64,000 nt of DNA from Candidatus Puniceispirillum sp. (GTDB taxonomy: Bacteria; Pseudomonadota; Alphaproteobacteria; Puniceispirillales; Puniceispirillaceae): positions 28,753-92,752 of the forward strand of contig JAOEVD010000008.1 of assembly GCA_028383305.1 (NCBI GenBank). Reading direction: 5' to 3'. Below the pieces are notes generated by a model. The model searched no databases and was not told the origin of the DNA. It saw only the letters and a program-made list of their open reading frames with translations. A program made the position numbers and the translations under genes. Positions 1 to 64,000 of the stretch are shown piece after piece; position 1 is the first letter of the stretch; every line of letters begins with the position of its first letter.

Positions 1-1247
1 TCATCAGTTTCTTTTGACGGTGCGCTGGTCGCATTTGACTGGCCATCATCGGTTTTGGCAATGTCTTGACCATCATTGATTGAGGGTTTCGACGCTGATG
101 ATTTTGCCCCTGATTCAACAACCTTGCCATCAACAACGGTGATTTGCGGAACAGGTTTGCCAATTAGTTTTTCAATAAAGCCAATATATTTGATGTCATC
201 TTTGCTGGCAGCGATGGTAAAGGAACGCCCTGATTTGCCAGCGCGGCCAGTCCGGCCAATGCGATGAACATAATCTTCGGCATGGGTTGGCACATCAAAA
301 TTGAAAACATGGCTGAGACCGGCAATATCAAGCCCGCGTGCAGCCACATCCGAGGCGATCATAAGCGGCACTTCGCCATCTTTGAAGCGTTGTAGAGCTT
401 CAAGGCGCGCTGATTGGGTCATGTCTCCATGAAGCGCAACAGCCGAAAAGCCATGCCGCGTCAGCGATTTGATCAATTCAGCGATATCGCGTTTACGATT
501 GCAGAAAATAACCGCATTTTTGACGGCTTCATGGCGCAGAATATCACGCAATATCTGGCGTTTTTTCCTGGTATCAGTCCAAATCAAATGCTGGGCAACC
601 GTATCGGCTGTTGCCGCAGGTGGAGCCACTTCGATGACCTTTGGATTCATCACAAATTTTGCGCCAAGCTTTTGAATATCATCAGACAATGTTGCTGAGA
701 AAAACAGCGTTTGGCGCATCCGCGGTAATAGGCTAGCGATCCGCTCAACATCGGGGATAAAGCCCATATCAAGCATCCGATCGGCTTCGTCGATTACCAG
801 AATTTTCACGTCATTCAACAGAACTTTGCCGCGTTCGAAATGATCGAGCAACCGACCTGGCGTAGCGATCAGAACATCAACACCCTTGCTGAGCGCTGCA
901 TTCTGTTCGGTAAAGCTGACCCCGCCGATCAATAATGCCATGCTTAATTTATGGTATGAGCTGAATTTTTCGAAAGAATCGGCGACCTGTGCCGCCAATT
1001 CGCGCGTTGGCGCAAGAATAAGCGATCGGGGCAGGCGTGCCTTGGCGCGGCCAGAGGCCAGAATATCAATCATCGGCAAGGTGAATGAGGCAGTTTTGCC
1101 AGTGCCGGTCTGCGCCGAGCCAAGAATATCACGGCCCATCAATACAATGGGGATGGATTTTTCTTGGATGGGTGTTGGGCTGGTATAACCTAGATCGGCT
1201 ACCGCCCGGCTTAGCTCGTCACTGAGGCCGAGATCTGAAAATTTCAA
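1..1247 (-). CDS. DEAD-box ATP-dependent RNA helicase (RhlE-like), C-terminus outside window
   Basis: RNA helicase that uses ATP to unwind short RNA duplexes, probably in ribosome assembly or RNA turnover. The translated minus strand shows the family motifs in order: Q motif (SPTPIQ, about residue 25), Walker A AQTGTGKT (about 45-52), PTREL, TPGRL, DEAD (about 152), SAT, ARGLDI and HRIGRTGRAGKSG. A low-complexity Ser/Asp/Lys tail is under way when the window ends, so the stop is not seen. The start is read as TTG at 1247 with AGGGA eight bases upstream; no ATG lies near the conserved N-terminus. RhlE is the best subfamily guess, since several DEAD-box groups share these motifs. Confidence 0.9.
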   Translation of the reverse strand, partial: MKFSDLGLSDELSRAVADLGYTSPTPIQEKSIPIVLMGRDILGSAQTGTGKTASFTLPMIDILASGRAKARLPRSLILAPTRELAAQVADSFEKFSSYHKLSMALLIGGVSFTEQNAALSKGVDVLIATPGRLLDHFERGKVLLNDVKILVIDEADRMLDMGFIPDVERIASLLPRMRQTLFFSATLSDDIQKLGAKFVMNPKVIEVAPPAATADTVAQHLIWTDTRKKRQILRDILRHEAVKNAVIFCNRKRDIAELIKSLTRHGFSAVALHGDMTQSARLEALQRFKDGEVPLMIASDVAARGLDIAGLSHVFNFDVPTHAEDYVHRIGRTGRAGKSGRSFTIAASKDDIKYIGFIEKLIGKPVPQITVVDGKVVESGAKSSASKPSINDGQDIAKTDDGQSNATSAPSKETD

Positions 1248-1408
1248 GGATAAGTTCCCTATTGATATTGACTGGAAATGTTTTTGCGTCACAAGCGAGC
1301 AATTTAACGTAAATTCCATAAGTTTTTATGGGCTTTCAACGTGGCTGGTGATACAGAGTAAAGCTGCTCAGGTCAATCTTTCATTCTATCATCCTTATCG
1401 AGCCCTTG

Positions 1409-2110
1409 ATGCCGTCATTCACACCAATTTTTATTCCCGGTCTTCTTTGCACCGAATTGCTTTTTGCCAAACAGCGCGCCAGCCTGCCAAATCAGGGTTA
1501 TATCGCTGATACAACGCGCCATGATTCAATTCATAATATGGCGCAGGCAGCACTTGATCTTTGTGATGGCCCCTTAGTGCCGATTGGCCTGTCAATGGGT
1601 GGTTATGTGGCTTTGGAAATGGCACGGCTGGCACCGCAACGGATGGCAGCTATGGCATTGCTTAGCACCAATTGCCGCGATGATAGCGCCGAAAGCCAAC
1701 GCCAACGCCAACAGGCAATCGCTCTTGCCAAACAAAAAGGCTTTCAGGGCGTCACACGCCGTTTGATGCCGCGTCTTTTATCTGAGGCGGCATTGCAAGA
1801 TGAGGCGGTTGTTGCCGATGTTCTGGCCATGGCAGCCGAAATTGGGCGCATTGGCTTTGTCCAGCAGCAAACCGCGATTGTGGGGCGGCGCGCCCAGCAT
1901 GACACGTTGGCTAGCTTTGCCGCGCCGGTTCTTGTTTTATGTGGCAATATGGATGTTTTGACGCCGCCAAATCTGTCGGTTGAAATGGCCGGTCTTGCGC
2001 CGCAGGTCGAATTATGCCTGCTAAATGGCATTGGACATCTGTCATCAATCGAGGCACCCGAGGCCGTCACCAACGCGCTTGAGTCATTATTCGAGCGAGC
2101 TGCCGATTAG
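1409..2110 (+). CDS. alpha/beta-fold hydrolase
   Basis: Small cytosolic hydrolase of about 233 residues. The nucleophile elbow GLSMGG (Ser near residue 62), an acid in GNMDVLTPP (near 183) and a base in GHLSSIE (near 212) make a complete catalytic triad. The family contains esterases, C-C hydrolases and thioesterases, and the substrate cannot be read from sequence. A TTG lies directly before the ATG at 1409; I prefer the ATG. It is a single gene divergent from the helicase and convergent with the next gene. Confidence 0.8.
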   Translation: MPSFTPIFIPGLLCTELLFAKQRASLPNQGYIADTTRHDSIHNMAQAALDLCDGPLVPIGLSMGGYVALEMARLAPQRMAAMALLSTNCRDDSAESQRQRQQAIALAKQKGFQGVTRRLMPRLLSEAALQDEAVVADVLAMAAEIGRIGFVQQQTAIVGRRAQHDTLASFAAPVLVLCGNMDVLTPPNLSVEMAGLAPQVELCLLNGIGHLSSIEAPEAVTNALESLFERAAD

Positions 2111-2113
2111 CGG

Positions 2114-2500
2114 CTAGGCTGGTTTCTGCTTACGAACCGAAATATACAGCGCATAGACCGCGACAAAGCCATAAAGTGTGATTGCGGGAAGCGGGATAAC
2201 CGCGGCCTGTTCGGCCAGGATATTAATCAGTGACAAGGTAATGGCGGCAAATCCGATGCCACAGCCGAATAACACGCGTTTTGTTGTTCGATATGCATCA
2301 TCGCGAACCAAAAAAATCACCAGACCCGCCAGAAAAGACATTGCCGCAAGGCCGCGCCGCATGACCATACCAACATGAATCGCTTCATCGCTGGCACCGG
2401 GGAAAATCTGGATCGTCAGCGGTGTTGCAAAGCCGTAAAACAGTAGCCCTTGCAAAACCAGCCCGCCACCGATTAGTCGAAGTGCTAGTTGTGGACGCAT
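2114..2500 (-). CDS. small integral membrane protein of unknown function
   Basis: A 128-residue protein with about four hydrophobic segments (near residues 7-30, 48-65, 75-95 and 103-120) separated by short charged loops, ending in a basic Arg-Lys-Gln-Lys tail. I recognise no family. It lies just downstream of parE on the same strand with a 24-base gap, so it may be cotranscribed with it. It is convergent with the alpha/beta hydrolase, whose stop is only three bases away. Confidence 0.65.
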   Translation of the reverse strand: MRPQLALRLIGGGLVLQGLLFYGFATPLTIQIFPGASDEAIHVGMVMRRGLAAMSFLAGLVIFLVRDDAYRTTKRVLFGCGIGFAAITLSLINILAEQAAVIPLPAITLYGFVAVYALYISVRKQKPA

Positions 2501-2524
2501 GAAAACCTCGAAATTTGGGGCTTG

Positions 2525-4507
2525 CTACACATCAAGATTGGCCAGTGCATCCTCGGCATGATCGCGAATATAACCAAACCGCAATTCGGCCTTTTTGCCC
2601 ATTAATGTATTGACCAGCTGGTCAGTGTGACGCCGCAAATCGGCACCAACCGAGTCGCGAAGCGGCAATGAAACCTGCAGCAAGCGGCGGCTTGCCGGAT
2701 TCATCGTTGTCTCTTTCAATTGTGATGGTGGCATTTCACCAAGCCCCTTAAAGCGACTGATTTCAACCTTGCCGCGCCCATCAAAGATGTTTTTCATGCT
2801 GGCTTCGCGCTGTTCTTCATCAAGCGCATAGAAGGTTTTGCCACCTTGTGTTAGCCGATAGAGCGGCGGCTGCGCCAGATAAAGCCGTCCAGCCTCAACA
2901 AGCTGGGGCATTTCGCGGTAAAAATAGGTCATTAGCAATGCTGCGATATGCGCGCCATCAACATCGGCATCGGTCATGATGATGATTCGGCCATACCGAA
3001 GATCATCTAGCCGGAAATCTTTTCCCGGTTTGACGCCTAATGCCAAAGACAGGTCCGATAATTCTTGATTGGCACTTAATTTTTCGGTCGATGCGCTTGC
3101 CACATTCAAGATTTTACCCCGAAGCGGCAAAACCGCTTGAATTTTCCGGTCGCGTGCCTGTTTTGCCGATCCGCCAGCAGAATCACCCTCAACCAAGAAT
3201 AATTCGGTTGCTTCATGATCGCTCGACGAACAATCAGCCAATTTGCCCGGAAGGCGCAAACGTCTTGTTGCCGATTTACGCGCAACTTCTTTTTCTTTTT
3301 TGCGGCGCTTGCGGTCATCCGCGCGTTCAATAGCGGCATCCAGCAAAAATGTTGCACGTCCAGCATCGGCCGATAGCCACTGGTCAAACCGGTCACGCAC
3401 TGCCTGCTCAGTTTGGCGGGTTGCATCGGTCGAGACAAGGCGGTCTTTGGTCTGACCCTGAAATTGCGGATCGCGCAAAAACACTGACAACATGATCGCT
3501 CCACCAGCAAGCGCGTCATCAGCGGTGATATCAGTGGCTTTTTTATTGCCAACCAAATCGCCAAAGCTGCGAAGGCCGCGAACGATAGCTTGGCGAAAGC
3601 CAGTTTCATGCGTTCCGCCTGATGGTGTTGGTACCGTGTTGCAATAGCTATGGAAAAAGCCGTCTTCACTCGGGCTGAGCCACGTAATAGCCCATTCAAA
3701 CTTCTGCCCGTCAAGCTCTACCACGTCGGCAAAAGGGGTAGAAATCATCAAGGCTTTGTCAGTGGTCGCATCGGTAAGATAATCGGCAAGGCCGCCCGGA
3801 TAATGCAGGCTGGCCTCGGCCGGAATGGGGTCACCATTGCCAAGCAATGCCGGATCGCACCGCCAACGAATTTCAACACCGGCAAATAGATAGGCCTTGG
3901 ATCGTGCCATCCGATACAGCGTGGCAGGGCGGAATTTCGCGCCAGCACCAAAAATTTCAGTATCGGGCGTAAAGCTAACCGATGTGCCGCGGCGATTAGG
4001 GGCAGCGCCAATTTCAACCAGCGGGCCAAGCGGCTTGCCGCGCGAAAACCGCTGTTGAAACAGGATCTTGTCACGCGCAATTTCAACCATCAAATCACTT
4101 GATAACGCATTCACAACTGACGCACCAACACCATGCAAACCGCCCGAAGTAGCATAGGCCTTGCCCGAAAATTTACCGCCAGCATGAAGCGTTGTCATGA
4201 TGACTTCAACGGCGGATTGATCGGGAAATTTTGGATGTTTGCCTGTTGGCATGCCGCGCCCGTTGTCGCGAATGGTCAATCGGTCGGCAGCTTCAAGCTG
4301 AATATCAATCCGGTTGGCATGGCCAGCAACAGCTTCATCCATCGAATTGTCCAGAATTTCAGCAGCCAGATGATGCAAGGCGCGGTCGTCAGTGCCGCCA
4401 ATATACATTCCCGGACGATGGCGAACCGGCTCTAGCCCTTCTAATACCTCAATATTGGACGCATCATAATCATCAGTTTTTGCAGCATTGCCAAATAGAT
4501 CAGCCAT
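2525..4507 (-). CDS. parE: DNA topoisomerase IV subunit B
   Basis: ATPase subunit of topoisomerase IV, which decatenates daughter chromosomes together with ParC. The N-terminal GHKL ATPase domain shows RPGMYIG, the ATP-binding DNSMDEA, DNGRGMP and GGLHGVGASVVNALS. The TOPRIM region has EGDSAGGSAKQ and DADVDGAH, followed by the C-terminal KGLGEM block. The length of 660 residues and the lack of a long insertion fit ParE better than GyrB. The ATG at 4507 is preceded directly by an in-frame TTG; either could start. parC is not in the window. Confidence 0.93.
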   Translation of the reverse strand: MADLFGNAAKTDDYDASNIEVLEGLEPVRHRPGMYIGGTDDRALHHLAAEILDNSMDEAVAGHANRIDIQLEAADRLTIRDNGRGMPTGKHPKFPDQSAVEVIMTTLHAGGKFSGKAYATSGGLHGVGASVVNALSSDLMVEIARDKILFQQRFSRGKPLGPLVEIGAAPNRRGTSVSFTPDTEIFGAGAKFRPATLYRMARSKAYLFAGVEIRWRCDPALLGNGDPIPAEASLHYPGGLADYLTDATTDKALMISTPFADVVELDGQKFEWAITWLSPSEDGFFHSYCNTVPTPSGGTHETGFRQAIVRGLRSFGDLVGNKKATDITADDALAGGAIMLSVFLRDPQFQGQTKDRLVSTDATRQTEQAVRDRFDQWLSADAGRATFLLDAAIERADDRKRRKKEKEVARKSATRRLRLPGKLADCSSSDHEATELFLVEGDSAGGSAKQARDRKIQAVLPLRGKILNVASASTEKLSANQELSDLSLALGVKPGKDFRLDDLRYGRIIIMTDADVDGAHIAALLMTYFYREMPQLVEAGRLYLAQPPLYRLTQGGKTFYALDEEQREASMKNIFDGRGKVEISRFKGLGEMPPSQLKETTMNPASRRLLQVSLPLRDSVGADLRRHTDQLVNTLMGKKAELRFGYIRDHAEDALANLDV

Positions 4508-4721
4508 CAATCACTCATCGGGTTTAAAGGCGGTCGCCAGCGGAATGCGGCGTTGCGTCACTATATCGGCCTTGGATAGCGTCTGTCTACCGTATCTAGC
4601 AATGATCTGTTGTGCAAACGCCGATATATTGTGATTGACTGGCAAAATACCCAAAAATGCCCCAAAAACAGCGGGTACCAGAAATGGCTGATACCAGAAA
4701 CGGCAGATTTGAGACGGGAAA

Positions 4722-4752
4722 GAAAAAGGCGGGAACCAGCCCCGCCTTTTCA
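4722..4752 (-). terminator. intrinsic terminator of glnB-glnA
   Basis: Read on the minus strand, GGCGGG and CCCGCC form a six-base-pair GC stem with a seven-base loop, followed by TTTTT. It begins about 20 bases after the glnA stop. The plus side also has TTTT, so it could work in both directions, although no plus-strand gene ends here. Confidence 0.75.
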
Positions 4753-4771
4753 GATTATCTTTTGCGATCGA

Positions 4772-6181
4772 TTAATATGAATAATACATATCAAATTCGA
4801 CAGGTGCAGGTGTGTGCTCCAGGCGGATCACATCTTGCATTTTTAGCTCGATAAAGGCGTCGATCTGATCGTCAGTGAACACATCGCCCTGAGTCAGATA
4901 GGCGCGGTCTTCGTTCAATGCCTCAAGTGCCTCGCGAAGTGATCCACAAACAGTTGGGATTTGTGACAGTTCTTCAGGTGGCAGATCATAAAGATCCTTA
5001 TCCATCGCATCACCCGGGTGAATCTTGTTGCGAATACCGTCAACACCGGCCATCAGCATTGCCGAGAATGACAGATATGGGTTTGCTGTTGCATCTGGGA
5101 AACGCACTTCAACGCGCTTTCCAGCGGGCGAATTCACATGCGGAATACGACACGATGCTGACCGGTTGCGTGATGAGTAAGCCAAGAGAACAGGGGCTTC
5201 ATAACCCGGGATCAACCGCTTGTAGCTGTTGGTTGACGGGTTGGTGAAAGCGTTCAGTGACTTGGCATGTTTGATGATGCCGCCAATGTAGTAAAGCGCA
5301 GTTTCAGACAGATCAGCATATTGGTTGCCAGCGAAAAGTGGCTTGCCATCTGACCAAAGCGACTGGTGAACATGCATACCTGATCCGTTATCACCGGAAA
5401 TTGGCTTTGGCATGAAAGTCGCGGTTACGCCATAAGCATGGGCAACCTGATGAACGCAATATTTATACAGCTGCATATTGTCAGCAGTTTCCAGCAAAGT
5501 GCCGAATTTGATGCCAAGCTCATGCTGCGATGGGGCAACTTCATGGTGATGTTTTTCAACAGCAACGCCCATATCAGCCATAACCGATACCATTTCAGAC
5601 CGGATATCCTGCCCTGAATCGACTGGTGGCACTGGGAAATAGCCACCTTTGACACCTGGACGGTGACCAAGGTTGCCTTCGCCATATTTACGGGCGCTGT
5701 TGTAAGGACCTTCGACACTATCGACCGAATACATGCCGCGGTTCATTGATACATCAATTTTAACATCTTCAAAAATGAAGAACTCGGCTTCGGGGCCGAA
5801 AAAGGCAGTATCAGCAATGCCCAAAGTTTCGATATGAGCCAGCGCTGCCTTGGCGGTGCCGCGCGGGTCGCGATCATAGGCTTCGCCGCTTGATGGCTCG
5901 AGAACGTCGCAGAACAATGCCAATGTTGGCTGGGCAAAGAACGGGTCGATGTAAGCACGATACAGATCAGGCATCAATGTCATGTCTGAGTCATTGATGG
6001 CTTTCCAACCAGCAATTGACGAGCCGTCAAACATAAAGCCTTCGTTCAGCGCATCTTCATCAATCGTGTCGATGTGCTGGGTTACATGCTGCATTTTACC
6101 AAGCGTATCGGTGAAACGCAGATCGACATAAGTGATGTCGTGTTCTTTGATCATTTCCATGATTTTTGTTGCGTCAGACAT
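4772..6181 (-). CDS. glnA: glutamine synthetase type I
   Basis: Makes glutamine from glutamate, ammonia and ATP; the main ammonia assimilation enzyme. The 469 residues match the family length. Visible motifs are FDGSSIAGW near the N-terminus, the metal-site block with GPEAEFF, the ATP-binding [16 protein letters not shown], and the adenylylation loop [10 protein letters not shown] with Tyr near residue 398, so activity is probably controlled by GlnE adenylylation. I start at the ATG at 6181, which has GGAAGG upstream and gives the standard MSDATKIM N-terminus; a longer frame exists but is unsupported. It follows glnB by 85 bases on the same strand. Confidence 0.95.
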
Positions 6182-6266
6182 TTTAGGGATCCTTCCGTTA
6201 TCTGCCATTTAAAACTTAATCGTTTAAAACTGTTTAGTCCGGGCTCGGCATGGTCGAGACCAGTGC

Positions 6267-7018
<752 letters not shown>

Positions 7019-7609
7019 ATGACAACACATGCTATCAGCCGGTTTCCGGTTCCGGATCTTGCGGCTTTGCCAGCCGATCTGCAAAAGCTATTTCAGGATG
7101 TTTCGGAAAAGGCGGGCTTTGTGCCAAATGTGTTTTGGGCATTGGCGCACCGACCTGATGAATTGCGCGCTTTTTGGGCATATCATGAGGCATTGATGCG
7201 GCACGATTCTGGCCTCAGTAAGGGCGAGCGCGAAATGATTGTTGTTGCCACCTCGGCAGAAAATAACTGTCTTTACTGCGTTGTGGCGCATGGTGCCATT
7301 TTGCGGATCTATGAAAAATCGGCAACCATCGCTGATGCCATCGCGACCAATTACAAAAAGGCCGATATTACCGACCGGCAAAAGGCGATGCTGGATTTTG
7401 CTATCAAAACCTGCAACCGGTCACAAGATATCGGTGGCGATGATTTTACCATTCTTCACCAGCATGGTTTTAGCGATGATGATATCTGGGACATTGCCGC
7501 CATTACCGGCCTGTTTGCGCTGTCGAACCGAATGGCAAGTCTGACTTCGATGCGTCCAAACGCTGAATTTTACGCTCTTGGCCGTGATTTTCCGGTTGCC
7601 GGATCATGA
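7019..7609 (+). CDS. AhpD-like / carboxymuconolactone decarboxylase-family peroxidase-related protein
   Basis: A 196-residue protein with the AhpD core: ERE followed by NNCLYCVVAHG, giving the redox pair Cys84 and Cys87 with His91, as in alkylhydroperoxidase D-type proteins. It probably reduces peroxides or acts as a thiol-redox partner; the physiological donor is unknown. The ATG at 7019 has GAGGA upstream; a longer reading from 6965 lacks a ribosome site. It overlaps the downstream thioesterase gene by four bases (ATGA), so the two are translationally coupled. Confidence 0.82.
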   Translation: MTTHAISRFPVPDLAALPADLQKLFQDVSEKAGFVPNVFWALAHRPDELRAFWAYHEALMRHDSGLSKGEREMIVVATSAENNCLYCVVAHGAILRIYEKSATIADAIATNYKKADITDRQKAMLDFAIKTCNRSQDIGGDDFTILHQHGFSDDDIWDIAAITGLFALSNRMASLTSMRPNAEFYALGRDFPVAGS

Positions 7610-8040
7610 TCAAGGCGCATACAGATCAGCGGATCAACGAATTGAACCAGGCGGGTGGGTTTAATCATCATAATGGTGTCATGATTCTTGACTGGCAGGA
7701 CGGTCTGGCGTCGCTTCAGGTTGATTTAACGCATGATCATTTAAACCCGCTTGGGCTTGTTCATGGTGGGCTGTATGCCAGTATGCTTGATGTGGCATTG
7801 GCAATGTCCGGCAGCTACCGGCCTGCACCTGAGGGGCTGTATCCCGGGCTGACCTTGTCTTTGACAGCGCAATATATCGCACCACTGCGGCTAGAAGATG
7901 GTTTTGCCCTTGCTAAGGCGCGGCGGACAGGCGGCGGTAAGTCAGTGTTTTTTGCCGAAGGCGAGGTTCTGGCTCCCGATGGCAGGGTGATCACATCGGC
8001 AAGCGGCGTGTTCAAGCCCGGCCGGCCGTTAAAAGGCTAG
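7606..8040 (+). CDS. PaaI-family hotdog thioesterase
   Basis: A 144-residue single hotdog-fold protein. The PaaI/YbgC-type active-site segment HGGLYASMLDVA (His53, Gly54, Gly55, Asp62) is intact, followed by the strand-rich C-terminal half. These enzymes hydrolyse acyl- or aryl-CoA thioesters; the acyl group is not predictable here. Its ATGA overlap with the AhpD-like gene suggests one transcript. Confidence 0.8.
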   Translation: MIKAHTDQRINELNQAGGFNHHNGVMILDWQDGLASLQVDLTHDHLNPLGLVHGGLYASMLDVALAMSGSYRPAPEGLYPGLTLSLTAQYIAPLRLEDGFALAKARRTGGGKSVFFAEGEVLAPDGRVITSASGVFKPGRPLKG

Positions 8041-8212
8041 GTTATCAGGGCGCGATTAAGCCGCATTCGCAAAAGCGACACCGGCCTTTTATTTGCATGG
8101 GAAAAAGACCTGTAAAAGCCCCTTGCATGCTGGCAAGGCTTGGATTATGTTCGCGTCCAGTTTCGAGCTGGGTAATCCTTGATTTTCGGGAAAGGCTGGG
8201 CGCGTTGCTGAT

Positions 8213-8290
8213 GGCGGGTGTAGCTCAGTTGGTTAGAGCGCCAGTTTGTGGCACTGGAGGTCGCCGGTTCAAAACCGGTCACTCGCCCCA
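8213..8290 (+). tRNA. tRNA-His (GTG)
   Basis: Complete cloverleaf. The acceptor GGCGGGTG pairs with CACTCGCC, including the extra 5' G typical of tRNA-His. The anticodon loop TTGTGGC sits between CCAGT and ACTGG, the T arm is GCCGGTTCAAAACCGG-like, and the CCA is encoded. Confidence 0.95.
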
Positions 8291-8382
8291 TTTCTCCTGA
8301 CAATTGATGGGGAAAACCGGCGTCTTTGACCGCGCTGTCAAAGCGGATGAAAGACGTTGGTAAAAGAAGCAGATGACGACGT

Positions 8383-8467
8383 GCGGGCGTGGCGGAATTG
8401 GTAGACGCGCTGGTTTTAGGTACCAGTGGCGAAAGTCGTGGGGGTTCGAGTCCCTCCGCCCGCACCA
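8383..8467 (+). tRNA. tRNA-Leu (TAG)
   Basis: An 85-base class II tRNA with a long variable arm. The acceptor GCGGGCG pairs with CGCCCGC, the anticodon loop is TTTAGGT between CTGGT and ACCAG, and the CCA is encoded. It lies about 90 bases after tRNA-His and is probably cotranscribed with it. Confidence 0.95.
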
Positions 8468-8701
8468 TCTGACTGCAAGGATTTTAGCCGCATTTGCGGC
8501 ATAAGTTCAAGGCGACAGGCTAAATGCCCATCGGGTAATGCTGTCTGTCCCAGCGTTTAGGTAAGGCCGGTACGGGCAACCAATAGTTTGGCTCAGATCG
8601 TTTAAGATCTAACCGGTCTGGAAAAACCCGATATGGCTGTGCCGCCATATCACAAATCGGCCGGACGACCGGTCATGGCAAGATAAAGGATAAATGGTTC
8701 G
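8468..8701. other. intergenic region between tRNA-Leu and tig
   Basis: No gene seen. The tig promoter and any tRNA terminator should lie here, but I cannot pick out a convincing one. AAAGGATAA just upstream supplies the tig ribosome site. Confidence 0.4.
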
Positions 8702-10171
8702 ATGAATGTGTCTGAGACCAAATCAGAAGGCTTGTTGCGTGAATATCAAATCGTAATCACCGCAGCCGAGATTGACGCCGAAGTTTCCAAAAAGCTGGAA
8801 GAAATCGCGATAACTTTAAAAATGCCTGGCTTTCGCCCGGGTAAAGTGCCGATGTCGGTTGTGAAATCACGCTTTAGCGATCAGGTTCGCGGCGATGCGA
8901 TCAAGGCAGCACTTGATGAAGGCGCTCGCCAAGCAATCGAAGGCAATGATCTTCGTCTTGCAAGCCAGCCACAAGTCGATATCAAATCTTATGAAGATGG
9001 CAAAGACCTCGAAGCATCGCTTGCATGTGAAGTCATGCCAGCAATCACTATTCCTGATCTTGGCAAAGTTAGTGTTGATCGTCCAAAAATTGACAGCGAT
9101 CCAAAAGAAGTTGAAGAAACTTTGGCGCGCATTGCCGATGAAAACCGCCCAACAGCCCCAATTGCTAAGGCACGCGCCGCGAAATTAGGTGATGTTGCGA
9201 TGATCGATTTCATTGGTCGTATCGATGGCGAGGATTTTGAAGGTGGTACAGCCGAAGGCCATTCGCTTGAACTTGGCTCAAACAGCTTTATCCCGGGTTT
9301 TGAAGACGGTATTGTTGGTGCAAAGCCGGGGACAACAATCGATGTGCCAGTGACCTTCCCAGAAGATTATCAAGCTGCCCATTTGGCTGGTAAATTGGCT
9401 GTTTTCGAAGTGAAGCTAAATGAGCTTCATGAAAAGGCTGATGCCAGCATTGATGATGAATTGGCTACACGCCTTGGATTTGAAAATCTTGACGGTTTGA
9501 AAGCCGCAGTCGCCGAGCAGATCAATGGTCAGCATCAAACAGCCTTGCGTCAACTGACCAAGAAAAACGTCCTTGATGCGCTTGCTGAAGGCGATGCTTT
9601 TGACGTACCGCCATCATTGTTCAAACAGGAATATGAATCAGTGGCCCGGGCGATGAACCCAAAAGCGGCTGAGCATGACCAAGATCACGACCATGACCAT
9701 GACCATGACCATGACCATGACCATCCTGCTGTCGATGAAGGCATGGATGATGATGCCAAAGCTGAAGCTGAACTGGTTGCCACACGCCGCGTGCGGCTTG
9801 GCCTCCTGGTCACTGAAATTGGCCGTGAAAACAATATTGAAGTCACCGAAGAAGATTCCCGCCGTGCAGTATTTGAGGAAGCACGCCGTCATCCGGGTCA
9901 AGAACAGATGGTGCTGGAATATTTCCAGAAAAACCCGCAAGCGATGCAACAGATTGCCGGCCCGATCTTCGAAGATAAGGTCATTGATTTCATTCTTGAA
10001 ATGGCCAAGGTAACTGATGTCACAATCGACACGGATACGCTCTACGACGCACCAGCAGAGTCAGCACCAGCCAAGAAAGCCGCGGCGAAAAAGCCAGCTG
10101 CTAAGAAAGCTGCGGCGAAAAAGCCATCTGCCAAGAAAGCTGCGGCGAAAAAGCCAGCTGCCAAGAAATAA
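8702..10171 (+). CDS. tig: trigger factor (ribosome-associated chaperone, peptidyl-prolyl isomerase)
   Basis: Binds ribosomes at the tunnel exit and shields nascent chains. The ribosome-binding signature region (GFRPGKVPMSVV, near residue 44) is followed by an FKBP-type PPIase domain (GDVAMIDFIGRIDGEDFEGG onwards) and the C-terminal arm domain. At 489 residues it is longer than usual. The extra length comes from a His-Asp run near residue 330, encoded by six GACCAT repeats, and a Lys/Ala/Pro tail made of three 30-base repeats, resembling a histone H1 tail. The start at 8702 is the only good one, since an ATG at 8693 runs into a stop at once. It heads the classic tig-clpP-clpX-lon block. Confidence 0.95.
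   Translation: MNVSETKSEGLLREYQIVITAAEIDAEVSKKLEEIAITLKMPGFRPGKVPMSVVKSRFSDQVRGDAIKAALDEGARQAIEGNDLRLASQPQVDIKSYEDGKDLEASLACEVMPAITIPDLGKVSVDRPKIDSDPKEVEETLARIADENRPTAPIAKARAAKLGDVAMIDFIGRIDGEDFEGGTAEGHSLELGSNSFIPGFEDGIVGAKPGTTIDVPVTFPEDYQAAHLAGKLAVFEVKLNELHEKADASIDDELATRLGFENLDGLKAAVAEQINGQHQTALRQLTKKNVLDALAEGDAFDVPPSLFKQEYESVARAMNPKAAEHDQDHDHDHDHDHDHDHPAVDEGMDDDAKAEAELVATRRVRLGLLVTEIGRENNIEVTEEDSRRAVFEEARRHPGQEQMVLEYFQKNPQAMQQIAGPIFEDKVIDFILEMAKVTDVTIDTDTLYDAPAESAPAKKAAAKKPAAKKAAAKKPSAKKAAAKKPAAKK
9689..9724 (+). repeat. GACCAT hexanucleotide microsatellite inside tig
   Basis: Six perfect tandem copies of GACCAT encode alternating Asp-His. The unit is in frame, so changes in copy number would lengthen or shorten the run without breaking the protein. 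Confidence 0.95.
10073..10168 (+). repeat. 30-base coding repeats in the tig tail
   Basis: Three consecutive 30-base units (from 10073, 10103 and 10133), differing at a few silent or conservative positions, plus a partial fourth. Each encodes a Lys-Lys-Ala-Ala-Ala-Lys-Lys-Pro-like decapeptide, forming the basic C-terminal tail. Confidence 0.93.
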
Positions 10172-10244
10172 ACAGCCAAACCGGCTGATAAATAGGCGAA
10201 ATGCGCGGGCATCCATATCCAGCCTGCCTTTTGCCGGAAATATA

Positions 10245-10274
10245 AGGGCTGCCAGATTTGGCGGCCCTTTTTGG
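10245..10274 (+). terminator. intrinsic terminator after tig
   Basis: AGGGCTGCC and GGCGGCCCT form a nine-base-pair stem with one G-T pair and a six-base loop, followed at once by TTTT. It lies about 75 bases after the tig stop and separates tig from clpP. Confidence 0.8.
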
Positions 10275-10590
10275 TGGCCGTAGAATGCTGGCCGGATTTT
10301 TTCGGCGTTGGCTTTGATTGAGTGGGCGGTCCGATACCGCTTGGCTAGGCCCTGTTTTCCCAAATGGATCGGTGCTCTTGCTGGTTTTTTGGAAATCCGG
10401 GAAAACCGGCAAGGTTTCGTGATCTTTTGCTTGAACCGTTTTTGCCGATGCCCATATAGTACTAATGCGGATCGTCGGTCATGGTATAAGTCTGATTACA
10501 GGCTCAACGCTGCTGTTTTTGGTCGATACGTGATTTAGAGTGAAACGGGCTGCACATTGCGGTCTTGCGAGATGTCCTAGGAGACAGTGA
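10275..10590. other. intergenic region upstream of clpP
   Basis: About 315 bases without a gene. It holds the RpoH-type promoter listed separately and the clpP ribosome site (AGGAGA at about 10579). I see nothing else. Confidence 0.5.
10430..10458 (+). promoter_or_regulatory. heat-shock (RpoH/sigma-32-type) promoter for clpP
   Basis: CTTGAA (10430-10435) and CCCATATA (10451-10458), separated by 15 bases, closely follow the sigma-32 pattern CTTGAA-N11-16-CCCCATNT. The site is about 130 bases before the clpP start, and clpP is a known member of RpoH regulons. Confidence 0.65.
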
Positions 10591-11256
10591 ATGAGCCAAA
10601 ATACCGGAAATTTTCCTTTTAGCGTGCGAGACCGGATTCATGATCCAATTCAGGCAAATCTGGTGCCGATGGTGGTCGAGCAAACCAATCGCGGCGAACG
10701 TGCCTACGATATTTTTTCGCGGCTGCTAAAAGAACGGATTATTTTCCTAAATGGGCCGATTGATGACGGTGTTGCGTCGCTTGTTTGTTCGCAATTGCTG
10801 TTTTTGGAATCGGAAAACCCAACCAAAGATATTTCAATGTATATCAATTCACCTGGCGGTATTGTGACGTCTGGTTTAGCGATTTATGACACGATGGAAT
10901 ATATCCGCCCTGATGTTTCGACCGTTTGTATGGGGCAAGCCGCCTCAATGGGATCGCTTTTGCTGACCGCAGGCGCCGCCGGCAAGCGTTTCAGCCTGCC
11001 AAATGCGCGCATTATGACACATCAGCCATCGGGCGGGTTTCAAGGCCAAGCAACCGACATCGAAATTCATGCCAAGGAAATTCTTGATTTACGCCAGCGT
11101 TTGAACGGCATTTACGAAAAACATTCCGGCAAAACGATCAAACAAATCGAAAAAATCATGGATCGTGACACCTTCATGACCGCCGAAGATGCAAAAGCTT
11201 TTGGCCTGATTGACGAGGTGGTTGAAAAGCGGCCAATTCCAAAGGCTGAAGGTTAA
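10591..11256 (+). CDS. clpP: ATP-dependent Clp protease proteolytic subunit
   Basis: Serine protease that forms the two-ring barrel served by ClpX or ClpA. The 221 residues include the nucleophile Ser119 in GQAASMGS, the base His144 in IMTHQPSGG and the Asp-containing DRDTFM block. The INSPGG strand near residue 86 is also typical. ATG at 10591 follows AGGAGACAGTGA. It has its own heat-shock-like promoter, and clpX follows 155 bases later. Confidence 0.95.
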
Positions 11257-11411
11257 AGCTAAGCTTTTGCCAAATACGGGGGATCTGTCGATTTTGACTT
11301 TGGCACAGATTTTGTTTGTAAGTAACTATGGACGCGCTCTAGACTAGTGCCGCAATATACCGACTGGTCGGCACCAAGGCCGCCCACATGATCAAGCGCA
11401 GGAGCCGTAAA

Positions 11412-12674
11412 ATGGCAAAAAAAGATGATGCTGATAAGGGAACTTTATTCTGCTCTTTCTGTGGAAAGAGCCAGCATGAGGTACGCAAGCTCATTGCAGG
11501 CCCGACGGTCTTTATTTGCGATGAATGTGTTGAACTTTGCATGGATATTATCCGTGAAGAGCATAAAACGCAGCTATCAAAAAGCCATGATGGCGTGCCA
11601 ACACCGGCCGATATCAAAAATGTTCTTGATGAATATGTAATCGGTCAGGCACGGGCAAAACGGGTTTTGGCGGTCGCTGTCCATAATCATTACAAGCGTC
11701 TGGCAAATGCTGGCCGTACAGGTGATGTGGAAATTTCTAAATCGAACATCCTTCTTGTCGGCCCCACCGGGTGCGGCAAAACGCTGCTGGCGCAAACGCT
11801 GGCGAGGATGCTTGATGTGCCGTTTACCATGGCCGATGCCACCACATTGACCGAGGCTGGTTATGTCGGTGAAGATGTTGAAAACATCATCCTGAAATTA
11901 CTGCAGGCCGCCGATTATAATGTCGAGCGCGCACAACGCGGCATCGTCTATATCGACGAGGTTGATAAAATTTCCCGCAAATCTGATAATCCGTCAATCA
12001 CGCGCGATGTATCGGGCGAGGGCGTGCAGCAGGCTTTGTTGAAGATCATGGAAGGCACCGTTGCATCCGTGCCACCGCAAGGGGGGCGCAAACACCCTCA
12101 GCAGGAGTTTTTGCAGGTTGATACAACCAATATCCTGTTTATCTGTGGGGGAGCTTTTGCCGGTCTCGATAAATTGATCGCCGGTCGCCATACCGGTGCT
12201 GGTATTGGTTTTGGTGCTGATGTCCGTGATCCAGATGACCGCAAAATTGGTGAGCTTCTTGCCGAACTTGAGCCGGAAGATTTGATCAAATTTGGTCTGA
12301 TCCCTGAATTTGTTGGCCGTCTGCCAGTTTTGGCAACGCTTGAGGATCTTGATGAAGATGCCTTGATTCAGATTTTGACCGAGCCGAAAAACGCGCTTTT
12401 GAAGCAATATCAAAAGCTGTTTGAAATGGATGACGTTAATCTCGAATTCCGCGATGACGCGCTGAAAGCCATCGCCAAAAAGGCGATTGAGCGCAAAACA
12501 GGCGCACGCGGTCTTCGATCCATCATGGAAAATATCTTGATGGAACCGATGTTTGATATTCCAACGACCGGTGATATCGAAGAAGTGGTGATCAATGCTG
12601 ACGTCGTCGATAATGGCGCCGCACCACTGGTTGTTCATGCCAAACGGCCGCAAGGGGCAGAGCAGGGCGCATAA
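11412..12674 (+). CDS. clpX: ATP-dependent Clp protease ATP-binding subunit ClpX
   Basis: AAA+ unfoldase that feeds substrates to ClpP. The N-terminal C4 zinc-binding domain has Cys14, Cys17, Cys36 and Cys39. The Walker A GPTGCGKT, the VGEDVENII loop (pore region), IDEVDKI and the sensor region follow, ending with the family's [12 protein letters not shown] segment. The ATG at 11412 has AGGAG nine bases upstream and gives the standard 420-residue protein; an earlier in-frame ATG at 11388 is less likely. Confidence 0.95.
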
Positions 12675-12702
12675 TTGCCCTGTTGGTTTGTGCGTTTCGA
12701 CG

Positions 12703-12731
12703 GTTGAAAGCTGATCGTACAAGCCCCATAT
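12703..12731 (+). promoter_or_regulatory. heat-shock (RpoH/sigma-32-type) promoter for lon
   Basis: GTTGAAA (12703-12709) and CCCCATAT (12724-12731), with a 14-base spacer, match the sigma-32 consensus almost perfectly. It lies about 60 bases before the lon start, right after the clpX stop. Confidence 0.72.
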
Positions 12732-12790
12732 CAATAGTAGGCGGCGGATCGCGCCGTCATTCCTTTTTGCCTAGTTAAGGGTTGTTTCCA

Positions 12791-15205
12791 ATGACTGTTT
12801 CGTCTGTAACTGCGCTTCCTGTTCTTCCGCTTCGCGATATTGTGGTTTTTCCGCATATGATCGTGCCACTTTTTGTCGGGCGCGAAAAATCGATCAAGGC
12901 GCTCGAGGCTGTTATGGCTGAAGACAAGCAGATCATCCTTGCAACCCAAACTGAAGCTGGCATTGAAGATCCTAATGGTGATGGTCTTTACGCCACGGGT
13001 ACTGTTGGCTCGATTTTGCAGCTATTGAAACTGCCTGATGGTGCGGTAAAGGTGCTTGTTGAAGGCGGCGAGCGTTTGCGTTTGCGCCTTGATACATTGA
13101 CCGATGACAATGGCTATTTACTTGTCGAGGCCGAGCCTGCTGAACAAACGGGTGATCGCGGCGCCGATACAGCTGCGCTGAGCCGCGCAACGGTTCAGCA
13201 GTTTGAACAATATATCAAGCTGAATAAAAAGATCGCGTCAGAAGTGTTAAGTGCGGTTGAGCAGGTCGATGAGGCAGATAAAATTGCCGATATGATTGCC
13301 TCGCATCTGGCCGTTAAAATCGTCGAAAAGCAGGATTTGCTCGAAACGCTTGATGTGCATGAGCGCCTTGAAAAGATTTTGGGCGCGATGGAGGGCGAAA
13401 TTGGCGCGCTTCAGGTCGAAAAAAGAGTGCGTAACCGCGTAAAGCGGCAGATGGAAACGACCCAGCGCGAATATTATTTGAACGAGCAAATGAAGGCCAT
13501 CCAGAAAGAGCTTGGTGGGGGTGAGGATGGCATGAATGAGCTTGATGAGATCGAAGCTCAGTTGAATGAAATGAAACTGTCAAAGGCGGTTCGCGAAAAA
13601 GCCACAGCCGAATTGAAAAAACTGCGCAATATGGGGCCGATGAGCGCCGAAGCAACGGTTGTTCGTAACTATCTTGAGTGGATTCTTGCGCTGCCGTGGA
13701 AAAAGGCCAGCCGCCTGAAAAAAGACATTGTGGCGGCGCGTGCGGTTCTTGATGCCGATCATTACGGGCTTGATAAAGTGAAAGACCGCATCGTCGAGTT
13801 TCTGGCTGTTCAGCAGCGAACCAAAGCCATGCGCGGCCCTATTCTTTGTCTTGTTGGCCCACCAGGTGTTGGTAAAACATCGCTTGGCAAGTCAATTGCC
13901 AAAGCAACTGGCCGTAAATATGTGCGAATGGCGCTTGGTGGCGTTCGTGATGAAGCCGAAATTCGTGGCCATCGCCGTACCTATATTGGGTCAATGCCCG
14001 GCAAAGTGCTGCAAGGTATGAAAAAAGCTGGAATGAACAATCCGCTTTTCCTTCTTGATGAAGTTGACAAGCTTGGTGCTGATTGGCGCGGTGACCCGAC
14101 GTCGGCTCTTCTTGAAGTGCTTGATCCAGCGCAAAATAACGCGTTTCAGGACCATTACATGGAAGTCGATTTTGACCTGTCGAATGTAATGTTTGTCACA
14201 ACGGCCAATACATTGAATATGCCGCAGCCTTTGATGGACCGGATGGAAATTATCCGTCTGTCTGGCTACACGGAAGATGAAAAGCTGGAAATCGCCAAAC
14301 GCCATCTGATGAAAAAGCAGCTTGATGATCATGGCTTGAAAGACGGTGAGTTAACCATCACCGATGACGCGGTTCGTTCGATTATCCGGCTTTATACGCG
14401 TGAGGCGGGGGTTCGTAATCTTGAGCGCGAGATTGCCAAAATTGCCCGCAAAACCGTAACGGCGATCGTATCTGGCAAAGAGACATCGGTTACGGTCTCA
14501 CCTGATAATATCGAAGATTATCTGGGCGTTATCCGGTTCCGCTTTGGCGAAATGGAAGACCATGACCAGATCGGTGTCAGCACCGGGCTTGCATGGACTG
14601 AAGTTGGCGGTGAATTGCTGAATATCGAAGCGGTAAAAGTACCTGGCAAAGGTAAAGTTAGCGCGACTGGCAAGCTTGGCGATGTAATGAAAGAATCAAT
14701 TCAGGCAGCTGAATTCTTTATTAAATCGCGCGCGCAAATCTATGGCATTGATCTGTCCGATCTTGCCAAACATGATGTTCATGTCCACGTCCCTGAGGGC
14801 GCAACACCAAAAGACGGCCCATCGGCGGGTGTGGCAATGGCAACATCAATCATTTCAGCCATTACCGGCATAGCCATTCGCCGTGATGTGGCAATGACTG
14901 GCGAGATTACGCTCCGTGGCCGTGTTTTGCCGATTGGTGGGTTAAAGGAAAAGCTGCTTGCAGCACAACGTGGCGGGTTAAAAACCGTTCTGATTCCAAA
15001 AGAAAACGAAAAAGACCTTGCTGATATCCCAGACAATGTCAAAGGCGCGCTTGAAATTGTGCCCGTGGCCATGGTTGATGAGGCGTTGTCGGCGGCATTG
15101 GTGCGTGAGCCGGTTCGTACTGCGCTTGAGCCAACAGGCGGTGATGGTGCCGCGGTTCCGGTTGTTGAAAAAACCGAAAATAACAGTGATATTGTCGCGC
15201 ATTAA
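12791..15205 (+). CDS. lon: ATP-dependent protease Lon
   Basis: Soluble AAA+ serine protease that degrades misfolded and regulatory proteins. The LON substrate-binding N-domain begins with LPVLPLRDIVVFPHM. Walker A GPPGVGKT is near residue 355, Walker B is LFLLDEVDKLG, and the catalytic dyad is Ser in KDGPSAG (near 678) with Lys in GGLKEKLLAA (near 720). I start at ATG 12791, with AAGGG upstream, giving 804 residues; a TTG nine bases earlier is in frame. An RpoH-type promoter precedes the gene. Confidence 0.95.
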   Translation: MTVSSVTALPVLPLRDIVVFPHMIVPLFVGREKSIKALEAVMAEDKQIILATQTEAGIEDPNGDGLYATGTVGSILQLLKLPDGAVKVLVEGGERLRLRLDTLTDDNGYLLVEAEPAEQTGDRGADTAALSRATVQQFEQYIKLNKKIASEVLSAVEQVDEADKIADMIASHLAVKIVEKQDLLETLDVHERLEKILGAMEGEIGALQVEKRVRNRVKRQMETTQREYYLNEQMKAIQKELGGGEDGMNELDEIEAQLNEMKLSKAVREKATAELKKLRNMGPMSAEATVVRNYLEWILALPWKKASRLKKDIVAARAVLDADHYGLDKVKDRIVEFLAVQQRTKAMRGPILCLVGPPGVGKTSLGKSIAKATGRKYVRMALGGVRDEAEIRGHRRTYIGSMPGKVLQGMKKAGMNNPLFLLDEVDKLGADWRGDPTSALLEVLDPAQNNAFQDHYMEVDFDLSNVMFVTTANTLNMPQPLMDRMEIIRLSGYTEDEKLEIAKRHLMKKQLDDHGLKDGELTITDDAVRSIIRLYTREAGVRNLEREIAKIARKTVTAIVSGKETSVTVSPDNIEDYLGVIRFRFGEMEDHDQIGVSTGLAWTEVGGELLNIEAVKVPGKGKVSATGKLGDVMKESIQAAEFFIKSRAQIYGIDLSDLAKHDVHVHVPEGATPKDGPSAGVAMATSIISAITGIAIRRDVAMTGEITLRGRVLPIGGLKEKLLAAQRGGLKTVLIPKENEKDLADIPDNVKGALEIVPVAMVDEALSAALVREPVRTALEPTGGDGAAVPVVEKTENNSDIVAH

Positions 15206-15267
15206 TCCTTTCGTAGTACTTTGAGATTTAAACCGTCATTTTATGGCGGGTTTCTTCAGAAAATCCT

Positions 15268-15296
15268 TTGCCAGTATTGGAAAAGGGGTGTAAATT
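15268..15296 (+). promoter_or_regulatory. putative housekeeping promoter for the HU gene
   Basis: TTGCCA (15268-15273) and TAAATT (15291-15296) with a 17-base spacer, about 50 bases before the HU start. It matches a sigma-70-type promoter only moderately. Confidence 0.4.
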
Positions 15297-15344
15297 TGTC
15301 GCAATATTTACTTTTTAACCGAAACCTACAAACAGGGGGTTCCT

Positions 15345-15620
15345 ATGAATAAAAATGATCTCGTTTCTGCAGTTGCTGATGCTGCTGGTCTGACAAAGGC
15401 TGATGCTGGTCGTGCCGTTGATGGTGTTTTTGACAGCATTGCAGGTGCGTTGAAGGCAGGTGGCGATGTGCGTATTGTTGGTTTTGGTTCATTTTCTGTT
15501 GCAAGCCGCGCAGCAACGACTGGCCGCAATCCAAGAACTGGTGAAACTATCCAGATCAAGGCATCAAAGCAGCCTAAGTTTAAAGCTGGTGCTCCTTTAA
15601 AAGATGCAGTGAATAGCTAA
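15345..15620 (+). CDS. hupB: DNA-binding protein HU
   Basis: A 91-residue nucleoid protein that bends DNA as a dimer. The family hallmarks are GFGSF near residue 46 and the DNA-contacting arm AATTGRNPRTGETI with the central RNP. The start ATG follows CAGGGGG. An HU gene directly after lon is a common proteobacterial arrangement. The charged C-terminal end lacks any extension. Confidence 0.93.
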   Translation: MNKNDLVSAVADAAGLTKADAGRAVDGVFDSIAGALKAGGDVRIVGFGSFSVASRAATTGRNPRTGETIQIKASKQPKFKAGAPLKDAVNS

Positions 15621-15639
15621 TTTTAGTCTATCTTTTTTA

Positions 15640-15668
15640 ACGCCGGCTCGATATAAGGGTCGGCGTTA
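15640..15668 (+). terminator. possible terminator hairpin after HU
   Basis: TAACGCCG and CGGCGTTA form an eight-base-pair stem around a 13-base loop, about 20 bases after the HU stop. The T run lies before rather than after the stem, so termination is uncertain. Confidence 0.4.
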
Positions 15669-15708
15669 ACTATTGTCGCTTAAATGAACAATAATTCTGG
15701 AATGAATA

Positions 15709-15784
15709 GGGTGGTTAGCTCAGCTGGGAGAGCAACTCGTTTACACCGAGTAGGTCGGGGGTTCGAACCCCTCACCACCCACCA
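15709..15784 (+). tRNA. tRNA-Val (TAC)
   Basis: Complete 76-base cloverleaf. The acceptor GGGTGGT pairs with ACCACCC, the anticodon loop TTTACAC lies between ACTCG and CGAGT, and the CCA is encoded. Confidence 0.95.
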
Positions 15785-15991
15785 TTCCCGTATATTTACC
15801 CAAAATATTTATCTTGTGCAAAAGGCGGTGCTTGTTGCTGGGCGTTGTTGATACTGTCTGCTGTCCGCTGGTTTGACGCAATAGCAAAGTTGGATCAATT
15901 TTTTTGAATTCTTGCCTGATGAAACGCATTTTTAGGGTTGTTCGATGGAAAAACCATGGTACAAACGCAAAACAACAAGCCCTTGTTTTAA

Positions 15992-16068
<77 letters not shown>

Positions 16069-16373
16069 TTTCTTCTCAAAACATCATTCATCGCGGTGAA
16101 CGGCAAAATCTGCCTTTCAGTTTCGTTTGTTTAGGCGTTAACGAGGCCACCCTGATCTTTGCGGCCAAATCACGGGCTTTGTCCAAAGATGTATTTGCAG
16201 CTTACGAATCCCAACTGACGGTTACCTGAACTTTGTTTCTACTGCTGATTGTGTCAGCCTCGATCAATCCATTGGCAATTTGGTCGATCCGCTGCAAACT
16301 GCCTATCGCTGGTTTTGGGCAAAACCGATTAGTGTAGAATAGGTTGCTGGGGAATAGGGACAAAGCAGGGAAC
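16069..16373. other. intergenic region between tRNA-Asp and the metallo-hydrolase
   Basis: About 305 bases. I see no supported gene, strong hairpin or repeat. The ribosome site of the next gene (CAGGGAAC) is at its right edge. Confidence 0.45.
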
Positions 16374-17246
16374 ATGGCAAAGCTGGTTTTACTTGGCACT
16401 AAGGGCGGCCCGTCACTTCGCGGCGAAGGTGCGTCTTTTTTGCCAACATCGTCGCATTTGGCAATTGCCGGTCGGTCGATCATCATTGATTGCGGCCTTG
16501 GCGTTACCGCCAGCATGGTCAAAGCAGGCTATCCATTGACCGGCCTGACCGATATTTTCATTACCCATTGCCATTCGGATCATATTCTTGAATTTGGCGC
16601 GTTGCTGCATACAGCATGGACGGCTGGTCTTGATCGGCCCGTGTCGGTGTTTGGCCCGCCTGAAATTGCCGCCATCTGGCGCCAATTTTGCGAGATGATG
16701 CGGTTTGATATCACCATCCGAATGGCCGATGAGGGGCGCGTACCATTTGCCGCAATGGCGCAGATCAATATCATTGATGAGAAATCGTCCGATCCAATTC
16801 GGCTTGTCGATGAAAATGGCCTGACCGTATCGGCGATGCGTAATGATCACCCGCCGGTTGTTGATTCCTATGCTTTACGTTTTGATGCAGATGAAAAATC
16901 AATTACATTTTCCGGCGATACACGTTATTTGCCGTCTTTGGCCGGCTTTGCCAAGAATAGTGATGTTCTGGTGCATGAGGCGATGCTGGCAAAGGGGCTT
17001 GATCATGTGCTGGCAAAAACCAAAACTGGCGATGACCGGCTTAAAAACCACCTTCTTGCAGCGCATAGCTTTGCTGAACAGGCAGGGCAGATTGCCGCTT
17101 CGGCCAATGTTGGGCATTTGGTGTTAAATCATCTGATTCCCCCTGAACGCGATATTTGTAGTGATGCCGATTGGCAGGCAGAAACCGGCCGCAGCTTTGA
17201 CGGACGCTGTTCGGTTGGGCATGACGGTATGGCCATTGAATTCTGA
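16374..17246 (+). CDS. metallo-beta-lactamase-fold hydrolase (RNase Z-like group)
   Basis: A 290-residue MBL-fold protein. The metal motif is THCHSDH (the HxHxDH motif) near residue 64, with later metal ligands plausibly in SGDTRY and the C-terminal LNHLIP region. The arrangement resembles the RNase Z/arylsulfatase-like subgroup, but the substrate is not predictable and true tRNase Z activity is doubtful. The ATG at 16374 has AGGGA upstream; a start 30 bases earlier is possible. It is convergent with the methyltransferase gene. Confidence 0.78.
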   Translation: MAKLVLLGTKGGPSLRGEGASFLPTSSHLAIAGRSIIIDCGLGVTASMVKAGYPLTGLTDIFITHCHSDHILEFGALLHTAWTAGLDRPVSVFGPPEIAAIWRQFCEMMRFDITIRMADEGRVPFAAMAQINIIDEKSSDPIRLVDENGLTVSAMRNDHPPVVDSYALRFDADEKSITFSGDTRYLPSLAGFAKNSDVLVHEAMLAKGLDHVLAKTKTGDDRLKNHLLAAHSFAEQAGQIAASANVGHLVLNHLIPPERDICSDADWQAETGRSFDGRCSVGHDGMAIEF

Positions 17247-17255
17247 CATTCTTGA

Positions 17256-17903
17256 TCAGGTTTTTCGGGTGATCACAAAACTGACGTCACCCGAAACATA
17301 TTTTGTTGATTGTGCGTGGGTTGGGCCAATCATGGCTTCGGCACGGCGGATAAAGGCTGCACGATCTGCATAGAAAATCTGGCTTTCGATCTTGGCCTTT
17401 GGCGCACATAAAAGATTAAGCACCAGCCCATAACGCGCCCGTGCCATACAACGGTCAAGACAGGCAAAGATATAATCCATCCATAGGTCAGGATCATCAC
17501 TATGGGTTAGGTTGAATGTGCCGGAAAACACACAAAAATCCACCAATTTTGGCGGCGTATTGCCGATTGTGAAAAGCGCATTTTCGGCAGGAAATGTCTG
17601 GTGGCAGGCGGCGATCATTGCCCGATTGATATCAACCCCATGATAGATCGTTTGGGCATAGGCTGGCGTCTTGTTGATAAATGCCAGCATGGCACCATAT
17701 CCACAGCCAATATCGGCAATTGTGACCAGCTTTTGTGGTGCAATTTGATGCACAAGCGATAGCAAAGCGTCAAAACGCGCAATCTGGCTTGTTTGTGAAC
17801 GCCAGAAAACGCCTTGGGCGGTGTTGCCGCGATTGGCAAGCCGGTTGCGATAGGTTCGGTTGAGCTGGCGTTCATGGTTGGCATAGATTAAACGGCGAAG
17901 CAA
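17256..17903 (-). CDS. class I SAM-dependent methyltransferase
   Basis: About 215 residues. The SAM-binding loop IADIGCGYG lies near residues 62-70, followed by an acidic strand end in YHGVDINRAM. The methyl acceptor is unknown. The frame is open up to a TTG at 17915, but GGAGG sits inside that extension (17909-17913) and is followed five bases later by TTG at 17903, so I prefer the latter. It stands alone, convergent with the metallo-hydrolase. Confidence 0.75.
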   Translation of the reverse strand: MLRRLIYANHERQLNRTYRNRLANRGNTAQGVFWRSQTSQIARFDALLSLVHQIAPQKLVTIADIGCGYGAMLAFINKTPAYAQTIYHGVDINRAMIAACHQTFPAENALFTIGNTPPKLVDFCVFSGTFNLTHSDDPDLWMDYIFACLDRCMARARYGLVLNLLCAPKAKIESQIFYADRAAFIRRAEAMIGPTHAQSTKYVSGDVSFVITRKT

Positions 17904-18068
17904 AACTGCCTCCAAAAAGCGCGGCGTGGATTGTGACGGTGCCCAAAATCATTTGATCCAGCCCACCAATGATTTAGGTCATTGAGTCATTTAGAACAGG
18001 GACTGACTCAAGACAGTTAGTTATTGAATCTGCGCGTTTCGATCAGGCGTGGCAAGCGCTGTTGTGAG

Positions 18069-18128
18069 TTGGGCTGTTTCTGGGGCTATTTCTGGAACTA
18101 TTGCTGGGGCTGTTTCTGGGGTTATGCC
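18069..18128. repeat. five tandem 12-bp units (minisatellite)
   Basis: Consecutive 12-mers starting at 18069, 18081, 18093, 18105 and 18117 follow the pattern TGGGGCTGTTTC with one to five changes each. They lie in the intergenic stretch between the methyltransferase and ArsC-like genes. One plus-strand frame through them is open and would read Ser-Gly-Ala-Ile-type tetrads, but it has no convincing start. Confidence 0.85.
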
Positions 18129-18209
18129 TGTTTAGACATCATCAAAACCGCGCTTGGCAGGGCTGTTATGGGGCAGTAAGCTTGGCTTCGATCAAACAGG
18201 AGGCGGATT

Positions 18210-18542
18210 GTGAAACTTTATGGGCTGAAAAATTGTGATAGTTGCAAAAAGGCGCTAAAAGTGTTGCAATCTGCTGGACAATCAGTTGAATTTATTGATC
18301 TTCGGGCAGTGCCAGTTGCGGCTGAGCAATTGCAAAAATGGCTTGATGAACATGGTGATGCGGTTCTGGTAAACCGTAAATCAACAACATGGCGCGGGCT
18401 GGATGATCAGACGCGCCAACAGCCAGCTCTGGCGTTGCTTCGGGCGAACCCAACTTTGATCAAACGGCCGGTCATTGAAATTGGTGACAACAGTTTTGTT
18501 GGCTGGACAGCCGAAGTGCAAACGGCGCTTGGGCTTGCCTGA
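18210..18542 (+). CDS. ArsC/Spx-family thioredoxin-fold protein (YffB-like)
   Basis: A 110-residue protein with the N-terminal redox motif CDSCKKA (Cys9, Cys12) on a MKLYGLKNC strand and the RKSTTWRGL and KRPVIE segments of the ArsC/YffB group. It lacks the arginine triad pattern I would expect of a true arsenate reductase, so glutathione-dependent thiol chemistry or a regulatory role is more likely. Strong upstream AGGAGG fixes the ATG start. Confidence 0.8.
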   Translation: MKLYGLKNCDSCKKALKVLQSAGQSVEFIDLRAVPVAAEQLQKWLDEHGDAVLVNRKSTTWRGLDDQTRQQPALALLRANPTLIKRPVIEIGDNSFVGWTAEVQTALGLA

Positions 18543-18652
18543 TCGGGGCACGCGTTTGTTTGGGTTGGTTTTGCCAAAACAAATGATTATAACTCTGCAA
18601 GTAAATGATGCGGTTGGCCGCATTTCCTTTGATGCATGAAGGTGTTTTGATC

Positions 18653-19006
18653 ATGGCAAAAAAACGGATGGTGATGGAGCTTGGCATGGGCAGCTCGCTT
18701 CGCCAGCAAGATTATACGCGGGCGGCATGCCGCGCGGTTGAAGACGCGCTCTGGCATAATTCTTTATCGATTGCTGATGCCTTTGGCCTTGATCGTTCGG
18801 CAATGATCATCGAAGTGGAAATTGGCGTCCAGCAGCCAGAAACGTTGGATACAGACAAGGTTGCCGCAATCTTGCCTTATGGGCAGGGGTCGGTTCGCGC
18901 GGTTCATGGCGGTCTTGACGTGCCAAAGCCTGATGGCGGCGTTACCGTTATCGCCAATGCGGCGGTGGTGGTTTATCTCGATCTTGAGCCTGCAGGAGCC
19001 GCATGA
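18653..19006 (+). CDS. Lin0512-family protein, first copy
   Basis: A 117-residue member of the small conserved Lin0512 family, whose function is unknown. The pattern includes ELGMGSSLRQQDYTRAACRAVEDALWHNSL, of which the AACRAV-DAL core recurs in the next gene. The ATG at 18653 follows AAGGTG; a longer frame from 18605 lacks support. Its stop overlaps the next start (ATGA), so the pair is coupled and perhaps the products form a hetero-oligomer. Confidence 0.75.
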   Translation: MAKKRMVMELGMGSSLRQQDYTRAACRAVEDALWHNSLSIADAFGLDRSAMIIEVEIGVQQPETLDTDKVAAILPYGQGSVRAVHGGLDVPKPDGGVTVIANAAVVVYLDLEPAGAA

Positions 19007-19362
19007 TGAAACGTATCATTCTTGAAATGGGTACCGGCAATGATCTTTATGGTGAAAATTATACAAAGGCGGCGTGCCGGGCTGTCGATGACGCGCTTCA
19101 CCATAGTTCTTTGATTCTGTTCCGGTCACTTGGGTTTGATCATGCCGATATGGATGTGCGTGTGACGATTGCCGTGCAGGATCCAGAAAAGGTTGACCAA
19201 GCGATTGTTGCCGCCAAGCTTCCGCGTGGAAATGCGGTCGTCCAAGTCGTAAAAGGCGGGTTAGATGTTGTTGATAATGTTCACAATACCAAATCTGTAA
19301 TCGCCACCGCTGCGGTCGAGGCCTATCTTGATATTAATCCCAAGGACTGGGTGTCGGCCTAG
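19003..19362 (+). CDS. Lin0512-family protein, second copy
   Basis: A 119-residue paralogue of the preceding protein. They share the EMGTGNDLYGENYTKAACRA segment, the VKGGLDV turn and the closing VEAYLDI strand. Function is unknown. Tandem, four-base-overlapping paralogues of such small size are typical of proteins that assemble with each other. The DMT transporter gene starts 28 bases after the stop and may share the transcript. Confidence 0.75.
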   Translation: MMKRIILEMGTGNDLYGENYTKAACRAVDDALHHSSLILFRSLGFDHADMDVRVTIAVQDPEKVDQAIVAAKLPRGNAVVQVVKGGLDVVDNVHNTKSVIATAAVEAYLDINPKDWVSA

Positions 19363-19390
19363 GTTTTGAGCCTGCCAATGAGGAGGCTAT

Positions 19391-20257
19391 ATGGCACCGT
19401 TTGACATGCTGCTTTATGCTGGCGTGGTGTTTGGCTGGTCAACAAGCTGGCTGCCGTTAAAATGGCAGCTTGGCGTTGTTGCGCCTGAAATCTCTTTGTT
19501 CTGGCGGTTTTTGATGGCAGCGCCGATGATGGCGCTTTTGGCGATTATGTCTGGCCAGTCATTGCGGTTTAATTGGCGGGTTCATTGGCGGTTTGCCGCG
19601 CTTGGCCTGTTTATTTTCTCAGGTAATTTTACGCTATTCTATCACGCTGCCAACGGGGTGGCATCAGGGCTTTTGGCGGTGGTTTTTTCAACCGCTTCAT
19701 TGGTGAATGTTCTTATGGGGGCAGCGCTTGGACGCCAGCGTCCGCCAATACGGCACCTGCTTGCCGCCTTTGTCGGGATCAGCGGCGTTGCGCTGTTGTA
19801 TTGGCCTGAATTACAGCTATCCGGAACGGCATTGCCAAGCCTGATATTTTGCCTTGTTGGCACATTGTTTTTTTGCAGTGGCAATATGGTTTCGGCCGCC
19901 AGCCAGCGTCGCGGCATTCCGGTTTTTGCGTCGACGGCTTGGGGCATGACCTATGGGGTCTGCTATCTTGGGCTGGTGTCATTTGTCATGGGCTATGAAT
20001 TTATGATCGAGCTAACGCCGCTTTATGTTGGCTCGCTAATGTGGTTAACGATTATTTCGTCAGTTCTGACATTTAGTTGTTATTTGATGCTGATTGGCAA
20101 GATTGGTGCCAGCCGTGCAGGCTATGCGACTGTGGTATTTCCGGTTTTTGCCCTGCTGATTTCAACCAGATTTGAAAATTACCATTGGACCTTGCTTGGT
20201 GTTGCCGGATTAGGACTTGTCGTGGCTGGCAATATCATCATGATCCGCGCCCGTTAG
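19391..20257 (+). CDS. EamA/DMT-family permease
   Basis: A 288-residue inner-membrane protein with about ten hydrophobic segments in two repeated halves, as in drug/metabolite transporters. The first half begins with YAGVVFGWSTSWLPLKWQ and the second half with LIFCLVGTLFFCSGN. The substrate is unknown. GAGGAGG four bases before ATG is a strong ribosome site. It follows the Lin0512 pair closely and is convergent with the next gene. Confidence 0.82.
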   Translation: MAPFDMLLYAGVVFGWSTSWLPLKWQLGVVAPEISLFWRFLMAAPMMALLAIMSGQSLRFNWRVHWRFAALGLFIFSGNFTLFYHAANGVASGLLAVVFSTASLVNVLMGAALGRQRPPIRHLLAAFVGISGVALLYWPELQLSGTALPSLIFCLVGTLFFCSGNMVSAASQRRGIPVFASTAWGMTYGVCYLGLVSFVMGYEFMIELTPLYVGSLMWLTIISSVLTFSCYLMLIGKIGASRAGYATVVFPVFALLISTRFENYHWTLLGVAGLGLVVAGNIIMIRAR

Positions 20258-20269
20258 ATGAGTGATTAT

Positions 20270-20713
20270 CTAGGCAAGCAACATCGCCGCTAGGCTGGTC
20301 ACCGCGCCGATGGTCAAAATGGTGCGAAGCCGCATATACCAAGCGGGAATAAGCCCGCGACTGCCGGCTTGGCGATCTACCGACCAGGTCAGGGCAAATA
20401 ACGGCATCAAGGCAAGAAGCCGCAGATTAGCGTCAAAAATCAACAGGCTGGCAAACCCCATAAGTGCCGGCGTGATTGACCAGACATACCAATAGGGGCT
20501 GCGATCGTCCTGCATGGCCAATCCCCAGTGAACCGCGCCAAGAAAGCTGAGGACAATGGCACCATAGGTGGTGCCGCCGATAAATCCATAAAGCACCAGC
20601 GCGTCAACGCCGCTATGCGTGCCAAGCGCGGCAAGTCCAAAGGGAATAAGACCGCCCCAACCAAGCAGGGAAGGCATGTCCGGAATTTGGCTGTGCGGGG
20701 CTTGTTGGTTCAT
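20270..20713 (-). CDS. DUF3429-family membrane protein
   Basis: A 147-residue protein with four to five hydrophobic segments and the recognisable LGWGGLIPFGLAAL start and LGAVHWGLAMQ segment of DUF3429. Function is unknown. ATG 20713 (after AAGGA) is preferred over the GTG three bases before. It is transcribed away from the nuo operon, so the two share an upstream region. Confidence 0.72.
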   Translation of the reverse strand: MNQQAPHSQIPDMPSLLGWGGLIPFGLAALGTHSGVDALVLYGFIGGTTYGAIVLSFLGAVHWGLAMQDDRSPYWYVWSITPALMGFASLLIFDANLRLLALMPLFALTWSVDRQAGSRGLIPAWYMRLRTILTIGAVTSLAAMLLA

Positions 20714-20966
20714 CACTCGATCCTTGTTGACGATCAGATACAGTTTGGTCTTTTGGCGTGGCCTGCCAAAATGGTTAAAAGTAATCTAGGCAATCTTCAA
20801 TGTGAGATGCAACCATCCATCACAAGACCTGTGTCCAGCCAAGGTTTGTAATTCCCATAATTTTTGGCTTTTATCCGATATTTTTCCGCTTTGTAGCTTG
20901 CAATTAGGGCGTCGCTGAATTATTCCATTTGGGGTATGTTTCCGACCTGCTATTCAGGAGCCCCCA

Positions 20967-21332
20967 TTGGATTTGTTTCTCAGTGAATATCTGCCAATTG
21001 CGGTCTTTTTTGCCATTGCGATTGGGCTGTCTCTTGCCTTTGTGCTGACCGCTTTTGTGTTTGGCAATCAGCGGCCTGACAGTGAAAAAATGACCGCCTA
21101 TGAATGTGGATTTGACGCGTTTGATGATTCGCGCCGTCAATTTGACGTTCGGTTTTATCTTGTTGCTATTTTGTTCATTATTTTCGACCTTGAGGTGGCG
21201 TTTCTGTTCCCTTGGGCGGTTGCGCTTGGTGGCATTGGGTTGTTCGGTTTCTGGTCAATGATGCTTTTTCTTGCCGTTTTGACCATCGGCTTTATCTATG
21301 AATGGAAAAAGGGAGCGCTGGAATGGGAGTGA
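20967..21332 (+). CDS. nuoA: NADH-quinone oxidoreductase subunit A
   Basis: Membrane-arm subunit of complex I, about 121 residues with three membrane helices and the conserved cytoplasmic loop with [12 protein letters not shown], including the key Cys of the quinone-channel loop. The start is TTG with AGGAG seven bases upstream; no ATG is available at the N-terminus. First gene of the operon; the last ten bases overlap nuoB. Confidence 0.93.
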
Positions 21333-21871
21333 TGGATCCATCATTGGCACCGCCAATACCACCGGGCGCCGATCAGGACGCTATTTTGCGGGCTGTTGGT
21401 GACGAAATCACCAATCGCGGTTTTGTCATCGCCAAGGCTGATAAATTGTTCAATTGGGCGCGATCAGGCTCACTATGGCCAATGACCTTTGGTTTGGCTT
21501 GCTGCGCTGTTGAAATGATGCATTCAGCGGCTAGCCGGTATGACATGGATCGCTATGGTATGCTGTTTCGGCCGAGCCCGCGCCAGTCAGATGTGATGAT
21601 TGTTGCTGGTACCCTAACCAACAAGATGGCACCTGCTTTACGCCGTGTTTATGACCAGATGCCAGAGCCGCGTTGGGTTCTGTCGATGGGGTCATGCGCC
21701 AATGGCGGTGGTTATTATCATTATTCCTACGCTGTTGTTCGCGGTTGTGATCGGATTGTTCCTGTTGATGTCTATGTGCCGGGTTGTCCGCCAACGGCCG
21801 AAGCGTTGATTTATGGTCTTTTACAGTTGCAGAAGAAAATCCGTCGCACCGCTACGATTGCCCGCAGCTAG
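21323..21871 (+). CDS. nuoB: NADH-quinone oxidoreductase subunit B
   Basis: Carries the N2 [4Fe-4S] cluster, the last before quinone. The ligands are visible in [11 protein letters not shown] (adjacent Cys pair), [10 protein letters not shown] and [12 protein letters not shown] take ATG 21323 with GGGAG upstream (182 residues); a second ATG nine bases later overlaps the nuoA stop. Confidence 0.94.
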
Positions 21872-21923
21872 ACCCAACAACCCTCCGTTTCCTTATGTTA
21901 GTTAGCCTTGAGAGGGCGCTGCA

Positions 21924-22583
21924 ATGAATGAAAATGACCTGATTAACGAAGCTGGCAGCACCAGCGAGTCGCCTTTGCAGCTAATGGCCGATCATTTGCG
22001 TGAAATCGGGCAGGGGATTGTGCTGTCATCGGGTATTGTCCATGGTGAAATTGAATTGCAGGTGAGTGCTGGCGCTGTGGCGCAACTTTTGTTGTTGGTA
22101 CGCGATGACAGGCAGGCCGCCTTTACCCAGCTTATCGATTTGACAGCGGTTGACTATCCCGAGCGGAAAGACCGGTTTGATGTTGTTTATCAAATGCTGT
22201 CGATGAGCAGTAACATGCGGCTTCGAATTGTTGCGACGGTGAGTGAAGGCCAGACCGTTCCGTCAGTAACCGGCGTGTTCATGGCGGCAAATTGGGCTGA
22301 ACGTGAAGTTTGGGACATGTTTGGCATTTTCTTTTCCGGCCACCCTGATCTGCGTCGCCTGCTGACCGATTATGGTTTTGAGGGGCATCCGCTTCGCAAA
22401 GATTTCCCACTGACCGGCCATGTCGAGGTTCGTTATGATGACACGCAGCGCCGCGTCATTAATGAGCCGGTGCATCTGGTTCAAGAATTCCGCGATTTTG
22501 ATTTCCTCAGCCCGTGGGAAGGGATGCATAACGAGCTTGGCGGCAATGCTGCCAAAGCTGATCCCGACAAAACGGCAAAATAG
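21924..22583 (+). CDS. nuoC: NADH-quinone oxidoreductase subunit C
   Basis: A 219-residue peripheral-arm subunit. The 30-kDa subunit signature appears as [20 protein letters not shown] and the following [15 protein letters not shown]. It is separate from NuoD, unlike the fused NuoCD of Escherichia coli. It lies 52 bases after nuoB. Confidence 0.93.
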
Positions 22584-22600
22584 GGTGTAAAGAGACAAAC

Positions 22601-23779
22601 ATGGCAGAGATGCAGATCAAACCGATTACGATGAATTTTGGCCCGCAGCATCCGGCAGCGCATGGCGTCTTGCGGCTTGTGCTGGAAATGGATGGCGAAG
22701 TGATCGAGCGCGCCGACCCGCATATCGGCCTTTTGCATCGCGGTACTGAAAAGCTGATCGAACATAAAACTTATCTTCAGGCTTTGCCCTATTTTGATCG
22801 CCTAGATTATGTGTCACCAATGAATCAGGAACATGCCTGGGCGTTGGCGATTGAAAAGGCGCTTGGCATCGAGGTGCCACGGCGGGCTCAATATATCCGT
22901 GTTCTTTATTGTGAAATTGGCCGGATTTTGAACCATCTTTTGAATCTGACCACTTTTGCCATCGATGTTGGCGCGATGACGCCGCTTTTGTGGGGTTTTG
23001 AAGAACGCGAACATTTGATGGGGTTTTACGAGCGCGCATGCGGGGCGCGGCTTCACGCTGCCTATTTCCGCCCGGGCGGTGTGCATCAAGATTTGCCTGA
23101 TGATTTGCTTCGCGACATCAATAACTGGACCAAAACATTTCCGGCCTTCATTCAGGATATGGAAACCCTGCTTAGCGAAAACCGCATCTTTAAACAGCGT
23201 ACGGTTGATATTGGCGTAATCAGTGAAGAAGACGCCTTGTCGCTTGGCATGACCGGCCCTTGTCTTCGCGGATCGGGTGTTGCTTGGGATTTGCGTAAAA
23301 ATCAGCCCTATGATGCCTATGATGAGATGGATTTCGACATTCCCATCGGCAAAACCGGTGATTGCTATGCGCGCTATTTGATTCGTGTCGAGGAAATGCG
23401 CCAGTCACTGCGTATCATCGAGCAGGCCATTGCCAATATGCCAAGCGGGCCGGTAATGGCACCCGATCATAAGGTGACGCCACCACAACGTGGTGAGATG
23501 AAACAATCGATGGAAGCCTTGATTCATCATTTCAAGCTTTACACCGAAGGGTTCCATGTTCCTGAGGGCGAAAGCTATACCGCTGTTGAAGCGCCAAAGG
23601 GCGAATTTGGCGTGTTTTTGGTGTCGGATGGTACAAATAAGCCTTATCGATGCAAAATCCGCGCGCCGGGGTTTTATTTCATGGCAGCGGTAGATCATTT
23701 GTCGCGCGGTCATATGCTGGCCGATTCAGTGGCGATTATTGGATCGCTTGATATTGTTTTTGGTGAGATTGACCGATGA
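22601..23779 (+). CDS. nuoD: NADH-quinone oxidoreductase subunit D
   Basis: The 49-kDa-type subunit that forms the quinone pocket with NuoB, 392 residues. Characteristic segments are [14 protein letters not shown] at the N-terminus, [13 protein letters not shown], and the C-terminal [11 protein letters not shown]. The last four bases overlap nuoE (ATGA). Confidence 0.95.
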
Positions 23780-24432
23780 GTATTGAAGACCGCATTGCCA
23801 GTGATCAGCCTGACAGCTTTGCCTTTTCCAAGGAAAATGAAGCTGAAATCAAGCGGATTATTGCAAAATATCCTAAAGGCCGGCAGGCCAGTGCGGTAAT
23901 GCCGCTTCTTGATCTGGCGCAACGCCAGCATGAAAATTGGATTCCGATGAAGGCGATTGAACTGATCGCAACCAAGCTGGATATGGCAGAAATTCGCGTT
24001 CTTGAAGTGGCAACTTTCTACACCATGTTCAATCTAAAGCCGGTTGGAAAATATTTCCTGCAGGCCTGCACAACAACGCCTTGTTGGTTGCGCGGATCAG
24101 ATGAAATGATGCGGGCCATCAAAGACCGTTATCAAATTTCATCAGGGCAAACCTCGGCTTGTGGGCGGTTCTCGCTTCTTGAGGTTGAATGTCTTGGGGC
24201 GTGCGTGAATGCGCCAATCCTGCAAGTGAATGACGATTTCTACGAAGATCTGGACTATCAATCCACCGGCGCACTTCTCGACTCGCTTGAGGCGGATGCG
24301 CCATTGACGGTTGGATCGGTTCTTGGCCGATCTGGATCTGAGCCGGCAACTGGTGCAACAACGCTGGCAGCCGGAAAACTGGGCAAGGCGGTAACTGGAG
24401 CAACCAAAAAGCGGAGCCAAGCCAATGCTTAA
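23776..24432 (+). CDS. nuoE: NADH-quinone oxidoreductase subunit E
   Basis: A thioredoxin-like [2Fe-2S] subunit (cluster N1a). The cysteines are in CTTTPCW and [10 protein letters not shown]. It is 218 residues, with an Ala/Gly/Thr-rich C-terminal extension of about 45 residues ending in a basic tail, as in several alphaproteobacteria. It overlaps nuoF by eight bases. Confidence 0.93.
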
Positions 24433-25717
24433 TGATGCAGACCGTATTTTTACCAATATCTATGGTTGGGGTGACGCTGGTTTAAAGGGCGCAAAGGCAC
24501 GCGGTGATTGGGATAAAACCGCAAAGCTGTTGGCGCTTGGCCATGATGAGATTGTCGAGCGAATGAAGGCATCAGGCCTTCGGGGGCGAGGCGGCGCGGG
24601 ATTTCCAACCGGGCTGAAATGGTCATTCATGCCAAAAGAGGTCAAAGACCGTCCGCATTATCTGGTGGTAAATGCCGATGAGTCGGAGCCGGGCACATGC
24701 AAGGATCGTGATATCATCCGTCATGAGCCGCATAAATTGCTCGAAGGGTGTGTTGTTGCCGGTTTTGCGATGCGGGCACATGCGGCCTATATCTATATCC
24801 GCGGCGAATTTGTGAATGAGGCTCGCCGCCTTCAAGCCGCGATTGACGAGGCTTATGATGCTGGCCTGCTTGGCAAAGATGCGGCAAAATCAGGCTGGGC
24901 ATTTAATATTTATCTGCATCGCGGTGCAGGGGCTTATATCTGCGGTGAAGAAACCGCCCTATTGGAATCATTGGAAGGTCGGAAAGGTCAGCCACGGCTA
25001 AAACCGCCATTTCCAGCTGGTGTTGGCCTTTACGGCTGTCCGACAACGGTGAATAATGTTGAATCGATTGCTGTTGCCCCAACCATCTTGCGTCGTGGTG
25101 CCGATTGGTTTGCCGGTCTTGGCAAGGAAAATAACACAGGCACTAAATTATTCTGCATTTCGGGTCATGTGAATAACCCGTGTAATGTTGAAGAAGAAAT
25201 GGGCATTCCGCTTCGTGAATTGCTGGAAAAGCATGCTGGCGGGATTCGCGGTGGCTGGGATAATCTGCTTGCGGTCATTCCGGGCGGGTCATCAACACCG
25301 TTGATGCCAAAAGATGTATGCGCCGATATCACCATGGATTTTGACGCGCTTCGCAATGCTGGAACAGGGCTTGGCACTGCCGGCATCATCGTGATGGATA
25401 AAAGCACCGATGTGGTTAAGGCGATTTCGCGGTTATCGTATTTCTACAAGCATGAATCTTGCGGCCAATGCACGCCATGCCGTGAAGGCACTGGCTGGAT
25501 GTGGCGGATGATGGAACGGCTTGTTCGCGGTGAGGCGGAAAGCCATGAAATTGACACGCTTGAACAGGTAACGCGCCAAATCGAAGGTCATACAATTTGT
25601 GCGCTTGGTGATGCTGCGGCATGGCCAATTCAGGGGCTCATCAAACATTTCCGGCCCGAAATCGAACGACGGATTGCAGCGCGCCATGCGGTTGACGCTG
25701 TGAATGCGGCAGAATAG
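24425..25717 (+). CDS. nuoF: NADH-quinone oxidoreductase subunit F
   Basis: NADH- and FMN-binding subunit with cluster N3, 430 residues. Visible motifs are the glycine-rich [16 protein letters not shown] for [21 protein letters not shown], and the [4Fe-4S] ligands in [15 protein letters not shown] with a further Cys in HTICALGD. Confidence 0.95.
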
Positions 25718-25732
25718 AAAGCGGACAGCACC

Positions 25733-27793
25733 ATGCCAAAACTGACGGTAAATGATGTTGAAGTGGAAGTCGAAGACGGGTCTACCGTGCTTCATGCGTG
25801 CGAGGCGGCCGGTGTTGAAATTCCGCGCTTTTGCTATCACGACCGTTTGTCGATCGCCGGCAATTGCCGGATGTGTCTTGTGGATATGGAACGCGCGCCA
25901 AAGCCGATTGCATCTTGTGCAATGCCAGCTGGTGACGGCATGGTTATCCGCACCGATACCGATCGGGTGAAAAAGGCGCGTGAAGGGGTGATGGAATTTC
26001 TTTTGATCAATCACCCGTTGGATTGCCCAATCTGTGATCAGGGTGGTGAATGTGATTTGCAGGATCAGGCAATGGGCTATGGTCTTGATGGTTCGCGCTT
26101 CTCTGAGAATAAACGCGCTGTTGAAAACAAACATATGGGGCCATTGATCAGCACAGTTATGACCCGCTGTATCCATTGCACACGCTGTGTCCGTTTTGCA
26201 ACCGAGGTTGCTGGCGTGCCTGAACTTGGCGCGATTGGCCGCGGCGAGTCGATGGAAATCACCACCTATCTTGAAAAAACATTGGCATCTGAATTATCGG
26301 CCAATGTTATTGATCTTTGTCCGGTTGGCGCTTTGACATCACGCCCTTATGCCTTTGCGGCGCGGCCGTGGGAATTAAACAAGGTCGAAACCATTGATGT
26401 GATGGATGCGCTTGGCAGCAATATCAGGGTTGATGCGCGCGGCGCGCAGGTCATGCGGGTATTGCCACGGCTGAACGAAGATATTAATGAAGAATGGATT
26501 TCCGATAAAACCCGCTATGCCATTGATGGTCTTCGTCGGCAGCGTCTCGACAAGCCATTTGCGCGTGGCCGCGATGGCAGATTGCATCCGGTAAGCTGGG
26601 ATGAGGCATTGAAAAGCCTTGCAACCGCGCTTCGTAAGGCCAAGCCGAATGCGATTGGTGCCATTGCCGGTAATCAGGCCGATGCCGAATCACTCTATGC
26701 GCTGAAAAGCCTGATGATACGCCTCGGCAGTCCAAATCTTGATTGCCGTCAAGATGGTGCCAAGATTGGTGGGAACCGCGCTGGCTATTTGTTCAATTCG
26801 ACAATTGCTGGCATTGATGATGCTGATGCTGTGCTGATTATTGGCAGCAATCCCCGCATTGAAGCGGCTGTTCTGAATGCGCGTATCCGCCGCAACTGGC
26901 TGTCTAGCCGGATGCCGGTCGCGGTTGTTGGCCCAAAGGTCGATTTGACTTATAATGCTGATTTCCTTGGCCAAGATCCGACAATTCTGGAAGCGCTTGC
27001 CAATGGAAGCCATAAATTTGCCGCCAAATTGAAAAAAGCCAAACGGCCAATGATCATCATTGGCATGGGTGCTTTGGCGCGGGCTGATGGTGCGGCGATG
27101 CTTGGCAAGGTACGTCAAATTGCCGAAAGCTATGGTGCTGTCACAAAAGAGTGGAACGGCTTTAACGTTTTGCATAACGCCGCAGCGCGTGTTGGCGGTC
27201 TTGACCTTGGCTTTGTGCCGGCGCGCGGCGGCATGGATATCGCAGCGATGGGCAAGGCGGCCAAGGCTGGCAAGCTTGACCTTTTATGGTTGCTTGGCGC
27301 TGATGAAATTGATTTTGAGCCGTTTGCATCTAGTTTTGTTGTGTATCAGGGGCATCATGGTGATGCTGGTGCCCATCATGCAGATCTGGTGCTTCCGGGG
27401 GCGGCCTATACCGAAAAAGACGGTATTTATGTCAATACCGAAGGCCGTGTTCAATATGCAACCCGTGCCGCGTTCCCGCCAGGGGATGCGCGTGAAGATT
27501 GGACCATCATCCGCGCTGTTTCGGGCGCTGTTGGAAAATCAGTCGGTTTTGATACGCATGCCGAATTGCGCGAGGCTTTATGTGCCGATTATCCACATTT
27601 TGCCGATGCTGATGAAATTGCACCGGCGAAATGGGCTTCGTTTGGCGGGCGTGCAAAATTATCAGCCGAGCCGATTGGACAGTCGTTTGATAATTTTTAC
27701 ATGACCTGCGCGATTAGCCGTGCGTCAGAAACAATGGCGGAATGTGTCCGCGCCAGCAGCGCCCATCACGGTGCCGCGGTTGCAGCGGAGTGA
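25733..27793 (+). CDS. nuoG: NADH-quinone oxidoreductase subunit G
   Basis: The large iron-sulfur subunit, 686 residues. The N-terminal ferredoxin domain has CYHD and GNCRMC for [2Fe-2S] N1b; [14 protein letters not shown] and [11 protein letters not shown] hold the [4Fe-4S] clusters; a long molybdopterin-oxidoreductase-like domain without catalytic cofactor follows. The stop overlaps the nuoH ATG by one base. Confidence 0.95.
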
Positions 27794-28824
27794 TGGCCAT
27801 GATTGAATTTTTGACACAGGACTGGGTTTTGGAACTTGGCTGGATTGTTGCCAAGATCATGGTTGTTATTGGACCATTATTGATTGCTGTTGCCTATCTT
27901 ACGCTGGCCGAACGCCGCGTTATTGGCTTCATGCAGCTTCGCAAAGGGCCGAATGTGGTTGGCCCGTTTGGTCTGTTCCAGCCTTTTGCCGATGCGCTAA
28001 AGCTGATGGCAAAAGAAACCATCATGCCTGCTGGTGCCAATAAGGTGGTCTTTATGATCGCGCCGATGTTGACCTTTATTTTGTCTTTGGTCGCATGGGC
28101 GGTGATTCCTTTTGGCGAAGATCTGGTGATTGCGGATATCAATGTTGGTATTTTATATCTGTTTGCCATTTCATCGCTTGGCGTTTACGGCGTGATCATG
28201 GCGGGATGGGCCAGTAATTCCAAATATGCGTTTTTGGGCGCGTTACGGTCAGCCGCACAGATGGTGTCGTATGAAGTTTCGATGGGGTTGGTCATCATCA
28301 ATGTTCTTTTATGCGCTGGATCATTGAATTTGAGCGCGATTGTCGAGGCGCAGCGCGGCATGTGGTTTGCTTTGCCATTATTGCCGATGTTTATTGTGTT
28401 CTTTATCTCGACACTTGCCGAAACCAACCGCGCGCCATTTGATTTGCCAGAAGGCGAATCAGAATTGGTTGCTGGCTATTTTGTTGAATATTCGTCAATG
28501 TCATTTGCGCTTTTCTTCCTTGGTGAATATGCAAATATGATCCTGATGAGCAGCATGACAGTTGTTTTGTTCCTTGGTGGATGGTTGCCGCCATTTGATA
28601 TCTGGCCGCTGAATATTATTCCCGGCCCACTTTGGTTTATCATCAAGATCATGCTGGTATTGTTTGTGTTCTTGTGGGTGCGGGCAACAACGCCGCGTTA
28701 CCGCTATGACCAGCTTATGCGTCTTGGATGGAAAATCTTTTTACCATTCTCGCTGATCTATGTTGTGTTGACGGCCGGTTTTCTGTTGGTGACTGATCGT
28801 CTGCCAGCTGTGGCTTTGGGTTAA
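27793..28824 (+). CDS. nuoH: NADH-quinone oxidoreductase subunit H
   Basis: Membrane subunit at the junction with the peripheral arm, about 343 residues and eight hydrophobic helices. [20 protein letters not shown] and the loop [14 protein letters not shown] with its conserved acids form the quinone chamber entrance. ATG 27793 overlaps the nuoG stop (TGATG); a second ATG lies six bases later. Confidence 0.94.
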
Positions 28825-28836
28825 GGAGAAATACGA

Positions 28837-29325
28837 ATGTCCGCTTTGGTAAATGCAGTTCGCTCGTTTTTGCTTCTTGAGCTTGGCAAGGGCATGTTTT
28901 TGACCTTGAAATATTTCTTCAAGCCAAAGGTCACGATCAATTACCCTTATGAAAAAGGCAGCCTATCACCGCGTTTCCGCGGTGAGCATGCGTTGCGCCG
29001 CTATCCGAATGGCGAGGAACGCTGTATTGCCTGTAAGCTATGCGAAGCGGTTTGTCCGGCGCAGGCCATTACCATCGAAGCCGAACCTCGTGATGATGGT
29101 AGCCGGCGTACCACACGTTATGATATCGACATGACCAAATGTATCTATTGCGGCTTTTGTCAGGAAGCCTGTCCGGTTGATGCGATTGTCGAAGGGCCGA
29201 ATTTTGAATTTGCCACCGAAACCCGCGAAGAGCTGTATTACGACAAAGACAAGCTTTTGGCGAATGGCGACCGTTGGGAAACCGAAATTGCCCGTAACCT
29301 TGCTGCAGACGCGAAATGGCGTTAG
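28837..29325 (+). CDS. nuoI: NADH-quinone oxidoreductase subunit I
   Basis: The 162-residue ferredoxin-like subunit with two [4Fe-4S] clusters (N6a, N6b), whose ligands are [14 protein letters not shown] and [21 protein letters not shown] precedes the ATG. It is 12 bases after nuoH. Confidence 0.95.
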
Positions 29326-29371
29326 GCGGAACGAAACGGCGCATCGATGACAAAAGAAAGACAGCCATACA

Positions 29372-30001
29372 ATGATTGAAGCTTTGTTCTTTTACCTGTT
29401 TGCCGGGGTGATGCTTGCCAGTGGCTTTATGGTGGTGGTGTCGCGCAACCCTGTTTATTCAGTGTTGTTTCTGATCCTTGCCTTTTTCAATGCGGCCGGC
29501 TTATTTGTTCTGATTGGCGCTGAATTTCTGGCGATGCTGCTTGTTGTTGTCTATGTCGGTGCGGTAGCGGTTTTATTCCTGTTTGTCGTGATGATGCTGG
29601 ATATCAACTTTGCTGAAATGCGCGCTGGCTTTCAAAAATATCTTCCCCTCGGGTTGATCGTTGGCGGTATTCTGGTTTTTGAATTGGTTGCGGCAATGTA
29701 TGGCGATGCCTTTTCCAAGGCCAGTCTGCCAGTTGCCTCAGAAATTCCCAACACCACCCAGCTTGGCGGCGTGCTTTACACAAAATATGCCTTTTTGTTC
29801 CAGATTTCAGGCCTGATCCTGCTGGTGGCGATGATTGGCGCAATTTCGTTGACCATGCGTAAACGCGTTGGGGTTCGGCGGCAGTCGATTGCCGACCAGA
29901 ACAGCCGCCGCCGCGAAGATGTGATGGAAATTGTCAAAATGCCATCGGACAAGACCAAAGCCAAAAACAATGTTGCCGCTGGCAGTGTTGATGATAAATA
30001 G
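29372..30001 (+). CDS. nuoJ: NADH-quinone oxidoreductase subunit J
   Basis: A 209-residue membrane subunit with five hydrophobic helices. The conserved third helix VVYVGAVAVLFLFVVMML is intact, followed by a charged C-terminal tail on the cytoplasmic side. Confidence 0.93.
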   Translation: MIEALFFYLFAGVMLASGFMVVVSRNPVYSVLFLILAFFNAAGLFVLIGAEFLAMLLVVVYVGAVAVLFLFVVMMLDINFAEMRAGFQKYLPLGLIVGGILVFELVAAMYGDAFSKASLPVASEIPNTTQLGGVLYTKYAFLFQISGLILLVAMIGAISLTMRKRVGVRRQSIADQNSRRREDVMEIVKMPSDKTKAKNNVAAGSVDDK

Positions 30002-30013
30002 GGGGTCGGCGCA

Positions 30014-30325
30014 ATGTTGGAATTAACGCTAAATCATTACCTGGCTGTATCAGCCATGCTGTTTGCGCTTGGTATTTTCGGTATTTTTCTAAACCGGAAA
30101 AACGTGATCACCATTTTGATGTCAATCGAATTGATGCTGTTGGCGGTCAATATCAATATGGTCGCTTTCTCGGCCTATAGTGGCAACCTCGAAGGCCAGA
30201 TTTTTTCGCTGTTTATTTTAACGGTTGCCGCGGCCGAAGCGGCGATTGGCCTTGCTATTCTGGTCGTGTTTTTCCGCAACCGTGGTTCCATCGCGGTTGA
30301 AGATGTGAATATTTTGAAGGGGTAG
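30014..30325 (+). CDS. nuoK: NADH-quinone oxidoreductase subunit K
   Basis: A 103-residue membrane subunit with three helices. The proton-channel acids are in [13 protein letters not shown] and the [12 protein letters not shown] helix, exactly as in the family. Confidence 0.94.
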
Positions 30326-30333
30326 GGCAGTTC

Positions 30334-32268
30334 ATGTATTCGCTCATCGTTTTCCTTCCCCTGTTAGGGGCCGTGATTGCAGGTTTGCTAAGCCTTAGAA
30401 ACCGCGATCGCGCAGCAGAAATCGTCACGGTTTCAGGCCTTTTGCTGTCTTTGCTGTTTTCAATTATCGCTTTTGCGAATGTCGCGATTGGTGGGCAGCC
30501 AGAAACCGTCAATTTGGCGCGGTGGATTTCATCCGGCAGCTTTGTTGCCAATTGGAGTCTGCGGTTCGACAGTTTGACCGCGGTCATGCTGATCGTTGTG
30601 ACCGGCGTTTCCTCAATGGTGCATATTTATTCGATTGGCTACATGTCGCATGACAATGCGCGGGCACGCTTTATGGCGTATCTCAGCCTATTCACCTTTG
30701 CCATGCTGATGCTGGTAACGGCTGACAATCTTGTACAAATGTTCTTTGGCTGGGAAGGTGTTGGTGTGGCCTCTTATTTGCTGATCGGTTTTTGGTATAA
30801 AAAGGATTCTGCCCATAGCGCGGCAATGAAAGCCTTTGTTGTGAACCGTGTTGGTGACTTTGGGTTTGCGCTTGGCATTTTGGCAGTTTATGCGCTGTTT
30901 GGTTCGGTTCAGTTTGATGTGATTTTTGCGCAATCCAGCGTGATTGCCGCAGCCGATATCAATTTCCTTGGCTATCGTCTTCCAGCGCTTGAAGTTGCTG
31001 GTATTTTGTTATTCATCGGCGCGATGGGTAAATCAGCCCAGCTTGGCCTTCATACATGGCTTCCTGATGCGATGGAGGGGCCAACACCGGTTTCGGCGCT
31101 GATTCATGCGGCAACGATGGTGACGGCTGGCGTCTTTATGATCTGCCGTTTGTCGCCAATGCTGGAATATGCGCCGTTTGCTCTGGATGTGATTACGATT
31201 GTCGGTGCCCTGACGGCTATTTTTGCGGCAACGGTTGGCATGACCCAATTTGATATAAAACGTGTCATTGCCTATTCAACCTGCTCGCAGCTTGGCTATA
31301 TGTTTTTTGCGGCTGGCGTTTCGGCCTATCCGGCAGCGATGTTCCATCTAACAACACATGCGTTTTTCAAGGCATTGCTGTTTCTTGGCGCGGGTTCGGT
31401 TATTCATGCCCTGTCAGATGAGCAGGATCTTCGCAATATGGGCGGGATCTGGAAAAAAGTGCCGGTTACCTATGCGATGATGTGGATTGGCTCATTGGCG
31501 CTGGCTGGCTTTCCGTTCTTTGCCGGTTACTATTCAAAAGACATGATCCTTGAAGCCGCCTATGCCGCGCAAAGCGGGGTTGGCAGCATGGCATTTTGGC
31601 TTGGCTGTCTTGCCGCCTTTTTGACGGCTTTCTATAGCTGGCGTTTGTTGATTATGGCGTTTCACGGTGCGCCGCGTGCCAGTGCGCAAGTGATGTCGCA
31701 TGTTCATGAATCTCCAAAGGTGATGACACTGCCATTGCTGGTTTTGGCGATTGGTGCGGTGTTTGCCGGTTGGCTTGGCTATGAATTATTTGTCGGCCAT
31801 GACATGAAACAATTCTGGGGCGCATCAATTTTCATTCTGCCAACAAATACGGCAATGGAAGATGCGCATCATGTGCCAATATGGGTCAAGCTTTTGCCAA
31901 TTGTTCTGGCATCAAGCGGGGTTGCGCTTGCGGTTCTGTTTTATGCTTATTGGACTTCAATGCCAGCGCGGATTGCAGCGATCTTTCGCCCGATCTATCT
32001 GCTGTTTTACAATAAATGGTATTTTGACGAGCTGTATGATGCGATCTTTGTTCGCCCTGCAGTGCGGTTGGGCGCCTATTTGTGGCAGCGCGGTGATCGC
32101 GACACGATTGACGGCTTTGGCCCTGACGGCATGTCGGCATTCATTTACCGACTGTCGGGGATGTGTTCGCGGGTGCAAACCGGCTTTGTGTTCCATTACG
32201 CCTTTGCCATGCTGATTGGCGTTGTAGTTCTGGTTAGCTGGTATTATTTACGCTTTAAAGGGGCTTAG
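30334..32268 (+). CDS. nuoL: NADH-quinone oxidoreductase subunit L
   Basis: The distal antiporter-like proton pump, 644 residues. Motifs include FFGWEGVGVASYLLIGFW, the LHTWLPDAMEGPTPVSALIHAATMV block with the channel Lys/His region, and the long amphipathic lateral helix region at the C-terminal end. Confidence 0.95.
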   Translation: MYSLIVFLPLLGAVIAGLLSLRNRDRAAEIVTVSGLLLSLLFSIIAFANVAIGGQPETVNLARWISSGSFVANWSLRFDSLTAVMLIVVTGVSSMVHIYSIGYMSHDNARARFMAYLSLFTFAMLMLVTADNLVQMFFGWEGVGVASYLLIGFWYKKDSAHSAAMKAFVVNRVGDFGFALGILAVYALFGSVQFDVIFAQSSVIAAADINFLGYRLPALEVAGILLFIGAMGKSAQLGLHTWLPDAMEGPTPVSALIHAATMVTAGVFMICRLSPMLEYAPFALDVITIVGALTAIFAATVGMTQFDIKRVIAYSTCSQLGYMFFAAGVSAYPAAMFHLTTHAFFKALLFLGAGSVIHALSDEQDLRNMGGIWKKVPVTYAMMWIGSLALAGFPFFAGYYSKDMILEAAYAAQSGVGSMAFWLGCLAAFLTAFYSWRLLIMAFHGAPRASAQVMSHVHESPKVMTLPLLVLAIGAVFAGWLGYELFVGHDMKQFWGASIFILPTNTAMEDAHHVPIWVKLLPIVLASSGVALAVLFYAYWTSMPARIAAIFRPIYLLFYNKWYFDELYDAIFVRPAVRLGAYLWQRGDRDTIDGFGPDGMSAFIYRLSGMCSRVQTGFVFHYAFAMLIGVVVLVSWYYLRFKGA

Positions 32269-32271
32269 GCG

Positions 32272-33777
32272 ATGATTGATAACTGGCCTATCTTATCTAT
32301 TGTCACCTTCTTGCCGCTAGCTGGTGTGTTATTCTTGCTGTTGATCAAGGGCGATGAAAAGGCTTTGGCGCAGAATTCGCGTTTTGTTGCGATGTGGGTT
32401 TCAGGCTTTACCTTTCTGGTCTCATTACCATTGTTGATTGGGTTTGATAGCAGCGTAGCCGGCTATCAATTCGAAGAAAAAGCCGTTTGGCTTGCGGGTA
32501 CTGGCATTGGCTATCATATGGGTGTTGACGGCATCTCAATGCCGTTTGTTTTGCTAAGCACGCTTTTGACGCCCTTGTCGATTTTGGCAAGTTGGCGCGC
32601 CATTACGCATCGTGTTCGTGAATATATGATCGCGTTTTTGGTGCTTGAAACCATGATGATTGGCATGTTTGTCTCGCTCGACATGTTGATGTTCTATCTG
32701 TTTTTCGAGGCGGTTCTGATCCCGATGTTTCTGATCATTGGTATCTGGGGCGGGCCACGCCGCATTTATGCCGCGTTCAAATTCTTCCTATATACGCTTC
32801 TTGGTTCGGTGCTGATGCTGGTTTGTATGCTGGCGATGTATATCGATGCTGGCACAACCGACATTCCGGCGCTGACCGCGCATCAATTTGCCGAATCAAT
32901 GCAGACATGGCTGTTCCTTGGTTTCCTCGCATCATTCGCGGTAAAAGTGCCAATGTGGCCTGTTCATACGTGGCTTCCCGATGCGCATGTCGAGGCACCA
33001 ACCGCAGGATCAATGATTCTTGCAGGTGTTTTATTGAAAATGGGCGGCTATGGGTTTTTGCGGTTTTCATTGCCGATGTTCCCGCTGGCGTCTGAATTTT
33101 TTGCACCTTTGATCTTCACGCTATCAATCATCGCGGTGATTTACACATCATTGGTGGCGTTGGCGCAGTCGGATATGAAAAAGATGATTGCCTATTCATC
33201 AGTTGCGCATATGGGGTTTGTGACGATTGGTATTTTCACCATGACCGAACAAGGCATTGCCGGTGCGATGTTCCAGATGATCAGCCATGGTTTGGTTTCA
33301 GCCGCCTTATTCTTTAGCGTTGGAGTTGTCTATGACCGGCTTCATACGCGTGAAATCAACGCCTATGGTGGTGTAGCGGCGGTGATGCCGCGCTATGCCG
33401 TGTTTTTCATGTTTATGATGCTGGCATCGGTTGGCCTGCCCGGAACCAGTGGGTTTGTTGGCGAAATGCTGGTGCTGGTTGGCGCATGGCATGCCAGCAG
33501 TTGGGTTGCCTTCTTTACCGCAACCGGTCTTGTTCTTGGTGCCACCTATATGCTGTGGCTTTATCGGCGCGTTATGTTTGGTGCTATTGTCAATGATCAG
33601 GTCAAGGCGATGGAGCCAATGCAGATGCGCGAATTTTCGATTTTTCTGCCATTGACCTTTCTGGTGTTGCTGTTCGGGGTTTATCCGATGGCACTTCTCG
33701 ATGTGATGGCCGTGTCGATCCAGTTTGTGATGGATGGTCTTTCGGCAAGTGGTTTGTCATTACTGGCAGCAAATTAG
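32272..33777 (+). CDS. nuoM: NADH-quinone oxidoreductase subunit M
   Basis: Second antiporter-like subunit, 501 residues. The core block [20 protein letters not shown], a glutamate in helix 5 (FEAVLIP), and [14 protein letters not shown] are all intact. It begins three bases after nuoL. Confidence 0.95.
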
Positions 33778-33796
33778 GGGTTTCTGAGGACATAAA

Positions 33797-35251
33797 ATGA
33801 TTTTTGATCTAGCTGATATCCTGCCTGCCTTGCCTGAAATGATTCTGGCGACCTTGGCGCTTGTTCTGGTTCTTGTCGCGGCATATGGCGGCGAGGGAGC
33901 CGAAAATGCAAAGCGTGTCACACGCATCGCCCTTGGTGGTATTGTACTGGTATTGATATTGATTTGGTCGGGAACGGCGGCTGATCAAACTGCCTTTGGC
34001 GGCATGTTCAAGGCTGACAGCTTTGCCAGCTATATGAAAATTCTGGTTCTTCTTGGCACTTCTGGCGCGCTGTATATGTCAATTACGCCGCTTGCCAAGG
34101 ATGATATCAACAAGCCTGAATTTGCGCTTCTTGTTGTGCTGGCACTTGTTGGCATGATGCTGATGATTTCAGCGAATGACCTGATGTCGCTTTACATGGC
34201 GGTTGAGTTACAGTCGCTGCCGCTTTATGTGGTGGCGGCGATGCGCACCAATTCATTGCGCTCATCCGAGGCTGGATTGAAATATTTTCTGCTTGGTGCC
34301 TTGTCATCAGGCATGCTTCTTTATGGCGCGTCGCTGGTCTATGGCTTTGCTGGCACCACCAGCTTTTCCGGCATTGCCGCGGCAGTATCGGCCGATCAAT
34401 TGCCAGTGGCCTTTGTCATTGGCATGGTCTTTATGGTGTCGGGCATCGCATTTAAGATTTCTGCTGCGCCATTCCATATGTGGACACCTGATGTTTACGA
34501 AGGCTCGCCAAGTCCGGTAACAGCATTGTTTGCGATTGCACCAAAAGTGGCGGCAATGGCGCTGATGATGCGGCTGACCTATGGTGCCTTTGGCGCGATT
34601 GAGGTCGAATGGTCACAGGTTTTGATTGCCTTGTCGATTGCCTCAATGGTTGTTGGTGCGCTTGGCGCGATTATGCAGCGCGATATCAAACGCATGATGG
34701 CCTATTCATCGATTGCCCATATGGGATATGCGCTTGCCGGATTGGCTGCTGGCAGCCATCAAGGTGCGCTAGGCGTGATGATTTACATGACCGGTTATAT
34801 ATTTATGGGCGCTGGCAGTTTTGCGATTATTCTGCTGATGCGGCGTGATGGGCAATCGGCAACGCGGATTGCTGATTTGCAGGGTCTGTCACGAACCCAT
34901 CCGATGCTGGCGCTTGGCCTGATGATCATGATGTTTTCAATGGCTGGTATTCCGCCTTTGGCTGGTTTCTTTGGGAAATGGTATGTGTTTTTGGCGGCGG
35001 TCAATGCCGGGCTTGTTCCCCTTGCCGTTGTTGGTGTTGTGATGAGCGTGGTTGGTGCGTTCTATTATTTGCGGATCATCAAGATCATGTATTTCGAAGA
35101 AACCGACGAGCCGCTTGATACCGATATGCCGACTGCCAATAAAATGGTTCTTGGGGTGTCGATTGGCGTTGTTCTGCTGTTTTTCCTCGGGCTTAGCCCT
35201 TTGCTTGAAGCGGCAAATGTGGCGGCAACAGCCCTGATGACCCAGCTTTAG
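33797..35251 (+). CDS. nuoN: NADH-quinone oxidoreductase subunit N
   Basis: Third antiporter-like subunit, 484 residues. The block FHMWTPDVYEGSPSPVTALF and RDIKRMMAYSSIAHMGY are typical. It is the last complex I gene, but the transcript evidently continues, since birA starts six bases after the stop. Confidence 0.95.
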   Translation: MIFDLADILPALPEMILATLALVLVLVAAYGGEGAENAKRVTRIALGGIVLVLILIWSGTAADQTAFGGMFKADSFASYMKILVLLGTSGALYMSITPLAKDDINKPEFALLVVLALVGMMLMISANDLMSLYMAVELQSLPLYVVAAMRTNSLRSSEAGLKYFLLGALSSGMLLYGASLVYGFAGTTSFSGIAAAVSADQLPVAFVIGMVFMVSGIAFKISAAPFHMWTPDVYEGSPSPVTALFAIAPKVAAMALMMRLTYGAFGAIEVEWSQVLIALSIASMVVGALGAIMQRDIKRMMAYSSIAHMGYALAGLAAGSHQGALGVMIYMTGYIFMGAGSFAIILLMRRDGQSATRIADLQGLSRTHPMLALGLMIMMFSMAGIPPLAGFFGKWYVFLAAVNAGLVPLAVVGVVMSVVGAFYYLRIIKIMYFEETDEPLDTDMPTANKMVLGVSIGVVLLFFLGLSPLLEAANVAATALMTQL

Positions 35252-35257
35252 GCTCTT

Positions 35258-36025
35258 ATGACAGAACCGCTCAATTGGTCGATTGCAACAGAACAAAGCG
35301 CAACATCAACATCTGATCTTGCCAAACAGGCAGCGGCCGGTGGCGCGCCGTCGGGGCATGCGTTTCTGGCCATTGAACAGACTGCAGGGCGTGGGCGGCA
35401 TGGCCGTCATTGGGACTCGCAAAAAGGCGGTATGTATTTATCTGTTCTGCTTCGCCCCAGCGTGCCAATTGATCAGTGGTTTGCGTTGTCATTTGCCGCG
35501 TCTCTGGCTGTTTTAGAGGCGGTATGTGGCCAGCTTGCTGCGCATTTATCGCCGCTTGAAATGCCGCAAACCGGTTTGAAATGGCCAAATGATGTGATTG
35601 TGGCGGGCGGCAAGATTTCGGGTATCCTGCTTGAGGTTGACGGCAAGGCGTTGATTGTCGGAAGCGGGATTAACATCGCGCCAGTCGGTCAGATGGAGTC
35701 GCAGAATATTGCACCGATTGCGCTTGCTGATGTCTGGCCTGATGGTGCTGGTGCTTTGCCGCAACCTTATGATCTTGCTACCGCCTATCTTGACCGGCTG
35801 GCATTCTGGTATGATCGGTTCTGCCAATCAGGTTTTGGCCCAATTCGCGATGCGTGGTTGGAAAATGCGCTGTTTTTGGGCAAGCACGTTGCCGTTCAGT
35901 GCGACACGAAGGCGCTTTCAGGGGTTTTTCACGATCTTGGCATGGACGGCACGATGCTTTTGCTTGATGATTCAGGTCAGACACGCCATATCACTACAGG
36001 TGATGTAAAAATTTTGGGCAGTTAA
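35258..36025 (+). CDS. birA: biotin--[acetyl-CoA-carboxylase] ligase
   Basis: Attaches biotin to carrier proteins. The catalytic domain shows the nucleotide/biotin loop GRGRHGRHWDSQKGGMYLSV, the KWPNDV strand and a short C-terminal SH3-like domain. At 255 residues it lacks the N-terminal DNA-binding domain of the E. coli protein, so it is a ligase without a repressor role. nuoN-birA-coaX-rnj-mce is a familiar alphaproteobacterial order. Confidence 0.92.
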   Translation: MTEPLNWSIATEQSATSTSDLAKQAAAGGAPSGHAFLAIEQTAGRGRHGRHWDSQKGGMYLSVLLRPSVPIDQWFALSFAASLAVLEAVCGQLAAHLSPLEMPQTGLKWPNDVIVAGGKISGILLEVDGKALIVGSGINIAPVGQMESQNIAPIALADVWPDGAGALPQPYDLATAYLDRLAFWYDRFCQSGFGPIRDAWLENALFLGKHVAVQCDTKALSGVFHDLGMDGTMLLLDDSGQTRHITTGDVKILGS

Positions 36026-36028
36026 CCA

Positions 36029-36817
36029 ATGCTTTTGGCAGTAGATTGCGGCAATACCAATATTGTATTTGCCCTTTATGATGGCGATATCCAGCGGGCA
36101 AACTGGCGGATTAGTACTAATCCCAAGCGCAGCGCGGATGAATATCTTGTCTGGTTAACCCAGCTGATGAGTCTCAACTCACTGGCAGTTGATGATGTAA
36201 CCGACATGATCATTGCCAGCGTTGTGCCTGAGGTGCAGCCAAAATTAATTAACCTGGCATCGCGTGGTTTTGGCATTGTGCCGCAGGTCGTTGGTGGCAG
36301 TGGCATTGACCTTGGCATTGATATTCATATTGACCGGCCCGATCAGGCTGGTGCTGATCGTCTTGTCAATGCCGTGGCGGCGCGTGACTTTCATGATTTG
36401 CCAGCGATCATTCTCGATTTCGGCACGGCAACGACATTTGACCTAATCGGCAAGGGCGGTGCCTATCAAGGCGGCATTATCGCGCCTGGGGTCAATCTGT
36501 CGGTTGAGGCGCTCTATATGGCGGCGGCACGGTTGCCGCGTCTTGCGGTTGAACCTTGGGCGGCTGATATGCCGGTGTTGGGAAAAGATACGGTTAGTGC
36601 CATGCATTCGGGCATTTTTTGGGGATATGTCAGCTTGGTTGAAGGATTAATCGAGCGATTGCGCCTTGATCATGGTAAAGATCTACCTGCCATTGCCACT
36701 GGCGGTCTCGCACCATTATTCGCCGAACATGTCAAAGCGATCTCAACCGTTGATCCCGATCTTACCCTGAAAGGGTTGGTTCGCATCCACGCCCAAAATA
36801 AGACTGAACCCAAATAA
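36029..36817 (+). CDS. coaX: type III pantothenate kinase
   Basis: First step of coenzyme A synthesis. The 262-residue ASKHA-fold enzyme begins with the phosphate-binding VDCGNTNIVFALYDGD and has GADRLVNAVAA and DFGTATTFD, the type III signatures. It is three bases after birA. Confidence 0.93.
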   Translation: MLLAVDCGNTNIVFALYDGDIQRANWRISTNPKRSADEYLVWLTQLMSLNSLAVDDVTDMIIASVVPEVQPKLINLASRGFGIVPQVVGGSGIDLGIDIHIDRPDQAGADRLVNAVAARDFHDLPAIILDFGTATTFDLIGKGGAYQGGIIAPGVNLSVEALYMAAARLPRLAVEPWAADMPVLGKDTVSAMHSGIFWGYVSLVEGLIERLRLDHGKDLPAIATGGLAPLFAEHVKAISTVDPDLTLKGLVRIHAQNKTEPK

Positions 36818-36863
36818 AACTGAAGCGAAACCAAACTTGTTACATAAAATTAAGGCCTTATTT

Positions 36864-38540
36864 ATGAATTATACAAAAGATGATCTGCTGTTTGCGCCCT
36901 TAGGTGGATCTGGCGAGATTGGCATGAATGTCAATCTTTACCATTATAAAGACAGCTGGATCATGGTTGATCTTGGCATTTCCTTTCCCGATGAAAGCAC
37001 CCCAGGTGTTGATGTTATTCTTCCTGATTTGAAATTCATTGCCGACCGGCGCGATAAATTGGCTGGTCTGGTGCTGACCCATGGCCATGAGGATCATCTG
37101 GGCGCAATTCCCTATCTATGGAGCCAACTTGGTTGTCCAATCTATGGCAGCGCCTTTACCCTCGCACTGTTGCGGCGCAAGCTTGCCGAGTCACGCGGTG
37201 ATTTTGACATAAAACTTCAGGAAATTGGTATGAATGCGCCGTTTAAGCTTGGTGCGTTTGAAATTGAAATGGTGGCATTAAACCATTCGATTCCCGATCC
37301 GGCAGCGCTTGCCATCCGCACTGACGCTGGCACCGTCTTTCATACAGGCGACTGGAAATTCGACAAAACGCCGGTTCTTGGTACCGACACTGACGCACCG
37401 CGTCTTGCCGCCATTGGTGATGAGGGGGTTTTAGCACTTGTTGGGGATTCGACCAATGCCATGGTCGAGGGGCGTACCGGATCTGAAAGTGATGCCAAGG
37501 CCGGGTTAACAGCCGCCATTGCCAAAGCAACCGGACGGGTGGCCATCACCTGTTTTGCCAGCAATGTCGCGCGGATCGACTCGATCTGCAAGGCGGCCAA
37601 AACCAATGGCCGGTCAGTGGCAATTGTTGGGCGGGCGCTTAATCGGGCGATTTCGGCCGCGCGTGAGGTTGGTTATCTTGCCGATTTGCCAGATCTGGTA
37701 CCCGAAGGCGATGTTGATTTATTACCACGCGATTCGATTGTGATTGTTTGTACCGGTACCCAAGGCGAGCCGCGGGCAGCCATAGCTCGGATTGCCGCTG
37801 CGGCGCATGAAACGATCAGCCTTGAGGCAGGCGATACCGTTATCTATTCATCACGGCAAATTCCGGGCAATGAAAATGCCATTGCGCGGGTTCAAGATAT
37901 GTTGATCCGGCGTAAAATTCATCTTGTGACCGATCAGGACGCGCCGGTTCATGTGTCGGGGCATCCGTCACGCGGTGAAATGATCGAGATGTATGGTCTG
38001 ATCCGGCCGAAAATTGCTATTCCGGTTCATGGCACCGCGCGGCATTTGCTGGCGCATGCGGCATTGGCTGATTCCTGTCAGGTCTCGCAAACAATCCTTC
38101 CTGATAATGGTGTGGTGATCCGGCTGAATGGCGATAGGGCTGGTATCATTGATCATGTTCATACCGGGGCTTTGACTGCCGAAAAGGGCAATATTATCGA
38201 ATTGCAGGCCGATATGATGCGGGCAAGGCGACGGATGCTATGGAATGGCGTTGTTACTGTTTCGGTGATCTTGAGCAAGGCAGGGGCGCTTTGCACCGTG
38301 CCAAGCGTCGCGCAAAGTGGCCTTGGTGATGGCGATGCCGCAAGCGACTATGTTGCGGCAGCCTCGATTGCGGTTGAAGATGCAATTGAAATTCTGGGTA
38401 AAACAGCACGGCGCAATGATGCATCGGTTGAAGATGTTGTCTCGCAGGCCGTGCGGCGGGTTGCGCGGTCAATGTTCGGCTTGCGGCCAATCGCGCAGGT
38501 TCATATAATGCGGGTCGGCGAAGAGGATTTACGAGCTTGA
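36864..38540 (+). CDS. rnj: ribonuclease J
   Basis: MBL-fold exo/endoribonuclease of the beta-CASP group, 558 residues. The metal motif HGHEDHLGA lies near residue 74, the N-terminal MBL/beta-CASP core begins LGGSGEIGMN, and the late motif SGHPSRGE is present. I start at ATG 36864 with AAGG upstream; an in-frame TTG 27 bases earlier lacks a site. It overlaps mce by four bases. Confidence 0.93.
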   Translation: MNYTKDDLLFAPLGGSGEIGMNVNLYHYKDSWIMVDLGISFPDESTPGVDVILPDLKFIADRRDKLAGLVLTHGHEDHLGAIPYLWSQLGCPIYGSAFTLALLRRKLAESRGDFDIKLQEIGMNAPFKLGAFEIEMVALNHSIPDPAALAIRTDAGTVFHTGDWKFDKTPVLGTDTDAPRLAAIGDEGVLALVGDSTNAMVEGRTGSESDAKAGLTAAIAKATGRVAITCFASNVARIDSICKAAKTNGRSVAIVGRALNRAISAAREVGYLADLPDLVPEGDVDLLPRDSIVIVCTGTQGEPRAAIARIAAAAHETISLEAGDTVIYSSRQIPGNENAIARVQDMLIRRKIHLVTDQDAPVHVSGHPSRGEMIEMYGLIRPKIAIPVHGTARHLLAHAALADSCQVSQTILPDNGVVIRLNGDRAGIIDHVHTGALTAEKGNIIELQADMMRARRRMLWNGVVTVSVILSKAGALCTVPSVAQSGLGDGDAASDYVAAASIAVEDAIEILGKTARRNDASVEDVVSQAVRRVARSMFGLRPIAQVHIMRVGEEDLRA

Positions 38541-38959
38541 TTGGAAATATAAACCATATTGCGATTGTCGTTCCCGATCTTGACGCGGCGGCTGCACATT
38601 GGCGCGACATGCTTGGTGCCGAAGTTAGCCAAGCGCAAACATTGCCTGAACATGGCGTGCGGATTGTGTTTGTGCGCTCGGCCAATGGTCAGGTTGAATT
38701 GATGGAGCCTTTTGGCGAGGGCTCGCCAATTGCCGAATTTTTAAAGCGTCATCCTGATGGTGGCATGCATCACATCTGTTATGAGGTCGCCAATATTGAC
38801 CAAGCACGCGCTACGTTAGAAGCAAAGGGCGCGCGGGTGCTTGGTGACGGCGGTGTGAAAACCGGCGCACATGGCAATTCAGTGTTGTTTTTGCATCCAA
38901 AGGATTTCAATGGCACGCTTATCGAATTAGAACAGGTTACCGAAGGTGAGGCGCATTAA
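38537..38959 (+). CDS. mce: methylmalonyl-CoA epimerase
   Basis: Interconverts the two stereoisomers of methylmalonyl-CoA in propionate breakdown. It is a 140-residue vicinal-oxygen-chelate protein. Metal ligands are plausible at NHIAIVV (N-terminal His), GGMHHICYEV and the C-terminal TLIELEQ. The start is TTG overlapping the rnj stop (TTGA), with AGAGGA upstream. Confidence 0.9.
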   Translation: MIGNINHIAIVVPDLDAAAAHWRDMLGAEVSQAQTLPEHGVRIVFVRSANGQVELMEPFGEGSPIAEFLKRHPDGGMHHICYEVANIDQARATLEAKGARVLGDGGVKTGAHGNSVLFLHPKDFNGTLIELEQVTEGEAH

Positions 38960-39196
38960 ATGGATATTGTTTCAGGAATCGTGGTTTTTATTCTGCTGTG
39001 GTGGTGGGTGTTCTTTATGACCTTGCCATTTGGCGTGAAGACGCCTGATTCGGTTGAGGTTGGCCATGCCACATCAGCGCCGGAAAAACCAATGCTTTGG
39101 CGCAAAGCGATGATTGCCACGATGATTGCGTCGGTCCTATTTGCCATCGTATTTTGGGTGATTGACTCGGGTTTGCTGTCTCTTGATCAGCTTTAG
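38960..39196 (+). CDS. DUF1467-family small membrane protein
   Basis: 78 residues, two membrane helices, with the family pattern WWWVFFMTLPFGVKTP in the loop. Function is unknown. It starts immediately after the mce stop, as in many alphaproteobacteria, where the pair is conserved. It is the last gene of the long nuo-birA-coaX-rnj run. Confidence 0.85.
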   Translation: MDIVSGIVVFILLWWWVFFMTLPFGVKTPDSVEVGHATSAPEKPMLWRKAMIATMIASVLFAIVFWVIDSGLLSLDQL

Positions 39197-39289
39197 ATCT
39201 TTGCCTTTATTTAGGCGGCGGGGGCATGGTAGGGCGAGGGTGCTCGCCGATTGATTGACAAAATGCGCTAATTTTTTGCCAAAAGAAAA

Positions 39290-39313
39290 GCAAGGCTCAC
39301 GCCTTGCCTTTTT
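39290..39313 (+). terminator. intrinsic terminator of the nuo...DUF1467 run
   Basis: GCAAGGC and GCCTTGC form a perfect seven-base-pair stem with loop TCAC, followed by CTTTTT. It lies about 95 bases after the DUF1467 stop. Confidence 0.85.
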
Positions 39314-39638
39314 CAATCACTGGTCTTGATGCCAGTGTTTGCTCTCCCTAAACTCGGTTTTGGCAACCTTTTCAAAAAATGTTAGGAAACTTTCATCGGC
39401 TTGTCGACATAAAATTCACGAAAATCTAACAAATCAGACAAAAAATTGCCTTATTCGTTTGCCGGCAATAAACTTGGGTTGGTCAGCCGCGCTAAGTGAC
39501 GCAGCCTCTGCCAGAGGTTCGTTTATCTTTGTGTTTGGCCAAAAAACCATGTTATCTGACGATTGAGATTAAGATTAAGATTACTATTAAGATTATGACT
39601 ATGTCGGCTGGCCTGTTGGCATAAGGGGCGATAGACTA
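39314..39638. other. intergenic region upstream of rpiB
   Basis: About 325 bases without a supported gene. It contains a short AT-rich hexamer repeat (GATTAA/AGATTA, 39561-39595) and the rpiB ribosome site (AAGGGG). I recognise no riboswitch. Confidence 0.5.
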
Positions 39639-40103
39639 ATGCAAAAAGAAACAATTTATCTGGCATCAGACCATGCTGGATACGAGCTGAAAGCTGCTGT
39701 TTGTTCGCATCTTGCTGCTGCAGGGTATCAAATTGTTGATCTTGGGCCGGATCAGGGCGAGCCGGTTGATTATCCTGATTATGGTGTCAAACTGGCGATG
39801 GCGCTAAAGGATGACACAGCCGCGCGCGGTATTGCCATCTGCGGAAGCGGTATTGGCATTTCGATTGCGGTAAACCGGTTTTCATGGGTACGGGCCGCGC
39901 TTGTTAGCACTGCCGAAGCGGCCAGCCTGTCGCGCCAGCACAATGATGCGAATATTTTAGCTTTGGGCGAACGGTTGATTGATCGGGCATTAGCACTTAC
40001 ATGTGCTGAAGCGTTTTTAGGCACTGCCTTTGAAGGCGGTCGTCATCAGCGGCGGGTAGATAAATTAACCGCGATTGGTAATGGCTGTTTGGAATTGGAA
40101 TAG
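39639..40103 (+). CDS. rpiB: ribose-5-phosphate isomerase B
   Basis: Interconverts ribose-5-phosphate and ribulose-5-phosphate. It is a 154-residue protein beginning YLASDHAGYELK, with the catalytic Cys in GIAICGSGIGISIAVNR and the later RQHNDANILALGER block. It lies upstream of glyA, a pairing seen in alphaproteobacteria. Confidence 0.93.
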   Translation: MQKETIYLASDHAGYELKAAVCSHLAAAGYQIVDLGPDQGEPVDYPDYGVKLAMALKDDTAARGIAICGSGIGISIAVNRFSWVRAALVSTAEAASLSRQHNDANILALGERLIDRALALTCAEAFLGTAFEGGRHQRRVDKLTAIGNGCLELE

Positions 40104-40206
40104 GCTTGCAATATTGATTGCCGGTTTTACGCGTTTATAAATTGGATTGATGCCGCTTGGGTCATGGTTTTGACTGTGGTAAGGCATATTTTTGAGGAGA
40201 CAAAAG

Positions 40207-41511
40207 ATGGATGAATTTGGTAATGCGCAAGCTGCAATGAAAATGGACGGTTTTTTCAGCAATACACTGGCACAAAGTGATCCTGAAGTGGCTGCTGCGA
40301 TTGGTGATGAATTGGTGCGCCAGCAAGATCAGATCGAAATGATTGCCTCGGAAAATATCGTCAGCACCGCGGTAATGGAAGCCCAAGGGTCGGTTCTGAC
40401 CAATAAATATGCCGAAGGCTACTCAGGTCGTCGCTATTACGGCGGTTGCGAATATGTTGATGTGATCGAAACATTGGCGATCGAGCGCGCCAAGAAATTG
40501 TTCAATTGTAATTTTGTCAATGTGCAGCCGCATTCGGGCGCGCAGGCAAACCAAGCGGTTTTCCTTAGCTTGTTAAAGCCCGGCGATACCATTCTTGGCA
40601 TGTCTTTGGCAGCGGGTGGTCATTTAACGCATGGTGCCTCACCAAACCTGTCTGGTAAATGGTTCAACGCAATTCAATATGGCGTGGATGAAGCCACCGC
40701 ACAGGTGGATTTTGAAGAATTACAGCGCCTTGCCCTAGAGCATAAGCCGAAAATGATCCTTGCTGGTGGATCGGCCTATCCACGGACATTGGATTTTGCC
40801 GCATTCCGTAAGATTGCAGATTCGGTTGGTGCCTATTTCATGGTTGATATGGCGCATATTTCGGGTCTGGTTGCCGCTGGTGCGCATCCAAGCCCGATCA
40901 AGCATGCGCATGTTGTCACCTCGACCACGCATAAAACCTTGCGGGCGTCACGCGGTGGCTTGATCCTGACCAATGATGAGGCGCTTGCCAAAAAATTCAA
41001 TTCAGCCGTTTTTCCCGGCTTGCAAGGCGGCCCATTGATGCATGCCATTGCTGGTAAGGCTGTTGCCTTTGGCGAGGCGCTTCGCCCTGAATTTAAGGCC
41101 TATACAAATATGGTTGTCAGCAATGCGCGCATTCTTGCCGAATCATTGATTTCGCGCGGTGTGTCTATCGTTTCAGGTGGTACTGATACCCATGTTGTTC
41201 TTGTCGATCTTCGGCCAAAGGGGTTGACCGGTAACGTGACCGAGCTATCGCTTGAGCATGCTGGTATCACCTGTAACAAAAACGGTATTCCGTTTGATCC
41301 GCAGCCACCGACAGTGACATCGGGTGTTCGTCTTGGCACGCCTGCTGGAACAACACGAGGTTTTGGTAATGACGAATTTTTGAAAATTGGCCATCTGATT
41401 GGTGATGTTCTTGATGGTTTGGCGCAAAATGCCGAGGACAACAAGGCGGTTGAGGCGCGTGTGCGTGAAGAAGTGCGCGCATTATGTCGGACTTTCCCAA
41501 TCTATCAATAG
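40207..41511 (+). CDS. glyA: serine hydroxymethyltransferase
   Basis: PLP enzyme converting serine and tetrahydrofolate to glycine and methylene-tetrahydrofolate. It is 434 residues, with SENIVS and YSGRRYYGG near the start and the PLP Lys in [17 protein letters not shown] 40207 follows GAGGAG; a frame from 40192 is not favoured. Confidence 0.95.
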
Positions 41512-41573
41512 TGTGTACACTCACCGCAGACCAAATGTTGTTTGCCATTTCCGAATTAGGGTAGTGTGATACG

Positions 41574-42026
41574 ATGATTTGTCCGTTTTGCGGGAACGAA
41601 GATACACAGGTAAAGGACTCACGCCCTGCCGAAGACGGCGGAGCGATCCGACGCCGGCGCTTATGCGGGAAATGTGACGCCAGATTCACCACCTTTGAAC
41701 GGGTGCAAATCCGCGAAATTACATTGGTCAAACGTGATGGTCGTAAATCAGTTTTTGACCGTGAAAAACTGGAACGGTCGTTCGATATTGCCCTTCGCAA
41801 ACGTGATGTTGATGCCGAAGCGGTCGGCATGGCAATCAACGACATCGTTCGCCAGCTAGAAAGCCATGCCGATGGTGACGTACCAAGTGCGCGTGTTGGT
41901 GAATTGGTGATGGCAGCACTATACAGGCTGGATCAAGTCGCCTATGTCCGTTATGCGTCGGTATATCGTAACTTCCGAGAGGCCAAGGATTTTGAAGCCT
42001 TTGTCGAAAAAGAGCTTGGTGATTAA
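41574..42026 (+). CDS. nrdR: transcriptional repressor NrdR
   Basis: Zinc-ribbon/ATP-cone repressor of ribonucleotide reductase genes, 150 residues. The zinc ribbon is [18 protein letters not shown] with [16 protein letters not shown], followed by the ATP-cone. No NrdR box is seen in the window, so the targets are elsewhere. Confidence 0.95.
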
Positions 42027-43212
42027 AGCAGCTAATACGCAGGATTTCCGGTCAAATCCAGTTTTCCCCGAAGATACAAGATGGATGCGGGCTGCCATCA
42101 TGTCGGCAAAGCGCGGCATTGGCCGTAGCGGGGTTAACCCGCCGGTTGGCTGTGTTTTGATTGGTGTGGATGGGCAGTTGCTGGCATCGGGCCATACAGG
42201 GGCAGGCGGTATTCCCCATGCCGAATCTGCGGCGCTGGCAAGTCTTGATGATACTGGTCGTATAGCCCTTCAGGGCGGCACTGCCTATGTCACGCTTGAA
42301 CCTTGCGCCCATCACGGGAAAACCCCGCCATGCGCCGATGCGCTAATCGCCGCTGGCATTGCGCGTCTTGTCGTTGCACTTCAAGATCCTGATCCGCGGG
42401 TGAATGGCAATGGTTTGGCGCAAATTGCTAAAGAAGGCATCATTGTTTGCCTAGGTGTTGAGGCCGCGCTGGCAAGTGAAACGTTAAAATATTTTATTCA
42501 TAAAATTTATAATGGTAAACCTTATTGCTCACTTAAAATTGCAGCGTCAATTGATGGTAGAATTGCGCTTTCTGACCGCAAAAAACGCTGGTTAACCGGC
42601 CCGAAATTGCGTCGCTATGTGCATTTGTTGCGCAGTCAGGCCGATGCCATCATCACCGGTATCGGTACTGTTCTTGCCGATGATCCACAGTTGAATTGTC
42701 GCAATGAAGGGCTGGAAAATGACAGCCCACCAATTTTTATTTTTGATGGGCTTTTGCGGATTCCCACCACCGCAGCAATTTTGCAAAGCCCCCATCCGGT
42801 GACGCTGTTTTGCAGTGAAGCAGCATCTGAACCACGCCGCCAAGCGCTTGGTGATGCCGGATGTGTGATTGTGGCTTTGCCCGGTGATGCTGAAGGGCGG
42901 CCTGATATTGGCGCGGCATTGCGCTATATGGGCATGAGGGGAGTCAATCATGCGCTTGTCGAGGCTGGCACCGGTCTTGTTACCAGCTTTTTGGCGGCTG
43001 ATGCCGCTGATTGCCTTTATTGGACACAATCAGATCATATTTTAGGAGGGGACGCCTTGCCAGCGGTTGGACAATTTGCGTCTCAAACAATCAATGCGGT
43101 GGCAATCTTTGCCGAAAACAGATATATCCAGACGCATCATCAGGCAATCGGCGATGACCGCCTGATCATCTTGCAAAAACCCAACGCCAACACTGGCAGA
43201 ACACAGGCATAA
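42019..43212 (+). CDS. ribD: bifunctional riboflavin biosynthesis protein RibD
   Basis: Deaminase plus reductase steps of riboflavin synthesis. The N-terminal deaminase has PPVGCVLIG, the zinc His-Ala-Glu in HAESAAL, and [10 protein letters not shown]; the C-terminal reductase starts near [11 protein letters not shown]. The start is uncertain: GTG 42019 overlaps nrdR by eight bases and just includes the conserved N-terminal Asp/Trp-Met segment, while the frame is open further upstream inside nrdR. Confidence 0.9.
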
Positions 43213-43215
43213 ACC

Positions 43216-43809
43216 ATGTTTACCGGTATTATTACAGGCATTGGCCGCCTCGAGGCGATCACCGATACAGGCGATCGGCTATTGCGCATTTCCTGCGAAT
43301 GGGATTGCGCCGCGATTGATCTTGGTGCGTCAATCGCCTGTTCGGGGATTTGCTTAACCGTGATTGACCGGCAGGATCATTGGTTTGAAGTTGCCGCTTC
43401 AGCCGAAACCATGGCCGTGACAACGCTTGGCAATTGGCAGCAGGGAAATCGGATAAATCTTGAACGTGCTCTTTGCCTCGGTGACGAGCTTGGCGGGCAT
43501 ATCGTATCAGGTCATGTTGACGGTTTGGCCGTGATTACGTCAATCACACCTGCTGGTGACAGCCATGTTGTCTGGCTTGAGGCGCCGCAAGCCTTGGCCA
43601 AATTTGTTGCCCCAAAAGGGTCGGTTGCGCTTGATGGTGTGTCCTTGACGGTCAATGCGGTTAAGGGCAATGCCTTCAGCCTGAATATCATCCAGCATAG
43701 CTGGGATGTGACCGGCTGGGGACAGGCTGTCGTCGGGCAAAAGATGAATATGGAAATAGATATGCTGGCGCGCTATGTTGCCCGCCTTGCAGCGTTTGAT
43801 AAGGATTAA
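43216..43809 (+). CDS. ribE: riboflavin synthase alpha subunit
   Basis: Dismutates two lumazines to riboflavin. It is 197 residues in two lumazine-binding repeats: the first starts MFTGIITGIGRLE with GASIACSGICLTV, the second has GGHIVSGHVDG and GSVALDGVSLTVN. It begins three bases after ribD. Confidence 0.94.
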   Translation: MFTGIITGIGRLEAITDTGDRLLRISCEWDCAAIDLGASIACSGICLTVIDRQDHWFEVAASAETMAVTTLGNWQQGNRINLERALCLGDELGGHIVSGHVDGLAVITSITPAGDSHVVWLEAPQALAKFVAPKGSVALDGVSLTVNAVKGNAFSLNIIQHSWDVTGWGQAVVGQKMNMEIDMLARYVARLAAFDKD

Positions 43810-43813
43810 TGCA

Positions 43814-44950
43814 ATGACCCCACCAAGCCGCAATGCTTTGTCAACAATCGAAGAGGTGATTGCCGATGCCAAGGCAGGCAAGCTTTTCATCCTTGTTGAT
43901 GACGAGGACCGCGAAAATGAAGGCGATCTATGTGTCATTGGTGAATATGCGACGGCAGATGCGATCAATTTCATGGCTAAATATGGCCGTGGATTAATCT
44001 GTCTTGCTTTGATGCGTATTCGTACCGAACAGCTTGGCCTGACAATGATGGAACGCCGCAATGAGTCGCGGCATGAAACCGCTTTTACCATCTCAATCGA
44101 GGCGCGCGAGGGCGTCACAACTGGCATTTCAGCCGCAGATCGCGCACTGACCATCAAGACTGCGATTGACCCAAATTGTGGCGAACGCGATATCACCACC
44201 CCGGGTCATATCTTTCCATTGATTGCCCGCGATGGCGGAACTTTGGTTCGCGCTGGCCATACCGAAGCTGTTGTCGATATTGCGCGTGCCTGCGGGTCAG
44301 ATCATCCGTCTGGCGTGATTTGTGAAATCATGAAAGATGATGGCGAAATGGCACGTCTTCCCGATTTGATTGGGTTTGCCAAAGAACATGATCTGAAAAT
44401 TGCATCAATTGCCGATCTGATCGCATGGCGGCGGCGCAATGAATCGCTTGTTCAACGCACCGTTGAAAGCGCAATCACAACACGCATTGGTGGTGACTGG
44501 CGTATGGTGATCTATGCCAATACGGTATCGAACATCGAACATATTGCCTTAGTAAAGGGGGATATCAGCGCTGGTGATCCTATTTTGGTGCGTATGCATG
44601 CGCTTGATCTGATGGCCGATCTTCTTGGCGCGGTGTCGGAAAAGCGGGCAGGTGACGAATTGGCGACAGCAATGGCGGCAATTGCCAAAGCCGGATGCGG
44701 CGTTATCGTTGTGTTGCGCGAATCCATCGCTTCTAGCCTTTCATCAATGGTGAGCCAAAAATTGAATATGACAAGTGATACAGGCGGCAATCGTGATTTG
44801 CGCGATTATGGCGTTGGTGCGCAAATTCTAACCGATCTTGGTATTCGCAAGATGATTTTGTTATCCGACACACGTCCAAATGTGGTGAGCCTTGAAGGAT
44901 ATGACCTTGAAATCACCGATTGGCAGCGCATTCATCAGGAGCAAATATAA
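43814..44950 (+). CDS. ribB: 3,4-dihydroxy-2-butanone-4-phosphate synthase with degenerate GTP cyclohydrolase II domain (RibBX type)
   Basis: The N-terminal synthase domain is complete ([54 protein letters not shown]). The C-terminal half resembles GTP cyclohydrolase II but lacks the zinc site: where the C-x10-C-x-C ligands should lie, the segment starting [11 protein letters not shown] has no cysteines, and the catalytic region is altered. This matches the alphaproteobacterial RibBX type, in which only the synthase is active, so a separate cyclohydrolase should be encoded elsewhere. ATG 43814 follows AAGGATTA; the last base overlaps ribH. Confidence 0.85.
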
Positions 44951-45381
44951 TGGCTGGACATTTTTTGATCGTTGAGGCGCGTTTCTATGGCGAGATCGCC
45001 GATGCACAGGCCGCAGGCGCCGTTGCCGCGCTTGAGGCAGAAGGGGCAAGCTATGAGCATGTTTCGGTGCCTGGTGCGCTCGAAATACCGGCTGCGATCG
45101 CTATGGCGTCGATTGGCGATCGGCATTTTGATGGCTATGTTGCGCTTGGCTGCGTTATTCGCGGCGAAACCAGCCATTATGATACGGTTTGCAATGAATC
45201 AGCACGCGGTTTGATGGATCTATCGCTGGCTGATGGATTGGCGATTGGCAATGGTATTTTGACCGTTGAAAATGAAGATCAGGCTTGGGCGCGTGCTGAT
45301 GCAGCGCGCAAGGATAAGGGCGGTGATGCCGCTCGTGCGGCGCTGGCCATGGCAGCGTTAAAACAGGAGTTTTGTGGTTGA
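44950..45381 (+). CDS. ribH: 6,7-dimethyl-8-ribityllumazine synthase
   Basis: Penultimate step of riboflavin synthesis. It is a 143-residue protein with [28 protein letters not shown] and GNGILTVEN, all active-site segments of the family. It overlaps ribBX by one base and nusB by eight, with AGGAG upstream. Confidence 0.94.
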
Positions 45382-45865
45382 TCTGATGAGTGATGGCAAA
45401 CAAACATTAAAAGCGGTTCCGGTCCGTCGCCGGTCTGCAGCGCGGCTTGCAGCCGTTCAGATTATCTATCAAACATTGATCACCGGTCAGTCTGCAATCA
45501 ATTTTGCACCGCAATTTTTAGCGCATTATGCTGGCGATGCGGCAAAATCATTTAAGGTCAAAGATCTGGATGAAGGGCATCTCAATGCGCTTTATGCTGG
45601 TGTTGAACATGATGTTGTTGATATTGATGCAGCAATTGCAGCCCAGCTTGCCGAGGGATGGTCGCTTGATCGTCTGGCGCGGATCGAATTATCTTTATTG
45701 CGATGTGGAGCCTATGAATTGCGCTCAATGCCGCATATCCCCGCCCGTGCAGCGGTCAGCGAGTATGCCGCTTTGAGCGACGCATGCGGATGCGATGTAG
45801 GGTTTGTGAATGCCGTTCTTGATCGCATGGCGCATAACGTCCGCATTGTTGAGATGGGGAAATAG
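45374..45865 (+). CDS. nusB: transcription antitermination factor NusB
   Basis: Part of the ribosomal RNA antitermination complex. The 163 residues include [15 protein letters not shown] near the N-terminus and the [18 protein letters not shown] block. GTG 45374 has AGGAG upstream and overlaps ribH; an ATG twelve bases later is possible. Confidence 0.92.
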
Positions 45866-45889
45866 GTTTTGGCGGTTAGGCTTGGCCGT

Positions 45890-46372
45890 TTATTCGGTTG
45901 CTTGCCGGCGTTTCAAATTCACGAAAACCTGCTCGATGACGCCGAATGTATCACCGGGTGTTGGTGTTTTGGAATCGATATGTGCAACATTAAGACCGCT
46001 TTTTTCATCAATTAAATCAATCTCTTGCAGGTTGTTTTTTGCGTCAAATGAAAAAGCATAAATCATCCGCGATTTGGTTTTGTTAATGCCGGCAACCGGC
46101 TGTTCCATAATTTGACTGGCATAATAGATTTTGCGACTATCAAAAGCGCCCTCAAAGCTTGGCCTGCCAAGCATGCCGATGATATCGGCGCGGTTGGTTT
46201 GGCCAATTTTGATTGTGTCCATCGCGGCCTGATTAATGACGTGGCCATGTTCGCTGATCCGTTCGCCGCATCCGGCTAGAAAGCCAAGGCAGAAAATGCC
46301 AATGCCAAGCGTGCCAAAGCCTTGTTTGATTTGGCATAGGATAGATAGTCGAGTCAAAGAGACACTGGTCAT
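45890..46372 (-). CDS. bamE: outer membrane assembly lipoprotein BamE/SmpA-like
   Basis: A 160-residue lipoprotein. The signal peptide ends at lipobox LAGC (FCLGFLAGCGER), and the mature part has the SmpA/OmlA core: KIGQTNRADIIGMLGRPSFEG followed by YYASQIMEQP. It helps BamA insert outer-membrane proteins. ATG 46372 has AGGAA upstream; a longer frame lacks support. It diverges from the bc1 chaperone gene. Confidence 0.87.
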   Translation of the reverse strand: MTSVSLTRLSILCQIKQGFGTLGIGIFCLGFLAGCGERISEHGHVINQAAMDTIKIGQTNRADIIGMLGRPSFEGAFDSRKIYYASQIMEQPVAGINKTKSRMIYAFSFDAKNNLQEIDLIDEKSGLNVAHIDSKTPTPGDTFGVIEQVFVNLKRRQATE

Positions 46373-46440
46373 TATGGGGTTCCTGCGATATAGAAAGGGC
46401 CACGCGGCCATTTTGGTCACGCCAATAAATTAGGTCAATA

Positions 46441-47010
46441 ATGCAGGATGTTGCAACAATGAACAAAAAAGCACAAGCATGGCTCGGCAATTTACTTGGC
46501 TGGGGGCAGCGCCGGCAGGCTGATAATGCGGAAAAGCTATATGCGGAGGCGGTTCGTTTAGCCCGAAATCCAGCCTTCTTCGACAGATATGGTGTTGCTG
46601 ATGATGTTGATGGGCGTTTTGATGCGCTTAGCTTGATTGTGGCTTTGGTGATGCGCAAGCTGAAAACATTGGATGATGATGGCAAAGCATTGAGTCAGCA
46701 ATTGTTTGATTCGATGTTTGCTGACATGGATTTGTCGCTTCGGGAAATGGGCGCAGGTGATATTGGCGTTTCAAAACGCGTTCGCGCTATGGCCGAAGCC
46801 TTTATGGGTCGTCTTGACTCCTATGTTGATGCCATTGATAATAATGATAAAAAATCGTTTTCGTCAGCCTTGAACCGTAATTTATTTCGCGGCAATAAAA
46901 CAATTGATCCCTTGGCGAATGGCCTTGTTGATTATCTGTTTGCGCTGGTCAAGGAAATTGATAATCTTCCGGCTGAACAGGTTCTTGAGGGCATGCTTAA
47001 CATCAAATAG
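46441..47010 (+). CDS. ubiquinol-cytochrome c chaperone (CBP3 family)
   Basis: A 189-residue relative of mitochondrial Cbp3, needed for cytochrome b assembly into the bc1 complex. The conserved region runs from FFDRYGVADDVDGRFDALSL through the FDSMFADMDLSLREMGAGDIGVSKR block. ATG 46441 or 46459 could start. Its presence fits the alphaproteobacterial ancestry and an aerobic respiratory chain with complex III. Confidence 0.85.
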   Translation: MQDVATMNKKAQAWLGNLLGWGQRRQADNAEKLYAEAVRLARNPAFFDRYGVADDVDGRFDALSLIVALVMRKLKTLDDDGKALSQQLFDSMFADMDLSLREMGAGDIGVSKRVRAMAEAFMGRLDSYVDAIDNNDKKSFSSALNRNLFRGNKTIDPLANGLVDYLFALVKEIDNLPAEQVLEGMLNIK

Positions 47011-47163
47011 GCCAGCACTGTTTCACTTTGTGCTCACCGTTTTGCTTTGCGCTTGTGTTTGGCGGATGGTGTTTCGCTGGTTATTTAGGGGCAATCAATT
47101 TGAACCAGTAAAGCTGGATAGAACAGTCACTTTTGGCCGCAAAATAGCTTGGTAAACATAAAA

Positions 47164-47673
47164 ATGCCTCTGATAAATTTGGATTCCGAAATCAATGTTG
47201 AACGCGTCCGGCCGGATACGGGCAGTTTCTATAAATTTGTTGCCACTGACGCCGAATGCCAGCTGTTAGCGGCGCGGTTTGATTTTATCGAGGTTGGATC
47301 TTTATCAGCCGAGCTTCGCGTTCGCAAAGCCGCGCGCGGTTGCTGGGATGTTTCAGGTCAGTTAAAGGGTGAGATTGTTCAGGCTTGTGGTGCAACTGGC
47401 GACCCAGTCAGCGAGACTATAGATTTTCTGCTTGAAGAACGCTATGTTCGCACCGCCGGCGGCCCTGACGAGGTTGAAGTCCATCTTGATGAAGCAGAAC
47501 CTCTTGAAAATGGCGCAATCAAGATTGGCGAAATGTTGGCGCAATCGCTTGCGGTTGCAGTTACCCCGTGGCCGCGTGCGCCTGAAGCACCGGAAACATA
47601 CACAATTGGCGAGGAATCGTCGGATCATCCATTTGCTGGGCTTGCTGCGTTAAAACGCCAGCCCCCCAAATAA
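47164..47673 (+). CDS. yceD: YceD-family protein (DUF177)
   Basis: A 169-residue member of the YceD/DUF177 family, in some bacteria linked to 23S rRNA processing or large-subunit formation. The mid-protein strand CWDVSGQLKGEIVQACGATG carries the conserved Cys. The ATG at 47164 gives MPLINL. A rpmF gene, often between yceD and plsX in other groups, is absent here, as in most alphaproteobacteria. Confidence 0.8.
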   Translation: MPLINLDSEINVERVRPDTGSFYKFVATDAECQLLAARFDFIEVGSLSAELRVRKAARGCWDVSGQLKGEIVQACGATGDPVSETIDFLLEERYVRTAGGPDEVEVHLDEAEPLENGAIKIGEMLAQSLAVAVTPWPRAPEAPETYTIGEESSDHPFAGLAALKRQPPK

Positions 47674-47699
47674 TGTAAAGCAGGTTGGGAGGATATACC

Positions 47700-48743
47700 C
47701 TGTCTGGAGTAATTAAGATTGCGCTTGATGCCATGGGTGGCGATAACGCGCCAGCGTCAGTTATTGATGGGGCCGATATTGCCAAGGCCAAGTCGCCGCA
47801 TATCGAAATCCTGTTTGTTGGTGACGAAACGGTGATTCGTCCGTTGCTGGCCAAATCAAAGCATCTCAAAGACGCCGACGTGACTCACACCAAATTTGCG
47901 GTTTCGTCAAAGGAAACAGCCTCGCAAGCGGTACGCCGCGGGCGTGAAAGCTCGATGTGGCTTGCCATTGCCGAAGTTGCGGCCAAGCGGGCTGATGCCA
48001 TTGTGTCGGCTGGCAATACTGGCGCGTTGATGGCGATGGCGAAATTACAGTTTCGCACCATGCCTGGCATCACTCGCCCAGCCATTGCCGGCTTTTTCCC
48101 AACCGAACATGACCCCATGTGCATGCTCGATCTTGGTGCCAATCTTGAATGCGACGAGGAAAATTTGGTGCAATTCGCCCTGATGGGGCAGGCATTTTAT
48201 CTGTCATTGATGGGGAAAGATAATCCAACCGTCGGTTTGTTGAATGTTGGTGAAGAAGAGCAAAAGGGCCATGAATATTTACGTTTGGCAGCCCAAGAAT
48301 TGTCAAATCCTGATTTAGGGGTGAATTATTGTGGCTTTGTTGAAGGGTCTGATCTGGTCAAGGGCAGCGTTGATATTGTCGTGACGGATGGATTTTCTGG
48401 CAATATCGCGCTGAAAACCGCCGAAGGCGTTGCCGGATTATTTGCCTTGATGCTGCGCCGTTCGTTTCGGGCTTCGGTTTTTGCGCGTGTTGGCTATTTA
48501 TTTGCCCGCAAATCGCTCAAGAATTTCCGAACCAAGATGGATCCAAGACGTTATAATGGTGCGGTTTTTCTGGGGTTGAACGGAATTGCGGTAAAATCGC
48601 ATGGTGGAACCGACTCACTTGGGTTTTCAAATGCTATTGATGTTGCGGCCAATCTTGTTGATCATGGATTTATTCCTGATGTCAGCGCTGCCATTGAAAA
48701 GGCGGGATTGATCCGCGAACAAAGAAAGATTGTGAATGACTAA
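47700..48743 (+). CDS. plsX: phosphate acyltransferase PlsX
   Basis: Makes acyl-phosphate from acyl-ACP for phospholipid synthesis. The N-terminal IKIALDAMGGDNAP and internal VSAGNTGALMAMA are family signatures; the length is about 348 residues. No ATG, GTG or TTG suits the N-terminus. A strong GGGAGGA (47687-47693) is followed six bases later by CTG (47700), which gives MSGVIKIALDAMGGDN. An upstream in-frame TTG (47685) precedes the ribosome site itself. I therefore read a CTG start. It overlaps fabH by eight bases. Confidence 0.88.
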   Translation: MSGVIKIALDAMGGDNAPASVIDGADIAKAKSPHIEILFVGDETVIRPLLAKSKHLKDADVTHTKFAVSSKETASQAVRRGRESSMWLAIAEVAAKRADAIVSAGNTGALMAMAKLQFRTMPGITRPAIAGFFPTEHDPMCMLDLGANLECDEENLVQFALMGQAFYLSLMGKDNPTVGLLNVGEEEQKGHEYLRLAAQELSNPDLGVNYCGFVEGSDLVKGSVDIVVTDGFSGNIALKTAEGVAGLFALMLRRSFRASVFARVGYLFARKSLKNFRTKMDPRRYNGAVFLGLNGIAVKSHGGTDSLGFSNAIDVAANLVDHGFIPDVSAAIEKAGLIREQRKIVND

Positions 48744-49716
48744 TCAACGGGTTTTGATGACCGCTGTTGGGTCTTACTTGCCAGCCAATGTCGTTACGAA
48801 TGAAGCGCTTTCCAGCTTTGTTGATACGGATGATGCCTGGATCAGGCGGCGTACTGGCATTGCCCAACGCCATCTTGTTGCTGATGGTGAAACCACTGCT
48901 GATCTGGCTTATCATGCCGCCACAAAGGCGCTTGCCAATGCTGGTCTAACCGGCGGAGATATTGACCTTATCATTATTGCCACAACAACCCCTGATAACA
49001 CCTTTCCCTCAACTGCCACAAAATTACAGCATATGATTGAAGCCAAAGGCGCAATTGCCTTTGATATTCAGGCGGTTTGTGCAGGATTCGTCTATGCACT
49101 TGATATTGCTGATGCCATGTTGCAATCAGGGCGTGGACATCGCGCGCTTGTTGTTGGGGCGGAAAGCTTTTCAAAATTGCTTGATTGGGAAGACCGGACA
49201 ACCTGCGTTTTGTTTGGTGACGGCGCTGGTGCTGTGGTGCTCGAACTTGCCGATGATGCCGGTGATTGGGGCATTCGCTCGTCGGTACTTCATTCTGATG
49301 GTGCCTATCGTGATATTCTCTATGTGGATGGTGGCCCATCAAGCAATGCTGCGGTTGGTCATGTTCGTATGGAAGGCAAAGAAGTATTTCGCCATGCCGT
49401 TGAAAAGCTTGCATCGGTTATGGATGAAGCCCTTAGCGCCGCCAATATGCAAGCTGGCGATATTGACTGGCTGGTTCCGCATCAGGCAAATGTGCGCATT
49501 ATTGATGCCATGCAGAAAAAAATGGATTTGCCATCTGATCGGGTGGTGCGCACGGTCGAGCAGCATGCCAATACATCGGCAGCGTCGATTCCGTTGGCGC
49601 TTAGCGCGGCAGTCGATGATGGCCGAATCAAGAATGGTGATGTTTTGGCGATGGAAGCCATTGGCGGCGGGCTTGTTTGGGGCGCGGCCTTGGTGAAATT
49701 CGGTCGCCCATCGTGA
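48736..49716 (+). CDS. fabH: beta-ketoacyl-ACP synthase III
   Basis: Starts fatty acid synthesis by condensing acetyl-CoA with malonyl-ACP. It is 326 residues, with the catalytic Cys in QAVCAGFVYAL, His in PHQANVRI and Asn in HANTSAASIP. It overlaps plsX by eight bases. Confidence 0.95.
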   Translation: MTNQRVLMTAVGSYLPANVVTNEALSSFVDTDDAWIRRRTGIAQRHLVADGETTADLAYHAATKALANAGLTGGDIDLIIIATTTPDNTFPSTATKLQHMIEAKGAIAFDIQAVCAGFVYALDIADAMLQSGRGHRALVVGAESFSKLLDWEDRTTCVLFGDGAGAVVLELADDAGDWGIRSSVLHSDGAYRDILYVDGGPSSNAAVGHVRMEGKEVFRHAVEKLASVMDEALSAANMQAGDIDWLVPHQANVRIIDAMQKKMDLPSDRVVRTVEQHANTSAASIPLALSAAVDDGRIKNGDVLAMEAIGGGLVWGAALVKFGRPS

Positions 49717-49843
49717 TTTTCGTCCATTAATGCTGGCTGGATGCCGTAAATATCAATTTTTTTGGGCTTTTCGTCCTAATCCATCATTCGTATTAACTTT
49801 CTGAATTGACCACAGGTTCAAAAGTGGTTAGCATTTTGAGGCT

Positions 49844-50134
49844 ATGGGAACACTTACACGCGCTGATTTAACCGAATCCGTCTACCGGAATATAGGGTTA
49901 TCAAGAAATGAATCCTCCGATCTTGTCGAGGCGGTTCTTGAGGAAATTTGCGCCTGTCTTGAGTTTGGTGAAGAAGTGAAACTGTCCTCTTTTGGAACTT
50001 TTTCAGTTCAGTCGAAAAGCGAGCGAGTTGGCCGTAACCCGAAAACAGGGATCGAAGCAGTCATTACATCACGCCGCGTTTTGTCGTTCCGTCCGTCGCA
50101 TATCCTCAAGGATCGTGTAGACGGTTCGCAATGA
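49844..50134 (+). CDS. ihfA: integration host factor subunit alpha
   Basis: A 96-residue DNA-bending protein. The [20 protein letters not shown] segment and the GRNPKTG arm are typical. IHF is also the usual host cofactor of tyrosine recombinases, though that may be coincidental here. It overlaps the MerR gene by four bases. Confidence 0.93.
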
Positions 50135-50502
50135 ACGATAAAGCTAACGACGCTTTCAAAACAATTTCTGAAGTATCGGCACTGCTCAACGTACCACAAC
50201 ATGTTTTGCGTTTTTGGGAAAGTAAATTTTCCAACCTTCGCCCTTTAAAGCGAAGCGGTGGGCGGCGCTATTACCGGCCTGATGATGTTGCCGTTTTGCG
50301 CCGAATCAGACAGCTTTTATATGTTGATGGCTTTACCATCAAGGGCGCGCAAAAGCGGGTAAGAAGCAAAGCAGCAGCCAGCAAACCAAATGCACTAACC
50401 ACCGAAAACAACTTATCAGGTAAAGATCTTGCCGCGGCAATGGCGATGCTTGATGATGTGAAAACCCGCCTCGCAGCGCTGAAACAGCAGTTTAACCACT
50501 AA
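50131..50502 (+). CDS. MerR-family transcriptional regulator
   Basis: A 123-residue protein with an N-terminal MerR helix-turn-helix: [20 protein letters not shown] and the wing [20 protein letters not shown]. The short C-terminal part has no effector Cys cluster. ihfA followed by such a regulator is a standard alphaproteobacterial pair. Confidence 0.9.
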
Positions 50503-50568
50503 GCTATATCATTTTTGCTGAAAAGCCGATTGCCTAGATATCTTGGCGCGGCTATAACCAACACTGGC

Positions 50569-50645
50569 CGGAGCGTAGCGCAGCCTGGTAGCGCACTATA
50601 CTGGGGGTGTAGGGGTCGTGGGTTCAAATCCCGCCGCTCCGACCA
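50569..50645 (+). tRNA. tRNA-Pro (GGG), probable island attachment site
   Basis: A 77-base cloverleaf: CGGAGCG pairs with CGCTCCG, the anticodon loop CTGGGGG sits between CTATA and TGTAG, and the CCA is encoded. A recombinase gene begins 90 bases after its 3' end, the classic position for integration. I found no second copy of the tRNA 3' end within the window. Confidence 0.94.
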
Positions 50646-50735
50646 AAATTAAATAAATAAAATCAATATAATAAAGGAATAGCCATTCGGCTGTTCCCGC
50701 CCTTACTGTCACAATTTGTCACAGGAGGCGCTAAA

Positions 50736-51660
50736 ATGGCATCCATTAGACACCGAAATGGACGTTTTCAAGCACAGGTCAGAATGCTTGGTAAAACAAA
50801 ATCTGCAACCTTCCTATCACGCGCTGACGCTAATAAATGGGCGACACTAATTGAGGCCGACCTCATCGGCAGCGAAGATACAAGACTTATGTATAAGCCC
50901 GATTGTGTTGCTGAAATATTACAGCGCTATCTCAATGGCGGATCACGCCAGAATCAGGGTCATGAGGTTGAAAAATACATAATTGGACTAATGCTGAGAG
51001 AAAGCTGGGTTCTAATGCCAATTCAGCGCCTTTCTGCCTCACATATCGCGGAATACAAAGACCGCCGGCTTCGCAGCATTAAACCTTCGAGTTTTAACCG
51101 CCAGTTCAGTGTGCTCAAAGTTGCCTGTGCCGTTGCCAGGGATGAATGACTTTGGGAGTTTGATGACAGGTTCCTGAAAATCCGCCGCGCACGCGTCAAT
51201 GCTGTAAAAATCCCTCGTAGAATTAGCAATGATGAGTTCATCAGGCTAATCGAGGCGTGTGCTCAGTGTAAAACAGCAAAAATGCGCCACTTGATAACCC
51301 TTGCACGCGAAACAGGTATGAGGAGGGGGGAACTTTGCTCGCTCGATAAGCGCTCAGTTTGTTTTGATAGAGGAATAATAAACATCGAAGCCACCAAGAC
51401 TGGCTTTCCAAGGGTCGTTCCCATGACAGCTGATGCAAAAGCTGCCGCTATGGCGCTAGCTCAGCTCAGTTCCAGCAAAGGTTTGCTGGATATGACGCCA
51501 AATGCCGTAAGGATGAGCTTTGAGAGGTGCCGGGCGCGTGCAGGGCTCAATCGCATCAGGTTTCATGACTTCAGGCACGAAGCATTAAATTCTTTCATTA
51601 GGGGTAAAAACATTGAGTTTTACCCCTAATTAGCGACACTAGGACATCAATGCTGTTTCC
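50736..51660 (+). pseudogene. tyrosine recombinase (phage-type integrase), disrupted
   Basis: The N-terminal SAM-like arm (MASIRHRNGRFQAQVRMLGK) and the catalytic domain are in one frame, interrupted by TGA at 51147-51149, where a Trp codon would continue the protein. The catalytic Arg is in ARETGMRRGEL and the His-x-x-Arg in HDFRHEA. A second stop (TAA at about 51627) precedes LATLGHQ, which looks like the normal GH box, after which the catalytic Tyr region is lost. A strong CAGGAGG lies upstream of ATG. So this is a dead integrase next to its tRNA target. Confidence 0.85.
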
Positions 51661-51676
51661 GTGGGAGCAAAATCGT

Positions 51677-52202
51677 ATGAAATTTGTTTTATTTCTGATG
51701 AGTGCATTTTTGATAGTTGGTCAATCAAGCGCTTTTGCCAAAACCTGTCGATGTAAGCTGGTTTTTTATTGGTGAACCTGTTTTTAATTTTGGCGGGTTT
51801 TTTGTTGATGGAAGCGAGCCAACAATTTACCGGCTGCCATCGGTAATGTTTCTAGTTTGGGCCTCGATAATGCTCTGTCGTTATCTGAGAGATAACAGGG
51901 CATTCTACCAAGCATTTTTTGCGGCCATCCTTCTCGGTGGTGTAGGTGGATTAACCCTTGATATTTTAGCTTATGGAAGCATTTGTGATTGGCTTGGGTT
52001 TAAGGTTCTGGGAGCTTCAATTTATTCCATGACCAATATTTCTGATTTAATGATTTTAGTTTCTGCCCCCTTTGTTGCGATTATTTGCCCAAAAGGTCTA
52101 ATAAAGCGCTCACTATCTTTCTGTTTTGCGATGGCTGTGATTGGTTCAAATACGTACTATCATGTATTTGCCCTATATGAATTTCTTTCGCCTGTCGCTT
52201 AA
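51677..52202 (+). pseudogene. signal peptidase II (LspA)-like protein with a broken reading frame
   Basis: An ATG at 51677, with GGGAG upstream, opens a frame whose first helix MKFVLFLMSAFLIVGQSS looks like the first helix of LspA, but it stops at 51776. A second frame, open from 51717 to 52202, continues the protein. Its AILLGGVGGLTLDILAYGS followed by ICDW and, later, TNISD aligns with the LspA block that holds the two catalytic aspartates, both kept here, while the GN and DR of the usual motif are not. One frame shift between 51720 and 51775 would join the two halves. LspA similarity is moderate; a different membrane protein is possible. Confidence 0.5.
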
Positions 52203-52353
52203 GACAAACGGGCACTGGTAACGTTAAGGCCCCAAAATCAGAAACAGCGATTTAAGAGCCATACAGCAGCTCTGGCCAAGCAGGCTACTGGATATATAGC
52301 CGGCACAGCCTTCACTTAGATAGTGGGCCAGGTATAGGATGTGGCCCCAGAAA

Positions 52354-52371
52354 TCCACTGTTATAGCAATG
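52354..52371 (-). repeat. 18-bp near-palindromic motif, copy 1
   Basis: On the minus strand TCATTGCTATAACAGTGG, a member of the CCATTGCTATAACAGTGG family. It lies 5 to 22 bases past the stop of the homocysteine methyltransferase-like gene. Confidence 0.7.
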
Positions 52372-52375
52372 ACGA

Positions 52376-53341
52376 CTATACAGATTTGAGTTCACTAAGA
52401 GCAGTCGTGTGTTCTGGTCCAAGACCACAGCATCCACCAAATATGGAGCATCCACTTTTCTGCCAGCCTGTAGCGTATTCCAGCAGCACCTGAGGTTCAA
52501 TTATGTCTTCGAATTGCCAATTAGGCGCCACAAAATATCCACTGTCAGGGTAAGCCATCAACATACCTGAAAAATTACTCTTTATTACAACTAATGCGGC
52601 CTCAATTGCGTCAACTGAAGTGTGCATTATACCGATTGCATCGAAATCATATTGGCAAGCTTGAATCACAATGTCCTCAAACGAGACAGAAGTATCGTGC
52701 CAAGAGGTCAATGGAGCCGTCGGGATTTCTCTTTTTGCTGATAACCCACACCAGATTGGCAGACTTGATTTGTTTGCACACTGAAAGAGGGGAGCCATTC
52801 GCGCTGGAATTGACATCATCTCAAGCAGAATTAGGTCAACCCCTTCGTTCTCAAAAATTGATATCATCTCGCTGTAACAATCTGATAGCTCTCCGGGTGA
52901 AATATCAGGTTGTTGCTTCGCGCCCTCAACCCCATCAGTAAATGGAAGCACGTGAGATATGGAGCCGGCAACAGACACATTCGCTCTGGTTTTCTGCCTT
53001 GCTTCAATTGCAGCGGAAATATTTAACCGATTAATCTGTTGAACTTCATTACCAAGTCCTGCTGGTCCGAGCATAAGGCGAGAACTTGCATAGCTATTCA
53101 CAGTGATGATGTCAGCTCCAGCCTCAATATAGGCAATGTGGGTCTCAACTAGTTTCTCATAATCATCAATAGCGACGCACCCCGACCATTGCCCGTTGCG
53201 CATTTTGGCTCCTCTGCGCTCAAGCTCGGTTGATACCCCGCTGTCTAGGATTATTGGTATCAGTTGTTCTCGCTTTTTAATCAATTCTGCGTAGAAGTAT
53301 GCCATTTTTCTAATCTGCCTGATTTTTGGAGCTAGCCGCAT
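52376..53341 (-). CDS. homocysteine S-methyltransferase-family protein with altered zinc site
   Basis: A TIM-barrel methyltransferase of about 320 residues in the Pfam S-methyl_trans group, beginning LDSGVSTELERRG. Family members hold zinc with Cys from a GVNC segment and a later Cys-Cys. Here the later pair is kept (GGCCGLGPEH, Cys304-Cys305), but the first is IGIMHTS, so Asn-Cys became Met-His240. His could still bind metal, so activity may persist with changed chemistry. The methyl donor is unknown. ATG 53341 or 53305 could start; neither has a good ribosome site. Hairpin repeat A lies about 95 bases upstream. Confidence 0.78.
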   Translation of the reverse strand: MRLAPKIRQIRKMAYFYAELIKKREQLIPIILDSGVSTELERRGAKMRNGQWSGCVAIDDYEKLVETHIAYIEAGADIITVNSYASSRLMLGPAGLGNEVQQINRLNISAAIEARQKTRANVSVAGSISHVLPFTDGVEGAKQQPDISPGELSDCYSEMISIFENEGVDLILLEMMSIPARMAPLFQCANKSSLPIWCGLSAKREIPTAPLTSWHDTSVSFEDIVIQACQYDFDAIGIMHTSVDAIEAALVVIKSNFSGMLMAYPDSGYFVAPNWQFEDIIEPQVLLEYATGWQKSGCSIFGGCCGLGPEHTTALSELKSV

Positions 53342-53434
53342 TTTCAGTCACTTCGCTATGGCGCTTCTTGCGAACAAAGCAGCTCGGTGATGAGGTGGAT
53401 TTTGAGCCCACCAAAGGGACATTGATACCGTGCC

Positions 53435-53497
53435 ACAAAACAAGACCAGCGCAAAGGCTAGCGGTAAGTGACACCCCCACTGCTATAGCAATGGCAT
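53435..53497 (-). repeat. island leader element, copy A (hairpin plus 18-bp motif)
   Basis: Minus-strand order: the 18-bp motif CCATTGCTATAGCAGTGG (53477-53494), then the hairpin CTAGC-CTTTGC-GCTGG (53447-53462) followed by T-rich TCTTGTTTTGTGGCA. It lies between the alpha/beta hydrolase stop and the methyltransferase start. Confidence 0.75.
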
Positions 53498-53527
53498 CCT
53501 GACATTTATCTCCGCGTATACATTATC

Positions 53528-54460
53528 TTATGTTTTCGTTGTAACAGCATTTACGCCAAAACTTGTTTCTGGCTCTTTGACTGGGCGAGTTGGCAAACCG
53601 TAATGCCTTGACCTTTCAAAAATTGGCAGTCCAGAAGCCAGCATAGAATTTAGAAACCAGACCATGGCATTCGTCACATCTCTTGGTCTTTCTCTTGTGA
53701 CGAAATGCCCGGAATCAATTACTAATATTGCCTGAAGCCCAGGTAAATGTTCCTCCATGCCGTGACAGTATTCTATTGGTTGCCGGGGGTCGTGTTCACC
53801 ATGAATGTAAAGAATAGGCATTGTAAATTTGGATAAATCTATTGGCTTACTTTTACGAATATCCCGAAAATACCGAGACACAGCATCGCCAGTTCCAGGT
53901 TCGGAAAATTCTTCAATAATCTCATCTATTTCTTGCTCTTGAGGAAAAAGTTCTGGCTTACATGAGCTTTCAAACCAAACTCTCACATAAGCCTCCGCAC
54001 GATTCATTAACTTTGCGGCCTCCTGGTGGTTTTCAGCATTCCACTGGTGGTGTAAAGAGTTCCGTGGGTCATACGTGTGGAGCGACAAGCAACATCTGAT
54101 GTAACGTTTAACCCGGTGCGATGCTTGGCTAATGATATTATCTGATATGGCTACACCCCAGTCGTGTCCCGCTAGGTGGAAATTATCCACGCCAATCTCA
54201 TCTAATAAAGAAAGCACTTCTCCTGCGACGTGGGTCATGGAGTAGTCACCATCCTTCTTTCCAGATTTCCCATAACCTTTAAGGTCTGGTGCGATTACGC
54301 GAAATTGCCTTGCCAAACTTGGGATTTGGTGTTTCCAGCACTGCCAACTTTCTGGAATTCCATGGAGCAACACAATTGGAGTTCCGGCGCCCTGTTCTAC
54401 CCAGTGCCATTCCTGTCCAGAGATTTTTGTGAAGTGATGTTTTAGGTCCGTCTTTACCAT
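53528..54460 (-). CDS. alpha/beta hydrolase of the epoxide hydrolase/dehalogenase type
   Basis: A 310-residue soluble hydrolase. The nucleophile is Asp100 in LAGHDWG, an aspartate elbow used by epoxide hydrolases, haloalkane and fluoroacetate dehalogenases, with the oxyanion HGIPESW near residue 33, an acid in GEHDPRQP and the base His in DSGHFVTRERP. The residues that separate epoxide hydrolases from dehalogenases cannot be judged by eye. ATG 54460 has only a weak ribosome site. Leader element B lies 62 bases upstream. Confidence 0.8.
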   Translation of the reverse strand: MVKTDLKHHFTKISGQEWHWVEQGAGTPIVLLHGIPESWQCWKHQIPSLARQFRVIAPDLKGYGKSGKKDGDYSMTHVAGEVLSLLDEIGVDNFHLAGHDWGVAISDNIISQASHRVKRYIRCCLSLHTYDPRNSLHHQWNAENHQEAAKLMNRAEAYVRVWFESSCKPELFPQEQEIDEIIEEFSEPGTGDAVSRYFRDIRKSKPIDLSKFTMPILYIHGEHDPRQPIEYCHGMEEHLPGLQAILVIDSGHFVTRERPRDVTNAMVWFLNSMLASGLPIFERSRHYGLPTRPVKEPETSFGVNAVTTKT

Positions 54461-54521
54461 CAGCGCTAATCCAAATTCATTTACTATATAATTTTTGAGC
54501 CAAAAGCTTCCTTTAACCTTG

Positions 54522-54585
54522 ACACAAAATAAGCCCAGCGCAAAGACTGGAGAATCTGCTGCCTCCTTTATAGCGATGGCGCCCC
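54522..54585 (-). repeat. island leader element, copy B (hairpin plus 18-bp motif)
   Basis: Minus strand: GCGCCATCGCTATAAAGGAG (a divergent 18-bp motif, 54563-54583), then hairpin CCAGT-CTTTGC-GCTGG (54535-54550) and GCTTATTTTGTGTCA. It lies upstream of the alpha/beta hydrolase start. Confidence 0.7.
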
Positions 54586-54724
54586 TTCAGCTATTTTTAG
54601 TGCGTTATGAAAATCCAGTCGGTTACATGCCTTAAAAAGTGATTTTTGCTATGCGATGTTGCTAAACAATCAATAAAAGTTAATAAAATATCACGAACCC
54701 AGCTCTGTGAAACAAAGGTATTAA

Positions 54725-54988
54725 ATGGTTAGGCTAATACTAATTGCCACTGCAGTTTTTCTTGCTCTTTATCTTTTGTCTCGACGCTTCAATGCCAGCC
54801 CAAAAAGCAATGAAGCCAAGGACGACGTTGTTGGCCCACGTTCAGGTGGTTTCTTGATTACATTTATCACAGCGGTTGCAATTTTGTCGGTTATATTCAT
54901 CTTGTCGCGGTTGGGCGTCAGTTTGGGTGGGTTGCTTCAAAAAGCTCTCGCTTTCTTTCCTGTCATACTTGCGCATTTACCTTTCTAG
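54725..54988 (+). CDS. small two-helix membrane protein
   Basis: An 87-residue protein with a hydrophobic segment at residues 3-19 and two more between 43 and 85, joined by a basic and polar loop (RRFNASPKSNEAKDD). I recognise no family. AAAGG precedes the ATG. It diverges from the alpha/beta hydrolase and is followed 93 bases later by the HDAC-like gene on the same strand. Confidence 0.6.
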   Translation: MVRLILIATAVFLALYLLSRRFNASPKSNEAKDDVVGPRSGGFLITFITAVAILSVIFILSRLGVSLGGLLQKALAFFPVILAHLPF

Positions 54989-55034
54989 GATTGGGTCATC
55001 CCCTAATAAAGGCCGCAGGCCAGTCAAGTAATAA

Positions 55035-55055
55035 AAGACCAGGCAAATGGTCGAA
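55035..55055 (-). repeat. possible divergent hairpin copy
   Basis: Minus strand GACCA-TTTGCC-TGGTC followed by TTTTATTA, similar in shape to the island leader hairpins but with a different loop and no minus-strand gene downstream. It is included only as a weak candidate. Confidence 0.3.
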
Positions 55056-55081
55056 TTGAAGCGTTGGGACTGTTCTGATAA

Positions 55082-56002
55082 ATGAGAAATATTAGATATC
55101 CAATTATCTACCATCCATCATATGACATACCGCTGCCTGAGAACCATCGCTTTCCCGGGACAAAGTATAGCGCACTGATTAAAGAGCTGGAGACTACAGG
55201 GATAATAGAAAATTATTTGAAATATGTGCCGAAGCCAGCCACCGCAAAGTATCTATCCATTGCACATGACCCACTTTATATTCAAGCCATTGAAACAGGT
55301 AACCTGTCAAAACAGGAGCAAACAAAATTAGGTTTGCCATGGAGTAAAACACTCGTCCAGCGTTCTTTTTTGGCGCCAAATGGCACTTTGCTGGCTGCAC
55401 AACTAGCACTTCAAACCGGGATAGCCTGTCATGCTGCTGGGGGAACACACCATGCCCATTGGGATTTTGGTGCGGGTTTTTGCGTATTTAATGACCTTGC
55501 TTATGCAGCCCGTGCATTGATTGCTATGAAATTGGCAAAAAGAATTTTAATTTTGGATTGTGATGTACACCAGGGAGATGGAACTGCAAGTATACTCTCA
55601 AATGACAGGGACATTTTCACCTGCTCAATCCATTGCGCTGAGAACTACCCCCCGAAGAAAGCCAAGAGTAAGTTAGACTTTCCAATCTTAAGAGGCTCTG
55701 ACGATGAGGAATATCTGTCCGTGCTCGCTCAATGCCTCATCGAAATGGACCGCATTAATTTTGCGCCTGATTTGGTACTTTATGATGCTGCAGTCGACGT
55801 TCACAACAATGATAAGCTTGGCCTTTTAAAAATGACTTCAGTCGGTATTTATCAAAGAGATAAAGTTGTCTTGTCTCATTTCAAGAACCAGCAGGTTCCA
55901 ATCGCCACCACGATTGGAGGTGGTTATGGAGAAACGCACAAAGAGGTGGCACAGCGTCATAGTATCATTTTCGCCGCTGTGCAGTCAGTTTTTCAAAACT
56001 AA
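55082..56002 (+). CDS. histone deacetylase-family (AcuC/acetylpolyamine amidohydrolase-like) protein
   Basis: A 306-residue zinc-dependent deacetylase. The active-site His pair is GGTHHAHWD (His123, His124), the metal ligands are in LDCDVHQGDGTAS (Asp161, His163), and YDAAVDVHNNDKLGLL supplies the last Asp and the loop that is usually DAGVDPH-DRLG. Bacterial members act on acetylpolyamines, acetoin-related or small acetyl-amides; substrate unknown. The ATG at 55082 has a weak ribosome site. Confidence 0.85.
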   Translation: MRNIRYPIIYHPSYDIPLPENHRFPGTKYSALIKELETTGIIENYLKYVPKPATAKYLSIAHDPLYIQAIETGNLSKQEQTKLGLPWSKTLVQRSFLAPNGTLLAAQLALQTGIACHAAGGTHHAHWDFGAGFCVFNDLAYAARALIAMKLAKRILILDCDVHQGDGTASILSNDRDIFTCSIHCAENYPPKKAKSKLDFPILRGSDDEEYLSVLAQCLIEMDRINFAPDLVLYDAAVDVHNNDKLGLLKMTSVGIYQRDKVVLSHFKNQQVPIATTIGGGYGETHKEVAQRHSIIFAAVQSVFQN

Positions 56003-56085
56003 TTATCTGATGTTAGTTTGGCTATTAAAGGCGCCACTTGCCGCCTCAGAGGTGATGATAACAAACCAATTAGTTAGGCCAGACA

Positions 56086-57087
56086 TTAACCGTCATAATG
56101 TAGCCCACCACTCACTCGGTGCCAAAGCCTGAATAGATGACGCTTTTTAGATGGTTCGTCATGGTCAATAAAATCAGTACGAAAATGCCCCAGCTCATGG
56201 TTATTGAGATATTGCACATCTCCTCGTGACAGGGGAGCTTCAATCCAGAGGTCACTTGAAGCTGTGACCTCATCAATAGAATCGAGTGCATTTTTCAGCA
56301 GGGAGTCCATTTCAAATCCGCCTACCTGGTAGCCTTTTCTTACCAGAGAACTGTTTGCACGGCAGCGCAATTTACCGTCCTGCCATGTAAACATTGGTGC
56401 AAAAGATGTTTTTTCAGCGCCAGGTTTGTGCTCTGCCTGACGGTCAAAGTGAACCGGCTGGTAAAGTCGTTTTAGTTCTTTTGGGAATTTAGCCTCCATC
56501 CGCTCGTGAACAGTGTACAGGCTACAAAAACGGCTGAGGCCCCCCTCCTTTGCTGGATATTTGCACAACAGGCCAACATAATCAGGAACAGTGACGCCAA
56601 ACGCGTTGTCTGTATGAAAAACTAACTCAACGTTTGTTGCGGAGCCTCGCACGCCATAACCGAACTTTTTACCAGTATCGGTAACGTCATAAATCATGGT
56701 GCCATCCCATTTCTGGGCAACGTTTTGTCCTATCAACTGGCCAAGTGTCCAATAAATGTCAACCATTTGGTCTATATCAAACTTGTCTAGGGGGAACTTG
56801 TCGACAACTGCAAACCCAAGACCATTGTCACAGATATGTTTTGCTTTCCTGTAGGCAGCACTCAAGCACGGTATTTCGAACTGTTGAGGGTTCCTGAGGA
56901 GTGTTGGCAATGGCTTTGAACGCATTTCATCTGCCATTGTCGCAATCTCTTTGAATGCGCCGTCCGAGAGTTTCACTGTCCAGTCATCTCTTTTCAAGTT
57001 CGACGCTAACCAGCCTCTGCCGGCCGCCGTTGGAATGTTTTCCAATTCGTTAAAAGTTTCAGAGCTGAGGTCCATCACGCCGTCCAT
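56086..57087 (-). CDS. TauD/TfdA-family Fe(II)/2-oxoglutarate dioxygenase
   Basis: A 333-residue non-heme iron oxygenase. The facial triad starts at FHTDNAFG (His158, Asp160), the distal His is in the NNHELGHFRTD region (about 297-301), and the 2-oxoglutarate anchor is the RHLFRLW segment near 316-322. The substrate is unknown; members act on sulfonates, carnitine-like compounds and others. GGAGGA before ATG is excellent. Leader element C is about 60 bases upstream. Confidence 0.85.
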   Translation of the reverse strand: MDGVMDLSSETFNELENIPTAAGRGWLASNLKRDDWTVKLSDGAFKEIATMADEMRSKPLPTLLRNPQQFEIPCLSAAYRKAKHICDNGLGFAVVDKFPLDKFDIDQMVDIYWTLGQLIGQNVAQKWDGTMIYDVTDTGKKFGYGVRGSATNVELVFHTDNAFGVTVPDYVGLLCKYPAKEGGLSRFCSLYTVHERMEAKFPKELKRLYQPVHFDRQAEHKPGAEKTSFAPMFTWQDGKLRCRANSSLVRKGYQVGGFEMDSLLKNALDSIDEVTASSDLWIEAPLSRGDVQYLNNHELGHFRTDFIDHDEPSKKRHLFRLWHRVSGGLHYDG

Positions 57088-57144
57088 TTAATCCTCCCAA
57101 AATATTTTTTTTATTTGTATCCCAACCAACAACTTGCAATACGT

Positions 57145-57190
57145 TGCCATACAAAAACTCCAGCGCAAAGGCTGTCATCATTTATGGGAC
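57145..57190 (-). repeat. island leader element, copy C
   Basis: Minus-strand hairpin ACAGC-CTTTGC-GCTGG (57159-57174, four pairs secure) followed by AGTTTTTGTATGGCA, about 75 bases before the dioxygenase start. Confidence 0.65.
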
Positions 57191-57278
57191 TTTCTTATCA
57201 AACAACTAACGCTATGTAAAAAATCATTCTGCTATTTGTTTTTTAGTTAAGAAAATAATTTTGATGTTAAAAAATCCT

Positions 57279-57307
57279 TTGTCCGGTGAATATTCATGAT
57301 GTAGGAT
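57279..57307 (+). promoter_or_regulatory. putative promoter for the DsrE-family gene
   Basis: TTGTCC (57279-57284) and TAGGAT (57302-57307) with a 17-base spacer, about 40 bases before the ATG at 57346. A TAAAAT a few bases later is an alternative -10. Confidence 0.35.
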
Positions 57308-57345
57308 AAAATATAGTAAAAATCACATATATCATGGAGGAATAA

Positions 57346-57800
57346 ATGCTTAAAAATTATTTCTTGCGTTAATTGCCTTCTTTAGCATTGGCTTAGCTGG
57401 AATTAGTGCCGAAGCAAGTGAACGGTATGGCAAACAAAAAGTTGCATACCATATTAACTATCCTGGTGGTGATGGGGATAAGAAATATCTTGGTGCAATG
57501 CGTAATATTCAGAATCACATCAATGCTGTTGGAGCCACAAATATGGAGATAAAAGTGGTTATTCATGGAAACGGCATAGGCTTGCTTCAAAGCGCAAAGT
57601 CAAATGTTAAACTTCAAAGCAATATCGCCAACCGAAAATCGCAAAATGTCGCATTCAGTGTTTGCGCTAACACGCTGAAAGGTAAAAAACTAAATCCTGG
57701 AAAGAACCTGTATGACGTTTTTGAGGAAGATATTGTTCCCAGCGGCGTCGCGGAGCTTAGTCACCTTCAGCAACAAGGGTTCACCTACATAAAACCATAA
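57346..57800 (+). pseudogene. exported DsrE-family protein with a single-base frameshift at an A run
   Basis: The ATG at 57346, with GGAGGA upstream, reads MLKN and stops after eight codons, but the next frame is open from there to 57800. One extra A in the AAAAA run at 57352-57356 would restore a protein starting MLKKLFLALIAFFSIG, a clean signal peptide, then the DsrE-like domain (KVAYHINYPGGDGDKKYLGA, VVIHGNGIGLLQ and a Cys in FSVCANTL), about 150 residues. Such proteins take part in sulfur or thiol transfer. It could be a true mutation, phase variation or a sequence error. Confidence 0.7.
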
Positions 57801-57872
57801 TACACATCGTTTGCAATGGGGAATGAGCCGTTACTCTAAGTTGCTCCAGTGCAAACCTAATAAAAAAACTAT

Positions 57873-57896
57873 GTAACTATTATAACAATGGAGCGC
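57873..57896 (-). repeat. 18-bp near-palindromic motif, copy 4
   Basis: Minus strand GCGCTCCATTGTTATAATAG, containing TGTTATAAT, which is also a perfect extended -10. Just beside it (57899-57922) a second inverted repeat CCCGCCAT/ATGGTGGG lies. It sits between two convergent genes. Confidence 0.6.
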
Positions 57897-58030
57897 CCCA
57901 CCATAATATTAGATGGCGGGCTTTCGAAGGCATTCTTACTGGCATGCAAGATGGAATAGCTACCAGCAAAAGATAGCACTTAGACAGAGGCCTTTTCAGA
58001 CCACCACCGAGGTGATTAGGGTGTGTAAAT

Positions 58031-59671
58031 TCAATCCTTAATTAGGGTTTGAGTCTTTGCCCAAGCATCATCCAGTGCGTTGAAGTCAGACCGGAACTGA
58101 ACGCCTCGGCTTTCAGTGCGCCGGGAAGCTGCTTCTATCATAAGATTCGCCAACCGTGCCATTTGCTTTAACTCGAAGACGTCTCTGTTTTGTTCGCCAA
58201 GGTCTTTAATTTCAAGCCACAATTTGGAGAGCTGTTTTTGGCCTTCGGTTAGGCTCAACTCATTTCTTATAATGCCTAAATTATTGCCCACAATATTTTT
58301 AACTCTGTCCATCAATGCTTTAATCTCAATATTGGTATTTAAGGCCTGACTTTCTCCTTCAATGAGGTTCAACGACCTATTCAGCTGCTCGGAGCTGAGA
58401 GCTTTTTGAGCCGCAAAACTCTGGCGCTGGCGCTGCGCATTCTCAGCATAACCAATAGCGTTTAATCCCGCAGTTCGACCCATAACAACACAAGCTGTCA
58501 GGCCATTGCCGCTCAGCCGACCTGCTCCGTGGATTCCAGTTGCATTCTCTCCAGCAGCAAAAACACCGGGTATTGAAGTTTGGGCGTTAGTGTCTATCAC
58601 AATGCCTGCCAAAACAGAGTGGGCTGCAGGTATGACCTCTATCATTTCGGTTTGGTAGTCGCAGCCAGCTTCAGTTAACTTATCCAGGGTTGTGGTGCCT
58701 TGACTGCCCTCAAATTCCTTCCACGCAACGTCCGAGAAATGAGTGCAATCTAGGTAAATTGGCCCTTTGTTATTGAAAATTTCTTGTTCAACCAATCGCA
58801 GAACTTCCGCGCGACCGATTTGTTCAGATTTCTTATTTGGGAAATGAAGCTCTAAGAGGTCTTCGCCAAGGCTGTTTATTAGCTTTCCGCCCCTTGATAG
58901 AAATGGAGCCATGCCTGCAATACGAAGTATTTTCGACTTAACGCGGTAGATCAGCGTAAATTCTACAAATTCCAGATTTTTGAGTGCTGCCCCGATATCA
59001 TAGCCAAGCATTATGCTGGTGCCGATATTACCTTCGTCACCACTTACAGTTGGGAAAAGACCTGTCGCACCCCCCGCAGCTAGAACAGCGGCGCCAGCAG
59101 CTATTGTAATCGTTTGGCGACCTTGAAGCGTCACTAAAAACTGATGCCCCTCGATTGGCTTGATGTCTCTTACAATTGTCCTATTTAAAAATATCACTCC
59201 TCGAGCTTTTGCTTGACGGAGCAAAGCTGACACAATCGCGTGACCACCTCCAATTGCTGAAACGGCTCTTGGGCAGGAGTTTCCCGGAGCGTTCAACTGA
59301 ATGTAGCCATTATCTTCTGCTCGGCTAAATTCAACGCCTAGGCATTCCAACCATCGGACTGCAGAGGTTGCCTGTTTGGTAACAAAATTTACAAGTTCAG
59401 GGTCACCAATGTGATAACCAACTTCAAGTGTGTCATGGGCGTGCTGGTTGGGAGTGTCCGGCACAGGGCGGGTTTCTAAATCACCGTGGCCAAAAGCTGC
59501 AGCCAAAATCCCAGCAGCCTTGGCCGAAGAGCCAGAATTTCCGGTAATACCCTTGTTGATTAGAAGGACAGTGGCTCCATTATCTGCCGCGCTGATTGCG
59601 GCAGAGAGTGCGGCAAGGCCACCGCCAACCACTAACACATCACAATAAAAATTAGATTTTTCAGAGTTCAA
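58031..59671 (-). CDS. FAD-dependent oxidoreductase of the fumarate reductase/L-aspartate oxidase family
   Basis: A 546-residue flavoprotein. The N-terminal Rossmann fold is DVLVVGGGLAALSAAISAA, SGSSAKAAGILAA follows, and the C-terminal FAD site is FAAGENATGIHGAGRLSGNG. A C-terminal helical domain, as in SdhA/NadB, completes it. The order and length match the succinate dehydrogenase/fumarate reductase flavoprotein group, but no iron-sulfur partner subunit lies nearby, so an oxidase or a stand-alone dehydrogenase is more likely. The start is TTG at 59671 with a poor ribosome site. Leader element D is 40 bases upstream. Confidence 0.8.
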   Translation of the reverse strand: MNSEKSNFYCDVLVVGGGLAALSAAISAADNGATVLLINKGITGNSGSSAKAAGILAAAFGHGDLETRPVPDTPNQHAHDTLEVGYHIGDPELVNFVTKQATSAVRWLECLGVEFSRAEDNGYIQLNAPGNSCPRAVSAIGGGHAIVSALLRQAKARGVIFLNRTIVRDIKPIEGHQFLVTLQGRQTITIAAGAAVLAAGGATGLFPTVSGDEGNIGTSIMLGYDIGAALKNLEFVEFTLIYRVKSKILRIAGMAPFLSRGGKLINSLGEDLLELHFPNKKSEQIGRAEVLRLVEQEIFNNKGPIYLDCTHFSDVAWKEFEGSQGTTTLDKLTEAGCDYQTEMIEVIPAAHSVLAGIVIDTNAQTSIPGVFAAGENATGIHGAGRLSGNGLTACVVMGRTAGLNAIGYAENAQRQRQSFAAQKALSSEQLNRSLNLIEGESQALNTNIEIKALMDRVKNIVGNNLGIIRNELSLTEGQKQLSKLWLEIKDLGEQNRDVFELKQMARLANLMIEAASRRTESRGVQFRSDFNALDDAWAKTQTLIKD

Positions 59672-59710
59672 TTAAGTATCTGCCAGCATTTGTCTCAAAA
59701 AAATCTGCTG

Positions 59711-59746
59711 TAAAGTAAAGCCAGCGCAAAGGCTGGCCTTACTTTA
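59711..59746 (-). repeat. island leader element, copy D (long hairpin)
   Basis: Minus strand: a 15-base-pair stem, 59732-59746 with 59711-59725, around the six-base loop CTTTGC, with one G-T pair that exists only on this strand. A T run (TTTTTTT) follows about ten bases later, so it could also end the GYD transcript. Confidence 0.75.
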
Positions 59747-59764
59747 ACAACGTTAGTTCATCAT

Positions 59765-60088
59765 TTAAGCACCAGGTGCGCGATATGCACCGGTTATTTT
59801 GTTTGCTCGACCGGCTATGTCGTTCATATCAATATATTCGAGCATCTCCAATTCGTTTAAAGCCCCTGATGCAGCCACCAAAACTTTCACAGCTGCTGCA
59901 TCTTCGAAGCTCGAAACCTCTGCAACAACCGCTATATCGTACTTTCCTCTCAGGAATTGCAGGTCAATAAAATTACCACCCGACTTTTTTACTATGGCAG
60001 AAATTGCAGCACGCCTGTCATCTTTTGGATTTTTCAAAAACCCAGCAAGGCCAGCATTGGAGTATTTTCCTAAAAATAAAAACTTCAT
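59765..60088 (-). CDS. GYD-domain protein
   Basis: A 107-residue protein with the GYD pattern: FLFLGKYSNAGLAGF, the RRAAISAIVKKSGG helix, and the GKYDIAVVAEVSSFEDAA strand-helix. Function is unknown; the ferredoxin-like fold suggests a small-molecule or protein partner. ATG 60088 follows AGGAG; the frame is open further upstream without a site. It is followed by the flavoprotein gene on the same strand, about 95 bases on. Confidence 0.78.
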   Translation of the reverse strand: MKFLFLGKYSNAGLAGFLKNPKDDRRAAISAIVKKSGGNFIDLQFLRGKYDIAVVAEVSSFEDAAAVKVLVAASGALNELEMLEYIDMNDIAGRANKITGAYRAPGA

Positions 60089-60119
60089 CTTTCTCTCCTT
60101 GTTTAGTCTGAAAATTTTG

Positions 60120-60220
60120 CCACAAAATAAGGCCATTGCAAAGGCTGGCCGAGTTTAGGGAGGAAAGAGTTAGATTCAGCTTCAAGAGTGGCAGCGCAAT
60201 ATGACCGGTTTATGTATGGG
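60120..60220 (-). repeat. island leader element, copy E (long form)
   Basis: Minus-strand hairpin GGCCA-GCCTTTGCAA-TGGCC (60131-60150) followed by TTATTTTGTGGCA, 32-60 bases before the GYD start. The upstream 70 bases resemble copies F and G, including CTAAC and TTCCTCC segments. Confidence 0.75.
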
Positions 60221-60408
60221 CTGCGGTAATTTTGAGGCTTGTTACTAAATGCGTTTGCGTAAAAGTTTTCATAACGCGGGACATAGGTATACCGCTGCAC
60301 ATATTGAGCTGGCAGGGTGCATAAAGGGATGCCTTGGTTAAGGTAGCTTAAGAATTCGTAAATTTTAGTGTATCGTAGTCAGCTATCACTTCTTTGTTTT
60401 TGTTAACT
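60221..60408. other. rest of the divergent intergenic region
   Basis: About 190 bases between copy E and the promoter of the plus-strand gene, part of a 348-base gene-free stretch from 60089. I see nothing else here. Confidence 0.4.
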
Positions 60409-60417
60409 TGCTATAAT
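60409..60417 (+). promoter_or_regulatory. extended -10 promoter element
   Basis: TGCTATAAT (60409-60417) is a perfect extended -10, about 20 bases before the ribosome site GGAGG and ATG at 60437. The -35 region is weak, as is usual for this class. Confidence 0.5.
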
Positions 60418-60436
60418 TTATGGAGGTGTTTTAAAG

Positions 60437-61018
60437 ATGGTCGAAAACGCAAAGTCCACCCAAATAGAGCAATTAGAGCAATGGGCCAATAACGCTGCTG
60501 TTTCTGTCTCAGCCTCATTGGTGTTTGGTAGGGATAGGGCAAAGGAAATTGCGGAGCCATTATTAATGGTTCTTTTTACGATAACTGCAAATGATTACAA
60601 AAAAGCACTAGAAGTCATTGGAAAAATTGAGTCATTTCCAATCAAAAGAATATTTTTAGAACAATTTAAATATTGTTACATTCTCAACACAGGCTCAGAG
60701 GAGTTTTCCACTTTAGTTTTAAACACTGATTTTTCCAATCAGCAAATGGCTGATGAATATGACTCTGTTCTTCTGAAGCTTTTGAATGAAAACGATAAAG
60801 ACTTTGCATTAGTCAGTGAAAAACTAAGCGCACTTCCGATAAGAGCTAAGCGTGTTGCCATGAAAAGGATTCATAGCAGAGAGTTTAGCAAATTTAGGCA
60901 GATTAAAATCAGACCCAAACAGTTGTTGAACAACGCCAAACAACCTCTTATCAAGACTTGGTATTGGGTTTTAATAACTATTGTTTTGGCTGTTCTGATA
61001 ATTATAAAAATTGAGTGA
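60437..61018 (+). CDS. C-terminally membrane-anchored protein of unknown function
   Basis: A 193-residue protein. The N-terminal 150 residues are soluble, helix-rich and charged, with many Lys and Glu; the last 20 residues (WYWVLITIVLAVLIIIKIE) form one hydrophobic helix, giving a tail-anchor topology. I recognise no family. GGAGG lies ten bases before ATG. It is divergent from the GYD gene and convergent with the small exported protein. Confidence 0.65.
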   Translation: MVENAKSTQIEQLEQWANNAAVSVSASLVFGRDRAKEIAEPLLMVLFTITANDYKKALEVIGKIESFPIKRIFLEQFKYCYILNTGSEEFSTLVLNTDFSNQQMADEYDSVLLKLLNENDKDFALVSEKLSALPIRAKRVAMKRIHSREFSKFRQIKIRPKQLLNNAKQPLIKTWYWVLITIVLAVLIIIKIE

Positions 61019-61166
61019 AGTCGAGTATTTTGATTGGCGCGATATTTTCAATACCCTAAGTGGATGAATACGTTCGCCAACAAGCCATAGAATTTGGCGG
61101 GCAGCACAATGTGGGAGGTTTATCCTCGTGGTGAAGTCATTTTATGGCTACATCGGTAATACTTCC

Positions 61167-61190
61167 CCACTGTTATAGCAATGGGGCGCC
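61167..61190 (-). repeat. 18-bp near-palindromic motif, copy 5
   Basis: Minus strand GGCGCCCCATTGCTATAACA then GTGG; stem CCCCA-TG/CA-TGGGG. A second small inverted repeat (CCATC/GATGG, 61189-61207) adjoins. It sits between two convergent genes. Confidence 0.65.
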
Positions 61191-61246
61191 ATCATGTATT
61201 TCGATGGGGGCAAAGACTGTGGTGCCAGACAACAAAGCATGAAGTC

Positions 61247-61513
61247 CTAGTCAGTTAACCTGAGTAAGTTAAGCAAACGTTCTCTGAGCATGAGAAGCCT
61301 CCGCTCAAGAAATTCATTTTCTCTTTCTAATGCAACAACCTGCTCTTGTAACTTTTGATCTTTGTGTCCAGCAGCGCCAGTTGCAAGGTCATTCTTACAA
61401 TAGTTGTAAGCAGTAATTTCAGCCGCAGTATTGCCATTTAAAACGCACTTGTGCGCCCAAGCTATCTGGCTGAACAGGTTTAGAAAGATGGATATCAGAA
61501 TGATGCGTGTCAT
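61247..61513 (-). CDS. small exported coiled-coil protein
   Basis: An 88-residue protein. A signal peptide (MTRIILISIFLNLFSQIAWA) is followed by a short Cys-containing segment (HKCVLNGN, with a second Cys in NYCKND) and a C-terminal leucine-rich heptad region from about residue 55 (QEQVVALERENEFLERRLL) that should form a coiled coil. No family recognised. The AOX gene ends about 50 bases upstream on the same strand. Confidence 0.6.
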   Translation of the reverse strand: MTRIILISIFLNLFSQIAWAHKCVLNGNTAAEITAYNYCKNDLATGAAGHKDQKLQEQVVALERENEFLERRLLMLRERLLNLLRLTD

Positions 61514-61563
61514 TGGAATTTCTCGATTGCGTCTATAAGAAATTTTTAAACAGTTAAAATGGC

Positions 61564-62166
61564 TTACCCTTTTGCCAAAGCGTCCGCCATTTCGTGATTG
61601 GTGTCGCTGTGTCCTTGTTCATCTTGCCTAACAGCAATTAGGACATCTCTGAGTTTAGCTGTCTTAGCCAGCCCATAATAGTCTTTTGCAATATCTGGCG
61701 CATCAATGTTAGTAGTTTTGCCTGAGTCTATTTGTTCTAGGTATTCTGTGTAACTAATTACAGCCTGCTCTTCGAAATAACCAACCATACGGTGGGCTGC
61801 TTTTGGAAAAAATACGTACAGCATGAAGTAGAAATGCCAAAAAAAGAATTGGGCTAATAGAACGATAGCCCTCTCCAAAGAGTTCGGTTTGGCAATTTCA
61901 ATAAAAATCATCAAATGCATACGCTCATTTTCTGCCTCATCGAGCAAGGCCTTTATCCAGCCCCTGTCATCTTGTTTCATTCTCCTCAGAGAGCTTAGAT
62001 GACACCACATCCCAGCAACCATCCCAGGAACTCCAGCAACAGTCTCTAACACAACCGCTCTGTGGCCGTAGCGTTTTGCGAAGAAGGTGTCAGCGAACCA
62101 CCTAAAAAACATTGTTACAGCTAATGCAAACCTGTCAGAAAAATCACTTGGAACGCGATGTTGCAT
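61564..62166 (-). CDS. aox: alternative oxidase (AOX)
   Basis: A 200-residue di-iron ubiquinol oxidase that passes electrons from ubiquinol to O2 without pumping protons. All metal ligands are present: Glu41 in LETVAGVPG, Glu81 and His84 in EAENERMH, Glu132/133 in FEEQAVISYTEY, and Glu183 and His186 in RQDEQGHSD. It is short, lacking any N-terminal extension, as in bacterial AOX. ATG 62166 follows GAGGT. A 6-base-pair hairpin lies in its leader. Bacterial AOX genes are sparse and often acquired by transfer. Confidence 0.93.
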   Translation of the reverse strand: MQHRVPSDFSDRFALAVTMFFRWFADTFFAKRYGHRAVVLETVAGVPGMVAGMWCHLSSLRRMKQDDRGWIKALLDEAENERMHLMIFIEIAKPNSLERAIVLLAQFFFWHFYFMLYVFFPKAAHRMVGYFEEQAVISYTEYLEQIDSGKTTNIDAPDIAKDYYGLAKTAKLRDVLIAVRQDEQGHSDTNHEMADALAKG

Positions 62167-62212
62167 CTTACTTACCTCGAATATTAGTTGTTTGGTATAA
62201 GGACTGAATTCT

Positions 62213-62232
62213 GAGCCTGTGTTTATAGGCTC
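62213..62232 (-). promoter_or_regulatory. leader hairpin upstream of the alternative oxidase
   Basis: GAGCCT and AGGCTC form a perfect six-base-pair stem with an eight-base loop, about 45-65 bases before the aox start on the minus strand. It is GC-rich in an AT-rich leader and is not followed by a T run. Confidence 0.5.
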
Positions 62233-62350
62233 AAAATGGTTATGAGATGTTTAACTCAACAACAAAACCAAGCTGACCCAAGTTTTGTAAGGGAGTAGGG
62301 CGGTTTGGTGTCCTGATTTGACAGCTGGTGCCGCTCGACCCGCTTCTTAA

Positions 62351-62445
62351 GTGGTCTGAATTTCTGAAAAAACAAGACCAGCGCAAAGGCTAGCCGAGTT
62401 TGGGAGGAGAGGGTTAGTTTCAGTTTAGCAGTCGGTAGGGCAATT
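62351..62445 (-). repeat. island leader element, copy F (long form)
   Basis: Minus-strand hairpin GGCTAGC-CTTTGC-GCTGGTC (62374-62393), seven pairs including two G-T pairs, followed by TTGTTTTTTCAGA. It begins about 60 bases after the PhyH stop and lies about 200 bases before the aox start. Confidence 0.75.
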
Positions 62446-62453
62446 CAAGAAAC

Positions 62454-63281
62454 CTAATATTTCCCTATTTTCTTGGCGCCACGATAAAATATTGCTTTCA
62501 GCGCCTCATTTGCTTTGTCGCGAAATTCGACATCTTGCTCGGCCATAATGGACGATGGCCGGGGGGTATGCTGATGGTATCTATAAGTGTCTGAGCCTCG
62601 TGCTTGTTGGACAAATATTTTTCCGTACACAGAATCTACGTTTGTCCCGATGTATGACTGAATAGCGAAGCCAATTCGACGGTTTTTGGAGCTATTATGG
62701 CCAGAGCCGTGGACAACCCACGGGTGGTGTAGGGATAATTGACCTGCTTTGAGTGCAACTGGAATTGTATCGTTTTTTGGAACATTTTGAACAGTTTGTC
62801 CGCGAGTAAGAAGATTCTCCTCGTCAAAAGTATCCAAGTGTTCGCGGGCGCCTTCTAAATGACTGCCAGGCCACATATACATACAACCGTTTTCGGTTGT
62901 GACATCGGACAATGCCAGCCAAGCAGTTACCCAATTTTCTGGTTCCAATCCTATGTAACGTGCATCCTGATGCCAGCTTATGAACCCTCGCTGCTCTGGT
63001 TCTTTGATGAACAATGTAGTTCCGCCAACTAAAAAATCTTTACCGATAAGGGTTTCGACAGCATCAAGGATGTCGGGATTGTGAACGATTTTGTCAAAAA
63101 GTGAAGTTACATAATGAACATTGTTGCGGTTGCGACCGGTTACTGCTTCTGGATACGATGCTTCCAAACCTTCAAGTTCTTGTCTAATTGCTGCAGCCTC
63201 TTCCCGTGAATAGATATCAATCGGAGCAATGAAGCCGTCACGATTGTACAAGTCGATTTGTTCTTTTGTTAAATGGGACAC
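62454..63281 (-). CDS. phytanoyl-CoA dioxygenase-family protein
   Basis: A 275-residue Fe(II)/2-oxoglutarate oxygenase. The iron triad starts at WHQDARYIG (His104, Asp106) with distal His191 in VVHGSGHN, and the 2-oxoglutarate Arg is near 201. Substrate unknown; related marine proteins act on varied small molecules. The start is GTG at 63281 with AGGAGG six bases upstream. Confidence 0.87.
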   Translation of the reverse strand: MSHLTKEQIDLYNRDGFIAPIDIYSREEAAAIRQELEGLEASYPEAVTGRNRNNVHYVTSLFDKIVHNPDILDAVETLIGKDFLVGGTTLFIKEPEQRGFISWHQDARYIGLEPENWVTAWLALSDVTTENGCMYMWPGSHLEGAREHLDTFDEENLLTRGQTVQNVPKNDTIPVALKAGQLSLHHPWVVHGSGHNSSKNRRIGFAIQSYIGTNVDSVYGKIFVQQARGSDTYRYHQHTPRPSSIMAEQDVEFRDKANEALKAIFYRGAKKIGKY

Positions 63282-63397
63282 CGAATCCTCCTGAACGAAC
63301 CATTGACAGGTTGTTCAAAAGGCAGGGGAAAGTCAACGAGACAGACGAGACAGAAGTTATGATTTGTGCATAGAGACTTTTGGTTGACTAAAATTGG

Positions 63398-63799
63398 CTA
63401 GCTATTGTCGATAGACTTATAAATATTCAATTCCCTCCAATATTTTTCTGCAAGTGCATTTGCGTCACTAATCCTCAAAGCAAGTCCTCGAATGATTGCA
63501 TTGCATATTGGGTCAGCTTGAGCCATTTTTGCCCGAAATACCGGCTCATCCAGCTTGATGAGCATCGCGTTAGTCTTTGCTCTCACAGTCACGGTTCTTG
63601 GTTCTGAGGTGATGAGGCCAACTTCGCCAAATAATTCACCTTCGTTTAAAACGCCGAGGAGCATTCCCTGTTTGCTTTCTATCTGAACTGAGCCACTATG
63701 TACTAAATAGACGCTATGACTGGCATCGTTGACACTGTAAATTATATCGCCTGCCTTAACTGCCATCTTGGCAAAGTTTTTTAAGCTTATTGGCTTCAT
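63398..63799 (-). CDS. cyclic nucleotide-binding domain protein
   Basis: A 133-residue stand-alone cNMP-binding domain. The phosphate-binding cassette is GELFGEVGLITSEPRTVTVRA, with the conserved Gly-Glu and Arg, preceded by VYLVHSGSVQIES. It has no DNA-binding or enzyme domain, so it must act through a partner. GAGGAGG precedes ATG 63799. Leader element G is about 35 bases upstream. Confidence 0.87.
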   Translation of the reverse strand: MKPISLKNFAKMAVKAGDIIYSVNDASHSVYLVHSGSVQIESKQGMLLGVLNEGELFGEVGLITSEPRTVTVRAKTNAMLIKLDEPVFRAKMAQADPICNAIIRGLALRISDANALAEKYWRELNIYKSIDNS

Positions 63800-63830
63800 T
63801 AGCGAACCTCCTCAAAAGTTACCATGTCAC

Positions 63831-63940
63831 ATATATTGAACAACGCAAAGGCTGGAGGAGTTTGAAGAGGAATGGGTTAGGTTCAGTTTCGACGCTACGC
63901 TGATATCGTGACGGGTTTATGGCTGGGGTTTTGTCTTTGT
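63831..63940 (-). repeat. island leader element, copy G (long form)
   Basis: Minus-strand hairpin CCAGC-CTTTGC-GTTGT (63840-63855), four pairs with one G-T pair, followed by TCAATATATGTGACA, about 40 bases before the cNMP gene start. The preceding 80 bases are similar to copies E and F. Confidence 0.7.
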
Positions 63941-64000
63941 TATACTGCCCAAGTGGAGACAGTTCCGATGCTATATTAATTTTGCACATGCTATATTTAG

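Follow-up and report, generated by a model that had tools for sequence, protein, structure and literature searches.

Why do seven small hairpins stand between the genes of a single gene island? The question arises from a 64,000-nucleotide stretch of DNA of Candidatus Puniceispirillum sp. (contig JAOEVD010000008.1; hereafter the window), in which a first-pass annotation had read the hairpins (A to G) as a structured RNA and offered three options: an attenuator, a protein-binding leader, or a mobile repeat that happens to carry a terminator. Our comparative analysis favors, with a probability of about 0.62, the view that they are lineage-specific joints at the boundaries of shuffled genes, each a likely terminator and, at most copies, also a predicted promoter of the next gene; among the three options, the mobile repeat carrying a terminator comes closest.

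Results

All seven hairpins were found at the annotated places, in one orientation on the minus strand and within the gene island (coordinates below refer to that strand unless stated; the gene calls used throughout are crude). When the entire window was searched (E ≤ 0.05) with a covariance model built from copies that include the seven themselves, exactly these hairpins were returned and none across the other 53 kb, in agreement with the earlier remark that none was seen in the core; the exact 11-mer CTTTGCGCTGG occurs five times in the window, always inside the island. Hairpin A (stem, CTTTGC loop, stem; 53444–53463) is followed at 53423–53443 by a T-rich tract and promoter-like tail (TGTGGCACGGT) preceding an S-methyltransferase gene (52376–53341). 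Similarly, hairpin B (54533–54552) and its tail (TGTGTCAAGGT, 54512–54532) precede an alpha/beta hydrolase gene (53528–54460), and hairpin C (57158–57177), in which the inner four pairs are kept, and its tail (TATGGCAACGT, 57137–57157) precede a TauD-family gene (56086–57087). Hairpin D (59719–59738), with a stem extended to about 15 pairs, lies behind the GYD gene without a promoter-like tail, the flavoprotein gene (58031–59671) being next. In E (60131–60150) the two innermost pairs are broken, and the tail (TGTGGCAAAAT, 60110–60130) precedes the GYD gene, which starts near 60088. Hairpin F (62376–62395) lies behind a PhyH gene and has no such tail, and G (63838–63857), which has lost its outer pairs, is followed by a tail (TGTGACATGGT, 63817–63837) preceding a cNMP-binding gene (63398–63799). 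The loop is unchanged in all seven, as had been claimed for six; E, described earlier as merely recognizable, is altered in its right arm and not in its loop. The annotated distance of 35–100 bases to a start codon suits B, C, E and G (about 45–80 nt) and D (about 55 nt to a TTG start); it does not suit A (110–145 nt, the start being uncertain). F lies about 215 nt from aox. Upstream of the hairpin array, on the plus strand, tRNA-Pro(GGG) (50569–50645) adjoins the remnant of a tyrosine recombinase, split over two reading frames (50736–51629).

Sequence 5′ of the hairpin is common to E, F and G (46–59 nt between one another), and E shares up to 132 nt, hairpin included, with another copy in the genome. 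In E this sequence forms an αR8-like small-RNA body (60151–60239, its 5′ limit being the edge of the alignment with copy L001) that carries the exact 10-mer TTTCCTCCCT 6 nt before the stem; by alignment, F has a partial relative of it (CTCCTCCCAAACTCGG, 62396–62426) and G a degraded one (63858–63926). The first-pass annotation mentioned neither these bodies and the shared 5′ sequence nor the promoter-like tail and the breakpoints described below. Within the wider set, the αR8 (suhB/MmgR/Sis) 10-mer UUUCCUCCCU was found with at most two mismatches in 34 of 78 copies, 10 of them exact, and it stands exactly 6 nt from the stem in 32 of these 34 (about 1% at random positions); higher-scoring copies in the core show the same 10-mer at the same spacing. 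The 10-mer is absent from A–D, which of the αR8 features have the hairpin only, and F and G carry degraded forms. Since the island matches to RF00519 fall below the Rfam gathering score of 41 (best 35.0 bits; E 19.2), E is called αR8-like and not a member; one core copy of this genome scores 42.1 bits, and 8 of 14 control genomes have weak matches. A hairpin upstream of the 10-mer is strong in the G002 copies and weak or unclear in others; none is conserved in 12 elements of the window's genus (g7), where the terminator stem alone is predicted and 0 of its 7 pairs show double changes. Bases complementary to the 10-mer (at least six) occur at 8 of 53 joint genes vs. 24 of 427 others (P = 0.017); this enrichment is weak, and we do not claim that the 10-mer controls the Shine-Dalgarno sequence of the next gene.

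The family unit spans 46 nt and comprises a 7-bp stem, the CTTTGC loop and, in most copies, a T tract. Our count over this genome and its relatives came to 79 copies, all confined to this alphaproteobacterial lineage, which a single named match assigns to SAR116; two exact patterns retrieved no viral copies. Stem cells with double changes numbered 50 against 11.4 in shuffles (0 of 500 shuffles as high) in an alignment fitted to the structure, and 12 against 4.4 in one not so fitted, and the covariation score was 0.382 against 0.187. Double changes touched 5 of the 7 stem pairs, which is no more than in shuffles (153 of 500). Among the 553 stem cells of the 79 copies, G·T wobbles (47) far outnumber A·C (10), which extends the pattern noted earlier in A, B, D, F and G, where it holds by reading. 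The double changes and the wobble bias support the annotation's suggestion of selection on a minus-strand RNA hairpin. At least six T residues occur within 9 nt after the stem in 70 of 79 copies. Given the pairing kept through double changes, the wobble bias and this T tract, the hairpin likely acts as an intrinsic terminator, predicted to be weak in E, where the stem is broken, and in C and G, where it is short. Four copies with a poor T tract (L044:15918, L048:117, L049:1004 and L151:10038) are not explained by a pure terminator.

The part of the unit that is tied to genes lies 3′ of the hairpin. The tail reported after every copy does not follow all of them: the motif TRTGGCA, exactly or in a near form, is absent from D and F and present in the other five. 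Across the family, the tail TRTGGCAnnnT occurs in 56 of 79 copies, and a start codon lies close downstream in 51 of these 56 vs. 4 of the 23 copies without it (P = 3e-10), at 6–31 nt beyond the motif in 31 of the 51. The last T is kept in 54 of 58 cases, the three preceding bases being variable, and in 39 of the 56 copies TTTGCG of the loop stands exactly 17 nt before CAnnnT with TGn, 17 nt being the spacing looked for between the two hexamers of a sigma70-type promoter. Moreover, the tail is kept before a gene despite a broken inner stem at L268, L278, L301, L285 and L273. Because it is tied to a close start codon and retained at broken hairpins, we infer that the tail is the predicted promoter of the next gene, with its −35 element inside the loop. 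It is no general promoter motif of these genomes: of 397 other genes it precedes one, a count equal to that in antisense. A special sigma factor would therefore be required, or else a different role. A −35 role would account for the invariant loop; it does not explain the loop alone, since CTTTGC is kept in 14 of 23 copies without the tail as well as in 46 of 56 with it. A sigma-54 promoter was dropped, as the second dinucleotide of its consensus is not kept, and so was a pseudoknot pairing the loop with GCA in the tail, as the loop G changes without matching changes in the tail.

Gene order around the copies suggests that the joints are sites at which genes of the islands have been swapped. 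Homology between islands ends at the joint at 38 of 73 sites, compared with 8.4 at intergenic controls (maximum 17 in 300 draws) and 56 of 431 at gene starts. Several of the same genes lie behind such joints in related genomes beside different neighbors; within g7, most recurring genes change their left neighbor and keep the joint, with the exception of two gene families that retain that neighbor, and a deacetylase-like gene in four genomes has four different sequences left of the hairpin. Neighboring joints point the same way in 30 cases and opposite ways in 2. A same-strand gene follows the joint in 64 of 79 cases. The upstream gene lies on the joint's strand in 41 cases and on the opposite strand in 34; the joint therefore cannot be regarded simply as the terminator belonging to that gene.

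Discussion

According to the reading we prefer, the hairpin and T tract would end transcription, either of an αR8-like small RNA, at copies preceded by one, or else of read-through, and CAnnnT behind TGn would serve as the −10 region, paired with TTTGCG of the loop as the −35 element 17 nt away. A gene moving with its joint would then land insulated from its new neighbor, its own start signal included. The exchange would most simply be homologous recombination between the repeated joints and small-RNA bodies.

An alternative that we consider rather unlikely makes the hairpin the crossover of a site-specific recombinase, as in integrons, with the 7-bp arms bound, the asymmetric CTTTGC loop as the overlap and the islands as cassette arrays. 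The homology breakpoints at the joint and the conservation of the loop in most copies, with or without a tail, would suit it, as would the nearly uniform orientation of neighboring joints and the setting of the integrases: of 13 loci that have an integrase-like frame, 9 have their nearest joint 0.15–5.8 kb downstream of that frame and pointing the same way. However, the stems vary provided that pairing holds, no more than 5 of the 67 tested integrase matches have such a hairpin in the fetched stretch, and the integrases beside joints are diverse: among the first five found, two are alike (91%) and the rest share about 22–24% identity, so we rejected the neighboring integrase as a dedicated joint enzyme, and we found no dedicated recombinase. 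Nor did any of 76 sites carry, in either order, the consensus attC R boxes RYYYAAC and GTTRRRY (0.55% at random positions), and neither an integron integrase (TIGR02249, over its cut-off) nor a Y1 transposase (PF01797) was found in 8 genomes. A second gene-cassette system, in which island-borne tyrosine recombinases reshuffle SAR116-type islands at the 46-bp joint, with arms and the asymmetric CTTTGC center as the crossover and a terminator and shared promoter in the joint, seems to us distinctly unlikely; if it existed, a captured gene would be insulated and join one common regulon at once.

The joint's position before a same-strand gene, the RNA-level pairing and the invariant loop could also be expected of a cis-acting leader, transcribed from a start further upstream, in which the hairpin and T tract form a conditional terminator or a protein-binding element. 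We regard this, and with it the attenuator of the first-pass annotation, as very improbable: what is linked to genes is a motif resembling a promoter on the 3′ side of the hairpin, and the mRNA of the next gene would thus start beyond the hairpin; the tail persists at some genes with a broken inner stem; the hairpin also occurs where no nearby gene start was found; and the deacetylase-like gene has a differing sequence 5′ of the hairpin in each of its four genomes. The least probable reading is a dispersed repeat, REP- or MITE-like, with no role for genes, which would fit a multi-copy, mostly intergenic element that is island-bound in the cases examined, but not the way in which orientation and distance go with the downstream gene, structural covariation that spans genera, or the lack of a Y1 transposase in the 8 genomes.

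The preferred terminator-promoter joints resemble several known systems. With αR8 (Rfam RF00519 suhB; MmgR of Sinorhizobium, SisA–D of Caulobacter) E and the other copies that carry the 10-mer share it, the 6-nt spacer and the predicted terminator hairpin, and the joints differ in the short 7-bp stem, the CTTTGC loop, the tail motif and the island setting. Like the attC sites of integron arrays, the joints are repeated and structured, point one way and separate genes that can be exchanged, in some cases with a tyrosine recombinase nearby, but they show no attC boxes, no integrase over cut-off, a predicted promoter and restriction to one lineage. Integrative islands with tyrosine recombinases may be linked to tRNA genes (tycheposon-like); similarly, a tRNA stands directly before the integrase in 3 of the 9 loci with an integrase followed by a joint (L046, L050 and L222), whereas the joint lies inside the cargo and is common to islands at different tRNAs. 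Direct repeats of tRNA 3′ ends as borders gave one 12-nt match at 14 tRNA places within the fetched stretches. REP/BIME repeats are short palindromic intergenic repeats, as are the joints, which differ by their fixed relation to the downstream gene and by the Y1 result. Among the listed matches of a search of openly licensed literature, a weak guide, no title or abstract concerned such joints.

Our findings suggest a way in which streamlined ocean bacteria could express newly acquired genes in the absence of a host promoter, since the joint would supply both insulation and a start signal to the cargo gene. The joints also connect mobile cargo with a small-RNA family of wide distribution, and the movement of small cargo genes between islands becomes testable at defined 46-bp junctions.

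Distribution and conservation of the hairpin

Direct reading places the seven hairpin sites of the island (A–G) on the minus strand without exception, each with the loop CTTTGC, and a covariance model trained on 39 copies, A–G among them, matched precisely these sites and nothing else in the whole window (E<=0.05), in agreement with the first-pass annotation of seven same-orientation hairpins with none in the core. That annotation also described the loop as unchanged in six copies and recognisable in E, and a U-rich tail after each; the loop is indeed kept, but E too has an intact CTTTGC, its damage being broken inner stem pairs, and the tail is absent from D and F. The sequence CTTTGCGCTGG occurs exactly five times in the window, always inside the island, and 51 times with up to two mismatches (30.7 expected; 51 reached in 0/100 shuffles). 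An Rfam scan of the window gave tRNA as the sole family above cut-off.

The window lies at the end of its contig, in a genome of 2.41 Mb that is 84% complete. Same-genus genomes carry the hairpins in single-orientation runs, for example seven matches in 4.3 kb (genome G004, locus L044). Model matches were found in 31 of 61 family genomes at E<=0.01; at E<=1e-4, an order-wide search matched 20 of 136 genomes (18 within the family and two outside) and a class-wide search 3 of 289, all three family members. Two patterns searched in viral contigs gave zero matches. Among named genomes, in a search whose coverage of records close to the window's genome may be incomplete, the exact pattern matched one record, a SAR116 metagenome-assembled genome, and from this match we infer that the window's genome probably belongs to SAR116.

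The model listed 83 matches in 48 loci, the majority of which were fetched for holding matches. Four were set aside before counting, namely a copy in L051 truncated where the contig stops and the three least significant matches (E 0.016–0.047); this left a set of 79 copies, the window's seven included, with chance matches possible among the weaker ones.

The model recovered further copies with double changes from related genomes. In the model-fitted alignment of all 83 matches, 92.8% of stem cells were paired vs 82.4% in shuffles, and 50 cells were changed on both sides vs 11.4, a value equalled in 0/500 shuffles; the number of stem pairs having a double change (5/7) was not above shuffles in this alignment (153/500). 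A MAFFT alignment of 39 copies and nine pairs gave 12 double-changed cells vs 4.4. Among 553 stem cells, G·T wobbles numbered 47 and A·C 10. At least six T stand in the nine nucleotides after the stem in 70/79 copies.

Probable kinship with the αR8 small RNA

The features of αR8 (suhB/MmgR/Sis, Rfam RF00519) used for comparison are those given in PMC12559287. At a permissive threshold, RF00519 matches fell on island copies, all below the cut-off of 41 bits: scores in genus g7 were 35.0 and 34.8 bits, those in others about 22–32 bits, and that of window site E 19.2 bits. At E<=0.1 it matched 15/15 tested genomes (over cut-off in six) and 8/14 control genomes (over cut-off in one). Because loose matches also occur in these controls, the argument for kinship rests on the αR8 10-mer, which in that family stands 5' of the terminator stem. 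With up to two mismatches, it is present in 34 of 78 copies (10 exact; one further copy lies too close to a contig end) against a random rate of about 1%, and its spacing to the stem is 6 nt in 32 of the 34. The 10-mer is absent from A–D, where the shared part is the 3' end only. Higher-scoring core RF00519 copies show the same arrangement with another terminator, and upstream of them a TTGACT/A-N17-CATATA-like promoter is predicted by reading.

Genome G002 holds four near-identical small-RNA-like bodies (L151 sites 45, 7348 and 10038; L210 site 1439), one of them cut by a contig end, in which an 11-bp hairpin precedes the 10-mer and the right (3') flanks differ. In the window, reading of the minus strand at 61150–61200 shows the class-1 sequence (CCATTGCTATAACAGTGG), here lacking the hairpin and following an 88-aa gene; elsewhere this sequence stands before several joints, as we call the 46-nt elements.

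A promoter-like tail

The tail was anchored on GGCA-like letters, which the search itself selected, in 58/79 copies; the base four beyond is T in 54 of these 58, and the three intervening bases vary. The tail motif is present in 56/79 copies, of which 51 have a nearby same-strand start codon vs 4/23 without the motif (P=3e-10), and in 39/56 TTTGCG precedes CAnnnT by exactly 17 nt. The pattern TTTGCG-N12-14-TRTGGCAnnnT was found in 8/10 genomes, with zero matches for the reversed control. Some motif places combine a broken inner stem with a following gene: the start lies 29 nt on at L268 and 23 nt on at L278 (a member of the 79), both with a Shine-Dalgarno sequence, and 7 nt on at L301; at L273 a GTG lies 32 nt on without Shine-Dalgarno, and at L285 a small frame begins with TTG 59 nt on, with Shine-Dalgarno. 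Counting against a promoter reading, the motif stands before other genes in only 1/397 cases, the same frequency as antisense. The T at -7 conserved in the tail is reported in PMC8407463 to be absent from most of the alphaproteobacterial promoters analysed there.

Four other candidate motif places (L292, L276, L293, L303) appear to be chance. At L285 (1500–1529) and the orthologous L274 place, the promoter-like tail stands without hairpin behind another gene; the L285 frame resembles a small membrane protein, and L274 keeps the motif, with no frame of 40 aa within the 200 nt searched.

Exchange of neighbouring genes at the joints

Neighbouring genes have been exchanged at the joints, and such swaps are visible in the flanks of 36 compared copies. 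Copies in G004 and G008 have a common left (5') flank of 566 nt (92.8%) and unlike right flanks, each of which recurs elsewhere behind a different left flank. With six joints in short loci excluded, 88/404 long-alignment ends fall within 45 nt of joints, touching 38 of 73, against a mean of 13.6 ends (maximum 27) and 8.4 joints (maximum 17) in 300 intergenic control draws, although the alignments are non-independent and the common joint extends them slightly. Other gene starts coincide with alignment ends in 56/431 cases.

Fifteen of 43 gene families stand behind joints in at least two places. In two, both from genus g7, the left gene stays constant; for the other 13, at least two left genes were called in 11 and all differ in nine, as assigned by a crude caller. 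Two of four GYD copies have a left gene in common, and the flavoprotein left genes counted as different through a spurious frame alone, the left flank being common to G000 and G006 by DNA. Neighbouring joints up to 6 kb apart share orientation in 30 cases and oppose in two. The downstream gene is on the joint's strand in 64/79; the upstream gene is on the same strand in 41 and the opposite in 34. By the crude caller, 17 joints lie inside frames. The deacetylase-like gene found behind joints in different genomes scores 20.3 bits, below the Pfam cut-off of 23.1. In the window, a histone-deacetylase-family gene lies on the plus strand at 55082–56002, within the minus-strand array.

Integrase-like frames occur in 13 joint loci; in nine the nearest joint is downstream in the same direction (three of these with a tRNA immediately before the integrase), in the window and L058 it is downstream but opposite, and in L226 and L214 it stands upstream, again pointing the other way. 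Integron and Y1 transposase explanations are not supported: attC boxes occur at 0/76 sites, an IntI integrase over cut-off in 0/8 genomes and a Y1 transposase in 0/8. The integrase-like proteins near joints are diverse. The exchange is thus shown, but no dedicated recombinase was found for it. A tyrosine recombinase beside tRNA-Pro (50661–51629), in two frames and apparently decayed, lies in the window, where the array runs the opposite way; the 2.4-Mb draft genome G000 has 27 tyrosine recombinase matches including fragments, several at contig ends.

Taken together, the best reading of these sequences is that the joint probably unites a terminator, derived from αR8 or resembling it, with a promoter, and that this fusion has been retained between exchangeable island genes; the terminator, promoter and small-RNA functions are predicted from sequence.
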